Shown: in pieces, positions 1-52,555 of the stretch | Layout of the letters: each line of letters opens with the position of its first letter | Position numbering within the stretch: position 1 is the first letter of the stretch | Assembly: GCA_016873715.1 (NCBI GenBank) | Contig: VGWF01000011.1 | Coordinates: 1-52,555 of the forward strand | Direction of reading: 5' to 3' | DNA: 52,555 bases | Origin: Lentisphaerota bacterium | GTDB lineage: Bacteria > Verrucomicrobiota > Kiritimatiellia > PWTM01 | The notes under the pieces: generated by a model | What the model saw: only the letters and a program-made list of their open reading frames with translations | The model's database searches: none | Told to the model about the DNA's origin: nothing | Position numbers and translations under genes: made by a program

Positions 1-2
1 GG

Positions 3-362
3 GGCGGGCCGCTCCCGGTCGCGGGCAAGACGTACGGGGACGGCCTCGGGGTGCACGCGAAGTCGGAGGTGGTCTACGACCTCAAGCCGGAATGGACGCG
101 CTTCGTCGCGGTCGCCGGTCCGGACGGCGGCAAGAAGGACGACCCGCGCACGACGGTCGTCTTCGTCGTCGAGGCCGAGGTCGGCGGCCGACGGGAGATC
201 CTCGCGCGATCACCCGTGCTGACCCACGCGAAGCCCGCATTCTGGAACTTCGACGTCGCGATTCCGAAGGGCGCGAAGCGGCTGCGCCTGATCGTCGACG
301 ACGGTGACGACGACAACAAGGCCGACCACGCCGACTGGTGCGACGCCGGATTCCTCCGGTAG
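3..362 (+). CDS. NPCBM/NEW2-domain protein, C-terminal end (5' end outside window)
   Basis: The reading frame enters from the left edge and stops at TAG 360-362, giving 119 visible residues. The segment GKTYGDGLGVHAKSEVVYDL followed by a beta-rich stretch, a conserved FWNFDVAIPKGAKRLRLIVDDGDD region and an NxADHADW end is characteristic of the NPCBM (novel putative carbohydrate-binding module), a beta-sandwich usually found at the end of secreted glycoside hydrolases. The catalytic part would lie upstream and cannot be seen. The GTG at 51 is an internal valine, not a start. The gene runs towards the MgtC-like gene, and the 195 bp between their stops hold two palindromic elements that could also act as terminators. 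Confidence 0.8.
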   Translation, partial: GGPLPVAGKTYGDGLGVHAKSEVVYDLKPEWTRFVAVAGPDGGKKDDPRTTVVFVVEAEVGGRREILARSPVLTHAKPAFWNFDVAIPKGAKRLRLIVDDGDDDNKADHADWCDAGFLR

Positions 363-395
363 CCGCACCGCCTGCGCGCCGCCCGGGGCCTCGTC

Positions 396-442
396 TTCCA
401 AGGATTGGAAGCCCTCGCGCCATCGGTTTCCAATCCTTGGAA
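396..442. repeat. Paired TTCCAA-N3-TTGGAA palindromes (15-bp perfect inverted repeat)
   Basis: TTCCAAGGATTGGAA at 396-410 and TTCCAATCCTTGGAA at 428-442 are exact reverse complements of each other, and each is itself a near-palindrome. Both are followed by GCC. The same TCCAACCCCTGGA-type core recurs as a 31-bp tandem array at 41292-41368, so this is a dispersed family rather than a chance hairpin. Confidence 0.8.
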
Positions 443-453
443 GCCTCTCCAGG

Positions 454-493
454 TCTTACATCCGATGATGCGATCGCATCACCGGATGTAAGA
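454..493. repeat. 40-bp compound palindrome with GATGCGATCGCATC core
   Basis: Outer arms TCTTACATCCG (454-464) and CGGATGTAAGA (483-493) are perfectly complementary and enclose the 14-bp perfect palindrome GATGCGATCGCATC (467-480). The hairpin at 41172-41213 has the same architecture with a related core. It lies between two convergent genes and could terminate both, but there is no T-tract. Confidence 0.85.
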
Positions 494-557
494 GGCGGTG
501 CATGGCGCCGCGGAGCCCGAACCTGCCGGACGGAAGGACCGATCCGCCGGAATCCTC

Positions 558-1853
558 TCAGGGGCCCGGGGCGGGCGCGACCGACGGAAGAAGCCGGACC
601 GCGGCGGCGGCGACGGCGAGCAGGAACACCGTGAGCGCGGCGACGCGCGTTTTGAGCGGACGCGATCCGAGGGCGACGACGATGCCGCACTTCACGATCG
701 TGTTCGCGACCACCGCGATCACGATCGCCACGGCCGCCGCGTGGAGCATGCCCGCGTCGCGCGCCATCTGCGCCATCGACAGCGTGATCGCGTCGACATC
801 CGTCAGGCCGGCGAGCGCGGCCACCGCATACACCCCGCGGCCCGGCGCGACCGATTGCACCGCCCTCACCACCAGCAGCACCGCCGTGAAGAAGGCGGCG
901 AACTTGATGGCGGACTGCAGGCTGAACGGGTTCTTCAGCGGCACGTCGCGGCCCGCGGCACCGTCCTTGCGTCCGCCCCGCATCAGCATCGCCGCCGCGG
1001 CCAGGCACACGGCCAGCATCGCGCCCATCGGCGCGGCGAGATCTTTCAGCAGCGGCCGGTGCACGACGGCGATGGCGACGAGCACCCGGACGAACATCAC
1101 GGCCCAGGCCAGCGCGACGCCCGCGGCCAGCGGTCCTGCGCCGCGCGACGCCGCGGCCGCGTCCCGGCTTTCCCGCGCGAACGACAGCGACACCGCCGTC
1201 GACGACACGAGTCCGCCGAACAGGCCCGTCGCCGCCGTCCCGCGATCGGGGCCGAGCCAGCGCATCGCGACGTAGCCGAGCAGCGAGAGGCCCGAGATCA
1301 GGATGACGAGCCACCAGGCCTTGTACGGGTTCACCGCGCCCCACGGGTCGATCGTGCGGTCCGGCAGGAGCGGCAGCACGATGAACGTCGCGATCAGCAG
1401 CTTCAGCGCCGCGTAGAGGTCCTCCTGGCCGATGCGTCCGACCAGCGTGTGGAGGGGCGTGCGGTAGGCCAGCAGCGCGGAAGGGGAGTTGAGGATGCCC
1501 AGCGCGACGGCGATCTCGCGGTGGCCGAAGAGCGTGACGCCGCCGAGCAGGAACGTGACCACCGCCGCGACCTCGGTCGTGAGCCCGACCGCGTCCGGAT
1601 GGCTGCGCGCCTGCAGCAGGTAGCCGCCGAGGACCATGGCCGACACGGCCGCCAGCACAGCGGGAAAGACCCACGGCGTATTCAACTCCGTGGTCAGCCA
1701 GGCCGCCACCGCGCCCGCCTCGGCGAGCAGCACGAAGGTGCGGAGCCCGCCGACGCCGAATCCCTTCTCCGCGATCCGCTTCTCCCTCTCGACGCCCATC
1801 AGCGCGCCGATGAAGAGCGCGATCGCGAAGTCGCCGACCAGGTTCAGGTTCAT
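558..1853 (-). CDS. MgtC/DUF4010 family integral membrane protein
   Basis: 431 residues, almost all hydrophobic, with roughly ten to twelve membrane segments. The N-terminus carries the MgtC signature ALFIGALMGVEREKR followed by GVGGLRTFVLL. The C-terminal half carries the DUF4010 hallmark GGLVSSTAVSLSFAR. Such fused MgtC-DUF4010 proteins are common membrane proteins of unproven function; magnesium or phosphate-stress roles are only suggested by the MgtC name. The start is ATG 1853 (MNLNLV), preceded by a GGAG about six bases upstream; an upstream start at 1898 would add a non-conserved arginine-rich stretch. It appears monocistronic. Confidence 0.85.
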   Translation of the reverse strand: MNLNLVGDFAIALFIGALMGVEREKRIAEKGFGVGGLRTFVLLAEAGAVAAWLTTELNTPWVFPAVLAAVSAMVLGGYLLQARSHPDAVGLTTEVAAVVTFLLGGVTLFGHREIAVALGILNSPSALLAYRTPLHTLVGRIGQEDLYAALKLLIATFIVLPLLPDRTIDPWGAVNPYKAWWLVILISGLSLLGYVAMRWLGPDRGTAATGLFGGLVSSTAVSLSFARESRDAAAASRGAGPLAAGVALAWAVMFVRVLVAIAVVHRPLLKDLAAPMGAMLAVCLAAAAMLMRGGRKDGAAGRDVPLKNPFSLQSAIKFAAFFTAVLLVVRAVQSVAPGRGVYAVAALAGLTDVDAITLSMAQMARDAGMLHAAAVAIVIAVVANTIVKCGIVVALGSRPLKTRVAALTVFLLAVAAAAVRLLPSVAPAPGP

Positions 1854-1951
1854 GCGCGTCTCCGCTTCGAGGATAGGCCCGCCCCGCCCGCCCCGCAAGC
1901 CGGCGGGGATCCGCGTTGCGCGACGGCGGGCGCGGCGATGGAGTTGAGCGC

Positions 1952-2167
1952 ATGAGGAGGCGGCAACGATCCAAATTGGCAGGGGCGTCGGCAGCCCTGC
2001 TTATTCTGCTTGCGACCGAACTCTGGAGCGCCGGGCCGTCGCCTGCCGGCCAACTGCTGGAGACCGCCGCGTCCGCATCGGGAGACGCCTACCACGCGGT
2101 ACGCGACGCCGTGGTCGGCGCGGGGACGAACGCGCTCGACGAACACGGACGGTGGGCGAGGGATTGA
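1952..2167 (+). CDS. Possible small secreted protein, hypothetical
   Basis: A 71-residue reading frame starting MRRRQRSKLAGASAALLILL, i.e. a basic N-terminus followed by a hydrophobic segment that looks like a signal peptide, then a short alanine-rich tail. I recognise no family. The start is ATG 1952, with a weak GGAG about eight bases upstream. In such GC-rich DNA open frames of this length arise by chance, so the call rests only on the signal-peptide shape. The following 118 bp up to the antitoxin gene hold nothing else I can support. Confidence 0.3.
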   Translation: MRRRQRSKLAGASAALLILLATELWSAGPSPAGQLLETAASASGDAYHAVRDAVVGAGTNALDEHGRWARD

Positions 2168-2285
2168 GGGGCGACGTTGGCGAAGCGCCTTGTCGCACGC
2201 ATTTGCCACGAACGCCTCGCCAGAGGGCGGGATATCCAGGCGCTGATCAACCAGGGGGGGGCCGCCGGCCCCGCATGCCTTGGGC

Positions 2286-2570
2286 TCAACGGCGGGGAGA
2301 CGGGACGAGAGAGCCCGAGACAAAGCGATGGAGTACGCTCGACATGAGCGTCTGATAGGGAATCCCGTCCTCCACCGCCATCACCCGCAGCCCCTCAAGG
2401 TCCTTGTCAGAAATGCGGATGTTCACGCGCCGATCCTTGCGAAGCGTGTTCTGCGCGTACTTCCGGTGCCTCGCGATGGCGGCCGCCGGATTCCTCACGG
2501 GCCGCAATTCCCCGCGCTCAAAAGCATCGAGAATCGCCCTCTCATCCCGGTCGAGATCGTCTTTCTTCAT
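2286..2570 (-). CDS. BrnA/CopG-like ribbon-helix-helix antitoxin
   Basis: 94 residues. The acidic N-terminus (MKKDDLDRDERAILDAFERG) is followed by a C-terminal ribbon-helix-helix domain, with strand RRVNIRISDKDLEGLRVMA and helices through GIPYQTLMSSVLHRFVSG. This is the DNA-binding antitoxin type that partners small BrnT-like toxins: it would neutralise the toxin and repress the shared promoter. The ATG at 2570 lies four bases after the toxin stop and has a strong GGGGAG located inside the end of the toxin gene, implying translational coupling; a TTG at 2585 would overlap the toxin and is less likely. Toxin-first order fits the brnTA arrangement. Confidence 0.8.
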   Translation of the reverse strand: MKKDDLDRDERAILDAFERGELRPVRNPAAAIARHRKYAQNTLRKDRRVNIRISDKDLEGLRVMAVEDGIPYQTLMSSVLHRFVSGSLVPSPRR

Positions 2571-2574
2571 CTCG

Positions 2575-2847
2575 CTACTCCCCAAGATAGTCCCGAGTCG
2601 CTTTGCGGCTTGGCATGATGGTCTTCAGAAAACGCCCGTCGGGCGATTCCACGAACGGCACGAGATACGCATAGTCATTGACCTTCACCACAAGTACCTG
2701 CTGGCCGGGATACCGGTCCCGGTTCGGATGCTCGTACACCCCGAGCACATCGCCGGCTGCGATGCTCAGGACGATCCGCTCGAAGCCGATGCCGCGTGAT
2801 GCCTTCAGCCGCTCGTTCTTCACCGAATCCCACCGGTAGAAGTCCAC
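2575..2847 (-). CDS. BrnT-like toxin of a type II toxin-antitoxin pair
   Basis: 90 residues. It begins FYRWDSVKNERLKASRGIGF, the WDxxKNxxLxxxRGIxFE pattern of BrnT-superfamily toxins (RelE-like fold, ribonuclease activity in characterised members), and ends IMPSRKATRDY, matching their conserved C-terminal SRKATR motif. It starts at GTG 2847. No Shine-Dalgarno is visible; instead a TACGTT -10 box ends six bases before the GTG, so the transcript is probably leaderless. It lies just upstream of its antitoxin in one transcript. Naming as BrnT is by motif similarity only; the sequence is divergent from the archetype. Confidence 0.75.
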   Translation of the reverse strand: MDFYRWDSVKNERLKASRGIGFERIVLSIAAGDVLGVYEHPNRDRYPGQQVLVVKVNDYAYLVPFVESPDGRFLKTIMPSRKATRDYLGE

Positions 2848-2853
2848 GCCGCC

Positions 2854-2882
2854 AACGTAGCACGTTGTGTGCCTGATGGCAA
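2854..2882 (-). promoter_or_regulatory. Probable leaderless promoter of the toxin-antitoxin pair
   Basis: Read on the minus strand: TTGCCA (2882-2877), 17-bp spacer, TACGTT (2859-2854), then six bases to the GTG start. With normal spacing transcription would begin at or within a base or two of the start codon. No operator palindrome was obvious. Confidence 0.45.
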
Positions 2883-2969
2883 CAGCCCGCCGGCGCCGGT
2901 CGCGGCGTCCTCGCCCCTCGCCCCTTGGTCCCGAAGGCGAAGGCCGGGGGCGCGAAACAGGACGGCCCG

Positions 2970-4337
2970 TCAGCGGACCGCCACGGGGCCGAGCGTGAGC
3001 CAGCCGGGGGCCGTGGCGTCCTGGGCCTTGTTGGCGAAGCGCAGGGGCTTGCCGCCGGGCATCGGGTTGACGACGCGCATCGCGATCGCGGCGGCGCCGG
3101 GCGGGATCGCGGACGCGGCGGTGAAGTCCATCACGCGATCGGGGGCGCCGGGCTGCAGGCCGCGCACGCTCCACGGCGGCGTCCACGTCGCGACCGCCGT
3201 GCCGGCGGCGTCGAACGCGGCGAGTTCCATCTTCCAGTCCGCGTAGAACGGCGCGACGCCGCGGTTCTGCAGTGCGATCGCGACGCGCAGTCCGCCGCCC
3301 GGCGCGGGGGCGACGGAGGCGCGCGCGACGTGCAGCTCGTAGCCGAGGCGCCGCGCGCCCTCGATCGCGCGGGCGCGCTGCTCCGGCGTCAGCTTGCGCA
3401 CGATGCTGGAGTCCATGAGCCACGTTGCATGGGTCGCCTCGACGCAGCGGAGGAACTCCTGCCCCGCCGGCGCGCCGGACGGATCGTTCCACAGGACCGG
3501 CCAGTTCTCGGGCCGCACCTCGCCGCCGACCGGCTGGGTCCGCCATTTCTCCATCGCTTCGGGCCCGGCGCGGCGCATGCGGGCCATGAAGAACCAGCCG
3601 TCGCTCTTCCTTCCCGTCTCCAGCGTCGCCCACGCGAACGAGTCGTCGTGGTAGCCGAGCGCGCGCCGGTGGTTCGGCGCGTACTGCGCGTCCGAGTCGC
3701 CCGCCGGGTAGCGCAGCATCACGGGCGTGCTCCGGAACGCGGCCTCGAAGGCGTCCATGACCTCGCGCTGCGTCTCCTTCGGCGCCCAGAGGTCGTGGCG
3801 CGGATGCGTGTGCCACTCGCCCCACGTGCCGAGGAAGCCAGCGGCGAGGAACGCGACGCGCGGATCGCCGTCGTAGCGGCGGCCGGCGGCGTGAATCGCG
3901 TTGGTCATCGCGGCGCGCAGGCGCGGGTCGGCGTAGTCGGGCGTCACGACCGGCCGCGCCGGCTGCGCGTTGGAATTGGTGTAGGCGTGCGTGCGAACCC
4001 CTTCGTCGACCAGGAACCGCGGGATGCCGCACTCGTGGCCGGGATACTCGAGGTAGAAGCGGAACACCGCCTGGCAGCCGCGCGACGACGTCTCGCCCAG
4101 CAGCGACTCCACCGGCGCCCAGTCGAAGCGGTCCATGCCCTGCATCACCGCGCGCAGCGGCAGGTACCGGAACTCGAGGCTGTGCGGAAAGTCGCGCGCC
4201 TGGCCGGCGTAGGGCGTGAGGCCCTTGAGCGGATTGTCCGGCGGCGCGGGCGCGTACTCGAGAGCGCGCCACGCGTCGGCGGCCGTCGCCGCGACGGCGA
4301 GGCCGGCCATGGTCAGGGCGGCGATGAGCGATCTCAT
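2970..4337 (-). CDS. Secreted DUF4832 domain protein
   Basis: 455 residues with a signal peptide (MRSLIAALTMAGLAVAATAA). The body contains NPLKGLTPY near the N-terminus, FRFYLEYPG, a LGTWGEWHTHP motif around residue 170 and a C-terminal beta domain with IALQNRGVAPFYADW and GLQPGAP. This is the arrangement of DUF4832 proteins, which look like TIM-barrel glycoside hydrolases with a C-terminal beta-sandwich and are abundant in polysaccharide degraders. Function is unproven. The start ATG 4337 overlaps the stop of the PQQ-propeller gene by ATGA, so the two are translationally coupled. Confidence 0.8.
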   Translation of the reverse strand: MRSLIAALTMAGLAVAATAADAWRALEYAPAPPDNPLKGLTPYAGQARDFPHSLEFRYLPLRAVMQGMDRFDWAPVESLLGETSSRGCQAVFRFYLEYPGHECGIPRFLVDEGVRTHAYTNSNAQPARPVVTPDYADPRLRAAMTNAIHAAGRRYDGDPRVAFLAAGFLGTWGEWHTHPRHDLWAPKETQREVMDAFEAAFRSTPVMLRYPAGDSDAQYAPNHRRALGYHDDSFAWATLETGRKSDGWFFMARMRRAGPEAMEKWRTQPVGGEVRPENWPVLWNDPSGAPAGQEFLRCVEATHATWLMDSSIVRKLTPEQRARAIEGARRLGYELHVARASVAPAPGGGLRVAIALQNRGVAPFYADWKMELAAFDAAGTAVATWTPPWSVRGLQPGAPDRVMDFTAASAIPPGAAAIAMRVVNPMPGGKPLRFANKAQDATAPGWLTLGPVAVR

Positions 4338-5617
4338 GGGGCACCGATGCAGAAGAGCGTCTTCTCGCCGCGCAGGAGCAAGCGGCCGCCGAGCGGGACC
4401 GGGGTCGCCCACATCTTCTCGTTCATGACGTTGCGGGCGAGCACCTCGAAGCCGCCGTCGAGCTTTGCGACGAAGGCGATGCCGTCCTCGCGGACCACGT
4501 AGAGTTTCCCGGCCGCGATCACGGGCGAGGCGTAGAACGGCGTGCCGCTCTTCTCGAACTCGCCGGTCCACTCGGTGCGCCCGGTCGCGGGGTCGATGCC
4601 GTCGACCTCGTTGCGGTCGCGGAGCAGGATGACCTTCCCCTTGTACGCGAGCGGCGTCGGCACGTAGCTGCCGGTGTCGTCGCGCGACCAGAGCAGCGCC
4701 TTGCCCGTCACGTCGCCGCGGCCGGCGAGGCGCAGGCCGTGAAGCAGCTTGCCTCGACCGTAGGGCACGATGACCGTGTCGCCCATCACCAGCGGCGACG
4801 ACACCGGCGGCCAGTTGCTTTTGCCCTCGGGGTTGAGCCCCCCGCAGTCCCACAGCGTCGCGCCGTCGGCCGCGTCGTGGACCGTCAGGTGCTCCGCGTT
4901 CCAGACCAGCAGAGACTCTCGCCCGGCGAACGGAAGCACGATGGGCGTCGTGTAGCCCTGGTCGGCCTCGAACTTGCAGGGGTAGTTGCGCGGCACGCTC
5001 CAGCGCAGCGCCCCGGTCGCCCGGTCGTAGGCGGCCAGGTGGGAATCGGGACCGTTCATGATGTTGATGACGACGTCCTTCTCCGTGAGCACCGGCGACG
5101 TGCCGATGTCCCACACCAGCGCGTCGGGCCCGAACCGCTCGGGGATGCTCGTTGTCCAGAGCACCTTCCCGTCCAGCGACAGCGCCGCGAGCGTCCCGCT
5201 CTTGAAGTAGACCCACACGCTCCGGCCGTCGGTGACGGGTGACGGATTGCAGCCGGAGGCGGACTTGTGCTTGCCGGGCCGTTCCTCGCCGAAGGGCGCG
5301 CGCCACAGCTCGCGGCCGTCGAGATCGAACGCGAGCGCCGCGTCGCGGCCGTCGACCGGCGCCGTCAGCACGATCCGCCCGTCCCACACGACCGGCGTCG
5401 AGCAGCCCCGGCCGGGCATCGCGACCTTCCACGCGACGTTCGAGGTGTCGCTCCACGCGACCGGCAGCGCCTGCTCCACGACCGCGTTGTCCGCCGGCCC
5501 GCGCCAGCGCGGCCAGCGGATGCCGTCCGCGGCGACGGCGGACCCGGCGGCCGCCAGCACCAGGACTGCGCATGCCGGGGCGAACGTGAATCGGAAGCTC
5601 GTCGTCATCGTGCTCAT
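4334..5617 (-). CDS. Secreted PQQ-like beta-propeller protein
   Basis: 427 residues; signal peptide within the first 30 residues ending in GSAVAA, then WPRWRGPADNAVVEQ, the typical opening of the planctomycete/verrucomicrobial PQQ-binding-like propeller proteins. Repeats of the form STPVVWDGRIVLT, LVMGDTVIVPYGRG, SPVIAAGKLYVV mark successive blades. The fold resembles BamB and PQQ dehydrogenases, but no dehydrogenase active-site motif is visible, so I do not call an alcohol dehydrogenase. ATG 5617 is chosen; an ATG at 5608 is also possible. It is coupled by an ATGA overlap to the downstream DUF4832 gene. Confidence 0.8.
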   Translation of the reverse strand: MSTMTTSFRFTFAPACAVLVLAAAGSAVAADGIRWPRWRGPADNAVVEQALPVAWSDTSNVAWKVAMPGRGCSTPVVWDGRIVLTAPVDGRDAALAFDLDGRELWRAPFGEERPGKHKSASGCNPSPVTDGRSVWVYFKSGTLAALSLDGKVLWTTSIPERFGPDALVWDIGTSPVLTEKDVVINIMNGPDSHLAAYDRATGALRWSVPRNYPCKFEADQGYTTPIVLPFAGRESLLVWNAEHLTVHDAADGATLWDCGGLNPEGKSNWPPVSSPLVMGDTVIVPYGRGKLLHGLRLAGRGDVTGKALLWSRDDTGSYVPTPLAYKGKVILLRDRNEVDGIDPATGRTEWTGEFEKSGTPFYASPVIAAGKLYVVREDGIAFVAKLDGGFEVLARNVMNEKMWATPVPLGGRLLLRGEKTLFCIGAP

Positions 5618-5778
5618 GGCGCGAACCTTGCCCGATGCGCCCGCACTTGTCCACCGATCCGCGGGCTGACAGGTGAAGCCTATTTCAGAGGACCTGCTTC
5701 GACTCCGCGTGACGTGACGAACCCCGGGTTCGCGGACGTGGAACCCGATCGGCTTCGGCGGCGGATCGGGCGGCGTCA

Positions 5779-5938
5779 TCGAATGCAACACGCCGGACAG
5801 CATCGCGACGCCCTCCTGAGTGAAGCCGTACGGCAGGTACTTGACGCGGGTACCACGCGTTAAGGCGCCCGATTGGCATCCTCAACGGGCAACCTGCTCG
5901 ATGCGTCCCACGATGACCGGCAGGGTCTGCTGGCCCAT
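5779..5938 (-). pseudogene. ORF6N-domain (phage KilA-N-related) gene remnant
   Basis: An ATG at 5938 with a good AAGGGAG ribosome site opens MGQQTLPVIVGRIEQVAR, which matches the start of ORF6N-domain proteins, but stops after 18 codons. About 30 bp further on, in another frame, residues VKYLPYGFTQEGVAMLSGVL (5845-5786) match the conserved RYLPYAFTExGVAMLSxVL block of the same domain. The intervening roughly 50 codons are missing. This is a decayed fragment of a phage-type DNA-binding protein, kept at both conserved ends. It fills most of the 346-bp gap between the PQQ gene and the next gene. Confidence 0.65.
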
Positions 5939-5963
5939 GGTGTGCTCCCTTCCAGCCCCATCC

Positions 5964-8020
5964 TCACGGAGTTGCCACGGGAGAGGCGGCCTCGACAACC
6001 CACCGCACCTCGACGCCGGGGGTCAGCTTCAGCGGAAGGCCGTCACGGAGGGCGCGGCCGGAGTGGACGACCGGGGCGTCGCCGCCGGCGCGGACGGTGC
6101 AGCGGTCACCCTCGCGGACGGTGAACCACTCGGGGAACTGGTTGATGCGGGGGTAGTCGAGCGGGAGCTTCATCCGTTCGCGGTGGCGCGGACGGTCGAA
6201 GACCACGACGCCGTCCCACGGCCCGTCCGCGACGAAGGTCAGCCGCACGCGCCCGGCGTCATCGGCGACGGCACCGAAGCGGACGTCCGCGCGCCACGGG
6301 CGGATCGTGGCGCCCTGCGTCTTCCACAGCGCGTACATCAGCGAGGTCCGCGCGGAGTTCCCGTCGCCGTGCCAGCCCTCGATGACGCCGTCGGCCTTCT
6401 GCTTCGCCCACATCGTGCGGATCTCGGCGTCGATCCAGTCCACGGCCGCCCCGACGCGTTCGCGGTTGTAGAGCGTGATCGCGCCCTCGATCGAGTCGGC
6501 GTAGCCGTCGGCCGTGCTGCTCTGGCACATCCCGCCCTGCCCGGAGTAGTGCGCCTTCAGGTTCCCGAGCGCCTTGCGGACGATGTCGCGATACGCGGCC
6601 GTGCCGTCGAGGAGATACGCGGTGTAGAGGCCGTCGAAGTTGTAGCCCCAGTTGTCCGTCAGCGCGTCGCCATGGGCGCCGGTCTTCGGGTTCACCCGCA
6701 GGTAGACGAGCCCGTGCTCGTTGACGGCGACCCTCAACAGGGTCTCGTAGAGTTCGTGGAGCGGCGCGCGGTAGGCCTCGCGCTTCGCCGGCGCGGCGTG
6801 CGCGCAGGCGACGTAGAGCTCGGAGAGGCCGTTAATGACCTCGCAGGAGTGGTCGCCGAGCTTGAGATCCTCCGCGTCGCGGGTCGGGTGGTGGTCGCCG
6901 AGAAGGTAGTAGTCGCCGAGGCGGATCGCCCAGTCGAGGTACTTGCGGTCGCCGGTGAACCAGAAGAGGCGCGCGCAGGCCTGGAGGAGGTCGCCGTTGA
7001 CCTCGAAGTTCAGCGTCGGGATCCTCCCGAACGGCGTGTCGACGGGCGCGTGCTTCCAGATGTCGTCGATGATGCCGATCGCGCGCTCCGACCAGGGGCT
7101 GGGGCCGAGCCACTCGGTGATCGGCAGCAGGCCGTCCTTCACGTACTCGGCGCCGTCGAAGATGATGGCGTCGAGGTCGACCGTCTCGCGCCGCCAGCCC
7201 TTCCTGGAAAACGAGTAGTCGTCCGGAAGCCGGTCGACGCGCGGGGTCAGGCGCGTCTCCGTGCGCAGCATCTCGAGCATGCGGCCCTCGAAGAGCGGAC
7301 GGTCGGTCATCGCGGCGGTGAGGACCATGAACGGGTAGTTGTCGGCCGCCGCGTCGCGGCCGTTCCAGAAATCGCGGCTTTCGCGCAGGTTTCGAGGGAT
7401 GAGGCCGGTCGCGGGATCGGCGTGCGCGAGCCAGCCGTCGATGAACCGGCGCGAGCGGTAGAGCGCCTCGTTGGCCTGCCGGCCGTTGCGTTCCGCGGCG
7501 CGGAAGAGGGCCTCGCCCGGCCCCGCCCCGGCGGGCGCGGGCGGCGGCTCGCGGTCCCAGGCTGCGCGCATCTCCGGGAAGGCCTCGCCGGCGGGGCCGG
7601 CGCCGGCCATGGCGATCGTCGCCCTCGCCCCTTCGGCGGCGCCTCGCGGAGACGGACGGTGACGCTCTCGCCGGTGAGCCCGGCCGGGACAGGAACGCGC
7701 AGCCAGCGGAAGCCGTCGTGACCGCCGGCCTCGACGCGCTGCGTGTGGCTGCCGACCACGATGTCCGCGCCGCGCCTGTCCTTCTTCGCACCCCAGCGCA
7801 GGTCGAGCGACTGGCCCGGAGCCGGCGCGACGTCGAACCGGATGTCGATCCCGGACGTTCCCAGAAACTGGTAGCCGACGTCGTGATAGGTCTGCCCGTC
7901 GAACCGGACCCAGGCCAGCGTCGCGGCATCGTCGGGCGCGTCGCGCCAGGCGAAGTCGGATGCACAGGCGGCGAGGGTGATGAAGAGGAGGCCGATGCGG
8001 GGGAGCGGGCGCGCGTTCAT
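5964..8020 (-). CDS. Secreted lipoprotein with beta-sandwich and helical-barrel domains, one apparent frameshift
   Basis: Two overlapping frames make one protein of about 685 residues. The first starts at ATG 8020 (MNARPLPRIGLLFITLAAC, a lipoprotein signal with LAAC lipobox), then a roughly 120-residue beta-rich domain (FDGQTYHDVGYQFLGTSGID, GESVTVRLREA). At about 7632-7642 the frame breaks; adding one G in the GCG-CCGCC run joins VRLREA to AEGARATIAMAGAG and continues to 5964. The second part, rich in paired helices (NFEVNGDLLQACARLFWFTG, TDNWGYNFDGLYTAYLLDG, WHGDGNSARTSLMYALWKT), looks like an alpha/alpha toroid of polysaccharide lyases or glycosidases, followed by a short beta domain. No named family recognised. 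The frameshift may be genuine or a sequencing error. Confidence 0.7.
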
Positions 8021-8430
8021 GCGCGCAGAATAGCCCCGCACCGGCGCGGCCGACAACCCTTCCCGCACCCGGATCCCGCCGTTTCACGATCCGCTCCAGA
8101 CGAGGAAGGCCCCTCCCATCGCTCCGCGCCGGCGGCCCGCCAGGACCCCCGACGGGCCGCCCATGCCGATTCCGGACCCGGTCCGACCGGCCGTTCCTCC
8201 CCACCGCCCTCGCCGGCACAACGGCGGGGGGGGCGGGCAAGGGGAAGCGCGAGATCCGAATACCGACGCTCGAAACAGGCACAGAAGCGGGCCGACGCGG
8301 AAACGAGGCCAGCCCGGAGGCGGACGGACCGTTGGGTGCTTCCCTCGCGGGCTTGACCTCGGGAGGCGGGGCGGACTACGGTCGGACCCGCGTGGACCGC
8401 CCGGCCCGGCCGGGCGTGAGCGGAGACCCG
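8021..8430. other. 410-bp divergent intergenic region
   Basis: It separates the minus-strand lipoprotein gene from the plus-strand LamG gene. I see no protein-like frame. A candidate promoter for the LamG gene is TTGACC (8353-8358), 18-bp spacer, TACGGT (8377-8382), about 48 bp before the ATG. A C/G homopolymer-rich stretch lies near 8200-8240. Nothing else could be supported. Confidence 0.4.
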
Positions 8431-9294
8431 ATGATGAAGACGATCCGCACAAGCAGCCCGAAGGCCCTGGCCGTCGCCGCCGCTGCGGCATTGACCGCGG
8501 CGGCAGCGTCCGCCCAGACGCCCGCAATGACCAACCTGCCGACGGAGGGCCTCGTCCTCCACTTCGAGTTCAACGAGGCGCCGACCAACTGCGTCATCGT
8601 GGACTCCAGCGGGAAGGGCAACGCAGGTCGCATCGCCGGCGCCAAGTGGACCGAGAAGGGCCGCGTGGGCGGAGGGTGCGAGTTCGGCGGGACGGACCAC
8701 TTCATCGTGACGCCCGGCTCGGCATCGCTGAACGCGAAACAGGCCTCGTTCATGGTGTGGATCAAGGCGCCGGAGGGCACCACCGGACGCACCCTCATCG
8801 ACCGGCATTCGCGCGAGGGCTTCGCGCTGACCATCGGCGAGGGCGCCTCGGGGATGCGCGGAAAGGCGCTGGCCTACGTGGCGGGGCATTCCTGCGCCGG
8901 CGACAACATGGTCGCCGACGGCTTCTGGCACCACCTGGCGGCCACGTACGACGGCGAGACCCTGAAGCTCTACATCGACAGCGTGGTGCAGAAGCAGAAC
9001 TCGGCCTGGAAGGGCGCCATCGGGGCGGCCGGCCGCGAACTGACGATCGGCGCGAACCGCTCCCACCCGACCGCCGAGGACAAGAACGTTTCCTACCAGG
9101 GCGTTCTCGACGACGTCCGCATCTACAACCGCGCCCTCGCCGCCAACGATATCGTCGCCATCTACTCGGCCTCGAAGCCGAAGTTCAGCAAGGGTGAGGT
9201 CTCGCGGCGCATCGCGGAGCTGAAGGAGCTCAAGGATCGCGGCCTCCTGCTGGACGACTTCTTCGAGCGCAAGATGAAGGAATGCGAGCAGTAG
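8431..9294 (+). CDS. Secreted LamG-like protein with C-terminal SHOCT-like motif
   Basis: 287 residues. A signal peptide ends near ASAQTPA. LVLHFEFNEAPTN then opens a LamG/concanavalin-like jelly roll (about residues 35-235) with the diagnostic ASFMVWIKAPEG, FWHHLAATYDGETLKLYIDS and GVLDDVRIYNRALAANDIVA segments. The last 30 residues (RRIAELKELKDRGLLLDDFF) match the SHOCT short helical oligomerisation motif. LamG domains bind sugars or proteins; SHOCT is usually found at the ends of membrane or secreted proteins. ATG 8431 has GGAG six bases upstream; the following ATG is also possible. Confidence 0.75.
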   Translation: MMKTIRTSSPKALAVAAAAALTAAAASAQTPAMTNLPTEGLVLHFEFNEAPTNCVIVDSSGKGNAGRIAGAKWTEKGRVGGGCEFGGTDHFIVTPGSASLNAKQASFMVWIKAPEGTTGRTLIDRHSREGFALTIGEGASGMRGKALAYVAGHSCAGDNMVADGFWHHLAATYDGETLKLYIDSVVQKQNSAWKGAIGAAGRELTIGANRSHPTAEDKNVSYQGVLDDVRIYNRALAANDIVAIYSASKPKFSKGEVSRRIAELKELKDRGLLLDDFFERKMKECEQ

Positions 9295-9321
9295 GCGTGC
9301 GCCCGGGGCCCGGTCCTGCGG

Positions 9322-10320
9322 CTACTTCGCCGCATTCACCTTCCAAGCGACGTTCTTCCGCAGGGCGAAGATGCGGACATGCTCGCGCAGGTCGCGCGTG
9401 CGGCCCGGGCGAAGCGTGAAGAAGACCTGCTCCGGGTACGACTCCGCCACCGCCACGTTCAGCCGGTCCTGGCCCGAACCCCGCCAGGCGAAGACGAGGA
9501 CCACCTGCGTCGCGAAGTCGGCCTGCTTCGCGAGTGCCGTCATGTTTCCCGCGTCGAAGTGCTTCGCCGCCCCGACCGCCGAGTCCAGGACCAGCGGGGT
9601 GCGCCACGTCGCGACGTCGAAGACGCCCGGATGCGGCACAAGGTCCTTCACCTCGCAGACCGGCGGCAGAGCCGCCCCCGGAGCCGGCTCCCCGGCCGAC
9701 ACCACGGCGGGAGCCATTGCATCCGAGGATACGACCCCCGCCCTGCCGGAGGAGGGCGCGACGACCGGCTCGTCCATCCCCTGCCCCGGCGACCCCGGCG
9801 CAACGCCCGGCACCAGCCTCCCGGGACCGCGGCGCTTCGGGGCGGCCGGCGGCAGCGGCGCCTCGCCCGGGAGCGGCCGCCCGTTCACGGCGCGCACGCC
9901 CGCGCGCGGAATGCACTGGAGAAGGTAGCCGAAGCCGGGGCCGCCGATCAGCGTGCTCATCGCGTTCGCAAGGACGTTGCCGTTCGGCTCGAGGCGCGGC
10001 TCGCACCCGACGCTGTTCGGCCCCGAGGCCGTAGCAACGAGAACGAGGTGTTTCGCGAAATCCACGGCCGGAACGGCCTCCCCCCGCCGCCACGCCCGCC
10101 AGAGGGCCGTCCACGCGGCGGCGTCGGCAATGAACCCGCTCTCAGGAGCAAGCCGCTGCAGCGCCTCGTCGGCGATCTTCCCGCTCCACGTGACGGCGAC
10201 GGCGATCGGCACGGCCTCCCCAGCCCCGGGATGCGGCGCCAGCGTCGCGCTCTGCGCCGCGGCGGCGCACGCCAACCCGGCGGTGACCGCGGTAACGATG
10301 CATGACCTCTTTGCGCTCAT
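9322..10320 (-). CDS. Secreted protein with two PrcB-like/related beta domains, function unknown
   Basis: 332 residues with a signal peptide. An N-terminal domain (about residues 45-150) contains AWTALWRAWRRGEAVPAVDF, FAKHLVLVATASG and GVRAVNGRPLP, resembling the PrcB C-terminal-like domain seen in many planctomycete secreted proteins. A low-complexity proline/alanine linker follows, then a second domain (about 225-330) with FATQVVLVFAWRGSGQDRLN and TLRPGRTRDLREH. The two halves each look like separately conserved PVC proteins, here joined. It is the last gene of the minus-strand run after the GyrI-like gene (33-bp gap) and convergent with the LamG gene. Confidence 0.6.
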   Translation of the reverse strand: MSAKRSCIVTAVTAGLACAAAAQSATLAPHPGAGEAVPIAVAVTWSGKIADEALQRLAPESGFIADAAAWTALWRAWRRGEAVPAVDFAKHLVLVATASGPNSVGCEPRLEPNGNVLANAMSTLIGGPGFGYLLQCIPRAGVRAVNGRPLPGEAPLPPAAPKRRGPGRLVPGVAPGSPGQGMDEPVVAPSSGRAGVVSSDAMAPAVVSAGEPAPGAALPPVCEVKDLVPHPGVFDVATWRTPLVLDSAVGAAKHFDAGNMTALAKQADFATQVVLVFAWRGSGQDRLNVAVAESYPEQVFFTLRPGRTRDLREHVRIFALRKNVAWKVNAAK

Positions 10321-10353
10321 GTTCCTCGCCCTCCCGTCCGCACCGTGGCACGG

Positions 10354-10830
10354 CTACACGCGGGCCAGAATGACCACATAGTTCTTGCCATACACCTTCG
10401 CGCACTTGGGACAGGTGGGGTAGAAGAAGAGCAGCTTCTCGACCTTGCGGCCGCGCTCCGCCACGTGGCGCATCATGTCGGAGATCCAGGCGCGCATCTG
10501 CGAGTACGGGCCCTCGAAGACACGGCTCAGATAGGTGCCGTCGAGGGTGACCACCGGATGGCCCGGCACGTCGCCGCTGACGGCGACGTAGACATCGGCG
10601 CCCCAAAGCGAGTTCTCGTCGGCCACAACGATCATCTCCGGCGACTCGGCGCCCGCCGCACGGATCCGGGCATCGCAACGACGCATCACCGCGCCGAAGT
10701 TCAGCGGGATGTGCAGGAAACTCCGCACGCGGTCGCGAAGGAACCTGCGTCCCTTCCAGACGATCTCCTTCGCGTCCCACGGCGCCGGATCGAACCGCGG
10801 ACAACACCCGGTCTCGCTTTGCATGCTCAT
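10354..10830 (-). CDS. GyrI-like conserved protein (hydrolase-annotated family)
   Basis: 158 residues opening MSMQSETGCCPRFDPAPWDA, with RSFLHIPLNFGAVMRRCDAR and a C-terminal FFYPTCPKCAKVYGKNYVV. This is a widespread single-domain family of GyrI/SOUL-like fold with invariant paired cysteines at both ends (TGCC and CPKC); biochemical role unknown, though small-ligand binding or hydrolysis is proposed for GyrI-like proteins. ATG 10830 follows a GGGAGGAG site by seven bases; a GTG two codons upstream is less likely. It lies 30 bp after the sugar-binding protein gene, so it is probably co-transcribed with it. Confidence 0.75.
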   Translation of the reverse strand: MSMQSETGCCPRFDPAPWDAKEIVWKGRRFLRDRVRSFLHIPLNFGAVMRRCDARIRAAGAESPEMIVVADENSLWGADVYVAVSGDVPGHPVVTLDGTYLSRVFEGPYSQMRAWISDMMRHVAERGRKVEKLLFFYPTCPKCAKVYGKNYVVILARV

Positions 10831-10860
10831 GGCCACTCTCCTCCCGCACGGTTTCCGGAC

Positions 10861-11826
10861 CTACGGAATCGGCGTGCCGCCCGAGGCGGCCGTGTCCTTC
10901 GTGAACAGGCGCGAGCCGAGGACGATCTTCTTCTCCACCGGCTGCCCCGCGAAGACCTTCAACGCGACCTCGATCGCCTCGCGTCCGCCGGTCGGGTACT
11001 CGAACGTCGCGGCGAGGATGCCCTGCGCGACGTAGGCGACGCCCTCCTGCGGCAGCGCATCGATGCCGACGAAGCGGATCACGCCCTCGCGCCCCGCAGC
11101 CTTGGCCGCGAGGTAGGCGCCGTGCGCGCCGGGATCGTTGTGCGCGTAGACCAGGTCGATCGCGTCGAACCGCGCCAGCGCCGACTCCATCTCCTTGCGC
11201 GCCTCGGGCTCGAGCCACTTCATGTCGGCCTCGAAGACGACCTCGACCGCGCTGCCGGCGAGGCCCTCGCGGAAGCCCTGGTGACGGTCCTGGCCCGGCG
11301 TCGACGTCATCAGGCCCTTCAACTCGACGACCTTCCCCTTGCCGCCCAGCGCCTGCTTCACCCACTCGCCCGCGGCGCGGCCGATCTTCCGGTTGTCGGC
11401 GCCAATGAAGCACGTGTAGTCCTCGCCCAGCACGGCGCGGTCGAGCACGATGACCGGGATGCCCGCGCGGAAGGCCTTCGCGACCGGCTCGGTCAGCGGC
11501 TGGGCCTCCTTGGGGCTGATGACGATCAGGTCGACGCCCGCGCTGACGAACTCCTCGACGTGGGCGCGCTGCTTGAGCGTGTCGTTCTGCGCGTCCTTGA
11601 AGACCACCTTGAGGTCCGGGTGCTTCTCCGCGGCGGCCTTGACGTCCGCGTTCATCTGCACCCGCCACGGCTCGCCGAGGTTGCACTGGCTCATGCCGAT
11701 CGTCTTCACGGCCGCCGCCGGTGCCGCAGCCGCGCCCGGCGCCGCCGCACCCCCCTCCGGCTTCTTTCCACACCCGGCCGCCATCACGACCGCCGCCATC
11801 CCCGCCCATACCGCCATGGATTTCAT
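10861..11826 (-). CDS. Sugar ABC transporter substrate-binding lipoprotein (RbsB-like)
   Basis: 321 residues. The signal peptide ends in MAAGC, a lipobox placing the mature protein on a membrane surface facing the periplasm. A type I periplasmic binding fold follows: IGMSQCNLGEPWRVQMNADV, VSAGVDLIVISPKEAQPLTE, GIPVIVLDRAV, IGADNRKIGRAAGEWV and LVYAHNDPGAHGAYLAAKAA are classic ribose/galactose-binding protein segments. It would deliver a sugar to the permease and ATPase encoded at 12758-15311. ATG 11826 has GGGAG nine bases upstream. It is separated from its permease gene by a sialidase remnant and REP palindromes, which is unusual. Confidence 0.9.
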   Translation of the reverse strand: MKSMAVWAGMAAVVMAAGCGKKPEGGAAAPGAAAAPAAAVKTIGMSQCNLGEPWRVQMNADVKAAAEKHPDLKVVFKDAQNDTLKQRAHVEEFVSAGVDLIVISPKEAQPLTEPVAKAFRAGIPVIVLDRAVLGEDYTCFIGADNRKIGRAAGEWVKQALGGKGKVVELKGLMTSTPGQDRHQGFREGLAGSAVEVVFEADMKWLEPEARKEMESALARFDAIDLVYAHNDPGAHGAYLAAKAAGREGVIRFVGIDALPQEGVAYVAQGILAATFEYPTGGREAIEVALKVFAGQPVEKKIVLGSRLFTKDTAASGGTPIP

Positions 11827-11849
11827 CGCGTTTCTCCCGGATCTTCTTC

Positions 11850-11925
11850 GCGTCCTTTTTCGCCTTTGTGCTCGTCTTCCGTCCGTGTCCGTCCTCTGCG
11901 CCCTCTGCGTCTCCGTGTGCGCCCT
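11850..11925. repeat. Degenerate CT-rich short tandem repeat (CCGTGTCCGTC / CTCTGCGTCTCC type)
   Basis: Between the binding-protein start and the sialidase remnant runs a quasi-periodic series of CTTCG/TCTGCGCC/TCTGCGTCTCCGTG words. A shorter stretch of the same character (GTGCCGTCCGTGGTATCCGTG) lies upstream of the heparinase-like gene near 37400-37420. It looks like a slippage-derived repeat class of the genome. Confidence 0.5.
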
Positions 11926-11931
11926 CCGCCG

Positions 11932-12450
11932 CTACGGCCCCTGCCGCCAGCGCGTGGCGGCGATGTGGGTGACGTTATCCGTGTCGTTGAGATAGCAGAC
12001 CCTCAGCAGCACGCCGTCCCCGACGGGCACGGCGATCGGATAGCCGAGGTCGCTGCCGTCGCCGCGGCGGTCGGCGCGCAGCACGGCGGTCTCGTTCGTG
12101 GCCCGCGTCTGCCCGCCGTCGCGGCTGACGGTCGCGCGGATGCCCATCGGGACGCGCCGGACGCCGTAGGTCGCCAGCAGCCGGCCGCCGGGCAGGGTCA
12201 GGATGTGCGCGGGGTAGCCCCACATGCCCGTGTTCCGCGGGGCCGACCACGTCAGGCCGCGGTCGGTGGAGACGGACTGGTACGGGAATCCGCGGTCGCG
12301 CGCCGTCCCGGCCGTCGCCGCGGCGTACGACCATGGAATGGCCTTCTCGCAAGGCATCCTCGCGCCCTCATGGACATGGACGATCTCCGCCGCCCGAGGG
12401 ACAAGCGGGATGACGATGGACAGCGCCGGCGCGGCGAGGCGGGTCTTCAT
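11932..12450 (-). pseudogene. Truncated sialidase/BNR-repeat glycosidase (C-terminal remnant)
   Basis: 172 residues. A short signal-like N-terminus (MKTRLAAPALSIVIPLV) passes after an unclear stretch directly into the last blades of a sialidase propeller: SVSTDRGLTWSAPRNTGMWG, PGGRLLATYGVRRVPMGIRA, SRDGGQTRATNE, then NDTDNVTHIAATRW, the conserved end of BNR-repeat exo-sialidase-like proteins. Such proteins are about 350-400 residues, so some 200 residues, including the catalytic arginines, are missing. The reading frame is still open, but the product cannot be a complete propeller. It sits inside the sugar operon next to a REP cluster, suggesting deletion after insertion. Confidence 0.65.
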
Positions 12451-12530
12451 GGGTCGGACTCTACCCGCGAGACACGGGCTTCACAATTCCCCCAAGTTCC
12501 CGGCCAGGCGTGAACCACGCAAGCAGCCAA

Positions 12531-12643
12531 GGGTCGCGCCGGAACGGGGCGCGACCCTGCGTCCGGATGCGACCGGGCGGGAGGGCCGCACTCCGTGCGG
12601 CCGATACGAAGGACACGCCCCAACGGTCGCGCGGAGCGCGACC
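12531..12643. repeat. REP-like palindrome cluster (three hairpins)
   Basis: Three perfect hairpins: 12531-12557 (10-bp arms GGGTCGCGCC, 7-nt loop), 12584-12602 (8-bp arms GGCCGCAC around TCC) and 12625-12643 (8-bp arms GGTCGCGC around GGA). The second is preceded by GGAGGG, and the third is followed by CCTCCC, so they form an inverted pair as in REP/BIME elements. The same GGAGGG-stem-CTCCGT-stem design recurs inside and beside the RAYT gene at 48767-48827 and 49172-49191. This accounts for most of the 307-bp gap at 12451-12757; the remainder shows nothing else. Confidence 0.75.
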
Positions 12644-12757
12644 CTCCCGGCCCGTTGCGCGAGAACGGCTCTGGGGGGCGCCGTCCCGCCTGCCCTGCGA
12701 AGTGGCCTGGCGAAGACCGGGGCCAGCGAACGCCGTTCGCTGTTGGATGTTCGGTGC

Positions 12758-13789
12758 TCATCTCGTCCTCCGCTGCGTCAGCACGGCGGCCAGGATAATG
12801 ACGCCCGTGAGCATCAGGCGGCCGGCCTCGGGGACGGCGTTGATGCTAAGGATCTTCTCGAGGTAGCCGATCGTCAGCACGCCGATCAGGGTGAGCCCCA
12901 TGCCCCCGCGACCCCCCGCGAGGCTCGTGCCGCCGATCACCACCATTGCGATCGCGATCAGCTCGTAGCCCGCCCCCGCCTCGGGGTCGCCCTGCTGCTC
13001 CTGCGCCGCCTGCGCGATGCCCGCCGCCGCGGCGAGGAGGCCGCTCGCAACGTAGGCGGCGAACTTCGCGCCGCGCACCGGAAGGCCGGAGAGACGCGCC
13101 GCCTCCTCGTTGCCGCCGATCGCGAGGAGCTGCCGGCCCCACCGGTGCCGCGCGAGGGCCAGCCAGCTCAGCGCGAGACAGGCGACGAACAGGACCGTGA
13201 CCACGGAGACGTTGTCGCCGAGGATCCGCGCGTCGATCGCGCGGAAGACCGCCGGCACATCGACGTACCGGTAGGTCCCGTCCGCCTGCTGCACCGCGGT
13301 CGAGACCTTCATGCCGCCGGAGACGTACTTCGCCAGGCCGCGAGCGAAGACCATCACCGCCAGCGTCGCGATGAACGGCTGCACGCGCCAGCGCGCCGCG
13401 GCCAGGCCCGACGCCGCGCCGCACGACGCGCCGATCAGCAGGGCGAGCGGCACCGCCAGCCAGGGCGTCCAGCCCCCGTGGATCGACATCCGCGCGAAGA
13501 CGACCGCGACCAGGGCCAGCACGCTGCCGACGGACAGGTCGATGCCGCCCGTGACGATCACGAGCGTCATGCCGCAGGCAAGGATGCCGTAGACCGACGC
13601 CTGCCGCAGCGCATCGCGATGCGTGCCGAGCTTGTAGAAAGCGCCGTCGGCGTGGAAGACCAGCCCGACGACCACGACCAGCGCGAGCGCGATGAACGCG
13701 CGGCCGGCGGCCGTGCCGAGCCATCGCACGACACGGGCGCCCGGGCCCGGCGGCCCTGATTCCACCATGATGTCCGCGCGGTCATTCAT
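12758..13789 (-). CDS. Sugar ABC transporter permease (RbsC-like)
   Basis: 343 residues with about eight to ten membrane helices. The motif GGIDLSVGSVLALVAVV is the diagnostic signature of RbsC/AraH/XylH-type permeases, and GLAAARWRVQPFIATLAVMV and GGTSLAGGRGGMGLTLIGVL are the conserved EAA-like and C-terminal regions. It forms the membrane channel for the RbsA-like ATPase, whose stop overlaps its start by eight bases (ATGAATGA), so they are coupled. The start ATG 13789 is taken; frames upstream are arginine-rich and unlike the family. Confidence 0.92.
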   Translation of the reverse strand: MNDRADIMVESGPPGPGARVVRWLGTAAGRAFIALALVVVVGLVFHADGAFYKLGTHRDALRQASVYGILACGMTLVIVTGGIDLSVGSVLALVAVVFARMSIHGGWTPWLAVPLALLIGASCGAASGLAAARWRVQPFIATLAVMVFARGLAKYVSGGMKVSTAVQQADGTYRYVDVPAVFRAIDARILGDNVSVVTVLFVACLALSWLALARHRWGRQLLAIGGNEEAARLSGLPVRGAKFAAYVASGLLAAAAGIAQAAQEQQGDPEAGAGYELIAIAMVVIGGTSLAGGRGGMGLTLIGVLTIGYLEKILSINAVPEAGRLMLTGVIILAAVLTQRRTR

Positions 13790-15311
13790 CGACGGTCCTC
13801 CCCATCGCGGCGGCGAGCACGCGCTCCGCCGTCGCCTCCGCGGCATCCATCGTCGCGGTCACCCGGCCGCGGTGCAGCACGACGATCCGGTCGCTCATCG
13901 CCAGAAGCTCGGGCATCTCGGAGGTGATCAGCAGGACGCCCATCCCGGCGGCGGTCCATTCGTCCAGCAGCGCGTAGATCTCGCGCTTCGCGCCGACGTC
14001 GACCCCGCGCGTGGGCTCGTCGAGCAGCAGCAGCGAGGGCCGGGTCATCATCCACTTCGCAAGAACCACCTTCTGCTGGTTCCCTCCGGACAGCGCGGCG
14101 GCAGGGAGGTCGAGGCCCGCCGCGCGCAGGCGCAGCGGCTCCACGGCGGCGCGCGTCGCCTCGCGCTCGCGGCGCGCCGAGCGCCAGCCCGCGGGCGAGA
14201 GCCGGGGCAGCGCGGCAAGCGTCGCGTTGAAGACGATCGACGCATCGGACACGAGCCCCGCGCCCTTCCGGTCGTTCGGGACATGCGCGACGCCGGCCCG
14301 GATCGCCTCCGCCGGCGCGCGGAACGACGCCGGGGTCCCCCGCAGGCGGACGGCGCCGGATGTCGCCCCGCCCCACGCGCCGAAGAGCCCCGCCATCAGC
14401 TCGCTCGCGCCGCAGCCCTGCAGGCCCCCGAGACCGACGATCTCGCCGGCGCGGACCGAGAGCGACACGCGATCAACCGCCGGGGCGGCGGCGCGCCCGG
14501 CCGGATGGACGCTGAAGTCCTCGACCCGCAGCAGTTCGTTCCCCGGCTCCGGCGCGCGGCGGGCGAACCGCGCCTCGACCGCGCGGCCGACCATCCACTC
14601 GATCAGCCGGTTCATGGGCAGCTCGGCCTTCGGCGCGCTGCCGACCAGGCGGCCGTCGCGCAGCACCGTGATGCGGTCGGCCAGCCGCTCGATCTCCTCC
14701 ATCTTGTGCGTGATGTAGACGATCGCGCAGCCCCGCGCCTTGAGGTCCGCCACGCGCGCAAAGAGCGTCTCCGCCTCGCGGGCGTTGAGGGCGCTGGTGG
14801 GCTCGTCCATGACGAGGATCCGCGCCCGCCGCCCGACGGCCTTGCCGATCTCGATCATCTGGCGGATGCCGATCGGGAAGTCGTCCGCCGGACGTGACAC
14901 GTCGAGGTCGAGGCCGACGCCGCGCAGGATCTCCCGCGCCTCGCGCTCCTGCGCCCCGCGCCTCACCCAGCCGCCGCGCGTCCGCTCGCGGCCGAGGAAG
15001 AGGTTGTCCGCGACGGACATCGACGGCACGAGCGAGAGTTCCTGGTGGATCACCGCGACGCCCGCGGCCTCGGCGTCCTGCGGATGCCGCGGCGCGTAGG
15101 GCCCGCCGGCGATCTCCATGCGCCCGCCCGTCGGCCGGTGGACGCCCGCGAGGATCTTGATGAGCGTGCTTTTCCCCGCGCCGTTCTCGCCGGCGAGGAC
15201 GTGAACCTCCCCGGGGCGCAGGTCGAACGCGACGTCCTCCAGCACCGGGACGCCGTCGAAGCGCATCCCGATGCCCTCCATCCGGAGGACCGCTGGGGCG
15301 GGCGCCGTCAT
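13782..15311 (-). CDS. Sugar ABC transporter ATP-binding protein (RbsA/MglA-like)
   Basis: 509 residues with two ABC domains. The first has Walker A GENGAGKST (about residues 42-50), Q-loop VAVIHQELSLVP, and Walker B ILVMDEPTSAL. The second has the degenerate Walker A GLQGCGASEL usual in this family, signature LSGGNQQKV and Walker B LLLLDEPTRGVDVG. It energises uptake through the RbsC-like permease. It starts seven bases after the stop of the GH116 gene, so glycosidase and transporter are very likely one transcript. Substrate cannot be told from the sequence; a sugar released by GH116 is the natural inference. Confidence 0.93.
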   Translation of the reverse strand: MTAPAPAVLRMEGIGMRFDGVPVLEDVAFDLRPGEVHVLAGENGAGKSTLIKILAGVHRPTGGRMEIAGGPYAPRHPQDAEAAGVAVIHQELSLVPSMSVADNLFLGRERTRGGWVRRGAQEREAREILRGVGLDLDVSRPADDFPIGIRQMIEIGKAVGRRARILVMDEPTSALNAREAETLFARVADLKARGCAIVYITHKMEEIERLADRITVLRDGRLVGSAPKAELPMNRLIEWMVGRAVEARFARRAPEPGNELLRVEDFSVHPAGRAAAPAVDRVSLSVRAGEIVGLGGLQGCGASELMAGLFGAWGGATSGAVRLRGTPASFRAPAEAIRAGVAHVPNDRKGAGLVSDASIVFNATLAALPRLSPAGWRSARREREATRAAVEPLRLRAAGLDLPAAALSGGNQQKVVLAKWMMTRPSLLLLDEPTRGVDVGAKREIYALLDEWTAAGMGVLLITSEMPELLAMSDRIVVLHRGRVTATMDAAEATAERVLAAAMGRTVDE

Positions 15312-15318
15312 GCGCGCG

Positions 15319-18174
15319 TCACTTCGCGCCCTCCGCCAACGCCTGCAGCAGCGCATAGCTCGACAGGGCGCGCGCGTACCAGTGGCCGCACTCGTACTCG
15401 TTGAACGGGTTGCGGCGGACGCCGTCGTAGCGGGCGCGGCAGACGCGGACGATCTCGAGCCCCTCCGCGCGCCGGCCGAGCAGGATCAGGTGCGCGGCCA
15501 CCTGGTACTCGATGCCCGTCCAGACTTCGTCGCTGTAGACGAACGGAAGCAGCGGCTTCCCGCCGCGCGGCCACGAGCAGAGCAGCAGCCCGCCCTCGCC
15601 GCCCATCGCGTAGGTCGGCCGCTGCGGGTTCGCATGCATCGAGAGGTCGCGCTTGAGATTGTGCCGATGGACCGCCAGCAGGTGGCTCAGCACCTTGGCG
15701 GGGTCGACAAGGTCCTCCTCGATCCCGCACACGCGGGCCATCCAGAGGCCCAGCACGCCGTCGGAGAGGCAGCCGGTGCCGTACTGGTACTTCGGTCCCT
15801 CCTCGTTCACCCGGCGCGCGACATCGCGGTAGGCCTCGCTCTGCTCCTCCGGGTTGACCGGCGTGAAGTTCTTCGCGAGGCCCTCCTTCCTCACGATCTG
15901 GATGAAGTACTCGCCGTTGAAGAGCTCCGTCTCCATCCGCGCGCGCCCCTTCGCGAGCAGCGCCCGGTAGCGCTCGACGTCGTCGCCCGCGGCGCTGCCC
16001 ATGCGGATCGCGGCGGCCAGCGCGCCGAGGTAGAAGCTGCCGCAGTGGCCGTCGGGACCGAAGTAGTTGATGTCATAGGTGTTGTGGTGCTCCTCCTCGA
16101 GGAGGCCGGTCCCGCGCGGGTCCCAGGTGCGGATCGCGTAGTCCATCGCGGAGCGGATGCGCGGCCACAGGCGCTTCATCCACGCGTCGTCGCCGGAGAT
16201 CCGCCACTCGCGGTGCGCCTTCATGATCTCGCCGAGGTGGCCGTCCGCCGCGTCGAACACGCCGCCGCCGGGGGCGATCGGGAGATTGACGCGGAATGCC
16301 TGGCGCCCGTTCTCGTCCTGCCCCTCGCCGAACGCGGTCTCGCGCATACCGCGCGCGAGGGACGGGAACAGATGGCAGACCGCCTGCTCGTAGTTCCAGA
16401 CATGCGCGCACGAGCCCGGGCAGCAGCCCGAGTTGTCGCCGCAGCCCTCGTAGCCCCAGAGACGGCCGTCGTGCTGGCGCAACACGGTCGGCGACTTGAG
16501 GATCGTCAGGTTCGCGGCGATGGCCTCGCGCACCTCGGGCGGGAGCCCCGGCCGCGCGCGGAAGGCGTCGCGCCATTCCGCGCTCCTCCGCCGGTAGTCG
16601 TCGATGTTCGCGCGCCAGTGCGCGGCGACCTCCGCGACGGACGTGAACCTCGTCGCGTACCACGGCACGTAGGCGGGCGGCACGGCGTCCGGCGGACAGG
16701 CCCCGCCGGCGCAGCCGCACGGGGCGGGAGCCGGGCCGACCGTCCAGCCCTCGTAGTCCTTCCCTTCGAAGTTCGCCAGCACCCTCGCGCGCGCGGGCGC
16801 CTGCACGATCGCGTTGCCGCTGCCGGTGCGCAACGCCGCGACGGGCTCGTCGCTCAGGACGAAATGATCGGCGTTGATGTGGCCCCACGGCCCGGTCTCG
16901 CGGTCGACGATCTGCACGCGGCCGGTGCGCCCGGCGAATTCCGAAACATCGAACGTCGCCCAGGCAAGCGTCTCGGACTTGCGCCCGGTCGCGGACCGGA
17001 CCGCCGTGCCGTCGACGAGCAGGTTGACGCAGGTGGAGCCTTCGAAATCGCCGCCGCCGACCAGGAAGTGCAGGTGGCGGCGGTCGATCGGGAACGCCAC
17101 CGAGGTCAGCGTGCCCGTCGAGCCGTCCCCGTCGGGGTCGAACGTGTTCACCAGCCCCCGGCCGAGGAAGCCGGCGACCTCCTGCTGGCCCTTCGCCTTG
17201 CCGCGCGACGGCGCGGCCCCGAACGCCGCCGCCGAAGTTCCCGTCCTCTTCCCGTACTTGAGTTCGCTGCCCGGCACGTACCAGCACGTGTTCAGCCGGA
17301 TCGTCGTCTCCGCGCGCGGGGCCAGGTCGAACGCGACGGACAGCGACGCGCCGGGGGCCTTGCCCGGCACGGGCGGGTTCGCGACGCGGGCGCCGGTGGC
17401 GACGGTGTGCCACGCGATCGTCAGCGGATCCCACCAGCCGCCGCGGAACCAGCAGTGGTCGACCTTCACGCCCGACGCGCCGGTGAAGATCGCAAAGGCG
17501 CCGGCCGCCTCGCGGTTGGTGCCCGCCGCGGAGTAGAGCACGAAGCCGCCGTCGATCGGACCGATGGATCCGTCGCCCATGAAGTTCCGCGTGTTGAACG
17601 AGAAGACGCCGCGCTGTGCGACGGCGGTCAGGTTCGTCAGCCGGTACTCCAGCACGCCGGCGGGAAGGCTCGACGGGCCGGGATCCGGCGGCGTGAACGG
17701 GCTCCAGGCCGTGATCGCGGCCGCGACCGGCATCGCGGCGTCGCGCAGGCTCACGGTGGCGAACGGGAAACGCGCCTCGAATGTGCACTCGCGAAAGCGC
17801 GGCAGGCCGTAGGTCCGCCCCGCGCCGCCGTTGCCCGTCCCCGGCATGCCGAAGTACTTCCAGTCCGGGATCGGTCCCTCCAGCACGCGCGCGACCGACT
17901 CGCCCTCCTTCGCGCCGGCGATCCACACCGCGGCGAAGCCGTTCGGCTCGTGCGTGAAGTCCATCGTGTGCCGGACGGACATCGTCGAGAGTGCGCCGTA
18001 GCCCTCGAGGCAGTACATCCCCGCCCCCATGCCGCCGACCGGGAACGCGACGCGGTTGAGGTTCGCACCGCTGTACGGCCCGTTGAATTCGTGCGCCGCC
18101 CGCGCCGACGTACCGACGACGAGCGCCACCGATGTGGCTCCGGCCAGCAGGATCGTCCGCCCCAAGGTAGTCAT
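15319..18174 (-). CDS. Secreted GH116-family glycosidase (GBA2-like)
   Basis: 951 residues with signal peptide (cleavage near ARAAHEF). The GH116 N-terminal domain opens FPVGGMGAGMYCLEGYGALS. A lectin-like insertion follows (about residues 350-480; FEGSTCVNLLVDGTAVRSAT, DFEGKDYEGW style). The catalytic alpha/alpha barrel holds GCGDNSGCCPGSCAHVWNYE and LEEEHHNTYDINYFGPDGHC (near residue 693), which contains the presumed nucleophile Glu, then CGSFYLGALAAA and PFVYSDEVWTGIEYQVAAHL. Known members are beta-glucosidases, beta-xylosidases or N-acetylglucosaminidases. The first gene of the sugar operon; a TAGGAT -10-like box lies six bases before the ATG. Confidence 0.88.
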   Translation of the reverse strand: MTTLGRTILLAGATSVALVVGTSARAAHEFNGPYSGANLNRVAFPVGGMGAGMYCLEGYGALSTMSVRHTMDFTHEPNGFAAVWIAGAKEGESVARVLEGPIPDWKYFGMPGTGNGGAGRTYGLPRFRECTFEARFPFATVSLRDAAMPVAAAITAWSPFTPPDPGPSSLPAGVLEYRLTNLTAVAQRGVFSFNTRNFMGDGSIGPIDGGFVLYSAAGTNREAAGAFAIFTGASGVKVDHCWFRGGWWDPLTIAWHTVATGARVANPPVPGKAPGASLSVAFDLAPRAETTIRLNTCWYVPGSELKYGKRTGTSAAAFGAAPSRGKAKGQQEVAGFLGRGLVNTFDPDGDGSTGTLTSVAFPIDRRHLHFLVGGGDFEGSTCVNLLVDGTAVRSATGRKSETLAWATFDVSEFAGRTGRVQIVDRETGPWGHINADHFVLSDEPVAALRTGSGNAIVQAPARARVLANFEGKDYEGWTVGPAPAPCGCAGGACPPDAVPPAYVPWYATRFTSVAEVAAHWRANIDDYRRRSAEWRDAFRARPGLPPEVREAIAANLTILKSPTVLRQHDGRLWGYEGCGDNSGCCPGSCAHVWNYEQAVCHLFPSLARGMRETAFGEGQDENGRQAFRVNLPIAPGGGVFDAADGHLGEIMKAHREWRISGDDAWMKRLWPRIRSAMDYAIRTWDPRGTGLLEEEHHNTYDINYFGPDGHCGSFYLGALAAAIRMGSAAGDDVERYRALLAKGRARMETELFNGEYFIQIVRKEGLAKNFTPVNPEEQSEAYRDVARRVNEEGPKYQYGTGCLSDGVLGLWMARVCGIEEDLVDPAKVLSHLLAVHRHNLKRDLSMHANPQRPTYAMGGEGGLLLCSWPRGGKPLLPFVYSDEVWTGIEYQVAAHLILLGRRAEGLEIVRVCRARYDGVRRNPFNEYECGHWYARALSSYALLQALAEGAK

Positions 18175-18374
18175 GGCAACATCCTAAGCCCCTTCCCGGC
18201 GACCGGAGTCGCCGAAGCTCCATCCCCTACCATCAAGCGCTCGCGTCGCCTTCCGTTCAAGCCCCGAGTTCGCATCTCCCGGCCCCGCGGCGGCGCGCGC
18301 ATGGGGAGCGAGCGCGGCGATGTCCCCGAGGTTTCGGAACGCGGGCCTTGTGACTTTCGATTCTCGTCTCTGGC

Positions 18375-18432
18375 CGCGGAACACCCCAATCCGCGGAGCG
18401 GCTCCCGGGAGGCCCGGCCAGGGTGTTCCGCG
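18375..18432. repeat. 12-bp perfect inverted repeat flanking a GC-rich loop
   Basis: CGCGGAACACCC (18375-18386) and GGGTGTTCCGCG (18421-18432) are perfectly complementary around a 34-bp loop containing a smaller GAGCGGCTCCC hairpin. It lies immediately downstream of the GH4 remnant. It could be a terminator-like structure without T-tract or a miniature element. The 262 bp from 18175 to 18436 contain no gene that I can support. Confidence 0.6.
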
Positions 18433-18436
18433 CGCC

Positions 18437-18808
18437 TCACGACTGCGCGAACTTGCCGAAGCGGTTGGCGATCGCCAGCGCCGGGTCGACCGGCACCCGG
18501 GCGCGCTGGACGTTCTTCGGGATGCGGACCGGCGGCACGGCCCGCAGGCGCCTGCCCGCGAACTGCGGCAGGTGGGCGCGCTCCGCCTCCAGCATCTCGG
18601 CGGTCATCCGGCGGGTCTCGTCGAGTGTCAGCGCCGCCGCGGTCGGGGGATCCAGCGCGATCGCCTGCATGACCAGCTCGGGGTCGCCGGTGAAGCAGGC
18701 CTCGACGGCCAGCCCCTGCACGAGCACGTTCGTCATGTTGAGCGCGGCGCACGGGGACGGGAGGGCGCCGACGACCGTCGGGTGCAGGCCGGGGCGGTCC
18801 GCTGCGAC
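18437..18808 (-). pseudogene. C-terminal remnant of a GH4 alpha-galactosidase/6-phospho-glycosidase
   Basis: The open frame begins abruptly near 18808 with VAADRPGLHPTVVGALPSPC, followed by AALNMTNVLVQGLAVEACFT and ALDPPTAAALTLDETRRMTA, which is the conserved C-terminal third of GH4 enzymes (NAD- and Mn-dependent glycosidases). A TGA lies about 30 bases further upstream in frame, with unrelated sequence beyond. The N-terminal roughly 300 residues, including the NAD-binding Rossmann fold and metal-binding Cys/His, are absent. The internal ATG at 18736 could at most give a 99-residue non-functional product. Its truncated 5' end abuts the truncated 5' end of an AraC gene on the other strand. Confidence 0.75.
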
Positions 18809-19005
18809 AGCCGGATGCGCAGGTCAAGAGCGTCGCCTCCGAACTCGGCTACAAGTCGCCGGCCCGTTTCTCGCGAGCCTTCAAGGCATGGCACGGTCGC
18901 CCGCCCCGGACGGCGATGGTGGACCAGCGCCTGACGCCGGGAGACCCCGCCGCTCGTCCGGCCCGAACGGCCTACAATCCCGCAACCTGCCAGCCTTTGC
19001 GGTAG
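18802..19005 (+). pseudogene. C-terminal remnant of an AraC-family regulator
   Basis: The frame reads LRQPDAQVKSVASELGYKSP and continues ARFSRAFKAWHGRPPR, the second helix-turn-helix of an AraC/XylS DNA-binding domain (consensus VxxVAxxxGYxSxxxFxRxFKxxxGxxP). It is only about 30 conserved residues long and then runs on to TAG 19005, overlapping the end of the Gfo/Idh gene on the other strand. There is no start codon and the first helix-turn-helix and sensor domain are missing. The break at 18800-18812 coincides with that of the GH4 remnant. Confidence 0.7.
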
Positions 19006-20333
19006 GTTCGGCGCAGGAGGCGGTTCGCCTCCTCATCGTTGGGGATGCTCAGGCCGGAGGCGTTCCACTTCAGCACCTTCCCGGGGACGCGAACGGCGAC
19101 GGTGCCGAGCAGGATCGCCTCGGCCATGGGCCCGGTCTGCGCGAAGTGCGACTCGGTCATCTCGCCGCCGAGGCACGCCTCGACGAAGTGGCGGTAGTGA
19201 CTGCGCGGCGCCGGTTTCGGCTTCGGAAGGCCGGAGAACTTCTCCTGTGGAAAGAGCCTCGGACCGTTCTGGTGCGGCACGAGCATCGCGCCCTCCGTGC
19301 CGAGGATCATCGCGGCCTCTTCCGGGTACTTCTCGAAGTTCGTCATCTTCTGGAACTCGGCGGGCGGATAGAACTCGCCGTCGAACCACTCGACGGTCAG
19401 GTCCTTCCCGCCCGTCGCCGCGTTGCCCGGGAAGATCCACGTGATGTGGTCGCTCTGCGGCCAGGTGTCGCCGCGCCGCGCCGGAGAATCGCGCCACGAC
19501 GCCTGCACTTCGGCGGTGACCGATCGGGGGGCCTTCAACCCCAGCCCCTTCCAGGCGGCGTCGAAGATGTGGCAGCCGATGTCGCCGGACCAGCCGGTTC
19601 CGAAGTCGAGCCAGGTCCGCCACTTCGCGGGATGGTAGATCTCCGGCGCATACGGTCGCTCCGGCGCGGTGCCAAGCCACAGGTCCCAGTCCAGCTCCGC
19701 CGGCGGCGGCGTGCCCTGGGCGGGTCGCGGGCCCTCGAGGCGGTACTTCCCGATGATGTTGGACCGGTTGGAGCACAGCAGCACGCGCGTGGCATGGCCG
19801 ATGACACCCTCGCGCAGCCACTGCACCGCCATGCGGTCGCCGATGCCGGAGGCATGTTGCGTGCCGAGCTGCGTCACCACGCCCGCGGCCCTCGCGGCGT
19901 CGGTGATGACGCGGCACTCGGCCACATCGTGGCATAGCGGCTTCTGGCAGTAGACGTGCTTCTTCGCGCGCAGCGCCGTCAGCGTGACGATCGCGTGCAT
20001 GTGGTCGGGCACGCTGACGTTCACCGAATCCACGCGGTCGCCCTCCCGGGCAAGCAGCTCGCGCCAGTCCGTGTACTGGCGCACGTCCGGCAGCATCTCG
20101 GCCGCGGTCGCGAGGCGCTTCCTGTCCACGTCGCAGATGGCGACGATCCGGGCCCGGTCGATGTCCTTCAGGTTCTTGATGTCCTGCATCCCCATGCCGC
20201 CGACACCGATGCAGGCGTGCTGGAGCTTGGAATTCCGCGAGACCACCCGGCGCGGCACGGTCGCGCAACCGGCCGCCAGCCCGAGCCCGCCCGCCGCCGC
20301 TAGCCTCAGGAACTGCCTGCGTTTCGCCTTCAT
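18972..20333 (-). CDS. Tat-secreted Gfo/Idh/MocA oxidoreductase lipoprotein
   Basis: 453 residues. MKAKRRQFLRLAAAGGLGLA followed by AGC is a twin-arginine signal with a lipobox, so the folded, NAD(P)-loaded enzyme should be exported and lipid-anchored. The Rossmann part has HACIGVGGMGMQDIKNL and the conserved KKHVYCQKPLCHDVAECR (the EKP-like catalytic lysine motif, here QKP). The C-terminal part has GTGWSGDIGCHIFDAAWKGL, typical of planctomycete secreted members. It oxidises or epimerises sugars in related proteins. Its ATG overlaps the stop of the cytochrome-like gene by ATGA, making it the third gene of the IclR-led operon. Confidence 0.9.
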   Translation of the reverse strand: MKAKRRQFLRLAAAGGLGLAAGCATVPRRVVSRNSKLQHACIGVGGMGMQDIKNLKDIDRARIVAICDVDRKRLATAAEMLPDVRQYTDWRELLAREGDRVDSVNVSVPDHMHAIVTLTALRAKKHVYCQKPLCHDVAECRVITDAARAAGVVTQLGTQHASGIGDRMAVQWLREGVIGHATRVLLCSNRSNIIGKYRLEGPRPAQGTPPPAELDWDLWLGTAPERPYAPEIYHPAKWRTWLDFGTGWSGDIGCHIFDAAWKGLGLKAPRSVTAEVQASWRDSPARRGDTWPQSDHITWIFPGNAATGGKDLTVEWFDGEFYPPAEFQKMTNFEKYPEEAAMILGTEGAMLVPHQNGPRLFPQEKFSGLPKPKPAPRSHYRHFVEACLGGEMTESHFAQTGPMAEAILLGTVAVRVPGKVLKWNASGLSIPNDEEANRLLRRTYRKGWQVAGL

Positions 20334-23300
20334 GGTTCCCCTCCATGCGCCCTGCCGGGTTCGTCGCCCCGAGGGCAATCCACGAGATCCCGCCGGGGCG
20401 CGTCCCACGCACGCTGCACCGCGGCGCGCGTCAGCGCCAGGGCCTCGCGGTAGTCGGCGTCATGTTCATCGGCATAGACCGCACCCTTGCATTTCGCCGA
20501 GCTCTCCGCGAGCGGAGCCGCAAGGAACAGACTGCGCCTTGCATCGCGCAGGTCGATCCAGTCGAGGTGCGTGACCTCGTCGGCGCGATGGCAGGCGGCG
20601 CAGCGGCGTTCGTGGATGGCCTTGAGGCCGGCATGCAGTTCGCGGTCCGCGGCCAGATCGTAGGCGGGCTGCGGGGCGCGCTTGTTGATGAAGAGGTCGT
20701 GATAGGGCGCGTTGGCGTCGATCCACATCGTCAGGCGCAGCTTGTCTTCGGCACCCAGCTTCACGCGCCGGACGTGCGGCTCCTTGTCGAGCGCAGCCAT
20801 CAACCTGCTCTTGATCGCGCCGTAGGCCAGCGGCGGCGTGATGCCTGCATCCTGGGCGCGCGCCGGCGAACACGACACCAGGCCGTGTTCCATGATGGTC
20901 GCGTAGGCGCGGTTGTAGCCGTAGCCGGGCACGGCCAGATCGAAACTGGTGAGGCCGCCGCAGAAGTCCAGCTTCGCCGCGGGCTTCAGCCCTCCGTGAC
21001 AGCCCACGCAGTGGCGGTCGAGCACCGGCTGCACGTCGCGCAGGAAGTTGACCGCCCGGTCGCCCCACGGCGGAGGAATCGGGTCCGATGGCGCACGCCG
21101 AAGCGCGAGCGGCGCCGGCGCGTCGCGCGGCGCCAGGCCGCGTGATTCGTGGCATCCCGCGCAGGCGCGCTGCTCGCCGGGCTGGAAGCTGATGAAGCTC
21201 CGCATCCGCCGCAGCTCCATCCGGTTCTCGTCGAGCAACTGGAAGTAGACCGCCGTGTCCGGCGGCACGCGGAAGTGCGCGCTTCCGTCGCGTTCGACCG
21301 GAACGTCGCCGAGAACGCGCACGGGCGTCCAGTTGTCGACGATGCGCTTCTCCGCGGTCGGCTTCTGACGGTGGTGATCCTCGACGTAGCGCAGCCCGCC
21401 GTTCGTGTTGTCGTAGGGCCAGCCGACCGGTTCGGCAATCCGGAGGTAGCGGATGCGGTCCGCAACGGCCTCGCTGCCGAAACCGGCGTCGCTGACCGCG
21501 CAGGTCGCCCAGGTGTTCGTCAGGTCCACCGTGTCGGGCAGCACGGGCGGCCGCGGGCGCGCGCGCAGCGGGATGGGGATGAAGCAGGAGATGGCCGGGT
21601 CGCGGAAGACGAGTTCCTTGTTCCCGAACACGTCCACCAGGTAGAGCGCGTACCCCTTGGCGTCGGTCTCCTTCCCGAAGTTGTAGGCGACGAGGAAGAA
21701 CTTCTCCGAGAGCGCCCACGGCGTGGAGTAGAAACCGCCGGCATCCTCCACGCCCCCCTCGGGAACGGGCACGCCATCCATGCCGCCCTCGGGCGGCTTC
21801 ACGCCGGGCGTGACGATTCCCAGTCCCCGCGGGTCGTTCATGCCGGGCGAGGCGTCGACCGTCACCAGCGGGCCCACGGCGAGCGTGTGGTGGCCGGCGG
21901 CGATGGCGACGAGCTTGCGGCTGCCGGGAATGGACCGCACGTCCTCCAGCGCCCACGGGTTGGCGAAGTGCTGCTTGAAAATCGCGTCGGCGCCGGTTCC
22001 ATCGGGGCGCACGAACCAGAGCGACTGGATGTACGCGAAGCCGCGCTCGTGATACTCCCAACGCGTGTAGCCGATGGTGCCGTCATCGAGCGCGTGGGGC
22101 AGGTAGTCGCCGTCCTTGTTCACGCTCAGGCGCCGGATGCCGCCACCGTCGGGCCGCATGACGTAGAGGTTGCAGCTCGTCTCGTCCTTGTCGTACTCGT
22201 TGCACTGGAGCGACGTGCCGCATCGCTCGGAGACGAACACGATGTCGCCGTTGGGCGCGTACGTCGGATCAAGATCGCTCCACTCGCCGCTTGTGAGCTG
22301 CCGCAGGCGGCGTCCGTCGGTGCCGATTTCGAAGATGTGGATCGGCTCCTCCGTGCGCCGCAGGTCGTAGTTCGTCCTGCGGTCGAGCCATCCCGCGGGA
22401 GGTTCCCCGCTCCTGGCGCGGGCAAAGCCGAACACGATCCGGTCGCCGTTCCACCAGAGATCCATGCCATGGACGTGGCCCGGGCCGAGTGCGCGGTTGA
22501 GGACATGCCGCACGCCCTGGCCGGACCCGTCGGGCGAGAAGGGGCTCTCCAGCACGCAGATGTCGCCGCCGGGCCGCGAGACCCACGGCATGTGGTTGAG
22601 GCAGACGTCGGGATACGTCTCCTGCGTGAACCGCTTCACGAAGAGCAGCCGGTCGAAATCGAGCAGCGGGTTCGAAAACACCAGCCGGCGGACCAACCAG
22701 CGCGCGTCGAGGTGGAGCCGGCGACGCTCGTCGTCCGTGGCCGTCGCCGGCAGGGCCGCCGCACACCGCTCCACCGCGTCGAATTCACGCAGGAACGGCG
22801 CGACATCCACGCCCGCCCGCGCCAGCTCGGCCGCGAGCCTCCGCGCGCGCCGGATGCACGCCACCGTCGGGAACCCCGGCGGATCCCCGGCCTTCGCGGT
22901 CGACCACGGGCTGAGACTCGACTGGTCCGCCGGGCGGTGAAGCGCGAGATTGACCGGATCCGGCCCCGGCCCGTAGATCTCCACCTCGTCCAGGTGCAGG
23001 AAGACCGGCGTTGCGCCCGGCACGAGCAGCCGGACGAACCGCGCCCGTGCCCCGCCATCCTGAAACACCACCTCCAGCGGCTTTGCGCCCGAGACGCCGC
23101 CGAAGTGCCGGCCCCTGTTGTCGTGTCGGACCGTCCAGTTCGTTCCGTCGCCGGACAGGAGGACCTGGACGTTGTCGGCGTTGTGAAGGCCCGGCGCGTA
23201 GTCGAGCCGGTTGAACACCACGATGCGCCCGACCGGCGTGACGCGGCCGAGGTCCACCTGCCACCATGGGTTCGGGTGGAGCCCCGTGTGAAACCCATAC

Positions 23301-23542
23301 CGGCCGTTCCGGACGCCGTCCACCGCCCCCGCCGCGTCACTCCGGGTCGTGAGCGGACGGGCCGGCGGCCTCATCCAGTCCTCCTCGACCCACCGACGGA
23401 CCGCCTCCGGCGAGAGGCGCTCCTCGCGCGGCCGCGAGGCGCGCGGCGGGGCGTCCAACCCCGCGGCCGCCGCCCGATCCCGCGGCACCGCGGCCGCGAG
23501 AAGGACGCCGACCGCCCGTATCGCAAACGACAGGGGGTTCAT
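20330..23542 (-). CDS. Secreted F5/8C - TolB-like propeller - multi-CxxCH protein (hydrazine synthase alpha-like)
   Basis: 1070 residues with a signal peptide. Residues about 75-200 form a discoidin/F5-8 type C domain (PWWQVDLGRVTPVGRIVVFN). Residues about 330-660 form a TolB/PD40-like propeller (GEWSDLDPTYAPNGDIVFVS, GTSLQCNEYDKDETSCNLYV). The C-terminal third carries three haem-binding motifs, CAGCH (about 793), CVGCH (about 843) and CAACH (about 980). The propeller-plus-CxxCH arrangement resembles the alpha subunit of hydrazine synthase and its many non-anammox PVC relatives. It is probably a periplasmic redox protein tethered to glycans. Both its start and stop overlap neighbours by ATGA, so it is translated together with the IclR and Gfo/Idh genes. 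Confidence 0.8.
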   Translation of the reverse strand: MNPLSFAIRAVGVLLAAAVPRDRAAAAGLDAPPRASRPREERLSPEAVRRWVEEDWMRPPARPLTTRSDAAGAVDGVRNGRYGFHTGLHPNPWWQVDLGRVTPVGRIVVFNRLDYAPGLHNADNVQVLLSGDGTNWTVRHDNRGRHFGGVSGAKPLEVVFQDGGARARFVRLLVPGATPVFLHLDEVEIYGPGPDPVNLALHRPADQSSLSPWSTAKAGDPPGFPTVACIRRARRLAAELARAGVDVAPFLREFDAVERCAAALPATATDDERRRLHLDARWLVRRLVFSNPLLDFDRLLFVKRFTQETYPDVCLNHMPWVSRPGGDICVLESPFSPDGSGQGVRHVLNRALGPGHVHGMDLWWNGDRIVFGFARARSGEPPAGWLDRRTNYDLRRTEEPIHIFEIGTDGRRLRQLTSGEWSDLDPTYAPNGDIVFVSERCGTSLQCNEYDKDETSCNLYVMRPDGGGIRRLSVNKDGDYLPHALDDGTIGYTRWEYHERGFAYIQSLWFVRPDGTGADAIFKQHFANPWALEDVRSIPGSRKLVAIAAGHHTLAVGPLVTVDASPGMNDPRGLGIVTPGVKPPEGGMDGVPVPEGGVEDAGGFYSTPWALSEKFFLVAYNFGKETDAKGYALYLVDVFGNKELVFRDPAISCFIPIPLRARPRPPVLPDTVDLTNTWATCAVSDAGFGSEAVADRIRYLRIAEPVGWPYDNTNGGLRYVEDHHRQKPTAEKRIVDNWTPVRVLGDVPVERDGSAHFRVPPDTAVYFQLLDENRMELRRMRSFISFQPGEQRACAGCHESRGLAPRDAPAPLALRRAPSDPIPPPWGDRAVNFLRDVQPVLDRHCVGCHGGLKPAAKLDFCGGLTSFDLAVPGYGYNRAYATIMEHGLVSCSPARAQDAGITPPLAYGAIKSRLMAALDKEPHVRRVKLGAEDKLRLTMWIDANAPYHDLFINKRAPQPAYDLAADRELHAGLKAIHERRCAACHRADEVTHLDWIDLRDARRSLFLAAPLAESSAKCKGAVYADEHDADYREALALTRAAVQRAWDAPRRDLVDCPRGDEPGRAHGGEP

Positions 23543-24354
23543 GTCACGGCGCCTCCGCTGGAACCGCCCAGCCGCTCGGAGATCGCTCCCGCGTGTCGCC
23601 GGACCAACCGGCCCAGGGCGGCCAGCTTCCCCCGCGGCATCCGGCCGGCGGGCGCCGTCACGGTCAGCGAGGCGACGGCGAGCCCCTGCCGGTCGAAGAT
23701 CGGCGCGGCGACGCACATCGCGCCATCCACATGCTCGCATCGGTCAACCGCATAGCCCTGATCCCGGACGCTCTCGAGTTCCCTCCTCAGGCGGGCCCGG
23801 GTTGTGATCGTGTTGCGCGTAAGGCGGACCAGGCGCAGTCGGGGCAGCAGGGCCTCCAGTTCGCGCCGCGGGAGATGCGCGAGGATCGCCTTTCCGGAGG
23901 CCGAGGCATGCCCGGGCTGCCGCATGCCGGGGTCGACCGCGCACCGGAACAGGTGCGTCCCGGGGACGGCTTCGAGCACGAAACCCTCCCCATCCGCCAG
24001 CACGCTCAGACAGACCGTCTCCCCGGTGCCGTCGCGCAGCGCGCGCATCGACTCCAGGGAGTGCCCGACCACGCTGCGTCCCTCCCCCAGCGCTGCGTAG
24101 CCCAGCGCAAGCGTCTTGCGTCCCAGCCGGAGCCTCTTCCGGCCGTCCTCCCGCTCGAGGTAGCCGCTTCGCAACAGGGTGACGGTGATGCGGAACACCG
24201 CGTTCTTCGGCAAGCCCAAGTCCCGCGCAATCTCGATCATCGCGCGGCCCCCGGGATGCCGGCCCAAGTACTCCAGGACCGCCAGCCCGCGCTCCAGCGC
24301 GGGAACCCGGTACGCCGCAGTCGCGGGCCGGACCCTCGTCGAGCCGGATATCAT
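23539..24354 (-). CDS. IclR-family transcriptional regulator
   Basis: About 271 residues. The N-terminal winged helix-turn-helix contains VPALERGLAVLEYLGRHPGG and IARDLGLPKNAVFRITVTLL; the C-terminal effector domain contains GETVCLSVLADGEGFVLEAV, GHASASGKAILAHLP and the end motif GLAVASLTVTAPAGRM, all standard for IclR. It should bind a small metabolite, often a sugar acid, and control its own operon. ATG 24354 is preferred because a TAAATG -10 box ends six bases before it; ATG 24363 (three codons earlier) is the alternative, and neither has a ribosome site. Its stop overlaps the start of the cytochrome-like gene by ATGA. Confidence 0.9.
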   Translation of the reverse strand: MISGSTRVRPATAAYRVPALERGLAVLEYLGRHPGGRAMIEIARDLGLPKNAVFRITVTLLRSGYLEREDGRKRLRLGRKTLALGYAALGEGRSVVGHSLESMRALRDGTGETVCLSVLADGEGFVLEAVPGTHLFRCAVDPGMRQPGHASASGKAILAHLPRRELEALLPRLRLVRLTRNTITTRARLRRELESVRDQGYAVDRCEHVDGAMCVAAPIFDRQGLAVASLTVTAPAGRMPRGKLAALGRLVRRHAGAISERLGGSSGGAVT

Positions 24355-24360
24355 GGGTAT

Positions 24361-24392
24361 CATTTAGCAAATGCGGTTTCACTAATGCAACC
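24361..24392 (-). promoter_or_regulatory. IclR promoter with overlapping palindromic operator candidate
   Basis: On the minus strand: TTGCAT (24390-24385), 18-bp spacer, TAAATG (24366-24361), six bases to ATG 24354. Overlapping it is GGTTGCA-TTAG-TGAAACC (24392-24375), a 7-4-7 palindrome with one mismatch, of the GGTTTCA/TGAAACC type bound by several IclR regulators. Its position over the -35 would let the regulator repress its own operon. Confidence 0.4.
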
Positions 24393-24480
24393 ATGGAATC
24401 CGCGCCTTCGGAACCCGCGGCGCAACGCGGCGAATGCAGGGCCCCGAACCGCCGGGCGATTCGAGCGCCCCGGGAAGGAC

Positions 24481-24690
24481 GTCCTGAGGCTGCCGGTCGG
24501 CATCGTGCCGGTCCGCAGCGGCCTTGACGGCGCTCTCGAACTGGCGGCCGAACTGAATCTGACCGTGGACGACGCCTGCCAGGCGGCCCTGGCGCGACGA
24601 CTCGGCGCGCGGCTCATCCCCGCGGACGACCGGCTCGCGCGGGCGGCGCGACGAGCGGGGCTTGCCCCGGCGCCCGGCGGAGGGGACTTC
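24481..24690 (+). pseudogene. C-terminal remnant of a VapC-type PIN-domain toxin
   Basis: The frame VLRLPVGIVPVRSGLDGALE, then LAAELNLTVDDACQAALARR and LGARLIPADDRLARAARRAG matches the second half of VapC toxins (consensus LTVYDAxYLALAExLGxxLxTADxRLxxxA). Two of the four PIN-domain acidic positions remain; the first half with the other two, any start codon and the antitoxin are missing. It ends against the 3' end of sufD and accounts for most of the 325-bp gap. Confidence 0.65.
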
Positions 24691-25960
24691 AGGCGGTCAG
24701 ACGGGATCCGAGAAGGACGCGGACCGCGTCGCGCAGGGCGGGGATCGGAAGGCGCGAGGTGATCTCCTCGAAGAAGCCGTCGAGGATCAGCCGCCGGGCC
24801 TCGGGCTCGCTCAGGCCCCGGGCGCGGAGATAATGGATCTGCCCGGGATCGATGCTGCCGATCGTCGCGCCGTGCGTGCACTTGAGGTCGTCCGCGTCGA
24901 TCAGGAGACCGGGGAGCGAGTCGGCGCGTGCGCCCTCGTTGAGGACCATGTTGTTGTTCCGCTGGTAGGCGTTGATCCGCACGGCGCCGCGCGAGGCGGC
25001 GATCAGGCCGCGATAGACCGAGTGCCCGTCGTCGCGGACCGCCCCCTTGTAGAGCAGGTCGCTGGTCGTGTCGGGCGCGGAGTGGATCTGCAGCGTCTGC
25101 TGGTCGAGATGCTGCCCGGCCGATGCGAGGAACAGTCCGCCGACCCGCGCCGCGGCGCCGCGTCCGGCCGCGTCGGCACTGAAGCGAGTGCGCACGAGAT
25201 CCGCGCCGGCGTGCACGGTGACGGCGTCCAGCGACGCCCCCGCCCCGAGCGTGCCGTGGGTGAAGCCCATGCGGACCGAACCCGTTCCGGCGCGCTGGAC
25301 GTGCGCCAGCCGCAGACGGCCGCCGTCGCCGACGGCGAAGCGGGTGAGGCCGAGCGACAGGGACGGCCCGTCGCCGGACGACTCGACAACCTCCGTGACG
25401 GCAAGCGACGCGTCCGCGCCGACATCCACCAGCAGGGCCGGCGCGAAGAGACGCCCCTCCGGCTCGCGCCATCGCACCAGCACGCCGCGGTCGAGGGAGG
25501 CGCCGGGCTTCACCCGGAGGACCAGTGCCAGCGAATGAAAGGCGCGGGCCAGGGACTCGAAGCGGTCGTCCGGCCGCGGCGCGGGGACGAGATTCCAGAG
25601 ACCGGCCGTGCGCTCCGGGTCCGCCTCGAGCGCCTCGGGCAGGGTGCGAAGGGTGACCTCCCCGCCGGCCAGGACGCCCGAGCGGTCCTCCACCGACCAT
25701 CCCGCCGACCCGACCCGGACGACCACGTCGTAGAAAGCGTCGAGCGACTCCGCTCCATCCGGCGTGACCCGCGCCGGCGCCCCGGCGGGCGGGAGCGCCT
25801 CGATCGCGAAGCGCCGCGGGTCGGTCCGCCGCCAGTCCTCCTCCATCCCCGTCGGCACGGGCAGCGACACCGCGCGATCCAGGGCCGCCGCGCGCAGCGC
25901 GTGCACCGCCTCCGTCTCGCCGGGAAAGAGAAGTCTTAAGTTGCCCGTTTCAAGTTTCAA
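24689..25960 (-). CDS. sufD: Fe-S cluster assembly protein SufD
   Basis: 423 residues. The N-terminal helical part has PVPTGMEEDWRRTDPRRFAI, matching the LPxxxxEEWRYT region of SufD. The beta-helix core contains YKGAVRDDGHSVYRGLIAAS, RINAYQRNNNMVLNEGARAD and the C-terminal CTHGATIGSIDPGQIHYLRA block with the conserved cysteine and histidine. With SufB and SufC it forms the SufBCD scaffold that builds Fe-S clusters. The start is uncertain: TTG 25960 lies in repeat-derived sequence (TTGAAACTTGAAACGGG), and a GTG at 25906 is the next candidate. A 100-bp repeat block separates it from sufB. Confidence 0.9.
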   Translation of the reverse strand: MKLETGNLRLLFPGETEAVHALRAAALDRAVSLPVPTGMEEDWRRTDPRRFAIEALPPAGAPARVTPDGAESLDAFYDVVVRVGSAGWSVEDRSGVLAGGEVTLRTLPEALEADPERTAGLWNLVPAPRPDDRFESLARAFHSLALVLRVKPGASLDRGVLVRWREPEGRLFAPALLVDVGADASLAVTEVVESSGDGPSLSLGLTRFAVGDGGRLRLAHVQRAGTGSVRMGFTHGTLGAGASLDAVTVHAGADLVRTRFSADAAGRGAAARVGGLFLASAGQHLDQQTLQIHSAPDTTSDLLYKGAVRDDGHSVYRGLIAASRGAVRINAYQRNNNMVLNEGARADSLPGLLIDADDLKCTHGATIGSIDPGQIHYLRARGLSEPEARRLILDGFFEEITSRLPIPALRDAVRVLLGSRLTA

Positions 25961-26055
25961 GTTGAGCGCGGCCTAATGTTGGCTGTTGGTTGTTGGATGT
26001 TGGGTATTGGATGTTGAATCCGCCGTTCGATGTTCGGCGTTCGATGTTGGGCGTT
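25940..26055 (+). repeat. Degenerate heptamer repeat block (GTTGGAT / GTTCGAT type) between sufB and sufD
   Basis: A run of TGTTGGTTG, TTGGATGTTG, GTTCGATGTTCGGCGTTCG words, preceded by a TTCAAGTTTCAAGTT stretch. It shares a 25-bp identical segment beginning GTTGGCTGTTGGTTG with the block at 32871-32996, in the same order and orientation, followed in both by TGTTGAATCCG and CGATGTTCGGCGTTCGATG. Read on the other strand it gives peptides of the NIQHPTANIQ kind often mis-annotated as proteins. Confidence 0.85.
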
Positions 26056-26060
26056 CGGCT

Positions 26061-27490
<1,430 letters not shown>

Positions 27491-27494
<4 letters not shown>

Positions 27495-28279
27495 GGCGCG
27501 ACTCCCGGGGCGGCCGGCGGCGCGGCGGCGCCCTCGCGGACCCAGTCGTAGCCGCGCGCCTCGAGCTCGCGGACGAGTTCGGGGCCGCCGGACTTCGCGA
27601 TGCGGCCGTCGACGAGGATGTGGACGAAGTGCGGCGGGATGTGCGTGAGGATGCGCTCGTAATGCGTGATCACGAGCATGCCGGTCGCGGGGCCCGCGAG
27701 GCGGTTGACTCCCTTCGAGACGACCTTGAGCGCATCGATGTCGAGACCGGAGTCGGTCTCGTCGAGGAGCAGCAGCGACGGCCGGAGCATCATCATCTGC
27801 AGGATCTCCATGCGCTTCTTCTCGCCGCCGGAAAAGCCGTCGTTCAGGGCGCGGTTGAGGAAGGCGTCGTCGATCTCGAGGAACTTCGCGCCTTCGCGCA
27901 GTTCGCGCAGGAAGGCGGCGGCCTTGACCGCCCCGCGGCCGCGGACCGCGTCCACCGCGGCCTTGAGGAACTGCGCCACCGTGACGCCGGGGATCGCGAC
28001 GGGATACTGGAAGCACAGGAAGACGCCGAGGCGCGCGCGCTCCTCGGTGGGAAGTTCGAGCAGGTTGCGGCCGCGGAACTCGACGCTGCCGCCGGTGACC
28101 TCGTAGTCCGGATGTCCGAGCAGGACGTTCGAGAGCGTGCTCTTGCCCGAGCCGTTCGGCCCCATCAGGGCGTGGATCTCGCCGGGGCGGATGGTCAGGT
28201 CGACGCCGTTGAGGATCGGCTTGCCGCCGACCGAGGCGCGCAGGCCGGCGATCTTCAGGGTGCTGTCGGCGTCGTTCAT
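27491..28279 (-). CDS. sufC: Fe-S cluster assembly ATPase SufC
   Basis: 262 residues, cytosolic ABC ATPase. Walker [17 protein letters not shown], signature [13 protein letters not shown], Walker [18 protein letters not shown] and the H-loop [13 protein letters not shown] are intact and have the SufC-specific ETDSGLD form. It drives the conformational change of SufBD during cluster assembly. It lies second in the operon, 56 bp after the DUF59 gene, and its stop overlaps the sufB start (GTGA). Confidence 0.96.
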
Positions 28280-28335
28280 GTCATCAGTCTCCGGCGGACG
28301 AAACTACGAATCACGCGAAAGGCGCGAACGATCTC

Positions 28336-28680
28336 CTAGATATCGAATCCAAGCTCCAGACGGGCCTCCTCGCTCATCAGCGCCGGGCCCCACGGGGGTT
28401 CGAAGACGAGGTCGAGCGACTCGCTCGCGACACCCTTCACGGACTTCACCGTCTCGCGGACGAGGTGGACGAGGTACGGGCCGTACGGACAGGCCGGCGA
28501 GGTCAGGGTCATGCGCACGCTCGCGGCGCCGTCCTTCACCTCGACCCCGTAGACCAGGCCGAGGTTGACGATGTCGTAGTGCAGCTCCGGGTCGTGCACG
28601 CAGGACAGGGCCTCCCAGATCGACTGGGTGGCCGCCGCGTCGGCCGCCGAGACGGCCGGGGTGGATGGGACCTCGCTCAT
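28336..28680 (-). CDS. DUF59/MIP18 Fe-S cluster assembly factor (SufT-like)
   Basis: 114 residues. The MIP18-family domain is clear: [20 protein letters not shown] and the reactive-cysteine motif LTSPACPYG, ending [20 protein letters not shown]. Such proteins help mature or traffic Fe-S clusters and are often encoded at the head of suf operons, as here. The operon has no cysteine desulfurase (SufS) or SufU in the window, so sulfur supply must come from elsewhere. ATG 28680 is followed upstream by a good sigma-70-like promoter. Confidence 0.9.
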
Positions 28681-28716
28681 GGTGTTCGCCGGAACGGACC
28701 GGCTCCCGTTCCGACT

Positions 28717-28744
28717 ACGATACGCCGCCGGCCTTTCCTGTCAA
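28717..28744 (-). promoter_or_regulatory. Sigma-70-like promoter of the suf operon
   Basis: On the minus strand: TTGACA (28744-28739), 16-bp spacer, TATCGT (28722-28717). The -35 hexamer is a perfect consensus. Transcription would start around 28710, leaving a roughly 30-nt leader before ATG 28680. No IscR- or SufR-like operator was evident. Confidence 0.6.
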
Positions 28745-28879
28745 AGGGCGCTCCGCACCTCGCTTCGATCCCGCCGGACGCCGCCGGTGCGTGCAGCATC
28801 CCGGGGCGGGCGGCGCTTGCGCATCCCCCGCGGCGGGCTACGTTGTCGTGCGGCGCGTGCCGCGGAAAGAGAGCGCATC

Positions 28880-29461
28880 ATGTCGTTCACCCTGCCGATC
28901 GGATCGAAGGCCCCGCATTTCCGGCTCCCGGCGACGGATGGGAAGACCCGCTCGCTCGACGACTTCGCGGCCGACGACATCCTGGTGGTCTTCTTCACCT
29001 GCAACCACTGTCCCTACGTGATCGGATCCGACGAGGTCACCCGGAGGTCCGCCCTCCGCTTCGCCCCGCAGGGCGTGCGGTTCGTCGGGATCAACTCCAA
29101 CAGCCCGACCACCTATCCCGAGGACGACGTCCCGCACATGGTCGAGCGGATGCGGCAGCACAAGTTCCCCTGGGTGTATCTCCACGACGCGACGCAGGAC
29201 GTCGCCCGCGACTATGGCGCGCTGCGGACGCCCCACTTCTTCGTCTTCGACGACGCGCGCCACCTGGTGTACTGCGGCCGCGGCGTGGACAGCCCGCGCG
29301 ACGCGACGCGCATCACCGTCAACGATCTCGACCGCGCGCTGGAGGAGCTCACCTCCGGACGGCCGGTCAGCGTCCCCGTCACCAACCCGATCGGCTGCAA
29401 CGTGAAATGGGACGGGAAACCGCCGAAGTGGATGCCGCCGGAGGCCTGCGACCTCGTCTGA
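28880..29461 (+). CDS. Thioredoxin-fold (AhpC/TSA-like) redox protein
   Basis: 193 residues without signal peptide. [20 protein letters not shown] and [20 protein letters not shown] form the peroxiredoxin/TlpA-like front half with a CNHC redox motif. [20 protein letters not shown] has the cis-proline, and [12 protein letters not shown] is the conserved end of this resE/TlpA-like family common in PVC and Bacteroidota. It would reduce peroxides or disulfides in the cytosol. ATG 28880 follows GGAAAGAGAG. It is divergent from the suf operon and convergent with the E2 gene (24-bp gap). Confidence 0.85.
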
Positions 29462-29485
29462 GCCGGGACGACGCGGCGGCCATCG

Positions 29486-30643
29486 TCAAGGGCGCCAGTC
29501 CTCGAGCGCCCGCACCATCGCGCCCATGTAGCGGTTGACCTGCATCCCGTCGAGCGCGCGGTGGTCGATGGTCAGTGTGAGATAGACCATCGGCCGGATC
29601 GCCACGCGCTCGCCGTCGCCGTCCGCCACGACCACCGCGCGGCGCTGGACCCTTCCGACGCCCAGGATCGCGCACTGCGGCTGGTGCAGGATCGGCGTGG
29701 CCATCAGGCTCCCGCCCATGCCGTGGTTCGTGATGGTCAGCGTGCCGCCCTCGGTCTCGTTCGGCGCGAACCGCCCGCTGCGCGCCCGCTCGGTGAGCGC
29801 CGCGCTCTCGCGGGCCAGGCCGCGGAGGTCGAGGCGCTGCGCCGCGCGGATCACCGGCACGAGGATGCCCGAGGGCACCTCGACGGCGAGGCCGAGGTTC
29901 ATGTCCTCGTAGACATCGAGGCTGTCGTCGCTCCAGCGGCTGTTCACCTCCGGCACGGCGTCGCGCGCGATCACGGCGGCGCGGAGGAAGTAGGGTGTGT
30001 ACGACAGGTGGACGCCCGCCGCCGCCCACGCGGCCCGGTGCGCCTCGCGATGCGCGACGACCGCCGTGAGATCGGCCTCGTAGAGCGCCGTCGCGTGCGG
30101 CGCGCGCTGCACGCTCTCCGCCATGTGCCGCGCGATCGCCCGGCGCAGCGGCGAATGCGGGATGCGGCGGACGCCCGGCAGCGGCGGCGGCTCGGGCGGC
30201 GGCGTCACCTCGCCGTGCGCGGCCAGATGGCGCTCGATGTCCTCCGCCGTCACGCGACCCCCGATCCCGGTCCCCGTGATGCGGGCCGGATCCACCCCGT
30301 GCTCGCGCGCCAGCCGCCGGACCGCCGGGCTCAGCCACGCGCCCGCCTCCCGGACGGACGGCGCCGCGGCCGGCGCGGCGGCGGCGATCCCGGCGGCGGT
30401 CTCCGCCCCCTCGTCGATCCGGCCGAGCCGTTCGCCCTCGCCGACGGGATCGCCAACGGCGCGGGCCTGCTCGACCAGCACGCCGGAGGCCGGGGCCGCG
30501 ATCTCGATCGTCGTCTTGCCCGTGCTGATCTCGAGCAGCGGCGCTCCGGCCTCGACGCGGTCGCCCACGGCGGCGAACCACGCGCCGACCGTCGAGTCCC
30601 CGTTCCGCTCGAGAGTCTCCCGCAGGACGATCTCCACGCTCAT
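29486..30643 (-). CDS. 2-oxoacid dehydrogenase E2 (dihydrolipoamide acyltransferase)
   Basis: 385 residues. Lipoyl domain at residues 1-77 with the lipoylation lysine in EISTGKTTIEI (STGK instead of the usual TDK). A flexible alanine/proline linker follows, then a peripheral-subunit-binding domain (SPAVRRLAREHGVDPARITG, TGIGGRVTAEDI), and the acyltransferase domain with DHRALDGMQ at the end (catalytic HxxxDG intact). It transfers the acyl group made by E1 to CoA. Twelve bases separate it from the E1 gene stop. No E3 (dihydrolipoamide dehydrogenase) is encoded nearby. Confidence 0.92.
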   Translation of the reverse strand: MSVEIVLRETLERNGDSTVGAWFAAVGDRVEAGAPLLEISTGKTTIEIAAPASGVLVEQARAVGDPVGEGERLGRIDEGAETAAGIAAAAPAAAPSVREAGAWLSPAVRRLAREHGVDPARITGTGIGGRVTAEDIERHLAAHGEVTPPPEPPPLPGVRRIPHSPLRRAIARHMAESVQRAPHATALYEADLTAVVAHREAHRAAWAAAGVHLSYTPYFLRAAVIARDAVPEVNSRWSDDSLDVYEDMNLGLAVEVPSGILVPVIRAAQRLDLRGLARESAALTERARSGRFAPNETEGGTLTITNHGMGGSLMATPILHQPQCAILGVGRVQRRAVVVADGDGERVAIRPMVYLTLTIDHRALDGMQVNRYMGAMVRALEDWRP

Positions 30644-30655
30644 GGCCCCCTCCCC

Positions 30656-32740
30656 TCAGAACGCCGCCAGTTCCCGCATCCGGACCGCGATCCGCGATGT
30701 CCCCGGCACCACCGCCTCGACCAGCGCCGGGTGGTACGGCACCGGCACCGGCAGCGAGGCGACGCGGGCGATCGGCGCATCGAGCGACTCGAACGCCTGC
30801 TCCGCCACCACCGCCGCGATCTCGGCGCCGAACCCGGCCGTCAGCGCGTCCTCGTGCGCCACCAGGCACCGGCGCGTGCGCCGCACGGAGGCGAGCACCG
30901 CCTCCGCATCCCATGGCGCCAGCGTCCGCAGGTCGATCACCTCGGCGTCCACCTCCGCCTCGGCCGCCGCCAGCAGGCAGCGCTCGACCATCGCCCCCCA
31001 CGCAACAACCGTCATCCGGCGGCCCTCGCGGACGATCCGCGCGCGGCCGAACGGAACGAGATGGCCGTCGCCGGGATACGGCCGCCGCGCGCCGATGCCG
31101 TCGAGCAGCGCCCGGTGCTCGAGGAAGAGGACGGGATCGTGCCCGCGGATCGCCGCGCGCAGCAGGCCCGCCGCGTCGTCGGCGTGCGACGGGAACGCGA
31201 CGCGCCAGCCCGGCAGCCGGACCAGCGACGCCTCCGCGCTCTCGCTGTGCCACGGATCCGTCTGCCGCGAGCAGCCCACCGGGATCCGCACGACCATCGG
31301 CGCCGCGCACCGGTTCGCGGTGCGCCACCGGATCGTGCCGGCGTTGTGCAGCTGCTCCTGCGCCGCGTCGGCGTACTTGCGGAACTGGATCTCGGCCACC
31401 GGCATCAGGCCCGCCGCCGCCATGCCCACCGCGCGCCCGATGATGCCCTCCTCGGAGAGGCTCGTGTCGAAGACGCGATCCTCGCCGAAGCGCTCCTGCA
31501 GACCCGCCGTCACGCCGTGCACACCGCCCTTGCGGCCGACGTCCTCGCCGAAGACCACCACGCGCGGATTCGCGCCCAGCTCGGACTCCAGCGTCCGCCG
31601 GATCGCCGCGAGCATCGTCGTCCGCGTCGTCTCCGGCCCGTCCGCCTCCGGGGCCGGCGCCACGGCGGCCTCGGGGAGCAACCCGCCCCGCACGGCCGGG
31701 ATCGGCGCGCCGAGCTCGGTCGACTCCTGGACCAGGTGACGCGTGACGCCCGCCGGGTCGGGGTCGGGCCGGGCGTCCGCCCGCGCGAATGCCGCGCGGA
31801 CGGTCTGCTCCTGCGCCGCGGCGAGCGCGTCCCACTCCGCAGCGTCCATCACGGCCGGCACGCAGAAGGCGCGCAGCCGCTCGACCGGATCCCGGTCCGC
31901 CTGCGCCTCGAGTTCGCCCGCCGGCCGGTACGCCTGGTTGTCCTGCCCCGAGTGCCCGCACAGGCGCGGGACCGACATCCGCAGCAGGCACGGGCCGGCC
32001 CCCCACGCCCGCACGTGCGCCGCGGCCCGCGCGACCGCCGAGGCGGCCGCCGCCGGGTCGGCCCCGTCCGCGGACATCACGCACAGCCCGCCGAAGGAGG
32101 CCAGGTTCTCCGCGATGTTCCCGCCGGGCGTCTGCGCCCGGCCGGGCACGGAGATCGCGTAGCCGTTGTCCTCGATGAAGAACAGCATCGGCAGGCGAAG
32201 CGTGGTGGCCATCGTCAGCGCGGACCAGAACCCGCCTGCCGCCGTCGACCCCTCGCCGCCGTGGGCGACGCCGATGCAGCCCGCGGCCCCCGCGTCGCCG
32301 AGCCGCTCCGCGCGGTGGCGCAGCGCCTGGCACCAGCCCGCGACGGGCGTGAACTGTCCGCCGACGTCGCCGGCCATCGGCAGGACCGTCGGCCCGCTCC
32401 GCCGGGGCAGGTTGTAGACGACGCCGATGTCGCGTCCGTCCGAGAACGCCCCGGCGCGGCCGAGCATGCCGGCCAGCGCGTCCTCCGGCTCGAGGCCCGC
32501 CGCCAGCAGGAGCGGCCGGCTGCGGTAGTAGACGCCCGCGGCATCGCACGCGCCGCGCAGTTCGAGGCCGATCAGCACCTGCGCGAGCTCGTGGCCGCGC
32601 GCGGAGAACTGGTAGCCGATGCGCTTGGGCTCGTAGAGCTCGCGCATCTCGAACTCGTCCAGCGCGCGCGACAGCAGCACGAGCCGCGCGACCTCGTGCC
32701 AGTCGGGCGGCGGCCCGGTCTCGCGGTGGCGTTCGTTCAC
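30656..32740 (-). CDS. Fused alpha-beta E1 of a 2-oxoacid (probably branched-chain) dehydrogenase
   Basis: 694 residues. Residues about 1-340 are the alpha part (YQFSARGHELAQVLIGLELR, thiamine diphosphate motif GEGSTAAGGFWSALTMATTL through FFIEDNGYAISVP). Residues about 365-694 are the beta part (VVVFGEDVGRKGGVHGVTAG, TSLSEEGIIGRAVGMAAAGL, AEIQFRKYADAAQEQLHNAG, VIDLRTLAPWDAEAVLASV). The alpha-beta fusion and motif spelling fit 2-oxoisovalerate-type E1; pyruvate or acetoin remain possible. It starts with GTG 32740. No ribosome site is present; a TAGATT box lies five bases upstream, suggesting a leaderless mRNA. Confidence 0.9.
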   Translation of the reverse strand: MNERHRETGPPPDWHEVARLVLLSRALDEFEMRELYEPKRIGYQFSARGHELAQVLIGLELRGACDAAGVYYRSRPLLLAAGLEPEDALAGMLGRAGAFSDGRDIGVVYNLPRRSGPTVLPMAGDVGGQFTPVAGWCQALRHRAERLGDAGAAGCIGVAHGGEGSTAAGGFWSALTMATTLRLPMLFFIEDNGYAISVPGRAQTPGGNIAENLASFGGLCVMSADGADPAAAASAVARAAAHVRAWGAGPCLLRMSVPRLCGHSGQDNQAYRPAGELEAQADRDPVERLRAFCVPAVMDAAEWDALAAAQEQTVRAAFARADARPDPDPAGVTRHLVQESTELGAPIPAVRGGLLPEAAVAPAPEADGPETTRTTMLAAIRRTLESELGANPRVVVFGEDVGRKGGVHGVTAGLQERFGEDRVFDTSLSEEGIIGRAVGMAAAGLMPVAEIQFRKYADAAQEQLHNAGTIRWRTANRCAAPMVVRIPVGCSRQTDPWHSESAEASLVRLPGWRVAFPSHADDAAGLLRAAIRGHDPVLFLEHRALLDGIGARRPYPGDGHLVPFGRARIVREGRRMTVVAWGAMVERCLLAAAEAEVDAEVIDLRTLAPWDAEAVLASVRRTRRCLVAHEDALTAGFGAEIAAVVAEQAFESLDAPIARVASLPVPVPYHPALVEAVVPGTSRIAVRMRELAAF

Positions 32741-32745
32741 GGTTC

Positions 32746-32751
32746 AATCTA
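32746..32751 (-). promoter_or_regulatory. Candidate -10 box (TAGATT) of the E1-E2 operon
   Basis: TAGATT on the minus strand ends five bases before the GTG start. No convincing -35 hexamer lies 16-18 bases upstream, so support is the -10 element and the absent ribosome site only. Confidence 0.25.
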
Positions 32752-32870
32752 CCCCAGGTCGGCGTCGCCTCCAGCCGCGTGCGCCTCGCGGGGATGGCGG
32801 ACCCGGCCGGCCGCCCCGCCCCATCCCGTTCATTCAGCCGTCCGGCGCTGGACGCCGGGTGCCGGGCGTG

Positions 32871-32996
32871 GTCGCTGGACGTTGGTTGTTGGACGTTGGT
32901 TGTTGGATGTTGGCTGTTGGTTGTTGGATGTTGAATCCGACCTCCGATGTTCGGCGTTCGATGTTCGGTGTTCGGTGTTGTCTGTTGGCCGTCGGC
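32871..32996 (+). repeat. Degenerate heptamer repeat block (GTTGGAC / GTTGGAT / GTTCGGT type)
   Basis: About 18 tandem degenerate heptamers fill the divergent gap between the E1 and mlaE-like genes, first of the GTTGGNT form, then GTTCGNT. A 25-bp segment and a 21-bp segment are identical to the block inside the suf operon at 25974-26055. This block and the hairpin at 33047 account for most of the 332-bp gap. Confidence 0.85.
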
Positions 32997-33046
32997 CCTC
33001 CCTTTCCCCTTGTCCGCCCGGGCCGGTTGGAGTAATCGTGGCGTAG

Positions 33047-33066
33047 GCGCCGCGCGGACGCGGCGC
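33047..33066 (+). promoter_or_regulatory. Strong hairpin just before the mlaE-like start codon
   Basis: GCGCCGCG-CGGA-CGCGGCGC is a perfect 8-bp stem with a tetraloop ending six bases before ATG 33073, where a ribosome site would normally be. It may modulate translation or belong to a palindrome family. Confidence 0.35.
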
Positions 33067-33072
33067 GAACGC

Positions 33073-33861
33073 ATGAGCTTCATCGGACGCATCGGGGGCG
33101 CCGCGATCCGGAGGTGGCGGGAGCACCGCGACCTCATCGCCTCGGCGGCGGTGGCCGTGGCGCTGGCGCTCAGGCCCCGCACGTGGCGGCGGCCGATCCG
33201 CGCGGTGCTGGCGAGGCAGATCCTCTTCACGGGGGTCGACGCGATCCCGTTCGTCGCGATGGTCGCGGCGGTGATCGGGCTGGCGATCGTGCTGCAGACG
33301 CAGGCGCAGCTCGCGCGGCTCGGCCAGACGGCCTACGTCGGGCCGATCCTGGTCGCGGTCGTGATCCGCGAGGCCGGCCCGCTCCTCGTCAACTTCGTCA
33401 TCATCATGCGCAGCGGCACGGCCATCGCGTCGGAGCTTTCGACGATGCAGGTCAACGGCGAGATCCGCGTGCTGGACGCGCAGGGGCTGGACCCGTTCCC
33501 CTACCTCGCCCTGCCCCGCGCGGCGGGGGTGGCCGTCTCGGTGTTCTGCCTGACGATCCTCTTCGTGCTGGTCTCGTTCGCGGTCGGCTACGCCGCGGGC
33601 GTGATGATGGAGGCGCCGATGGGCACCGTCACGATGTTCGTCGAGGGCGTCGCGAAGGCGATCCTCCCGGCGGACATCCTCAACGTGGTCGCGAAGACGC
33701 TGATCCCGGGACTGCTGACGGGCATCATCTGCACGGCGGAGGGCCTCGGCGTTCACCGCGCGCTGACGGAGGTCCCGAAGGCGGCCTCGCGCGGCGTCGT
33801 CCGGTCCGTGGCCGCCCTGTTCTTCGTCTCGGTGATCGTTTCGCTGGTGACCTACCTGTGA
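33073..33861 (+). CDS. MlaE-like lipid ABC transporter permease
   Basis: 262 residues with about five membrane segments. GVDAIPFVAMVAAVIGLAIV, REAGPLLVNFVIIMRSGTAI and the MlaE signature ELSTMQVNGEIRVLDAQGLD with PRAAGVAVSVFCLTILFVLV are all present. In characterised systems MlaE works with the ATPase MlaF and the MCE protein MlaD to move phospholipids between the inner and outer membranes. It is the first gene of a five-gene run, and its stop overlaps the next start (GTGA). The ATG at 33073 (MSFIGRIGG) has no clear ribosome site and is preceded by a hairpin. Confidence 0.9.
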   Translation: MSFIGRIGGAAIRRWREHRDLIASAAVAVALALRPRTWRRPIRAVLARQILFTGVDAIPFVAMVAAVIGLAIVLQTQAQLARLGQTAYVGPILVAVVIREAGPLLVNFVIIMRSGTAIASELSTMQVNGEIRVLDAQGLDPFPYLALPRAAGVAVSVFCLTILFVLVSFAVGYAAGVMMEAPMGTVTMFVEGVAKAILPADILNVVAKTLIPGLLTGIICTAEGLGVHRALTEVPKAASRGVVRSVAALFFVSVIVSLVTYL

Positions 33862-34526
33862 GCGCGTCTCCTCCCATCCTGAGGCTCGCGGAGGCGGTCC
33901 CGGCGGACACGGCGGCGCCGATCTCCCTCGACCTCGCCCCGGGGGGGCTGGCCGTGCTGGAAGCCGCCGACCCCGCGTGGATCCCCGCCCTCGGGGACCT
34001 CGTGTGCGGTCTGGCCGATCCGGCCGCGGGTTCCGTCGAGTTCGAAGGCCGCGCGTGGGCCGGAGCGGCGCCGGGCGTACAGGCCGCGATGCGCGCCCGC
34101 ATCGGACGCGTCTTCTCCGGAGCGGCGTGGATCAGCAACCTCGACATCGACGAGAACGTGATCCTGGCCCAGCTTTACCACACGGACCGCCCGGCGGCGG
34201 ACCTGCACGCGGCGGCGGCGGATCTGGCCCGGCGGTTCGGCCTCGCGGGGATCCCCGCGGGGCGGCCGGCGTTTGCAGTCCCGCGGGACCTGCAGGCCGC
34301 GCAGTGGGTCCGCGCGTGGATGGCCCCCCGCACGCTGTTCGTGCTCGAGACGCCCGAAGCCGGCGTGTCCGCGCGCGCCGCGGGCCTCCTGCGGGCGGCG
34401 CTGCGCGAGGCCCTCGCGGCCGGCGCGGCGGCGGTCTGGATCGCGGAGCGGGCGGACCCGGCCCTGGAGGAGGCGGTCGGACCGGCGGTCCGGCTCGCCA
34501 TCGACGGGCCGGCTGCGGCAGGATAG
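33858..34526 (+). CDS. Degenerate ABC-ATPase-like subunit (catalytically dead MlaF homologue)
   Basis: 222 residues, GTG start. Its position between mlaE and mlaD and its general plan (ADPAAGSVEFEGRAW, RIGRVFSGAAWISNLDIDEN, LARRFGLAGIPAGRPAF) match MlaF, yet every catalytic motif is gone. The Walker A loop is replaced by LEAADPAWIPALGD (no GxxGxGKS/T). There is no Q-loop glutamine (GRVFSG). The LSGG signature reads AVPRDLQAAQW. Walker B/DEP reads LFVLETPEAGV (no DE pair). The H-switch reads WIAERADPA. The frame is long, uninterrupted and coupled on the 5' side, so this looks like a maintained pseudo-ATPase rather than a decaying gene. Confidence 0.7.
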   Translation: MSASPPILRLAEAVPADTAAPISLDLAPGGLAVLEAADPAWIPALGDLVCGLADPAAGSVEFEGRAWAGAAPGVQAAMRARIGRVFSGAAWISNLDIDENVILAQLYHTDRPAADLHAAAADLARRFGLAGIPAGRPAFAVPRDLQAAQWVRAWMAPRTLFVLETPEAGVSARAAGLLRAALREALAAGAAAVWIAERADPALEEAVGPAVRLAIDGPAAAG

Positions 34527-34547
34527 GCGCGGGCAGCGAGGTGGACG

Positions 34548-35519
34548 ATGGCGAATGCACCGTACAGATTCCGGCACGTGAACGAAATCGTGGGCACCTT
34601 CGTGGTGCTCGCGGTCGCGCTGATCGTCGCGGGCATCTTCCTCATGGCGCGGGCCCAGCGCTGGTTCGAGCCCGTGCACGACCTCCGCGTGACGTTCCCC
34701 GCCGAGGGCACCTTCGGCGTCGAACGCGGCGCGCGGATCGAGATCCTCGGCGCCGTCGCGGGTCGGGTCGACCGGATCCGGGTCCACGACGACGGGTCCA
34801 TCCAGGGCATCCTCCGCGTCCGCGGCGAGTACGCCCGCTTCCTCCACACCGACTCCACCGCGATCGTGAAGAAGGAGTACGGGGTGGCCGGATCCTCGTA
34901 CATCGTCATCACGGTCGGCGCCGGCGCACCGCTGCCGCTCGAGGACGCCGCGATCCCGATCCGCAAGGACACCGAACTGCTCGAGATGCTCCAGCTGGTC
35001 GTCGAACAGATCCAGGAGTCCGTGCTGCCGGCCCTGACCGAGGTTGAGAAGACCCTGGCCGAATACCGCGGGCTCGCGGCCGACCTCCGCAGCCCGACGA
35101 ACAACCTCCAGATGCTCCTCGCGAACATGAACGGCATCGCCGAGGGGCTGCGCCAGGGCGAGGGGACGGCCGGGAAGATCCTGCGCGACCCCGCCATCGC
35201 CGACGAGTCGCACAAGGCCGTGCAGCAGGTCAACGCGCTGCTCGGCAAGCTGGAGAAGACGATCGACGAGGCCAACGGCATCCTCCGCAACGTGCAGAAG
35301 TCGTCCGACGCCCTCCCCGAGGTCGTCGAGACCGTGCGCGGCGAGATGAAGGACATCCCCGGCGTCGTCCTCCAGGCCCGCGCCACCCTGGACGAGACCG
35401 AGAAACTTCTCTCCGGCCTTCAGCGCCACTGGCTCCTGCGCGGCGCGATGGAGGGCGGAACACCGCTCGATCCCATCCCGCCCGGAGCGGTCGGCGGCGG
35501 CAGCGGAGGCGCGCCATGA
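34548..35519 (+). CDS. MCE-domain lipid-binding protein (MlaD-like)
   Basis: 323 residues. One N-terminal membrane anchor (IVGTFVVLAVALIVAGIFLM, residues about 14-33), an MCE domain at about 40-125 (LRVTFPAEGTFGVERGARIE, GRVDRIRV, AIVKKEYGVAGSSYIVIT), then a long helical region to about 300 (LRSPTNNLQMLLANMNGIAE, GTAGKILRDPAIADESHKAV, VNALLGKLEKTIDEAN) that would form a tunnel or needle across the periplasm, and a glycine-rich tail. It is the substrate-carrying partner of MlaE. Its stop overlaps the next gene's ATG (ATGA). Confidence 0.9.
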   Translation: MANAPYRFRHVNEIVGTFVVLAVALIVAGIFLMARAQRWFEPVHDLRVTFPAEGTFGVERGARIEILGAVAGRVDRIRVHDDGSIQGILRVRGEYARFLHTDSTAIVKKEYGVAGSSYIVITVGAGAPLPLEDAAIPIRKDTELLEMLQLVVEQIQESVLPALTEVEKTLAEYRGLAADLRSPTNNLQMLLANMNGIAEGLRQGEGTAGKILRDPAIADESHKAVQQVNALLGKLEKTIDEANGILRNVQKSSDALPEVVETVRGEMKDIPGVVLQARATLDETEKLLSGLQRHWLLRGAMEGGTPLDPIPPGAVGGGSGGAP

Positions 35520-36445
35520 GCGCGGCCCGGACGATCACCCGGCTCGTGGCGGCCGCCGGTCTGCTCCTGGCCGCCGGCTGCCGGACGGCGCAACCGACCG
35601 TCGCCACCGACGCGGACCTCGGCCGGCTCGCATCCGCCGCCCGCAAGGTCTTCGACATGGGCGAGCCGGCGCGCGCCGTGCCGCTCTACCGCGACGCGCT
35701 CGCGCGGGCCCGCGCGCTCGACGACGCCTCCGCGATCGGCGCCGTCGGCGCGAGCCTGGCCGCGTGCCTGCTCGACGCCGGGGCGAAGGACGAGGCTCTC
35801 ACCGCCATCCGCGAGGCGCGCGACGGCCTGCGCCGCGCAGGCCGCCCCGAGACCGATGCCGCGATCCTCGAGGGCCGCATCGCCCTCGCCCGGGGCCGGA
35901 CGGACGACGCCCGCGCCGTCGCCGCATCGCTCGCGGCGCTGCCGGCGCCGCCGCGCCCCTCCCGCGCCGCCGCCGCGTTGCTGTCCGCCGAGATCGCGCT
36001 GGCGGCGAAAGAGTTCCACGTCGCCCGCGCCGCCCTCGACACCGCCGCGCGCCTGGCCGGACCCGGCGATCCCGCCACGCTGCTCGCGTGGATCGCCGAG
36101 ACCCGCGCCCGCCTGCACCTCGCCGCCGACCTCCCCGCCGCGGCGGCGGACGCCTTCGAGGAGGCCGCCGGGTTCCGCGGACGCGCATCGCAAAAGGCCG
36201 GGCGGGTCGCGGCCGACCTGCTCGCCGCCGCCGACGCGCGCGAGAAGGCCGGCGACAAGGCCGGCGGGGCGGACTGCCTCTACCGCGCCGCGCGGGCGCT
36301 GGCCGGCGCCGGCCGCCGGGAGGCCGCCCGGCAGCCGCTGGAGCGGGCCGCCGCCCTGGCCGGCGGCGCACCGGAAGCCGCGGGCCTCCGGGAGTTGATC
36401 GCCGCGCTGGCCGCGGAGCTGGACACGACGACGCCGAAGCCGTGA
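35516..36445 (+). CDS. TPR-like helical-repeat lipoprotein
   Basis: 309 residues. The signal MSAARTITRLVAAAGLLLAA ends at a GC lipobox. The mature part is almost entirely alanine-rich paired helices in TPR-like repeats (ARKVFDMGEPARAVPLYRDA, AACLLDAGAKDEALTAIREA, YRAARALAGAGRREAARQPL). By location it may be the outer-membrane or periplasmic partner of the MCE protein, a place taken by ABC-type_transport_aux or MlaC-like proteins in other operons; it shows no similarity to those that I can see. Translationally coupled to the MCE gene. Confidence 0.75.
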   Translation: MSAARTITRLVAAAGLLLAAGCRTAQPTVATDADLGRLASAARKVFDMGEPARAVPLYRDALARARALDDASAIGAVGASLAACLLDAGAKDEALTAIREARDGLRRAGRPETDAAILEGRIALARGRTDDARAVAASLAALPAPPRPSRAAAALLSAEIALAAKEFHVARAALDTAARLAGPGDPATLLAWIAETRARLHLAADLPAAAADAFEEAAGFRGRASQKAGRVAADLLAAADAREKAGDKAGGADCLYRAARALAGAGRREAARQPLERAAALAGGAPEAAGLRELIAALAAELDTTTPKP

Positions 36446-36455
36446 GACGGGGCCC

Positions 36456-37367
36456 GTGCACGACACGCTGACAGGCGCGGTCCTCGCCTCCCTCGCCCGC
36501 ATCGCGGGCGGCCTCGTGCTGGGCCTCGTGGTCGTCGTCCTCTTCTGCTCCATGACCGGCTGCGTCAGCCGGATGTTCTACTACCCCGACCGGGAGGTGC
36601 ACGGCTCGCCGTCGGACTCGGGGCTCGCCTTCGAGGAGGTCCGCTTCGCGAGCCGCGACGGCACGGCGTTGACGGGCTGGTTCGTCCCGGCGAAGGGCGC
36701 GGCGACGGGCACGGTCGTCCACCTCCACGGCAACGCGATGAACATGACGGCCCACTTCTCGTTCGTCGACTGGCTGCCGGCGCGCGGGTTCAACGTGTTC
36801 GCCTTCGACTACCGCGGCTACGGCGCGTCGGACGGGACGCCGGACCGCCGGGGCGTCTACGAGGATTCCCTCGCCGCGTTCGAGCACGTGCTGGCGCGGC
36901 CGGATGTCGACCGCACGCGCGTCGTCGTGCTCGGCCAGAGCCTGGGCGCCGCCAACGCGCTGGCCGTGCTCGGCCGCGAGGGAACGCGCGGCGTCCGCGC
37001 GGTCGTCGCGGACTCGGCCTTCTTCTCCTACCGGTCCATCGTCGAGGACAAGATCGGCGCGATGCCCGTGCTGGCCGCGCTCCGCGGCCCCCTGTCCCTC
37101 GCCGTCATCGGCGACGACTACAGCCCGGGCCCCACGGTCGGCCGCATCGCGCCGGTCCCGCTGCTGTTCCTCCACGGCGAGGCGGACCGCGTCATCCCCT
37201 GCTCGCACTCGAAGCGCCTCTTCGACGCGGCGAAGGAGCCGAAGACCCTCTGGCTCGTCCCCCGCGCCGACCACACCGAGGCCATCACCGACCGCCGCTG
37301 GCAGGACCGCATCGCCGCCTTCCTCCTCGCCGCCCTCGACGCCCCGCCGCCGGCCCCATCGCCCTGA
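36456..37367 (+). CDS. Membrane-anchored alpha/beta hydrolase (Bem46-like)
   Basis: 303 residues, GTG start ten bases after the previous stop. An N-terminal hydrophobic segment ends in SMTGC, a probable lipobox. The alpha/beta hydrolase core has the oxyanion region VVHLHGNAMNM, FAFDYRGYGASDG, nucleophile GQSLGAANAL, acid HGEADRVIP and histidine in PRADHTEAI, so the Ser-Asp-His triad is complete. It resembles the Bem46/ABHD13 group of esterases. Located last in the MCE operon, it may act on lipids or acyl chains, but this is inference. Confidence 0.85.
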   Translation: MHDTLTGAVLASLARIAGGLVLGLVVVVLFCSMTGCVSRMFYYPDREVHGSPSDSGLAFEEVRFASRDGTALTGWFVPAKGAATGTVVHLHGNAMNMTAHFSFVDWLPARGFNVFAFDYRGYGASDGTPDRRGVYEDSLAAFEHVLARPDVDRTRVVVLGQSLGAANALAVLGREGTRGVRAVVADSAFFSYRSIVEDKIGAMPVLAALRGPLSLAVIGDDYSPGPTVGRIAPVPLLFLHGEADRVIPCSHSKRLFDAAKEPKTLWLVPRADHTEAITDRRWQDRIAAFLLAALDAPPPAPSP

Positions 37368-37439
37368 TCGCCCCCGCCGGGCTTCCCCCTCCGTGCCGTC
37401 CGTGGTATCCGTGGTCTCCTTGCCCATGGAGCGACACCG

Positions 37440-39302
37440 ATGATCCGGCGGAGGACAGGGATTCTGGCGGCGGCGCTGGCGGCGGTCGCCGCGGCGCGCG
37501 CGGCGGAGACGGCTCCGCCCGCCCCGGCCGGCGGCACGCGCGACCCGGCGGCGATGCTGCGCGCGGGCCATCCGCGGCTGTGGCTGACGGCGGAGCGCCT
37601 GGCGGAACTCAGGACGCAGGCCGCGACCGACCCGCGCCTGAAGCGATACGTGGACGACGCGCTCGCCGCGACCGCGAAGTCGAAGTCCGCGAAGCCGCGC
37701 GACCACAAGCTGATCGGCCCGCGCCTGCTGACGGTCAGCCGCGACTACCTGAACCACATCGGCGCCCTCGCCTTCGGCTACCGGTGGACCGGCGACCGCG
37801 CGTATGCCGGCGCGGCGCGGGCCTTCCTGCTCAAGGCCTGCGCGTTCCCCGACTGGAACCCGTCGCACTTCCTCGACACCGCCGAGATGACCTGCGCGAT
37901 GGCCGTCGGCTACGACTGGACCTTCGACGCGCTCGACGCGGACGCGCGGCGGACGATCGAACGCGCCGTCGTTCGGCTGGGGCTCGAGCCCGGCATCAAG
38001 GTCTACGAGGGCGGCGGCTGGTGGGCGAAGTGCGACCACAACTGGAACCAGGTCTGCAACGGCGGCATGCTGGCCGGCGCGCTGGCGATCGGGGACGTCG
38101 CCCCCGAGCCGCTGCGCTTCATCCTCCCGCACGCCGTCCGCTCGCTGCCGCGCGCGCTCGCCTCCTACGCGCCCGACGGCAACTGGGGCGAGGGACCCGG
38201 CTACTGGAACTACGCGACCGACTACACCGCGTTCGGACTCGACGCCCTCGACACCGCGATCGGCGCCGACTTCGGTCTCGGCCGCACGCCGGGCCTTTCG
38301 AAGGCCGGCCAGATGCCCATGACCCTCGCCGGGCCGACCGGGCTCTTCTTCAACTACGCCGACTGCGGCGAGAACTCGCGGCGCCGGCCGATGGCCTGCA
38401 TGTTCTGGCTCGCGCGGAAGTTCCGCGACGAGTCCTTCGCGGCGGACGAACACGCCTCGCTCGCGTCCGGAAAGGCGTCGCCCTGGCACGTCGTGTGGTA
38501 CGCCCCGGCGCGCGCGGACGTCCTCGCGACGCGGCCGCTCGACGCGAACCTCCGCGGCGACGTTCCGGTGGCGGTCTTCCGCAGCGCGTGGAACGACCCG
38601 GACGCGATCTGGGTCGCCGTGAAGGCGGGCCACAACACCGTCAACCACGCGCATCTCGACCTCGGCCAGTTCGTCCTCGACGCCCTCGGCGTCCGCTGGG
38701 TCACCGACCTCGGCAGCGACGACTACGACCTGCCCGGTTACTTCGGGAAGCAGCGCTGGTCCTACTACCGGCTCAACAGCCAGAGCCATGGCGTCCCCCT
38801 TCTCGCCGGACGGGACCAGGATCCGAAGGGACGGGCGGAGATGGCCGGCTACCACTCCGGCGAGACCGGCGGCCAGGTGCGGATCGACCTGACGGGCGCC
38901 TACAAGGGCCAGGCCGACCGCGTCCAGCGGGGCGTCGCACTGACGCGCAACCGCCGCGCGGTGCTGGTTCAGGACGAGTTCACCCTCAGGACCCCCGCGG
39001 AGATCACGTGGGGCGTGACGACCTATGCGGAGATCCGTCTCGCCGAGCCGCGCAAGGCGGTGATGCGGAGGGACGGCAGGGAAATGGTCGTCCGCCTCGC
39101 CGCGCCCGAGAGCGCCGCCTTCGCCGTCGAATCCGCCGAACGGCCCAAGCCCGAGAAGACGAATACCGGCGCCAAGCGCCTCATCGTGCGCGTGCCCGGC
39201 GCGGCGGGCGAGACGCGCATCGCGGTCCTCTTCTCGCCCGTCGGACCCGGCGGCCCCGCCGACGACCTCCGCCCCCTCGTCCCGCTCGACGGGTGGCGGT
39301 GA
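37440..39302 (+). CDS. Secreted heparinase II/III-like polysaccharide lyase
   Basis: 620 residues with a signal peptide. MLRAGHPRLWLTAERLAELR opens an alpha/alpha toroid (about residues 35-330) with AEMTCAMAVGYDWTFDAL, GGGWWAKCDHNWNQVCNGGM and SYAPDGNWGEGPGYWNYATD. The C-terminal beta-sandwich (about 360-620) has VAVKAGHNTVNHAHLDLGQF, the conserved His-containing motif of heparinase II/III lyases, and GVRWVTDLGSDDYDLPGYFG. It should cleave uronate-containing polysaccharide by beta-elimination; the substrate is not deducible. ATG 37440 has GGAG ten bases upstream. Confidence 0.88.
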   Translation: MIRRRTGILAAALAAVAAARAAETAPPAPAGGTRDPAAMLRAGHPRLWLTAERLAELRTQAATDPRLKRYVDDALAATAKSKSAKPRDHKLIGPRLLTVSRDYLNHIGALAFGYRWTGDRAYAGAARAFLLKACAFPDWNPSHFLDTAEMTCAMAVGYDWTFDALDADARRTIERAVVRLGLEPGIKVYEGGGWWAKCDHNWNQVCNGGMLAGALAIGDVAPEPLRFILPHAVRSLPRALASYAPDGNWGEGPGYWNYATDYTAFGLDALDTAIGADFGLGRTPGLSKAGQMPMTLAGPTGLFFNYADCGENSRRRPMACMFWLARKFRDESFAADEHASLASGKASPWHVVWYAPARADVLATRPLDANLRGDVPVAVFRSAWNDPDAIWVAVKAGHNTVNHAHLDLGQFVLDALGVRWVTDLGSDDYDLPGYFGKQRWSYYRLNSQSHGVPLLAGRDQDPKGRAEMAGYHSGETGGQVRIDLTGAYKGQADRVQRGVALTRNRRAVLVQDEFTLRTPAEITWGVTTYAEIRLAEPRKAVMRRDGREMVVRLAAPESAAFAVESAERPKPEKTNTGAKRLIVRVPGAAGETRIAVLFSPVGPGGPADDLRPLVPLDGWR

Positions 39303-39370
39303 GGCGCCTTGGGCGGTTCGGGGTTCGCCCGGAGCGCAGCGGATGGCGCCCACAGCTGGCACATCTTCGT

Positions 39371-39484
39371 CGGCCCCCCGTCCCCGAGCCCGGCCCCGCG
39401 GCCCTGCTGCTCGCGGGGCTCGGCGCGATGCGCATCTTTCGGTTGCGCCGGACCGGCCGGCAAGGTCATGATGCGCGGCCATGA
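39371..39484 (+). pseudogene. Orphan PEP-CTERM-like sorting tail
   Basis: The frame reads RRPPVPEPGPAALLLAGLGA then MRIFRLRRTG, i.e. a VPEP motif, a short hydrophobic helix and a basic end, exactly the layout of a PEP-CTERM exosortase sorting signal. There is no signal peptide or body in this frame; it could only start at a GTG overlapping the lyase stop. It is most simply the tail of a deleted secreted protein. Its TGA overlaps the rdgB start (ATGA). A chance match in GC-rich DNA cannot be excluded. Confidence 0.4.
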
Positions 39485-40080
39485 AGCTGCTCATCGCGAC
39501 GCGCAACCGTCACAAGCTCGGCGAGATCCGGGCGATTCTCGACGTGCCCCACCTCGACCTCGTCAGCTCGCTCGACTTCCCGGAGATCCCCGACGTGATC
39601 GAGGACGGCGCGACGCTGGAGGCGAACGCGGTCAAGAAGGCGGTCGAACTGCACCGCGCGACCGGCCTGTGGACGATCGCCGACGACTCGGGCGTCGAGG
39701 TCGACGCGCTCGGCGGCGCGCCGGGCGTCTACTCCGCACGCTACGCCGGCGAGCCGTGCAACCACGCGAACAACATCGCGAAGATGCTCGCCGAACTGGG
39801 CGGCCGCCCGGACCGCACCGCCCGGTTCCGCTGCGTCATGGCCCTCACCGGCCCCGGCTTCCCGCCGCAGACCGTCGAGGGGCGCATCGAGGGGCGAATC
39901 ACGCCGGCCCCTCGCGGCACGGGCGGCTTCGGCTACGACCCGATCTTCATCCCCGACGGCTACGACCGGACCTTCGGCGAACTCGACGCGGACACCAAGA
40001 ACCGCATCTCCCACCGGGCGAACGCCCTCGCCGCCGCCCGCGCCGCCTGGTCCCATGTCCTCGGCGGGGCGGCATCGTAG
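39481..40080 (+). CDS. rdgB: XTP/dITP diphosphatase (RdgB/HAM1 family)
   Basis: 199 residues, normal family length. KLLIATRNRHKLGEIRAIL, TIADDSGVEVDALGGAPGVY, SARYAGEPCNHANNIAKML, GRITPAPRGTGGFGYDPIF and the C-terminal KNRISHRANAL motif cover the nucleotide and metal sites of the family. It hydrolyses non-canonical purine triphosphates (XTP, dITP) in the cytosol, preventing their incorporation. Housekeeping gene placed between two accessory genes. Confidence 0.96.
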   Translation: MKLLIATRNRHKLGEIRAILDVPHLDLVSSLDFPEIPDVIEDGATLEANAVKKAVELHRATGLWTIADDSGVEVDALGGAPGVYSARYAGEPCNHANNIAKMLAELGGRPDRTARFRCVMALTGPGFPPQTVEGRIEGRITPAPRGTGGFGYDPIFIPDGYDRTFGELDADTKNRISHRANALAAARAAWSHVLGGAAS

Positions 40081-40089
40081 CCCCGCCGA

Positions 40090-40118
40090 TTGCGCCGCGC
40101 GGTCCGCTCACGTAACGT
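40090..40118 (+). promoter_or_regulatory. Probable leaderless promoter of the methyltransferase gene
   Basis: TTGCGC (40090-40095), 17-bp spacer, TAACGT (40113-40118), then six bases to ATG 40125, so transcription would start at or next to the initiator A. There is no Shine-Dalgarno before this ATG. Confidence 0.5.
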
Positions 40119-40124
40119 GACGGC

Positions 40125-41117
40125 ATGAAACCGACTCCCGACGCCAGCGGACTGCTGGACCTCATGCGTGGATTCCAGGCGCCGTGTGTCGTCGCGGCGG
40201 CGGCGGAGATGGGCGTGTTCGGAGCGCTGGCGGGCGCGCCGCGGACGGCGGAAGCCGTGGCCGCCGCGTGTGAGGCGTCGCCGCGGGCGGTGACGATCCT
40301 GCTCGACGCGCTGGCCGCGCTGGGCGTGCTGGAGAAGACCGGTGGCGCCTACTCGGTGGCCGGCCCGCTCCGCACCGCGCTGGATCCGGCCGGCCCGGCC
40401 TGCGTGCTCCCGATGATCCTGCACCAGGCGAACTGCCTGCGGCGGTGGTCGCGGCTGGCGTGGACGGCGCGTGCCGACGCGCCGTCGGACCCGGGCCCAA
40501 GCATCCTCGGTCCCGCGGCGGACCTCGAGTCGTTCATCCAGGCGATGAACGTCGTCAGCGGCCCGGTCGCGGACGGCCTTGTCGCATCGATCGGCGCCGG
40601 GCCCGTCGCGCACGTCCTCGACATCGGCGGCGCCTCGGGCACGTGGACGCTCGCGTGGCTCCGCGCGCACCCCGGCGCCCGGGCGACGATCGTCGACCGG
40701 CCGGACGTGATTCCGATGGCCCGCGCGCGCATCGCGGCGGCGGGTTTCGCGGAACGCGTCGGCTTCGCGGGCGGCGACTACCTGCGCGACCCGCTGCCCG
40801 CCGGCGCGGACCTGGCGTGGATCAGCGCGATCGTGCACCAGCACTCGCGCGAGGAGAACCGCGGACTCTACCGCCGCGCCGCGGCGGCGCTCGTGCCCGG
40901 CGGCCGCGTGTTCATCCGCGACATCGTGATGGATCCCTCCCGGACGACACCGGTCGCGGGCGCGTTCTTCGCGGTCAACATGCTCGCCGCCACGCCGGGG
41001 GGCGGGACGTGGACGCTGGACGAGTACCGCGAGGACCTCGAGGCCGCGGGCTTCGCGGATGTCCGCCTCCTGCGGCGCGACGAGGGCATGCACTCGATCG
41101 TCACCGCCCGGCGCTGA
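40125..41117 (+). CDS. SAM-dependent O-methyltransferase (two-domain, plant OMT/hydroxyneurosporene type)
   Basis: 330 residues. The N-terminal dimerisation/winged-helix domain (ACEASPRAVTILLDALAALG, LGVLEKTGGAYSV) is followed by the class I methyltransferase domain with motif I VAHVLDIGGASGTWTLAWLR, motif II-like TIVDRPDVIPMARARIAAAG, GGDYLRDPLPAGADL, and GGRVFIRDIVMD. This is the methyltransf_2/CrtF-type family acting on phenolic, quinone-like or polyketide hydroxyls. No biosynthetic neighbours hint at its substrate. It is preceded by a leaderless promoter. Confidence 0.88.
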   Translation: MKPTPDASGLLDLMRGFQAPCVVAAAAEMGVFGALAGAPRTAEAVAAACEASPRAVTILLDALAALGVLEKTGGAYSVAGPLRTALDPAGPACVLPMILHQANCLRRWSRLAWTARADAPSDPGPSILGPAADLESFIQAMNVVSGPVADGLVASIGAGPVAHVLDIGGASGTWTLAWLRAHPGARATIVDRPDVIPMARARIAAAGFAERVGFAGGDYLRDPLPAGADLAWISAIVHQHSREENRGLYRRAAAALVPGGRVFIRDIVMDPSRTTPVAGAFFAVNMLAATPGGGTWTLDEYREDLEAAGFADVRLLRRDEGMHSIVTARR

Positions 41118-41171
41118 CCCGCCCGCCGATCGGTCCCGCGCCCCGTCTCCACCGCGGGAGGCCGCCCCCAT

Positions 41172-41213
41172 GTGTAACATTATCGGATGCGGTCGCACTC
41201 AATAATGTTACAC
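41172..41213. repeat. 42-bp compound palindrome with GATGCGGTCGCACTC core
   Basis: Perfect 12-bp arms GTGTAACATTAT (41172-41183) and ATAATGTTACAC (41202-41213) enclose GATGCGGTCGCACTC (41186-41200), the counterpart of the core at 467-480. The AT-rich arms stand out from the surrounding GC-rich DNA. It follows the methyltransferase gene and could also act as a terminator. Confidence 0.85.
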
Positions 41214-41291
41214 TTGGGCGGCGGGACGGCGGCGAAGGGAAGATGGAGGCGATGGCGATCGCCGTTGGCGGAGGCGGGCACGCGAGGACGC

Positions 41292-41368
41292 CCAACCCTT
41301 GGAAACGCCGCGGCCTGAACGTCCAACCCCTGGAAACGCCGCGGCCTGACCTTCCAACCCCTGGACGC
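41292..41368. repeat. 31-bp direct tandem repeat, about 2.5 copies, TCCAACCCCTGGA core
   Basis: Copies start at 41292, 41323 and 41354 with period 31; each carries CCAACCC(C/T)TGGA followed by AACGCCGCGGCCTGA. The CCAA...TTGG core is the palindrome seen at 396-442. Together with the hairpin at 41172 this fills the 336-bp gap before the YceI-like gene. There are no spacers, so it is not a CRISPR array. Confidence 0.8.
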
Positions 41369-41453
41369 CGTTTGCGTTCGCCCGCTTCGCGCGTACTGGT
41401 GTGGCAGAACGGCCCCCCGCCGCAACGGCCGGGGGACCGGCGGAGACCAATCC

Positions 41454-42080
41454 ATGAAACGACGGATGATGGCCTGGACCGTGGCGGCGACCCTCGCGGT
41501 CGCCACGGGGCTGCGCGCGGCGGCGGCGGAGTTCGACTTCGAGGACCCGAAGGGCGTGAACGGGATCCAGATCCTTCTCGACACACCGCTCGAGCCGATC
41601 GCCGGCGTCGCGGGCGGCGTGAGCGGGAAGGTGACGTTCGACCCTGCGGCGCCGGAAAAGACCACCGGCTTCATCGAAGTCAAGGCGGCGGAGATCGCGT
41701 TCGTCAACCCGATGATGACCAAGGTGGCGCAGGGAGCCGACTGGCTCGGGATCGACGTCCATCCGGACATCCGTTTCGACGTCGTGTCCGTGCTGGAGGT
41801 TCGGAAGGGCGGGGGCGACGGCCGGTTCGTGCTTCGCGTGAAGGGGGATTTCGAATGCCGCGGCGTGAAGAAGCCCCTCGTCGTCGACGTGGACGTCCAT
41901 CACATGCCGGGACGCATGGGCGAGCGCGTTCAGAAGTCCAAGGGCGATCTGCTGGCGCTGCGGGCGTCCTTCGGGATCAAGCGCACGGACTTCGGACTGA
42001 AGAAGGATCTGGACTTCCTGCACGTCGCGGACGAGGTGCAGGTGCGGTTCGGGATCGTCGGCCACGCGCCGACGCCGTGA
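41454..42080 (+). CDS. Secreted YceI-like protein
   Basis: 208 residues with a signal peptide (cleavage near RAAAAEF). The body has the YceI lipocalin-like pattern: VSGKVTFDPAAPEKTTGFIE, DWLGIDVHPDIRFDVVSVLE and FVLRVKGDFECRGVKKPLVV, ending GIKRTDFGL. YceI proteins bind polyprenoid lipids in a beta-barrel in the periplasm; the ligand here is unknown. ATG 41454 is the first codon after the AGACCAATCC leader; no strong ribosome site is visible. Convergent with the large TPR-barrel gene. Confidence 0.88.
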   Translation: MKRRMMAWTVAATLAVATGLRAAAAEFDFEDPKGVNGIQILLDTPLEPIAGVAGGVSGKVTFDPAAPEKTTGFIEVKAAEIAFVNPMMTKVAQGADWLGIDVHPDIRFDVVSVLEVRKGGGDGRFVLRVKGDFECRGVKKPLVVDVDVHHMPGRMGERVQKSKGDLLALRASFGIKRTDFGLKKDLDFLHVADEVQVRFGIVGHAPTP

Positions 42081-42098
42081 CCGGCGGCGCGGAACACG

Positions 42099-45000
42099 TC
42101 AGAACTGGAACTGCAGGCTCCCGCCCGCGGAGGTCTCCCCGTAGTCGGGCGAGCGATTGTAGGCCGCCGAGCCCGCCAGCGTGAGGCGCGCGGCGATCGG
42201 CCGGCTCACGCGCAGACTCCCGCCGCCAACGGGCTCCCAGTCCTCCTCCGGAACGGGCGCCGTCGTCGAGGGGCGGGCGTCCTGGCGACCCGCGCCCCCG
42301 CGCAGGGAGAGCGCGCAGGCGAATCCCTGCCACACCGCGCGGACGGAGGCCTCGGCGTAGACGCGATGCAGGCGGTACGGCGTCCAGTAGAGGATGCTCC
42401 GCTCGTCGGCGTCGGCGTAGGCGTAGCGCAGGCCCAGGCGGAGCCCCGTCGCGTCGTGGAGTCGCCATCCGGTGCCGACGGAGAGGTGCTCGCGCCGGTT
42501 GTCGTCGGCGAAGCGGAACTGGACCCCGGCGGCGGTCACGTCCCATTCGTCCAGGATCCGGTAGGACATCGCGATGAACCCGGCGTCGTAGTCCACGCCG
42601 TCGCGAACCGCCGCCGCCGAGGCCTCCTGGTCGTGTTCCGCCCGGAGAGCCACGTCGAGGCCGGGCAGCGGACGGAACCCGGCGGACGCATTCCAGGCGG
42701 TGACGGAACGGTCCGGCCCGCCGCCCGCGCCGGCATGGAAGTCGCGGACGGTGACGGCGGCCGCTGCGCGCGCGACGCCCGGCCAGTCCGCGGCCACGCC
42801 GCCACCGGCGTACCGTTCGTCGTACCGGACCGGACCGCCCGGTTCGACGGCGGACGGAGGCACATCCTGCTCGAGCCGGCCGAAACCCGCCCGGGCCGAC
42901 ACGGCGAGCGGCGGCGAGAGACGGGCGCCCGCCTCCACACCGTAGTGATGGCTGCGGCGATCCTGGTTGTCGCGAAACGCCGACGCCTCCGCGCGGACAT
43001 GGGGCGCGCGGGGCGCGACGCTCCACGCCCCGGATCCGCGGGATGGGTCGCGCCCCCCGGTCCCGCGCGGCGCGTCACCGCCGGGCTGATGGGCGCGAAG
43101 GGTGTCCATCAAGTCGTCCGCCGTCATCGAGCGATCGACGGGCATCCGGGAGATCCGCAGCGGATTCGCCCCGGCGACGGCGTACCCGATCCCCCCGGGC
43201 ACGAGACCGAGTTGGAAGGGCGCCGCGGCGGCCTCGTGAAGGACGATCCGCGCCGCACCCGGGACGCGCGCGGCGGAGTCGGAGACGGGATCCGGCGAAG
43301 CCTGCGCGAACGCGACCGGCGCCCGCCCGCCGGTCACCTCCGCCACGGCGGCGCGGCCCGCGCGCAGGGCGGCGCCGATGCGGGCGGAGAACGCCTCAGC
43401 GGACTCCGTCATGGCCGAGCCGTCGGGCACGGCGTGGGTCCGCCGCGAGGCGTCGCCGGCGTAGACCGCACACCCGACCGACCAGACCGCCGACGTGACG
43501 GCCATGGACAGGGCGGCCCGGTTCGCCGCGGTAAGGTCGCCATAGCCGATCTGGACCGCGGGGACGAAGAGCGTGTAGCGCGCCGTCGTCCCGGCCGCCG
43601 CCTCCGTCGCGAGGGCGACGGTCTCGGAATCGGGATTGTCGAAGGTCACCAGCACGGCGGCGGACGCCGGCGGATCGGCGGCCCCGGCCGTGCGGTCCCC
43701 GGCGGCCGCGGCCAGCCGACCGGCGACCTGTTCCGGGACGAGGAAGGCGTAGCCGGCATCCGCGAGCGCCTTCATGTGCTCCCGGAACACGTCCGCGGGC
43801 ATCCGGCCGTCGCCGACACCGTGGCCGAGATCGGGGTAGAGCAGGACCGGGATCGCGCAGCGGCGCCCGGCCTCCGCGAGCCGTTCCAGCGCGGCGGCGG
43901 CGGCGCGGGGGGCTCCCGCCGCGGCTTCGATCCGCGCTTCGAGAAGATGGAGCGACGGATCCCGCGGATCGATCTCGCGCAGGCGGACGAGCTCGCGCCG
44001 CGCGTCGCCGATGCGGCCCAGGTCCAGATCCGCCAGAATCAGCCCCCTTCGCGCGCGGACGTTGTCCGGGTGGGTCTCGCCCAGCACGCGGCGGTACTCG
44101 CGCGCCGCGGCGTCGGGCTGCTGGTCCATCCGCAGAAGGTCCGCCAGCTGCAGGCGCGTCTCGCTTCCGTCGCCGGCCGCCACGCGTTCGCGCGCAAGGG
44201 CGACGGCCTCGCGAAGACCGAAGTGCAGCGGGCGCTCCGTGTGAAGCGCGACGAGGAGGCCGATCAGGCGGTCCTGCGTCGCGGCGCGCGCGACGCGGTC
44301 GTCCGCCCGGGCGGCGGCCAGGCGGCGCAGGTACGGGACCGCCTCGGCGGGGTGCGGACCGTACTCGGCGGCGGCGGCCAGGACGGACAGGGCCCCGGGA
44401 TTCCCGGGGTCGCGGTCCAGGATCCCGCGCACCTGGCGCATGGCTTCGTCGCCGCGCCCGACGCCGACGAGGCACATCGCCTGCCCGATGCGGAAGTCCT
44501 CCGACTCGGGCTCGCTCGCGCGCAGGGAGGCCCAGAGGGAGAGGGCCTCGTCGCCCGCTCCGGTGTCGCCCAGCGCCCGGGCCAGCTCGTACCTGACGTC
44601 GAGACGGAGCGGATCCTCCTCCGCCAGGGCCCGAAGGAGGGCGACGGACTCGTCGCGCTCGCCGTGCCAGCGCAGCGCCCGGGCGAGGGAGAACTTCGTG
44701 TTGTAGACGCGCCCCGCGAAGCGGGGCTCGATCGGGAGGGAGAGGGCCCGGCGGTAGCGGCCGATCGCCTCGGCGAGGCGTCCCTCATGGGCGTCCGCGA
44801 AGGCCAGCAGCATGTGCGGGAGCGGATGGTGGTCGTCGATGGTCAGGAGCTGTCGCCACAACTCGACGGCCTTGTCGCGCCGGTCCGTGTTCCAGTGGCA
44901 CCACCCCAGCGATTCCCACGCGACCAGCACCGTCGGCTCGCGGCGGATGCAGGCCTCGAGCCTCGGGATCGCCTCCTCCCACTTCTGATCCGCCGTGAGC

Positions 45001-45146
45001 TTCAGCGCCTCGTACAGCTCGTCCTGCATGGCCGCCAGCACGTCCTCCCGCGGCGGCGCGGAGACCGGGCCCGATGAAGGACCCGCCAGCGCCCCGACGG
45101 CCAGCCCGAGGAGAACGACCCACGGCCCTTTCCGGAACCGCTGCAT
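42099..45146 (-). CDS. TPR - degenerate deacetylase - beta-barrel outer-membrane protein (PgaA/PgaB-like fusion)
   Basis: 1015 residues with a signal peptide. Residues about 35-425 are TPR repeats (AWESLGWCHWNTDRRDKAVE, LARALRWHGERDESVALLRA). Residues about 428-700 resemble a PgaB/NodB polysaccharide deacetylase (CAIPVLLYPDLGHGVGDG, HMKALADAGYAFLVPEQVAG, SAAVLVTFDNPDSETVALA), but the catalytic TFDDG is TFDNPD and the HxxxH metal site is absent. Residues about 715-1015 alternate in beta-strand style and end LQFQF, a typical outer-membrane barrel terminus. PgaA has exactly a TPR-plus-barrel plan and PgaB the deacetylase, so this looks like an exopolysaccharide export protein with a built-in binding domain. 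No pgaC/D synthase is nearby. Confidence 0.65.
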   Translation of the reverse strand: MQRFRKGPWVVLLGLAVGALAGPSSGPVSAPPREDVLAAMQDELYEALKLTADQKWEEAIPRLEACIRREPTVLVAWESLGWCHWNTDRRDKAVELWRQLLTIDDHHPLPHMLLAFADAHEGRLAEAIGRYRRALSLPIEPRFAGRVYNTKFSLARALRWHGERDESVALLRALAEEDPLRLDVRYELARALGDTGAGDEALSLWASLRASEPESEDFRIGQAMCLVGVGRGDEAMRQVRGILDRDPGNPGALSVLAAAAEYGPHPAEAVPYLRRLAAARADDRVARAATQDRLIGLLVALHTERPLHFGLREAVALARERVAAGDGSETRLQLADLLRMDQQPDAAAREYRRVLGETHPDNVRARRGLILADLDLGRIGDARRELVRLREIDPRDPSLHLLEARIEAAAGAPRAAAAALERLAEAGRRCAIPVLLYPDLGHGVGDGRMPADVFREHMKALADAGYAFLVPEQVAGRLAAAAGDRTAGAADPPASAAVLVTFDNPDSETVALATEAAAGTTARYTLFVPAVQIGYGDLTAANRAALSMAVTSAVWSVGCAVYAGDASRRTHAVPDGSAMTESAEAFSARIGAALRAGRAAVAEVTGGRAPVAFAQASPDPVSDSAARVPGAARIVLHEAAAAPFQLGLVPGGIGYAVAGANPLRISRMPVDRSMTADDLMDTLRAHQPGGDAPRGTGGRDPSRGSGAWSVAPRAPHVRAEASAFRDNQDRRSHHYGVEAGARLSPPLAVSARAGFGRLEQDVPPSAVEPGGPVRYDERYAGGGVAADWPGVARAAAAVTVRDFHAGAGGGPDRSVTAWNASAGFRPLPGLDVALRAEHDQEASAAAVRDGVDYDAGFIAMSYRILDEWDVTAAGVQFRFADDNRREHLSVGTGWRLHDATGLRLGLRYAYADADERSILYWTPYRLHRVYAEASVRAVWQGFACALSLRGGAGRQDARPSTTAPVPEEDWEPVGGGSLRVSRPIAARLTLAGSAAYNRSPDYGETSAGGSLQFQF

Positions 45147-45170
45147 GCGAACGACCTTTCCCGGACTTCG

Positions 45171-45176
45171 AGTATA
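45171..45176 (-). promoter_or_regulatory. Candidate -10 box (TATACT) of the TPR-barrel gene
   Basis: TATACT on the minus strand lies 24 bases before ATG 45146, with GGGAAAGG as a ribosome site between them. The -35 region (TGGCCA-like) is weak. Confidence 0.35.
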
Positions 45177-45224
45177 CGCCGCCTTGTCCGGATGGCCACC
45201 CCGCGGGACGGTCGACCGGCCCGG

Positions 45225-46502
45225 CTAGGCGTCCGCGGCCTCGACCGCGCGCCGGCTCTCGGGGACGCCGTCGCGGTAGCGGATGAGCGCGATGGCCACG
45301 ACGGCGGCGTACGAGAGAACGGTCAGGAGGATGATGCCGCCCATGTAGCTTCCGGAGGCGTCGCGCATGGCGGCGACGACGTAGGGCATGGTCGCCTCGC
45401 CGACGGAATCGGTGGCGATGATGATGCCCATGACGCGGCTGAGCGCGCCGAGGCCGAAGCACTCGCCGGCCATCAGCGGGATCAGCATGTACTCCGCGCC
45501 GAGGCCGAAGCCGAAGCAGATCGCGAAGGCGTAGAGCGCCCACGGCTGCGTGCCGGCGAGCAGCAGCAGGGGGATCGCGGACCCGTCGAGGATGTAGATG
45601 CCGACCATGACGTGCTTCTTGCACACGCGGTCGGCGAGCCAGCCCACGACGAGGCGGCCGGCGATGCTCGCGAACAGCGTCAGGCTCGCGATGCGCGTCC
45701 AGGTCATCTTCGCCTCGGCCTCGGGCAGGACGTCGGCCAGGTACAGCGCCAGGTTCTGCATCACGCCGCCGACCGCCCCGATGCTCATGAGGCTTCCGAT
45801 GGTCAGGAGCCAGAACGCGGACGTCCGCACGATGCGGCCGAGCCGCACCGGCGGGGGCCGTGCGCCCGACGACAACGCCGGCGCGAGGTCTCCATCCGGG
45901 GCCTGCCCGACGTCGGCCGGGCGCCGGCGCACCCCGATCACCAGCGCGAGCATCACGACGGCGAACAGTCCGGCGAGCGCCTGCAGCGAGCCGCGCCACC
46001 CGCCGCACCGCTCGACCAGGACGTGGATCACCCAGGGCACCGTCATCCCGCCGACGCCGATGCCGACGTAGGCGATCCCCATCACCCGTCCGCGCATCCG
46101 GGTGAACCAGTGCGACAGCAGGATCTGGTTCGGCAGCGGTCCCGCGCACAGATAGCCCATCGCGTTCAGGAAGAAGAACCCGTAGAGCAGCGGAAGACTC
46201 TTCCCGACGAGGCTGAAGCCGAGCAGCGCCGCCGCCGCGCAGATCGCGCCGAAGACCATCACGCCCCGCGGGCCGCGACGGTCGATCACCCAGCCGGCGA
46301 GGAACCCGAAGAGCGGGCCGACGATCAGCTTCGCCAGCGTGTTGCCGAACTGGATGTCCGCCCGCTTCCAGCCGAACTCCTTCACCCAGTCCGGGTAGTA
46401 GCGGGGCACGCCGTACAGCGCGAAGCCGACGACCAGCATCATGAACACGAAGGCAATGGCCAGCATCCGCCAGCCGAGGAACCGCTGCGTGTCCGGTTTC
46501 AT
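45225..46502 (-). CDS. MFS transporter (oxalate/formate or monocarboxylate porter-like)
   Basis: 425 residues with twelve predicted membrane segments. Opening GWRMLAIAFVFMMLVVGFAL, the cytoplasmic loop motifs GWVIDRRGPRGVMVFGAIC and GWLADRVCKKHVMVGIYI (both forms of the MFS loop 2-3 signature) and FGFGLGAEYMLIPLMAGEC place it in the MFS_1/OFA-like branch, which moves organic acids or sugar acids. The ATG 46502 overlaps the SDR stop by one base (TGATG), so it is the last gene of the sugar-catabolic run. Confidence 0.88.
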   Translation of the reverse strand: MKPDTQRFLGWRMLAIAFVFMMLVVGFALYGVPRYYPDWVKEFGWKRADIQFGNTLAKLIVGPLFGFLAGWVIDRRGPRGVMVFGAICAAAALLGFSLVGKSLPLLYGFFFLNAMGYLCAGPLPNQILLSHWFTRMRGRVMGIAYVGIGVGGMTVPWVIHVLVERCGGWRGSLQALAGLFAVVMLALVIGVRRRPADVGQAPDGDLAPALSSGARPPPVRLGRIVRTSAFWLLTIGSLMSIGAVGGVMQNLALYLADVLPEAEAKMTWTRIASLTLFASIAGRLVVGWLADRVCKKHVMVGIYILDGSAIPLLLLAGTQPWALYAFAICFGFGLGAEYMLIPLMAGECFGLGALSRVMGIIIATDSVGEATMPYVVAAMRDASGSYMGGIILLTVLSYAAVVAIALIRYRDGVPESRRAVEAADA

Positions 46503-47269
46503 CACAGCCTCTCCAGGGAGAACCCGCCGTCGACCATCACCACCTGCCCCGTCGAGTAGGCCAGGTCGCCGCGCGCCAGCATCGCGGCGGCGCGGCCGAC
46601 ATCCTCCGGCTCGCCCCAGCGCGCCTGCGGAAGCAGTCCGCCGGCGATCAGCCGGTCGTACTTCTCCGTCACGCCCGCGGTCATGTCGGTGCGGACGATG
46701 CCCGGGCGGACCTCGTAGACCGGGATCCCCTCGCCCGCCAGCCGGGCGGCCCACAGGCGCGTGGCCATCGCAACGCCGGCCTTGGAGATGCAGTACTCGC
46801 CGCGATTCACCGAGGCCGCGGTGGCGGAGATCGAGGACACGTTGACGATGCAGCCGCGCCACGCCGGGTCGGCCGCGCGCTGCTCCACCATCCACCGGGC
46901 CGCGGCCTGGGTCAGGAAGAACGGTCCCTCGAGGTTGATCCGCAGCACCCGATCGAAGCTCTCCGGAGCCATCTCGAGCAGGTCCGCCCGAACGTCCGGC
47001 GCGACCCCCGCATTGTTGACCAGCACGTGCAGCGCGCCGAACCGCTCCCGCACCGCGGCCAGCAGGCGGGCGCGGTCCCCCGCCTTCGAGACGTCGGCCG
47101 GCACGTAGAGCGCGGCCGCGCCGGCCGCCTCCAGCGCCGCAACGGCGTCGGCGGCCGCATCGTGGACGCCGCAGATCGCGACGTCGAAGCCCTCGCGCGC
47201 CAGCGCCGTCGCGACGCCGAGGCCGATGCCGCGGCGTCCGCCGGTGACGAGCGCCACGCGCCGGCTCAC
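46502..47269 (-). CDS. SDR-family dehydrogenase/3-ketoacyl reductase-like
   Basis: 255 residues. NAD(P)-binding VALVTGGRRGIGLGVATALA, LHVLVNNAGVAPDV, catalytic Ser in IVNVSSISATAASVN, and YCISKAG (YxxxK) are all present; ARWGEPEDVGRAAAMLA and GQVVMVDGGFSL are the classical C-terminal motifs. Likely oxidises or reduces a sugar or sugar acid in the same pathway as its neighbours. It starts with GTG 47269, overlapping the stop of the Gfo/Idh gene (GTGA). Confidence 0.93.
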   Translation of the reverse strand: MSRRVALVTGGRRGIGLGVATALAREGFDVAICGVHDAAADAVAALEAAGAAALYVPADVSKAGDRARLLAAVRERFGALHVLVNNAGVAPDVRADLLEMAPESFDRVLRINLEGPFFLTQAAARWMVEQRAADPAWRGCIVNVSSISATAASVNRGEYCISKAGVAMATRLWAARLAGEGIPVYEVRPGIVRTDMTAGVTEKYDRLIAGGLLPQARWGEPEDVGRAAAMLARGDLAYSTGQVVMVDGGFSLERL

Positions 47270-48441
47270 GGTTTCGCCCCCGCGGCGGCAAGGTCGGGCA
47301 CATCGACCCACGCGCGCTTCGCCCACGACGCCTGCGCCAGCTCGGCCAGCTGCACACCCTTCGCGCCCTCGAGCAGCGACCATCGGAACGGCGTGCCGAG
47401 GACGACATGCTTCAGGAACAGCTCCCACTGGACCTTGAACGCGTTGTCGTAGGTCTCCGCATCGGGCATCTCGAGCCAGCCGTCGTGGAACCGGATCGGC
47501 TGGTCGACATCCGGATTCCACACAGGCCGCGGCGTGGCACCGGCGGGCTGCATCCAGCACTTCCGCAGGCCGGCGACCGCGCTGCCCGCGGTGCCGTCGG
47601 CCTGGACCGTCAGCAGGTCGTCGCGGCGGACCCGCACGCACCACGACGAATTGAAGTGCGCGATCACGCCGCCCTCCAGCTCGAACGTCGCGTAGGCCGC
47701 GTCGTCCGCCGTGCAGTCGTAGGGCTTGCCCTTCTCGTCCCAGCGCCGCGGGATGTGCGTCGCGCCCGTGCAGGACACCGCCCGCACGGCGCCGAAGGTG
47801 TTGTCGAGCAGGTAGCGCCAGTGGCAGAGCATGTCGAGGATGATGCCCCCGCCCTCCTCCTTGCGGTAATTCCACGACGGCCGCTGGGCGGGGGTGCGGT
47901 CGCCCTCGAAGACCCAGTAGCCGAATTCGCCGCGGACGGAGAGCAGCCGGCCGAAGAAGCCGGACTCGACCAGTCCGCGCATCTTGCGCAGCCCCGGCAG
48001 CCACAACTTGTCCTGCACGACGCCGTGCCGCACGCCCGCCGCCTCGGCTCGTCGCCAGAGGTCGAGCGCCTCGGCGGAGGTGAGGGCCGTCGGCTTCTCG
48101 CAGTAGATGTGCTTCCCTGCGGCGATCGCGCGGCGGACGGCGTCGACCCGGCGGTCCGTCGTCTGGGCATCGAAGTAGACCGTGTAGACCGGGTCCTCCA
48201 GCGCGGCGTCGAGGTCGGTGGTCCACGGCACGTTGCCCGCCTGCGCCGCGAGCGCCTCGAGCTTCGCCTCGTTGCGTCCGACCAGGATCAGCCGCGGCAG
48301 GATCGCGCCGCCGTCGGGCGTGCGCACGCCGCCCTGGCGCTGGATCGCGACCAGCGACCGCAGGAGATGCTGGTTCGTCCCCATGCGGCCGGTCACGCCG
48401 TTGAGGATGATGCCGAGGGTGCTGCCGGACTTCGTATTCAT
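47266..48441 (-). CDS. Cytosolic Gfo/Idh/MocA-family oxidoreductase
   Basis: 391 residues without signal peptide. Rossmann opening LGIILNGVTGRMGTNQHL, catalytic-lysine motif GKHIYCEKPTALTSAEALDL, and the C-terminal EGGGIILDMLCHWRYLLDN with conserved His. Several PVC sugar clusters contain this variant next to an SDR and an MFS gene. It probably acts on a keto-sugar or sugar acid. ATG 48441 has GGAGAGAG nine bases upstream and begins the SDR-MFS coupled trio. The 145 bp upstream to the RAYT gene show no gene. Confidence 0.9.
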   Translation of the reverse strand: MNTKSGSTLGIILNGVTGRMGTNQHLLRSLVAIQRQGGVRTPDGGAILPRLILVGRNEAKLEALAAQAGNVPWTTDLDAALEDPVYTVYFDAQTTDRRVDAVRRAIAAGKHIYCEKPTALTSAEALDLWRRAEAAGVRHGVVQDKLWLPGLRKMRGLVESGFFGRLLSVRGEFGYWVFEGDRTPAQRPSWNYRKEEGGGIILDMLCHWRYLLDNTFGAVRAVSCTGATHIPRRWDEKGKPYDCTADDAAYATFELEGGVIAHFNSSWCVRVRRDDLLTVQADGTAGSAVAGLRKCWMQPAGATPRPVWNPDVDQPIRFHDGWLEMPDAETYDNAFKVQWELFLKHVVLGTPFRWSLLEGAKGVQLAELAQASWAKRAWVDVPDLAAAGAKP

Positions 48442-48586
48442 GGTTGCTCTCTCCATCACGGCTCTTCTAGCAGATCGGCGTTCCACGGGCTACCGCGGAC
48501 GATGGCTTCACGGGACCAACACAACCGTCGCGAACGGAGGCGGGTCCTTCCTGTCCGGTACCTGGTCGTGTCGGCCGCATGCCACC

Positions 48587-49162
48587 CTATCTCCACTTGA
48601 TGGGAAAGACAGCCCCGCGGTATGGCCATGCCTCCGGCGTCCGGCACAGTCCCTTTCGCACTGGGTTCATTCGCACATAGGCCAGCTTCTCGTCGTAGTG
48701 CCGGCGATTCCGCATCTGAGTATCCCAGAAGTCCCGCTGCCACAGCTTCTCATGGGCTCTCTCCACGGCCCGCACGGAGGCGGGCCCTCCATCCCCTGCA
48801 CCTGGAGGGCCGACCTCCGTGTCGGCCGTTCCCACGATACCCGCAGACGGGCGATCCGGTGGCCAATGCATGGCGATCCGGCTCTTCCAGTACTCCACCC
48901 ATTGGCGAAGGCTGGGTATGGGCACTTTGCCGGGCGAGCAGAATAGATGAATATGGTCCGGCATGATGACGTAATCGCCGACGCGCCAGAAGTCCGCCCG
49001 CGCCCATTCCTTGGCGCAGAGGGCATGCAGTTCGTCACACGCCAAGAGCGGGCACCGGTCCTTTGTGCACACGTTGACCTGAACAACGACCGGCTCGTTG
49101 AACTTCTCAACGGGCGGATGGTGGGTTGGATGGTGACGCACCGGGTATCGTTCGGTCTTCAT
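48587..49162 (-). CDS. REP-associated tyrosine transposase (RAYT, Y1_Tnp/IS200-like)
   Basis: 191 residues. The HUH nuclease motif is in VIMPDHIHLF, followed by SLRQWVEYWKSRIAMHW and the family-specific WQRDFWDTQMRNRRHYDEKL, YVRMNPVRKGLCRTPEAWPY. RAYTs cut and move REP palindromes. Between the WKSR helix and WQRDFWD lies an in-frame insertion of about 30 residues (DTEVGPPGAGDGGPASVRAV) encoded by a head-to-head REP pair (48767-48827). The ORF stays open, so activity is possible. ATG 49162 is chosen because upstream codons translate another REP. It interrupts an otherwise co-oriented sugar-catabolic gene run. Confidence 0.85.
   Translation of the reverse strand: MKTERYPVRHHPTHHPPVEKFNEPVVVQVNVCTKDRCPLLACDELHALCAKEWARADFWRVGDYVIMPDHIHLFCSPGKVPIPSLRQWVEYWKSRIAMHWPPDRPSAGIVGTADTEVGPPGAGDGGPASVRAVERAHEKLWQRDFWDTQMRNRRHYDEKLAYVRMNPVRKGLCRTPEAWPYRGAVFPIKWR
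48767..48827. repeat. Inverted REP pair (BIME-like) inside the RAYT coding sequence
   Basis: Hairpins 48767-48786 (arms GGCCCGC/GCGGGCC, loop ACGGAG) and 48808-48827 (arms GGCCGAC/GTCGGCC, loop CTCCGT) face each other, each with a CTCC or GGAG tag towards the centre. The loops and tags match the REP hairpins at 12584-12643 and 49172-49191. Confidence 0.85.
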
Positions 49163-49171
49163 TCGACCTCC

Positions 49172-49191
49172 GGCCCGCACGTAGGCGGGCC
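49172..49191. repeat. REP hairpin immediately upstream of the RAYT gene
   Basis: Arms GGCCCGC/GCGGGCC around loop ACGTAG, followed by a CCTCC tag. It differs from the hairpin at 48767-48786 by one loop base. It lies ten bases before the RAYT start, where RAYT genes normally carry a flanking REP. Confidence 0.8.
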
Positions 49192-49217
49192 CTCCAGATC
49201 CCTCCAACGAGATCGCC

Positions 49218-49652
49218 TCACCCCCCCTGCCCCCGCGCGCCCTCCGGCAGCGGCGGCGCCTCGCGGCCGGCGCGCGGGAGGGTGCCGTCGAGTTCCTGCC
49301 GCCAGTGGGCGACGTCCCCGCCGGGCGCGTAGACGTAGATCATCCGCAGCGGCCGGCTTCCGATGTTGGTGATCTGGTGGAACACCCCCGGCGGGATGTA
49401 GACCGCCTGCCCCGTGTGCAGCTCGCGCCGCTCCCCGCCGAGGCACATCTCCCCGTCGCCCTCGATGACGAAGTAGAGTTCCTCCTGCGCCTGGTTGTGC
49501 CACGGCACCTGCCCGCCGTCGGGTTCGAGGGTCACATGGCCCATGGCGAAGTTGCCGGGCTGGATCGGCGAGAGCCCGCCCGCGAGGTTCTGCGTGCGGC
49601 GGCGGGCGGGATAGGTGCGGCCGGCGATGGCGGCGAGATCGGCGATGATCAT
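49218..49652 (-). CDS. Cupin-domain protein
   Basis: 144 residues, a single cupin barrel. Motif 1 is seen as PWHNQAQEELYFVIEGDGEM (metal-type H-x-Q-x4-E) and motif 2 as YIPPGVFHQITN. It has the look of a small sugar-isomerase or ligand-binding cupin often found in carbohydrate clusters; the activity cannot be fixed. Co-oriented with the GH88-like gene upstream, with a 164-bp repeat-like gap between them. Confidence 0.85.
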   Translation of the reverse strand: MIIADLAAIAGRTYPARRRTQNLAGGLSPIQPGNFAMGHVTLEPDGGQVPWHNQAQEELYFVIEGDGEMCLGGERRELHTGQAVYIPPGVFHQITNIGSRPLRMIYVYAPGGDVAHWRQELDGTLPRAGREAPPLPEGARGQGG

Positions 49653-49659
49653 GGGGACT

Positions 49660-49812
49660 CCGGAGGTTTCAGGTGTCGGGTGCCGGGAGGAGGAGTTTCG
49701 AGTTCCAGGTTTCCAGTCTCACGTTGGCGGCCGCTGTCCCGTCGTCCGCTCCACATCCGCCGTTCGATGGTGGGTGATCGGTGCTCGGCGTTCGCTGACA
49801 CCTGGAACCTCC
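49660..49812 (+). repeat. Degraded heptamer-repeat tract (GGTTTCAGGTGTCGG / CCGTTCGATGGTGGG type)
   Basis: The gap between the cupin and GH88-like genes contains GAGTTCCAGGTTTCCAGT words followed by CCGCCGTTCGATGGTGGGTGA and GTGCTCGGCGTTCGCTGA, recognisable as a decayed copy of the blocks at 25940 and 32871 (shared CCGCCGTTCGATG). No gene or clear promoter seen. Confidence 0.55.
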
Positions 49813-49816
49813 CGAG

Positions 49817-51187
49817 TCACCGGAAGAACACAAGGTCTCCGCCCCCGGCGATGCGCTGCGCAAGCAGGACGGCCTCGCGGGCGTGGTAGTCGCCCCAGAG
49901 GCCCGACTCGCCGCACGGGATGCGCCGCCCTTCGGGGACGTGGTCCCATCCGTTCGGCCGGTGGTAGACGGCGTGCAGGATCAGCCCCTCGTGCGCGGGG
50001 GCCTCGGACAGGTACGGGGACCGCAGCAGCGTATCGAGAACCGTGAGCCCGGCCGCCATGTAGCGCGCGCCCGCGGCGCCCTCCCCGCGCGCGGCCAGCA
50101 CGCGCCCGAGCCGCATCAGCCCCTGCGCGGCGATCGCGGCGGCGGAACTGTCGAAGGGCTCGCCGTCGTTGAGCGGCTCGGACGCGCGCGCCCGCCAGTC
50201 GCCGAGCCCGGCGAGGGCCGGGGCGCCGGTGTCCCACGGCGGGATGCCGTCCGCCGCGGTGTTCGCGATGTAGAAGTCCGCCGTCGCGCGCGCGGCGCGC
50301 AGAGCCATCGCGTCGACCGCCGCGGCCCCGCCGCAGGGCTCGAGTTCGGCGGGGTCGAGCGTCGCCAGGAACTCCAGCTGCTCCGCAAAGCCCAGGATCA
50401 CCCACGCCAGCCCGCGCGTCCACGTGGTGAACGGCGACCAGCCCTGCTGCGTGCCGGGGCAGCGGTAGGACCCGTTGACGGGGTTGAACAGGCTCTCGTG
50501 GGCGACGCGGCCGGACACGTCGTACGCGTCGCGGCCGGCGCCGTGGTAGACGGCGAACTCCGCCGTCGCGCGCAGGTGGGCGACGAGGCGCACGAGGAGC
50601 GATTCGCGCCGGTCCTGCTCGCCGTGGAAGGCCGCGCCGAGACGGTGGGCCAGCGCCAGCGACCGCATCGAGCGGATCGTGTCGGCGAAGAGCGAGTGCG
50701 GCCCGTTGAACGAGTGGACGAACCCCGCGCCGCCGCCCAGGTCGGTCCAGCGGCGCGCCTGGACGCAGCCGGAGGCCTTCAGCGCGAGTTCGAGATGCCG
50801 CCGCTCCGCCGCGTCCTCCGGAATGCGGCCGGCGTTCATCATGCGCCACAGGGCGCCGTGGGTGCTGACGCAGTTGAAGCCGTGGTCGTGGACGCCGAAG
50901 TGCGTGACGTGGCCGTCCATCTGCGCGAACGTGCCGTCGCGGCCGAGGTCGAGGAACGCCGCGTCGCCGGTGGCCTCGAACTGCAGCAGCGCGGAGCCGT
51001 GCTGGAAGCCGCGCGTCCAGTCGGTCCAGCCGCGCGCGGTGTAGAGACCGCGCACGGTGAACACCGGCGCGCCGGCGGCGGGGTCGTACCGGCGGGCGAT
51101 GCGCAGGATCTTCTCCCCGGAGAGGCGCCAGAAGCGGCCGGCGGCGGCGGCGAGATCGGACGGCTTCAGGGATTCGCGGATCTTCAT
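49817..51187 (-). CDS. GH88/GH105-like unsaturated glycuronyl hydrolase
   Basis: 456 residues without signal peptide. An alpha/alpha six-barrel is suggested by repeating helical segments; WTDWTRGFQHGSALLQFEAT, NGPHSLFADTIRSMRSLALA, TTWTRGLAWVILGFAEQLEF, DSSAAAIAAQGLMRLGR and SGLWGDYHAREAVLLAQRI fit the GH88/GH105 pattern, where paired aspartates hydrate the double bond of unsaturated uronic acids released by polysaccharide lyases. The cytosolic location suggests it acts on imported oligosaccharides. It starts seven bases after the UroD-like stop and is followed by the cupin gene. Confidence 0.82.
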   Translation of the reverse strand: MKIRESLKPSDLAAAAGRFWRLSGEKILRIARRYDPAAGAPVFTVRGLYTARGWTDWTRGFQHGSALLQFEATGDAAFLDLGRDGTFAQMDGHVTHFGVHDHGFNCVSTHGALWRMMNAGRIPEDAAERRHLELALKASGCVQARRWTDLGGGAGFVHSFNGPHSLFADTIRSMRSLALAHRLGAAFHGEQDRRESLLVRLVAHLRATAEFAVYHGAGRDAYDVSGRVAHESLFNPVNGSYRCPGTQQGWSPFTTWTRGLAWVILGFAEQLEFLATLDPAELEPCGGAAAVDAMALRAARATADFYIANTAADGIPPWDTGAPALAGLGDWRARASEPLNDGEPFDSSAAAIAAQGLMRLGRVLAARGEGAAGARYMAAGLTVLDTLLRSPYLSEAPAHEGLILHAVYHRPNGWDHVPEGRRIPCGESGLWGDYHAREAVLLAQRIAGGGDLVFFR

Positions 51188-51194
51188 CGGTGTC

Positions 51195-52448
51195 TCAGGC
51201 TCCGGCCCGGTTGTACTCGACGACGGCGTCGAAGAGCGCCACGACGTTCTCCGGCGGCACGTCGGGCAGGATGTTGTGGACGGTGTTGAAGACGAAGCCG
51301 CCGCCGGGGGCGAGGATGGCCATCCGGTCGAGCACGTGGCGGCGGACCCCGGCGGGCGTCTCGCGGTTCAGCACGTGCCGGGTGTCGCAGCCGCCGCCCC
51401 AGAAGCAGATGTCGCGGCCGAACTCCCGCTTCAGCTCCGCGGGGTCCATGCCGCGGCAGTTGGTCTGCACGGGGTTGATCACGTCGTAGCCGGCCTCGAT
51501 CAGGGACGGCAGAAGCTCGCGGATGGATCCGCACGAGTGCAGGAACGTCCGCATGCGGCTGTGGCCGTGGACGAAGGCGCACAGCTTCGCGTGCCGCGGC
51601 AGGAACAGCGACCGGTAGAGGTCCGGGGGCATGAAGGGACCGCCGTCCATGCCGAGGTCGTCGCCGAAGCGGAGGATGTCACAGACGTCGCCGACGGCTC
51701 CGCAGACCTTCCCCAGCGCGGCGAGGTGGCGCTCCATGAGCGCGTCCAGCAGGGCTTCGACGCGCGCGGGGTCGAGGTAGAGGTCGGCGAGGAAATTGTC
51801 GATCCGCCGGAGAAACGTGCCCCACTCGAACAGGTTGCAGCCGCAGACGATCATCAGCGCCCGGTCGGTCCGGGCGCGCAGCGCGAGGGCGCGCTCGCGC
51901 AGCTGTGTCCAGAAGTCCGGCTCGCCGGCGCGGTCCCACGGGCTGTGGACGAGCGCCGCCCAGAGCACGCGGCCCATCGCGTCCGGCAGCGCGGCGCGCA
52001 GGTCGTCGGGGTAGCCGTCGACCCACGGAAAGCAGGTCTGGTCGAAGAAGGCGGCGCCCTGGGGCATGCGGGCGATCTCGACGCCGTCCGGCGCGCGGGC
52101 CGACCAGGACCCGTCGGGCTCGGCGACGGGGTGGAACCACGCCGGGTACTGCGCGGGCTGCCCGTCCCCCAGCGTCATGCCCCGCCAGCCGGCCCCGTCC
52201 GTGGTGAAGGCGCGGCCGACGTCCACGGCGTCGATGCGGAAACGGTCGAGGACGTCCTCCTCGGGCTGCGCGAGCTGCTGCACGACGTCGTAGACGCGGG
52301 TCGCGCCGCCGGCCATGCCGAGGTGCCGCTTGAGCCGGCCGTAGGCGATGGCGGAAATGCCGGAGCTGGGCGTCGCCCCGAGGTCGACCGGCACCCGGTC
52401 GGGCTCGCGGCGTTCGATCGCGGCGAGAACGCGTTCCCGGGACGTCAT
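51195..52448 (-). CDS. Uroporphyrinogen decarboxylase-like (URO-D fold) protein
   Basis: 417 residues. MTSRERVLAAIERREPDRVP is the typical opening of UroD-like/MtaA-like proteins; MRTFLHSCGSIRELLPSLIE, AGYDVINPVQTNCRGMDPAE and FVFNTVHNILPDVPPENVVA follow the barrel motifs. True HemE residues are not conserved in this group, which is common in PVC sugar clusters and may include methyltransferase- or C1-related enzymes. I do not call it heme biosynthesis. Its ATG overlaps the stop of the preceding gene (ATGA). Confidence 0.85.
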   Translation of the reverse strand: MTSRERVLAAIERREPDRVPVDLGATPSSGISAIAYGRLKRHLGMAGGATRVYDVVQQLAQPEEDVLDRFRIDAVDVGRAFTTDGAGWRGMTLGDGQPAQYPAWFHPVAEPDGSWSARAPDGVEIARMPQGAAFFDQTCFPWVDGYPDDLRAALPDAMGRVLWAALVHSPWDRAGEPDFWTQLRERALALRARTDRALMIVCGCNLFEWGTFLRRIDNFLADLYLDPARVEALLDALMERHLAALGKVCGAVGDVCDILRFGDDLGMDGGPFMPPDLYRSLFLPRHAKLCAFVHGHSRMRTFLHSCGSIRELLPSLIEAGYDVINPVQTNCRGMDPAELKREFGRDICFWGGGCDTRHVLNRETPAGVRRHVLDRMAILAPGGGFVFNTVHNILPDVPPENVVALFDAVVEYNRAGA

Positions 52449-52555
52449 GGCCGGCCCTTCGCCATGCCCGCGCGCAGCGCGGCCGGGTCGTCGGTCATGA
52501 TGCACGCGACGCCGAAGGACGCCAGGGCCAGGGCGCGGCGGGGACCGTTCACCCC
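52445..52555 (-). CDS. Glycerophosphodiester phosphodiesterase-like protein, C-terminal end (gene continues beyond window)
   Basis: Only 36 codons are in the window. VNGPRRALALASFGVACIMT, then DDPAALRAGM, matches the last strand and loop of GDPD-family TIM barrels (VNxxxxAxxLxxxGVDGIxTDxPxxL). The stop TGA overlaps the UroD-like ATG, so it heads this minus-strand operon. Too little is visible for a more precise call. Confidence 0.6.
   Translation of the reverse strand, partial: GVNGPRRALALASFGVACIMTDDPAALRAGMAKGRP

Follow-up and report, generated by a model that had tools for sequence, protein, structure and literature searches.

A stretch of 52,555 nucleotides (the window; positions 1 to 52,555 of contig VGWF01000011.1, assembly GCA_016873715.1, Lentisphaerota bacterium) carries an mlaE operon in which the place of the ATPase gene mlaF is taken by a gene for a 222-residue protein, here called X. 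The best explanation, to which we assign a probability of roughly 0.57, is that X has an ABC ATPase as its ancestor and now serves as a dedicated non-hydrolysing subunit of the transporter. A motor subunit that lacks the residues for ATP and is apparently still fitted to the permease MlaE suggests an ATP-type machine without its own motor, that is, an Mla/MCE transporter normally run on ATP that works in these bacteria without its own fuel-burning part. The bulk movement of phospholipid between the inner and outer membranes, and its energy cost, are a long-standing question.

X is encoded by an uninterrupted frame, the second gene of a four-gene cluster (Table 1). The sharing of one operon by a PF02405 permease and a PF02470 MCE protein, the criterion for an Mla-like system, is met here and in the relatives; no mlaC or mlaB gene was recognised in the four-gene cluster. 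The stop/start overlap between mlaE and the X gene was GTGA or ATGA in all eight orthologues of the order, and the ATG of the TPR gene likewise overlaps the stop of the MCE gene (ATGA). The MCE protein consists of a transmembrane helix, an MCE beta domain and about 160 further residues of helices according to the secondary structure of an AlphaFold model, which is itself weak (pLDDT 67, pTM 0.38) and of low confidence beyond the MCE domain. The TPR protein starts with a lipobox-like LLLAAGC (read by eye) and is probably a lipoprotein. A preliminary description had put X in the MlaF slot, GTGA-coupled to mlaE and flanked by normal MlaE and MCE genes, and had reported all its ATPase motifs as replaced; each of these statements was borne out, the last by the alignment described below.

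Table 1. Features of the X gene cluster (positions in the window).
Feature	Position	Strand	Evidence or remark
X-type mlaE, permease	33073..33861	+	PF02405, E 4.7e-47; start taken as the ATG at 33073 (assumed)
GTGA stop/start overlap mlaE/X	33858..33861	+	GTG start of X overlaps the mlaE stop
X, degenerate MlaF-like ABC domain, putative pseudo-ATPase subunit, 222 aa	33858..34526	+	Homology, AlphaFold, alignment
MCE (MlaD-like) gene, 323 aa	34548..35519	+	PF02470, E 1.1e-5
TPR protein gene, fourth in cluster	35516..36445	+	TPR_12, E 8.3e-7; conserved position in relatives

Two genes on the minus strand (30656-32740 and 29486-30643), divergent from the mlaE operon, resemble, by eye, genes for two parts of a 2-oxo-acid dehydrogenase, a fused E1 alpha-beta subunit and an E2 acyltransferase.

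As a single sequence, X matched ABC ATPases only weakly, both among family models (NCBIfam NF047930, 5.9e-9; FtsE, 1.6e-4) and in the PDB (LolD, 8.5e-4; MlaF, 1.4e-3), and a profile built from eight X orthologues matched LolD at 1.3e-14 and MlaF at 5.6e-9. The AlphaFold model of X is a full ABC domain (pLDDT 89.9, pTM 0.89), with which Foldseek retrieved the complete ABC domains of HrtA, YbbA, MacB, LolD, FtsE and MlaF (best E 8.9e-14; MlaF 1.1e-11). A PF00005 match at E <= 0.01 was obtained for 29 of 31 X proteins. Since the profile and fold searches find ABC ATPases, the absence of any such similarity, which had been named beforehand as a refutation, does not apply. X nevertheless scored only 11.3 bits against the MlaF model PRK11831/NF008809, below its family cut-off of 441 bits, and neither Pfam nor NCBIfam holds a family of its own for it. 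When the X proteins were put in one tree with ATPases of the MlaF, LolD-like, LptB and sugar types, they came together in a single long-branched clade (100/100), which this tree did not place within or beside MlaF.

Aligned to E. coli MlaF, X of the window shows the replacements K47>I, Q92>S, S146>V, G147>P, G148>R, D169>E, E170>T and H203>E, so that the Walker A lysine, Q-loop Gln, LSGG, catalytic Glu and H-switch His are missing. The alignment was extended to 61 non-redundant X proteins and 31 canonical MlaF-type ATPases of the class, in addition to E. coli MlaF. The catalytic residues are kept in 31/31 canonical proteins, and in X they are kept in 1 (K47), 0 (Q92), 3 (G147), 4 (G148), 5 (D169), 7 (E170) and 0 (H203) of 61. 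As motifs, Walker A, Q-loop, LSGG, Walker B Glu and H-switch are present in all 31 canonical proteins and absent in all 61 of the X proteins, none of which gave a Walker A or LSGG match. The mlaE-X-MCE operons of relatives, for which the preliminary description had asked whether X always lacks Walker A, thus answer in the affirmative for every non-redundant copy examined. Alignment near the lost phosphate loop is uncertain; the absence of the motifs does not depend on it. The mean entropy of the ATP-site columns of X was 2.96, against an average of 2.06, and none of 20,000 random sets of columns was as high. A Walker B-like strand remains, with Glu at the Asp position in 51/61 proteins. As far as sequences alone can tell, drift at the ATP-site positions of X has been unconstrained, and X is predicted to be dead as an ATPase, the lack of activity being an inference.

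The frame itself is under purifying selection. In eleven related pairs the dN/dS of X was about 0.06-0.37 by the NG86 method, the main figure used here, with dS near saturation in some pairs; it was somewhat above that of MlaE and MCE in most pairs and far from 1, the value that would have refuted the reading. X also has invariants of its own (MlaF numbering), for example Trp72, Trp200 and Asn99, with Trp155 nearly always present, and it retains Arg157 in 61/61 proteins. A decaying pseudogene or an assembly error has nothing in its favour except the lost motifs; it is refuted here by intact frames over dozens of genera, by these dN/dS values and by the conserved new invariants, and recent decay was rejected on the same frames and values. 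The alternative offered in the preliminary description, a stable repurposing, held up, the 61 non-redundant copies without Walker A or LSGG being spread across the class.

X was found in 91 of 193 sampled genomes of the class Kiritimatiellia with a threshold of > 110 bits. The boundary is sharp, since the next match below it (94 bits, genome G012) is an ordinary LolD-like ATPase. Intermediates with a partial ATP site were sought in the low-scoring tail (families f26 and f41), where all proteins were degenerate. At the level of the order X occurs in eight of nine genomes, the window's own included, the other seven proteins being 42-52% identical to it. A scan of 388 genomes of the phylum gave 50 X matches, all within the same class. 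A scan of public genomes yielded 30 X loci, whose titles name Kiritimatiellae, Lentisphaerae, Verrucomicrobia and a small number of other groups; any title other than Kiritimatiellae is probably a loose label. The order mlaE-X-MCE, usually followed by the TPR gene, is kept nearly throughout the X-positive genomes. In G068 and G086, of one genus, X and MCE lie away from mlaE and an X-type mlaE is retained elsewhere, which counts in favour of X as a subunit of the transporter. The most divergent X locus, L077 (labelled Verrucomicrobiales), has 30% identity and a five-residue insert after the GTVW segment. No published account of a dead MlaF, of a pseudo-ATPase ABC subunit or of a Kiritimatiellae MCE system was found in the open-access literature.

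The X system is paralogous to a normal Mla operon and comes in addition to it. Canonical MlaF was detected in 85 of the 91 X-positive genomes at E < 1e-75, and in nearly all genomes X is accompanied by an ordinary mlaE-mlaF operon whose ATPase motifs are intact. The separate MlaF-like ATPase that had been suspected elsewhere in the window's genome is indeed present and looks intact: canonical mlaF lies on a contig other than that of X (G000:C231:4125-4766; the match lacks the first 39 positions), and canonical mlaE lies at a contig end (C84:127-753). Five of the six X-positive genomes without canonical MlaF are incomplete. The sixth, G068, is rated 100% complete and is a draft of about 110 contigs; it has X with MCE in one place and an X-type MlaE in another (C7:17797-18354 and C29:45677-46312; loci L090 and L144), and neither canonical MlaE nor canonical MlaF was found in this draft.

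In E. coli, the MlaE coupling-helix residues R142, S131, Q128, E127 and M135 contact MlaF residues E112, R157, L96, R52 and Y108 (PMC7784689). The five MlaE-contact columns of X had an entropy of 0.81 and were conserved above average (permutation p 0.003). The best coordinated pair was MlaF 52/MlaE 127, which passes from Arg/Glu to Asp/Gly: position 52 is K/R in 30/31 canonical proteins and D in 55/61 X proteins, and MlaE 127 is E in 26/27 canonical permeases and G in 50/57 X-type ones, in which it is never E or D. The pair MlaE 135/X 96 reads Q/W at 41 loci and M/L at 9, the switch falling mostly in family f26 and thus representing few independent events. The coupling helix of X-type MlaE, which in the window reads MQVNGEIRVLDAQGLDPF and is clade-specific, has a firm consensus (M-K/R-V-x-G-E-V/I-R-x-L-D-A-Q-G-L/I-D-P-F) that differs from the canonical one. 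Because this helix holds a consensus of its own, X-type MlaE appears still to have a partner, and because the core charged residues Arg97, Glu98 and Lys205 are kept, the permease looks sound. The contact map is only approximate, since the pairs 142/112 and 131/157, two of the five, lack the E. coli chemistry even in the canonical proteins of the class. X also has no counterpart of the C-terminal handshake tail, which E. coli MlaF needs for assembly (PMC7367683), a point that counts against assembly on MlaE. By these comparisons, the MlaE-facing positions of X are conserved and have changed together with MlaE, which makes it most likely that X remains bound to MlaE in the role of a dedicated, non-hydrolysing subunit; the physical assembly is inferred.

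Since canonical MlaF accompanies X in most genomes, that of the window included, the X system could usually borrow an active ATPase, and active drive is not excluded. The main rival, unlikely in our estimate, is that the active MlaF of the ordinary operon drives X-type MlaE and that X, as a brake or assembly factor that can be exchanged for it, competes for the coupling helix. The mycobacterial ATPase MceG offers a parallel, as it is reported to serve more than one Mce transporter (PMC9947336). Such an exchange sits uneasily with the loss from X-type MlaE of Glu127, the partner of Lys/Arg at MlaF 52, with the different consensus of the coupling helix, with the stop-start overlap of mlaE and X, which suggests coupled translation, and with G068, subject to the draft state of that genome. 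A mixed dimer of X and canonical MlaF on MlaE, after the manner of heterodimeric ABC transporters with one degenerate site, is very improbable: pairs of a degenerate and an active domain are common among ABC exporters (PMC7756269), but the known pairs keep one composite site, whereas in an X-MlaF pair both would be broken because X has lost Walker A and signature alike.

Two further readings dispense with the role of a silent permease subunit. X might have left the permease for a role elsewhere, such as that of a cytoplasmic regulator with no more than the operon in common, as the separation of X from mlaE in G068 and G086 would allow; the conservation of the coupling-helix contact positions, and their change with MlaE, make this improbable. 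That X binds or splits nucleotide through non-standard residues is barely credible, for the persisting Walker B-like strand with its Glu is set against a random phosphate-binding loop, a variable catalytic position and the lack of any conserved replacement motif. A permanently non-hydrolysing X is favoured over the borrowing of MlaF by the changed coupling helix and the tight coupling of X to MlaE, and over a mixed dimer by the breakage of both its sites.

If X is such a subunit, two copies would sit on the coupling helices of the MlaE dimer in the usual place of MlaF, both assembly and stoichiometry being inferred, and would hold the permease or act as its gate. Transfer of lipid across the periplasm would fall to the MCE ring, together with its helical extension, and to the putative TPR lipoprotein, and lipid movement through the complex would not be paid for by ATP; it might be passive, gated or otherwise powered. 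That the X-type complex works without ATP is likewise an inference from sequence. The wider proposal, that with all nucleotide-binding subunits pseudo-enzymes the system forms a class-wide, dedicated ATP-independent conduit for lipid between the membranes, perhaps passive or proton-driven, remains tentative and falls a little short of even odds. Passive flow or a different source of energy has likewise been considered for PqiA (PMC10897342).

X shares with MlaF of E. coli MlaFEDB the ABC fold, a gene beside mlaE and mlaD, and a conserved MlaE-facing groove including Arg157, and differs from it in the absence of ATP motifs and of the handshake tail and in the charge at the coupling-helix contact. 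The Mpc system of Brucella abortus (MpcEFDA, PMC12436622) is likewise a four-gene operon for a permease, an ABC-type subunit, a single-MCE protein (331 aa versus 323 aa in the X cluster) and an outer-membrane lipoprotein; there, however, the ABC-type subunit MpcF is an ordinary ATPase of the MlaF-like kind and the lipoprotein MpcA resembles PqiC, whereas the X cluster has a dead ATPase, as predicted, and a TPR fourth gene. In E. coli, PqiABC and LetAB are MCE transporters that lack an ATPase of their own (PMC10897342); their membrane component is PqiA or LetA rather than MlaE, and the ABC-type subunit is absent altogether. Degenerate-site ABC transporters (PMC7756269) resemble X in having a nucleotide-binding domain with lost catalytic residues, but they retain one active composite site, whereas neither half of the site survives in X, which has no active partner encoded next to it. 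The minimal MlaEFD of Veillonella parvula (PMC10665443) also combines mlaE-F-D genes and a long MlaD with the absence of MlaA and MlaC; its MlaF is as in model diderms and its MlaD ends in a beta-barrel.

In a survey of Mla systems that took in PVC bacteria, MlaF was recognised with the PRK11831 model (PMC10665443), against which X reaches only about 11 bits, so X would have escaped notice in it; surveys of MlaF based on motifs or family models would in general miss X. An E. coli mlaF deletion is not complemented by MlaF Walker-motif mutants (PMC7367683). The class seems to have run this loss-of-function experiment naturally and to have kept the outcome, while the same cells retain an intact Mla system. 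In the X systems a single permease family can be compared cleanly in the presence and absence of an ATPase, and they offer a natural test of lipid conduction by MlaE when no ATP is used.

Outside the cluster, (TTGGNTG)n repeats with a seven-base phase were observed at 32876-32979 and 25979-26003. The 18-mer TTGGNTGTTGGNTGTTGG occurs in 367 copies genome-wide, compared with 3 for the reversed control, and is dispersed across many contigs.

Follow-up and report, generated by a model that had tools for sequence, protein, structure and literature searches.

A predicted TPR, pseudo-deacetylase and outer-membrane barrel fusion as a probable single-chain polysaccharide-export pore in a Lentisphaerota bacterium

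One gene of the window, by which we mean the whole stretch of 52,555 nucleotides of Lentisphaerota DNA that was analysed, encodes a protein that probably acts as a single-chain pore of the PgaA, BcsC and PelB kind for exporting polysaccharide through the outer membrane, with a PgaB-type domain placed between its tetratricopeptide repeats (TPRs) and its barrel (Table 1). The architecture of this protein, here called the window fusion, is well supported by homology and predicted folds, and we infer, beyond it, the export activity, the identity of the polymer, a guiding role for the inserted domain and the expression of the gene. In textbook biofilm systems PgaA and PgaB are separate proteins, and our best reading is that a PgaA/PgaB-type exporter is formed here as one chain, a new variant. 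The initial annotation had proposed a single-chain PgaA/PgaB-like fusion with a degenerate deacetylase, and the NodB/PgaB-type middle segment and the 16-strand C-terminal barrel found by modelling support that proposal.

Table 1. Location of the window fusion, its predicted segments and other features named in the text
Feature	Location	Strand	Remarks
TPR / pseudo-deacetylase / outer-membrane barrel fusion gene	42099..45146	-	1015 aa
Signal-peptide-like segment	45057..45146	-	residues 1-30; by eye, low model confidence
TPR-type superhelix (predicted)	43860..45047	-	residues 34-429, 22 helices
Pseudo-deacetylase, PgaB/IcaB-type CE4 fold (predicted)	43077..43859	-	residues 430-690
16-strand outer-membrane barrel (predicted)	42102..43010	-	residues 713-1015, C-terminal Phe
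Promoter-like site TGGCCA-16-TATACT	45171..45198	-	just upstream of the start codon of the window fusion
Sugar-catabolism-like gene run	45225-52505	-	
ORF within that run	48587-49207	-	
C98 fusion	L008:203-4279		1358 residues, same three-part chain as the window fusion
C98 PgaB-like partner	L008 6797-10768	-	1323 residues
Deacetylase-domain match with three stop codons	G007:C53:10751-11542		genome of a relative

The reading frame has an ATG start and 1015 open codons, its coordinates and strand were confirmed, and it shows a strong codon-position bias with a third-position GC of 0.90 to 0.92 in all three segments. Full-length three-part homologues occur in the organism's own genome and in relatives, so it is no chance frame; a spurious frame was considered and rejected, since many genomes hold homologues laid out in this way. 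The first 30 residues show, by eye, a basic start and a hydrophobic core and lack a lipobox Cys. The promoter-like site stands between the fusion gene and an upstream MFS gene; it is a consensus match only, found once as against 0.1 expected from shuffles of the region.

Pfam TPR_19 matched with E 2.6e-22, with TPR repeats continuing to about residue 430, and a search of PDB sequences with the whole protein yielded mostly TPR proteins. The NCBIfam model for PgaA, TIGR03939, gave E 4.1e-16 and 58.4 bits, below its cut-off of 366.65, and the best stretch of this match was the TPR part; the window fusion would be PgaA-like in its working, yet it is not classed as PgaA at that score. The barrel retains a YWTPY block and a terminal Phe. 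Pfam and NCBIfam searches found no deacetylase match, and a profile of homologous deacetylase domains from which the window was left out covered residues 427-688 with a domain E of 2.3e-30. The possibility that the middle segment is not of deacetylase type was ruled out by this profile together with the structural matches.

AlphaFold2 models were built with family alignments for residues 424-1015 and for the full chain, with mean pLDDT values of 84.0 and 84.5, respectively. In the full model the helices of the TPR segment give way to an alternation of strands and helices and then to exactly 16 long strands, each of 11 to 18 residues. With a predicted 16-strand outer-membrane barrel after its TPR domain, the chain has the layout of a PgaA-type porin, and the middle domain is predicted to have a NodB-type fold with the permuted motif order of PgaB and IcaB. 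The Foldseek rows obtained with the full-length model were mostly unrelated TPR proteins, and Z scores come from re-comparing Foldseek's best chains with solved structures. The top match was the PgaA barrel 4y25 (Z 25.4, 2.8 A, 269 residues), followed by BcsC 6tzk (Z 25.3), the deacetylase PplD (Z 25.0), PelBC (Z 23.4), E. coli PgaB 4f9d (Z 22.2, 3.2 A, 235 residues) and IcaB (Z 21.3), and the shorter model matched the same structural families. The lack of a NodB/PgaB-type fold in the middle segment would have refuted the initial annotation, and the models match PgaB, IcaB and PplD there; the C-terminal transmembrane barrel ending in Phe, likewise expected, was modelled with PgaA as its nearest solved relative. 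Against the export reading, TPR proteins and barrels also occur in other roles, and a fold alone shows no function. The lumen of PgaA is negative, as would be expected for a pore passing a cationic polymer. By contrast, a rough count of charges on the polar side of the barrel strands, made for the window fusion alone, came to +9.

The roles of the catalytic motifs were taken from parts of a review of CE4 enzymes (PMC5855634) and of a paper on PelA (PMC12022489). According to the former, the base of the TFDD motif is its first Asp, the metal is bound by the second together with two His, and an LxHD motif supplies the general-acid His; a legend in the same review gives the permuted motif order of PgaB/IcaB-type deacetylases. 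The corresponding motifs of the window fusion read LLYPD, TFDN and CAVYAGDAS. P438 occupies the expected place of the general-acid His, N504 that of the metal Asp (FDN for FDD) and A560 that of the first metal-ligand His, while the second ligand column holds D or S depending on which of two alignments is used, and never His. The base D503 is the sole survivor of the five catalytic positions, and the set of Asp-His-His metal triad, base and acid is not found. Judged from these motifs the domain is dead, and the loss of metal ligands given in the initial annotation holds. The window fusion is also the only one of 55 barrel-fused rows that lacks the YP pair after the ligand motif.

The same architecture was sought in related genomes, as had been proposed, and full-length three-part homologues were found. 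A match to the fusion occurred in 21 of 58 related genomes and, at E <= 1e-15, in 41 of 387 genomes drawn from the phylum, the own genome included in both counts and at most three candidates per genome being scored in the latter; every matching genome is listed under the same family or the same class as that of the window. A scan of named genomes yielded 43 loci, 38 of them with a fusion ORF, under titles that name Kiritimatiellae, Kiritimatiellaeota, Lentisphaerae, Verrucomicrobia, the PVC group or an uncultured bacterium; a further one bears the label Akkermansia muciniphila, and in the barrel tree it falls among the rest. On the basis of these titles we term the host group Kiritimatiellota-like, and in its genomes the TPR-deacetylase-barrel fusion is, by sequence comparison, widespread; the window fusion belongs to the family in carrying the three domains in one chain with homology across the chain.

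The neighbourhoods of the 38 fusion loci were surveyed over stretches of up to 10 kb on each side that often ended at contig ends, so that absences are weak evidence. MBOAT genes were present in 22 loci, SGNH genes in 24, PgaB-like genes in 17 and GT2 synthase genes, whose presence near fusions in related genomes had been suggested as a check, in 13; at least one of these four partners occurred in 31 loci and all four in six. In one locus (L102) GT2, PgaB-like, MBOAT, SGNH and fusion genes all run in the same direction. Two or more fusions are present in eight of the 38 loci.

The organism's own genome (G000, 97.6% complete) carries two relatives of the window fusion, on contigs C98 and C17. 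The C98 fusion keeps FDD and one ligand His, unlike the window fusion, and its deacetylase is short of the second ligand His only. In the C98 locus the fusion, an MBOAT gene and an SGNH/DUF459 gene run one way and face a GT2 synthase gene and a gene for a PgaB-like protein (TIGR03938, E 2.6e-23), the frames of the latter two overlapping. The synthase, the sole strong GT2 copy in the genome, is NodC/PgaC-like (NodC TIGR04242, E 3.9e-45; PgaC TIGR03937, E 2.7e-31), with both scores below the curated cut-offs. Its PgaB-like partner has a degenerate N-terminal deacetylase (FDH, without ligand His), TPRs and stretches unnamed by Pfam. The C17 relative is an 849-residue TPR-deacetylase without a barrel in which all catalytic residues are intact, and in an alignment with E. 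coli PgaB both of its His fall on the PgaB segment SHTWNSH. The C98-type fusions lie beside synthase, MBOAT, SGNH and PgaB-like genes whereas the window fusion does not, and sequence comparison identifies the latter as a diverged stand-alone paralogue of the C98 fusion. The statement that no synthase is adjacent thus stands for the window ORFs scanned, but the genome does hold a synthase together with a sister fusion; similarly, of the proposal that the gene is an orphan or a new device, the stand-alone position is borne out, but the fusion itself is widespread and in most cases has synthase or acetylation genes next to it.

For 95 distinct deacetylase domains (123 before removal of duplicates), with a few truncated rows counted as not intact, the base Asp, metal Asp and two ligand His (DDHH) were all kept in 17 of 54 barrel fusions, in 12 of 16 barrel-less TPR-deacetylases and in none of 24 PgaB-like partners, where the metal triad was likewise kept in no copy (0/24). 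Many barrel fusions miss the second ligand His alone. From these counts the pore-side deacetylase is often impaired in the family, and the window fusion is the extreme case. A rule by which a free deacetylase invariably takes over catalysis is unsupported by a table of 38 genomes, which rests on stretches and on at most three candidates per genome so that its absences are weak: five genomes have fusions without complete DDHH together with a free DDHH protein, two have DDHH in both, in six a DDHH fusion was seen but no free DDHH protein, in 24 neither was seen, and one has no fusion.

Pairwise identities were compared by domain for six fusions, that of the window and five others. Among the ten pairs of the five others the deacetylase was best conserved in nine and second in one, identities between the C98 and G002 fusions, for example, being 68% for the TPRs, 73% for the deacetylase and 65% for the barrel. 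In all five pairs with the window fusion the deacetylase was worst conserved, at 26-33% against 34-40% for TPRs and barrel. This fits a loss of constraint on that deacetylase with guide and pore still under selection, to the extent that a single sequence, which cannot prove selection, may indicate it. In the barrel tree the window fusion falls with own-family C98-type fusions and those of three other genomes at a weak fork (90/76), on a branch of 1.41 that is flagged unsure and is one of two very long ones.

These data bear on the first alternative, that the gene is a decaying copy of a duplicated exporter which has lost its role and is drifting, the catalytic site having gone first. Such decay is unlikely, although it would account for the long branch and lack of a close relative, for a deacetylase less conserved relative to C98 (29%) than the TPRs (39%) and barrel (40%), for the loss of all catalytic residues but one and for the lack of adjacent partner genes among the window ORFs scanned. 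Counting against the export-pore reading are the very long barrel branch, the low score with the PgaA model and the failure to recognise an orthologue of this particular copy in the 57 other relatives searched. A drifting copy would sit poorly, however, with 1015 open codons whose strong codon-position bias extends through every segment, with 16 strands and TPR helices that are all predicted well, with retention of the YWTPY block and terminal Phe and with a promoter-like site ahead of the gene.

The surroundings of the gene suggest a second alternative. The scan of window ORFs next to the fusion revealed neither a processive GT2 synthase nor any other partner gene, which points against the export-pore reading. 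Upstream, on the same strand, lies a sugar-catabolism-like run encoding an MFS transporter, an SDR, a GFO/IDH oxidoreductase, a cupin, a weakly matching GH88-like protein and a URO-D-type protein, and a heparinase II/III-like gene is nearby. One ORF inside the run (Table 1) gave no Pfam match at E 0.001; it has a PDHIH stretch that we take to be reminiscent of REP-associated transposases. The fusion could accordingly have changed role and now supply these catabolic genes as a pore that takes up oligosaccharides or lets them pass, the dead domain being a sugar-binding module. We consider this quite improbable: the promoter-like site separates the fusion from the MFS gene, and the TPR and 16-strand barrel form the export layout of PgaA, BcsC and PelB. 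Moreover, a search for the MFS gene in 20 genomes, own included, gave matches in eight of which only that of G013 was close (67%), and within 19 kb around this orthologue no fusion and no other neighbour gene of the window was found. A still-active esterase with an unusual catalytic site is very improbable. In its favour are the conserved fold, the base D503 and the case of BA0150, for which another hydrolytic activity has been suggested as conceivable because the catalytic Asp and His are kept even though the metal triad is missing (PMC5855634, in part). The window fusion, however, has Pro in place of the acid His as well as none of the three metal ligands, and single Ala swaps at matching ligands of PtPelA left no detectable esterase activity (PMC12022489, in part).

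The export pore that we favour has close parallels among characterised systems. PgaA, the porin for poly-beta-1,6-GlcNAc export in E. coli, likewise combines an N-terminal TPR superhelix with a C-terminal 16-strand barrel but has no deacetylase domain between them, and the same is true of BcsC and PelB, the latter operating with a separate PelA deacetylase (PMC12022489, in part). With the circularly permuted CE4 de-N-acetylases PgaB, IcaB and BpsB the window fusion shares fold and motif order; it differs from them in lacking the metal triad, the acid His and a PgaB-type hydrolase domain, and in being joined to a pore. The BcsZC fusion of Zymomonas (PMC7112194) also joins a periplasmic polysaccharide enzyme to an export pore, there a hydrolase to a cellulose pore and here a deacetylase to a PgaA-type pore. 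The portion drawn on of that survey of exopolysaccharide operons reports BcsZC, BcsAB and GT-PgaB fusions and shows no PgaA-PgaB fusion, and among open-licence PMC papers we found no published description of a TPR-deacetylase-barrel fusion.

The TPRs of E. coli PgaA that lie nearest the outer membrane (residues 221-515) are bound by the deacetylase domain of PgaB, in a complex seen only on co-expression or co-purification (PMC9384988, section 6); binding is reported to raise deacetylase activity (PMC9384988, abstract), and the concave TPR surface of PgaA has been modelled as a path to the pore (PMC9384988, section 13). The fusion would thus build a known two-protein contact into one chain. The C98 synthase, or a different one, would make a GlcNAc-type polymer at the inner membrane, and the chain would travel along the TPR superhelix, past the deacetylase domain and out through the barrel. 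Being unable to bind metal, the domain of the window fusion would do no more than wall this path or offer the polymer a binding surface, and any deacetylation would be left to another protein, for example the C17 TPR-deacetylase. In Bordetella bronchiseptica deacetylation is apparently not needed for transport across the outer membrane (PMC5933820, in part), so that an inactive domain need not stop a pore from conducting. It is plausible that the domain of the window fusion guides the polymer into the pore.

More tentatively, and with somewhat less than even confidence, the family may represent a Kiritimatiellota-wide exopolysaccharide machine in which a deacetylase built into the pore acts as a processing gate, catalysis then tending to leave the pore, with the window fusion as an end point where the domain is purely structural or polymer-binding and with two or three such pores arrayed in tandem in some genomes. 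The single-chain version fixes the geometry of polymer handover and could open the PgaB-to-PgaA step to structural work. Intact, one-ligand-short and dead domains provide natural tests of whether export requires deacetylation or merely the domain itself. The family further suggests that a group with hardly any cultured members makes a GlcNAc-type polymer, possibly O-acetylated, that is as yet uncharacterised.

Three fusions in tandem, with differing catalytic motifs, occur at L060 (G027), L084 and L131 (G377), those at L060 reading QGFD, DGLH and DDHG, which suggests arrays of specialised pores. The interrupted deacetylase-domain match in the genome of a relative (Table 1) is perhaps a decayed barrel-less copy.
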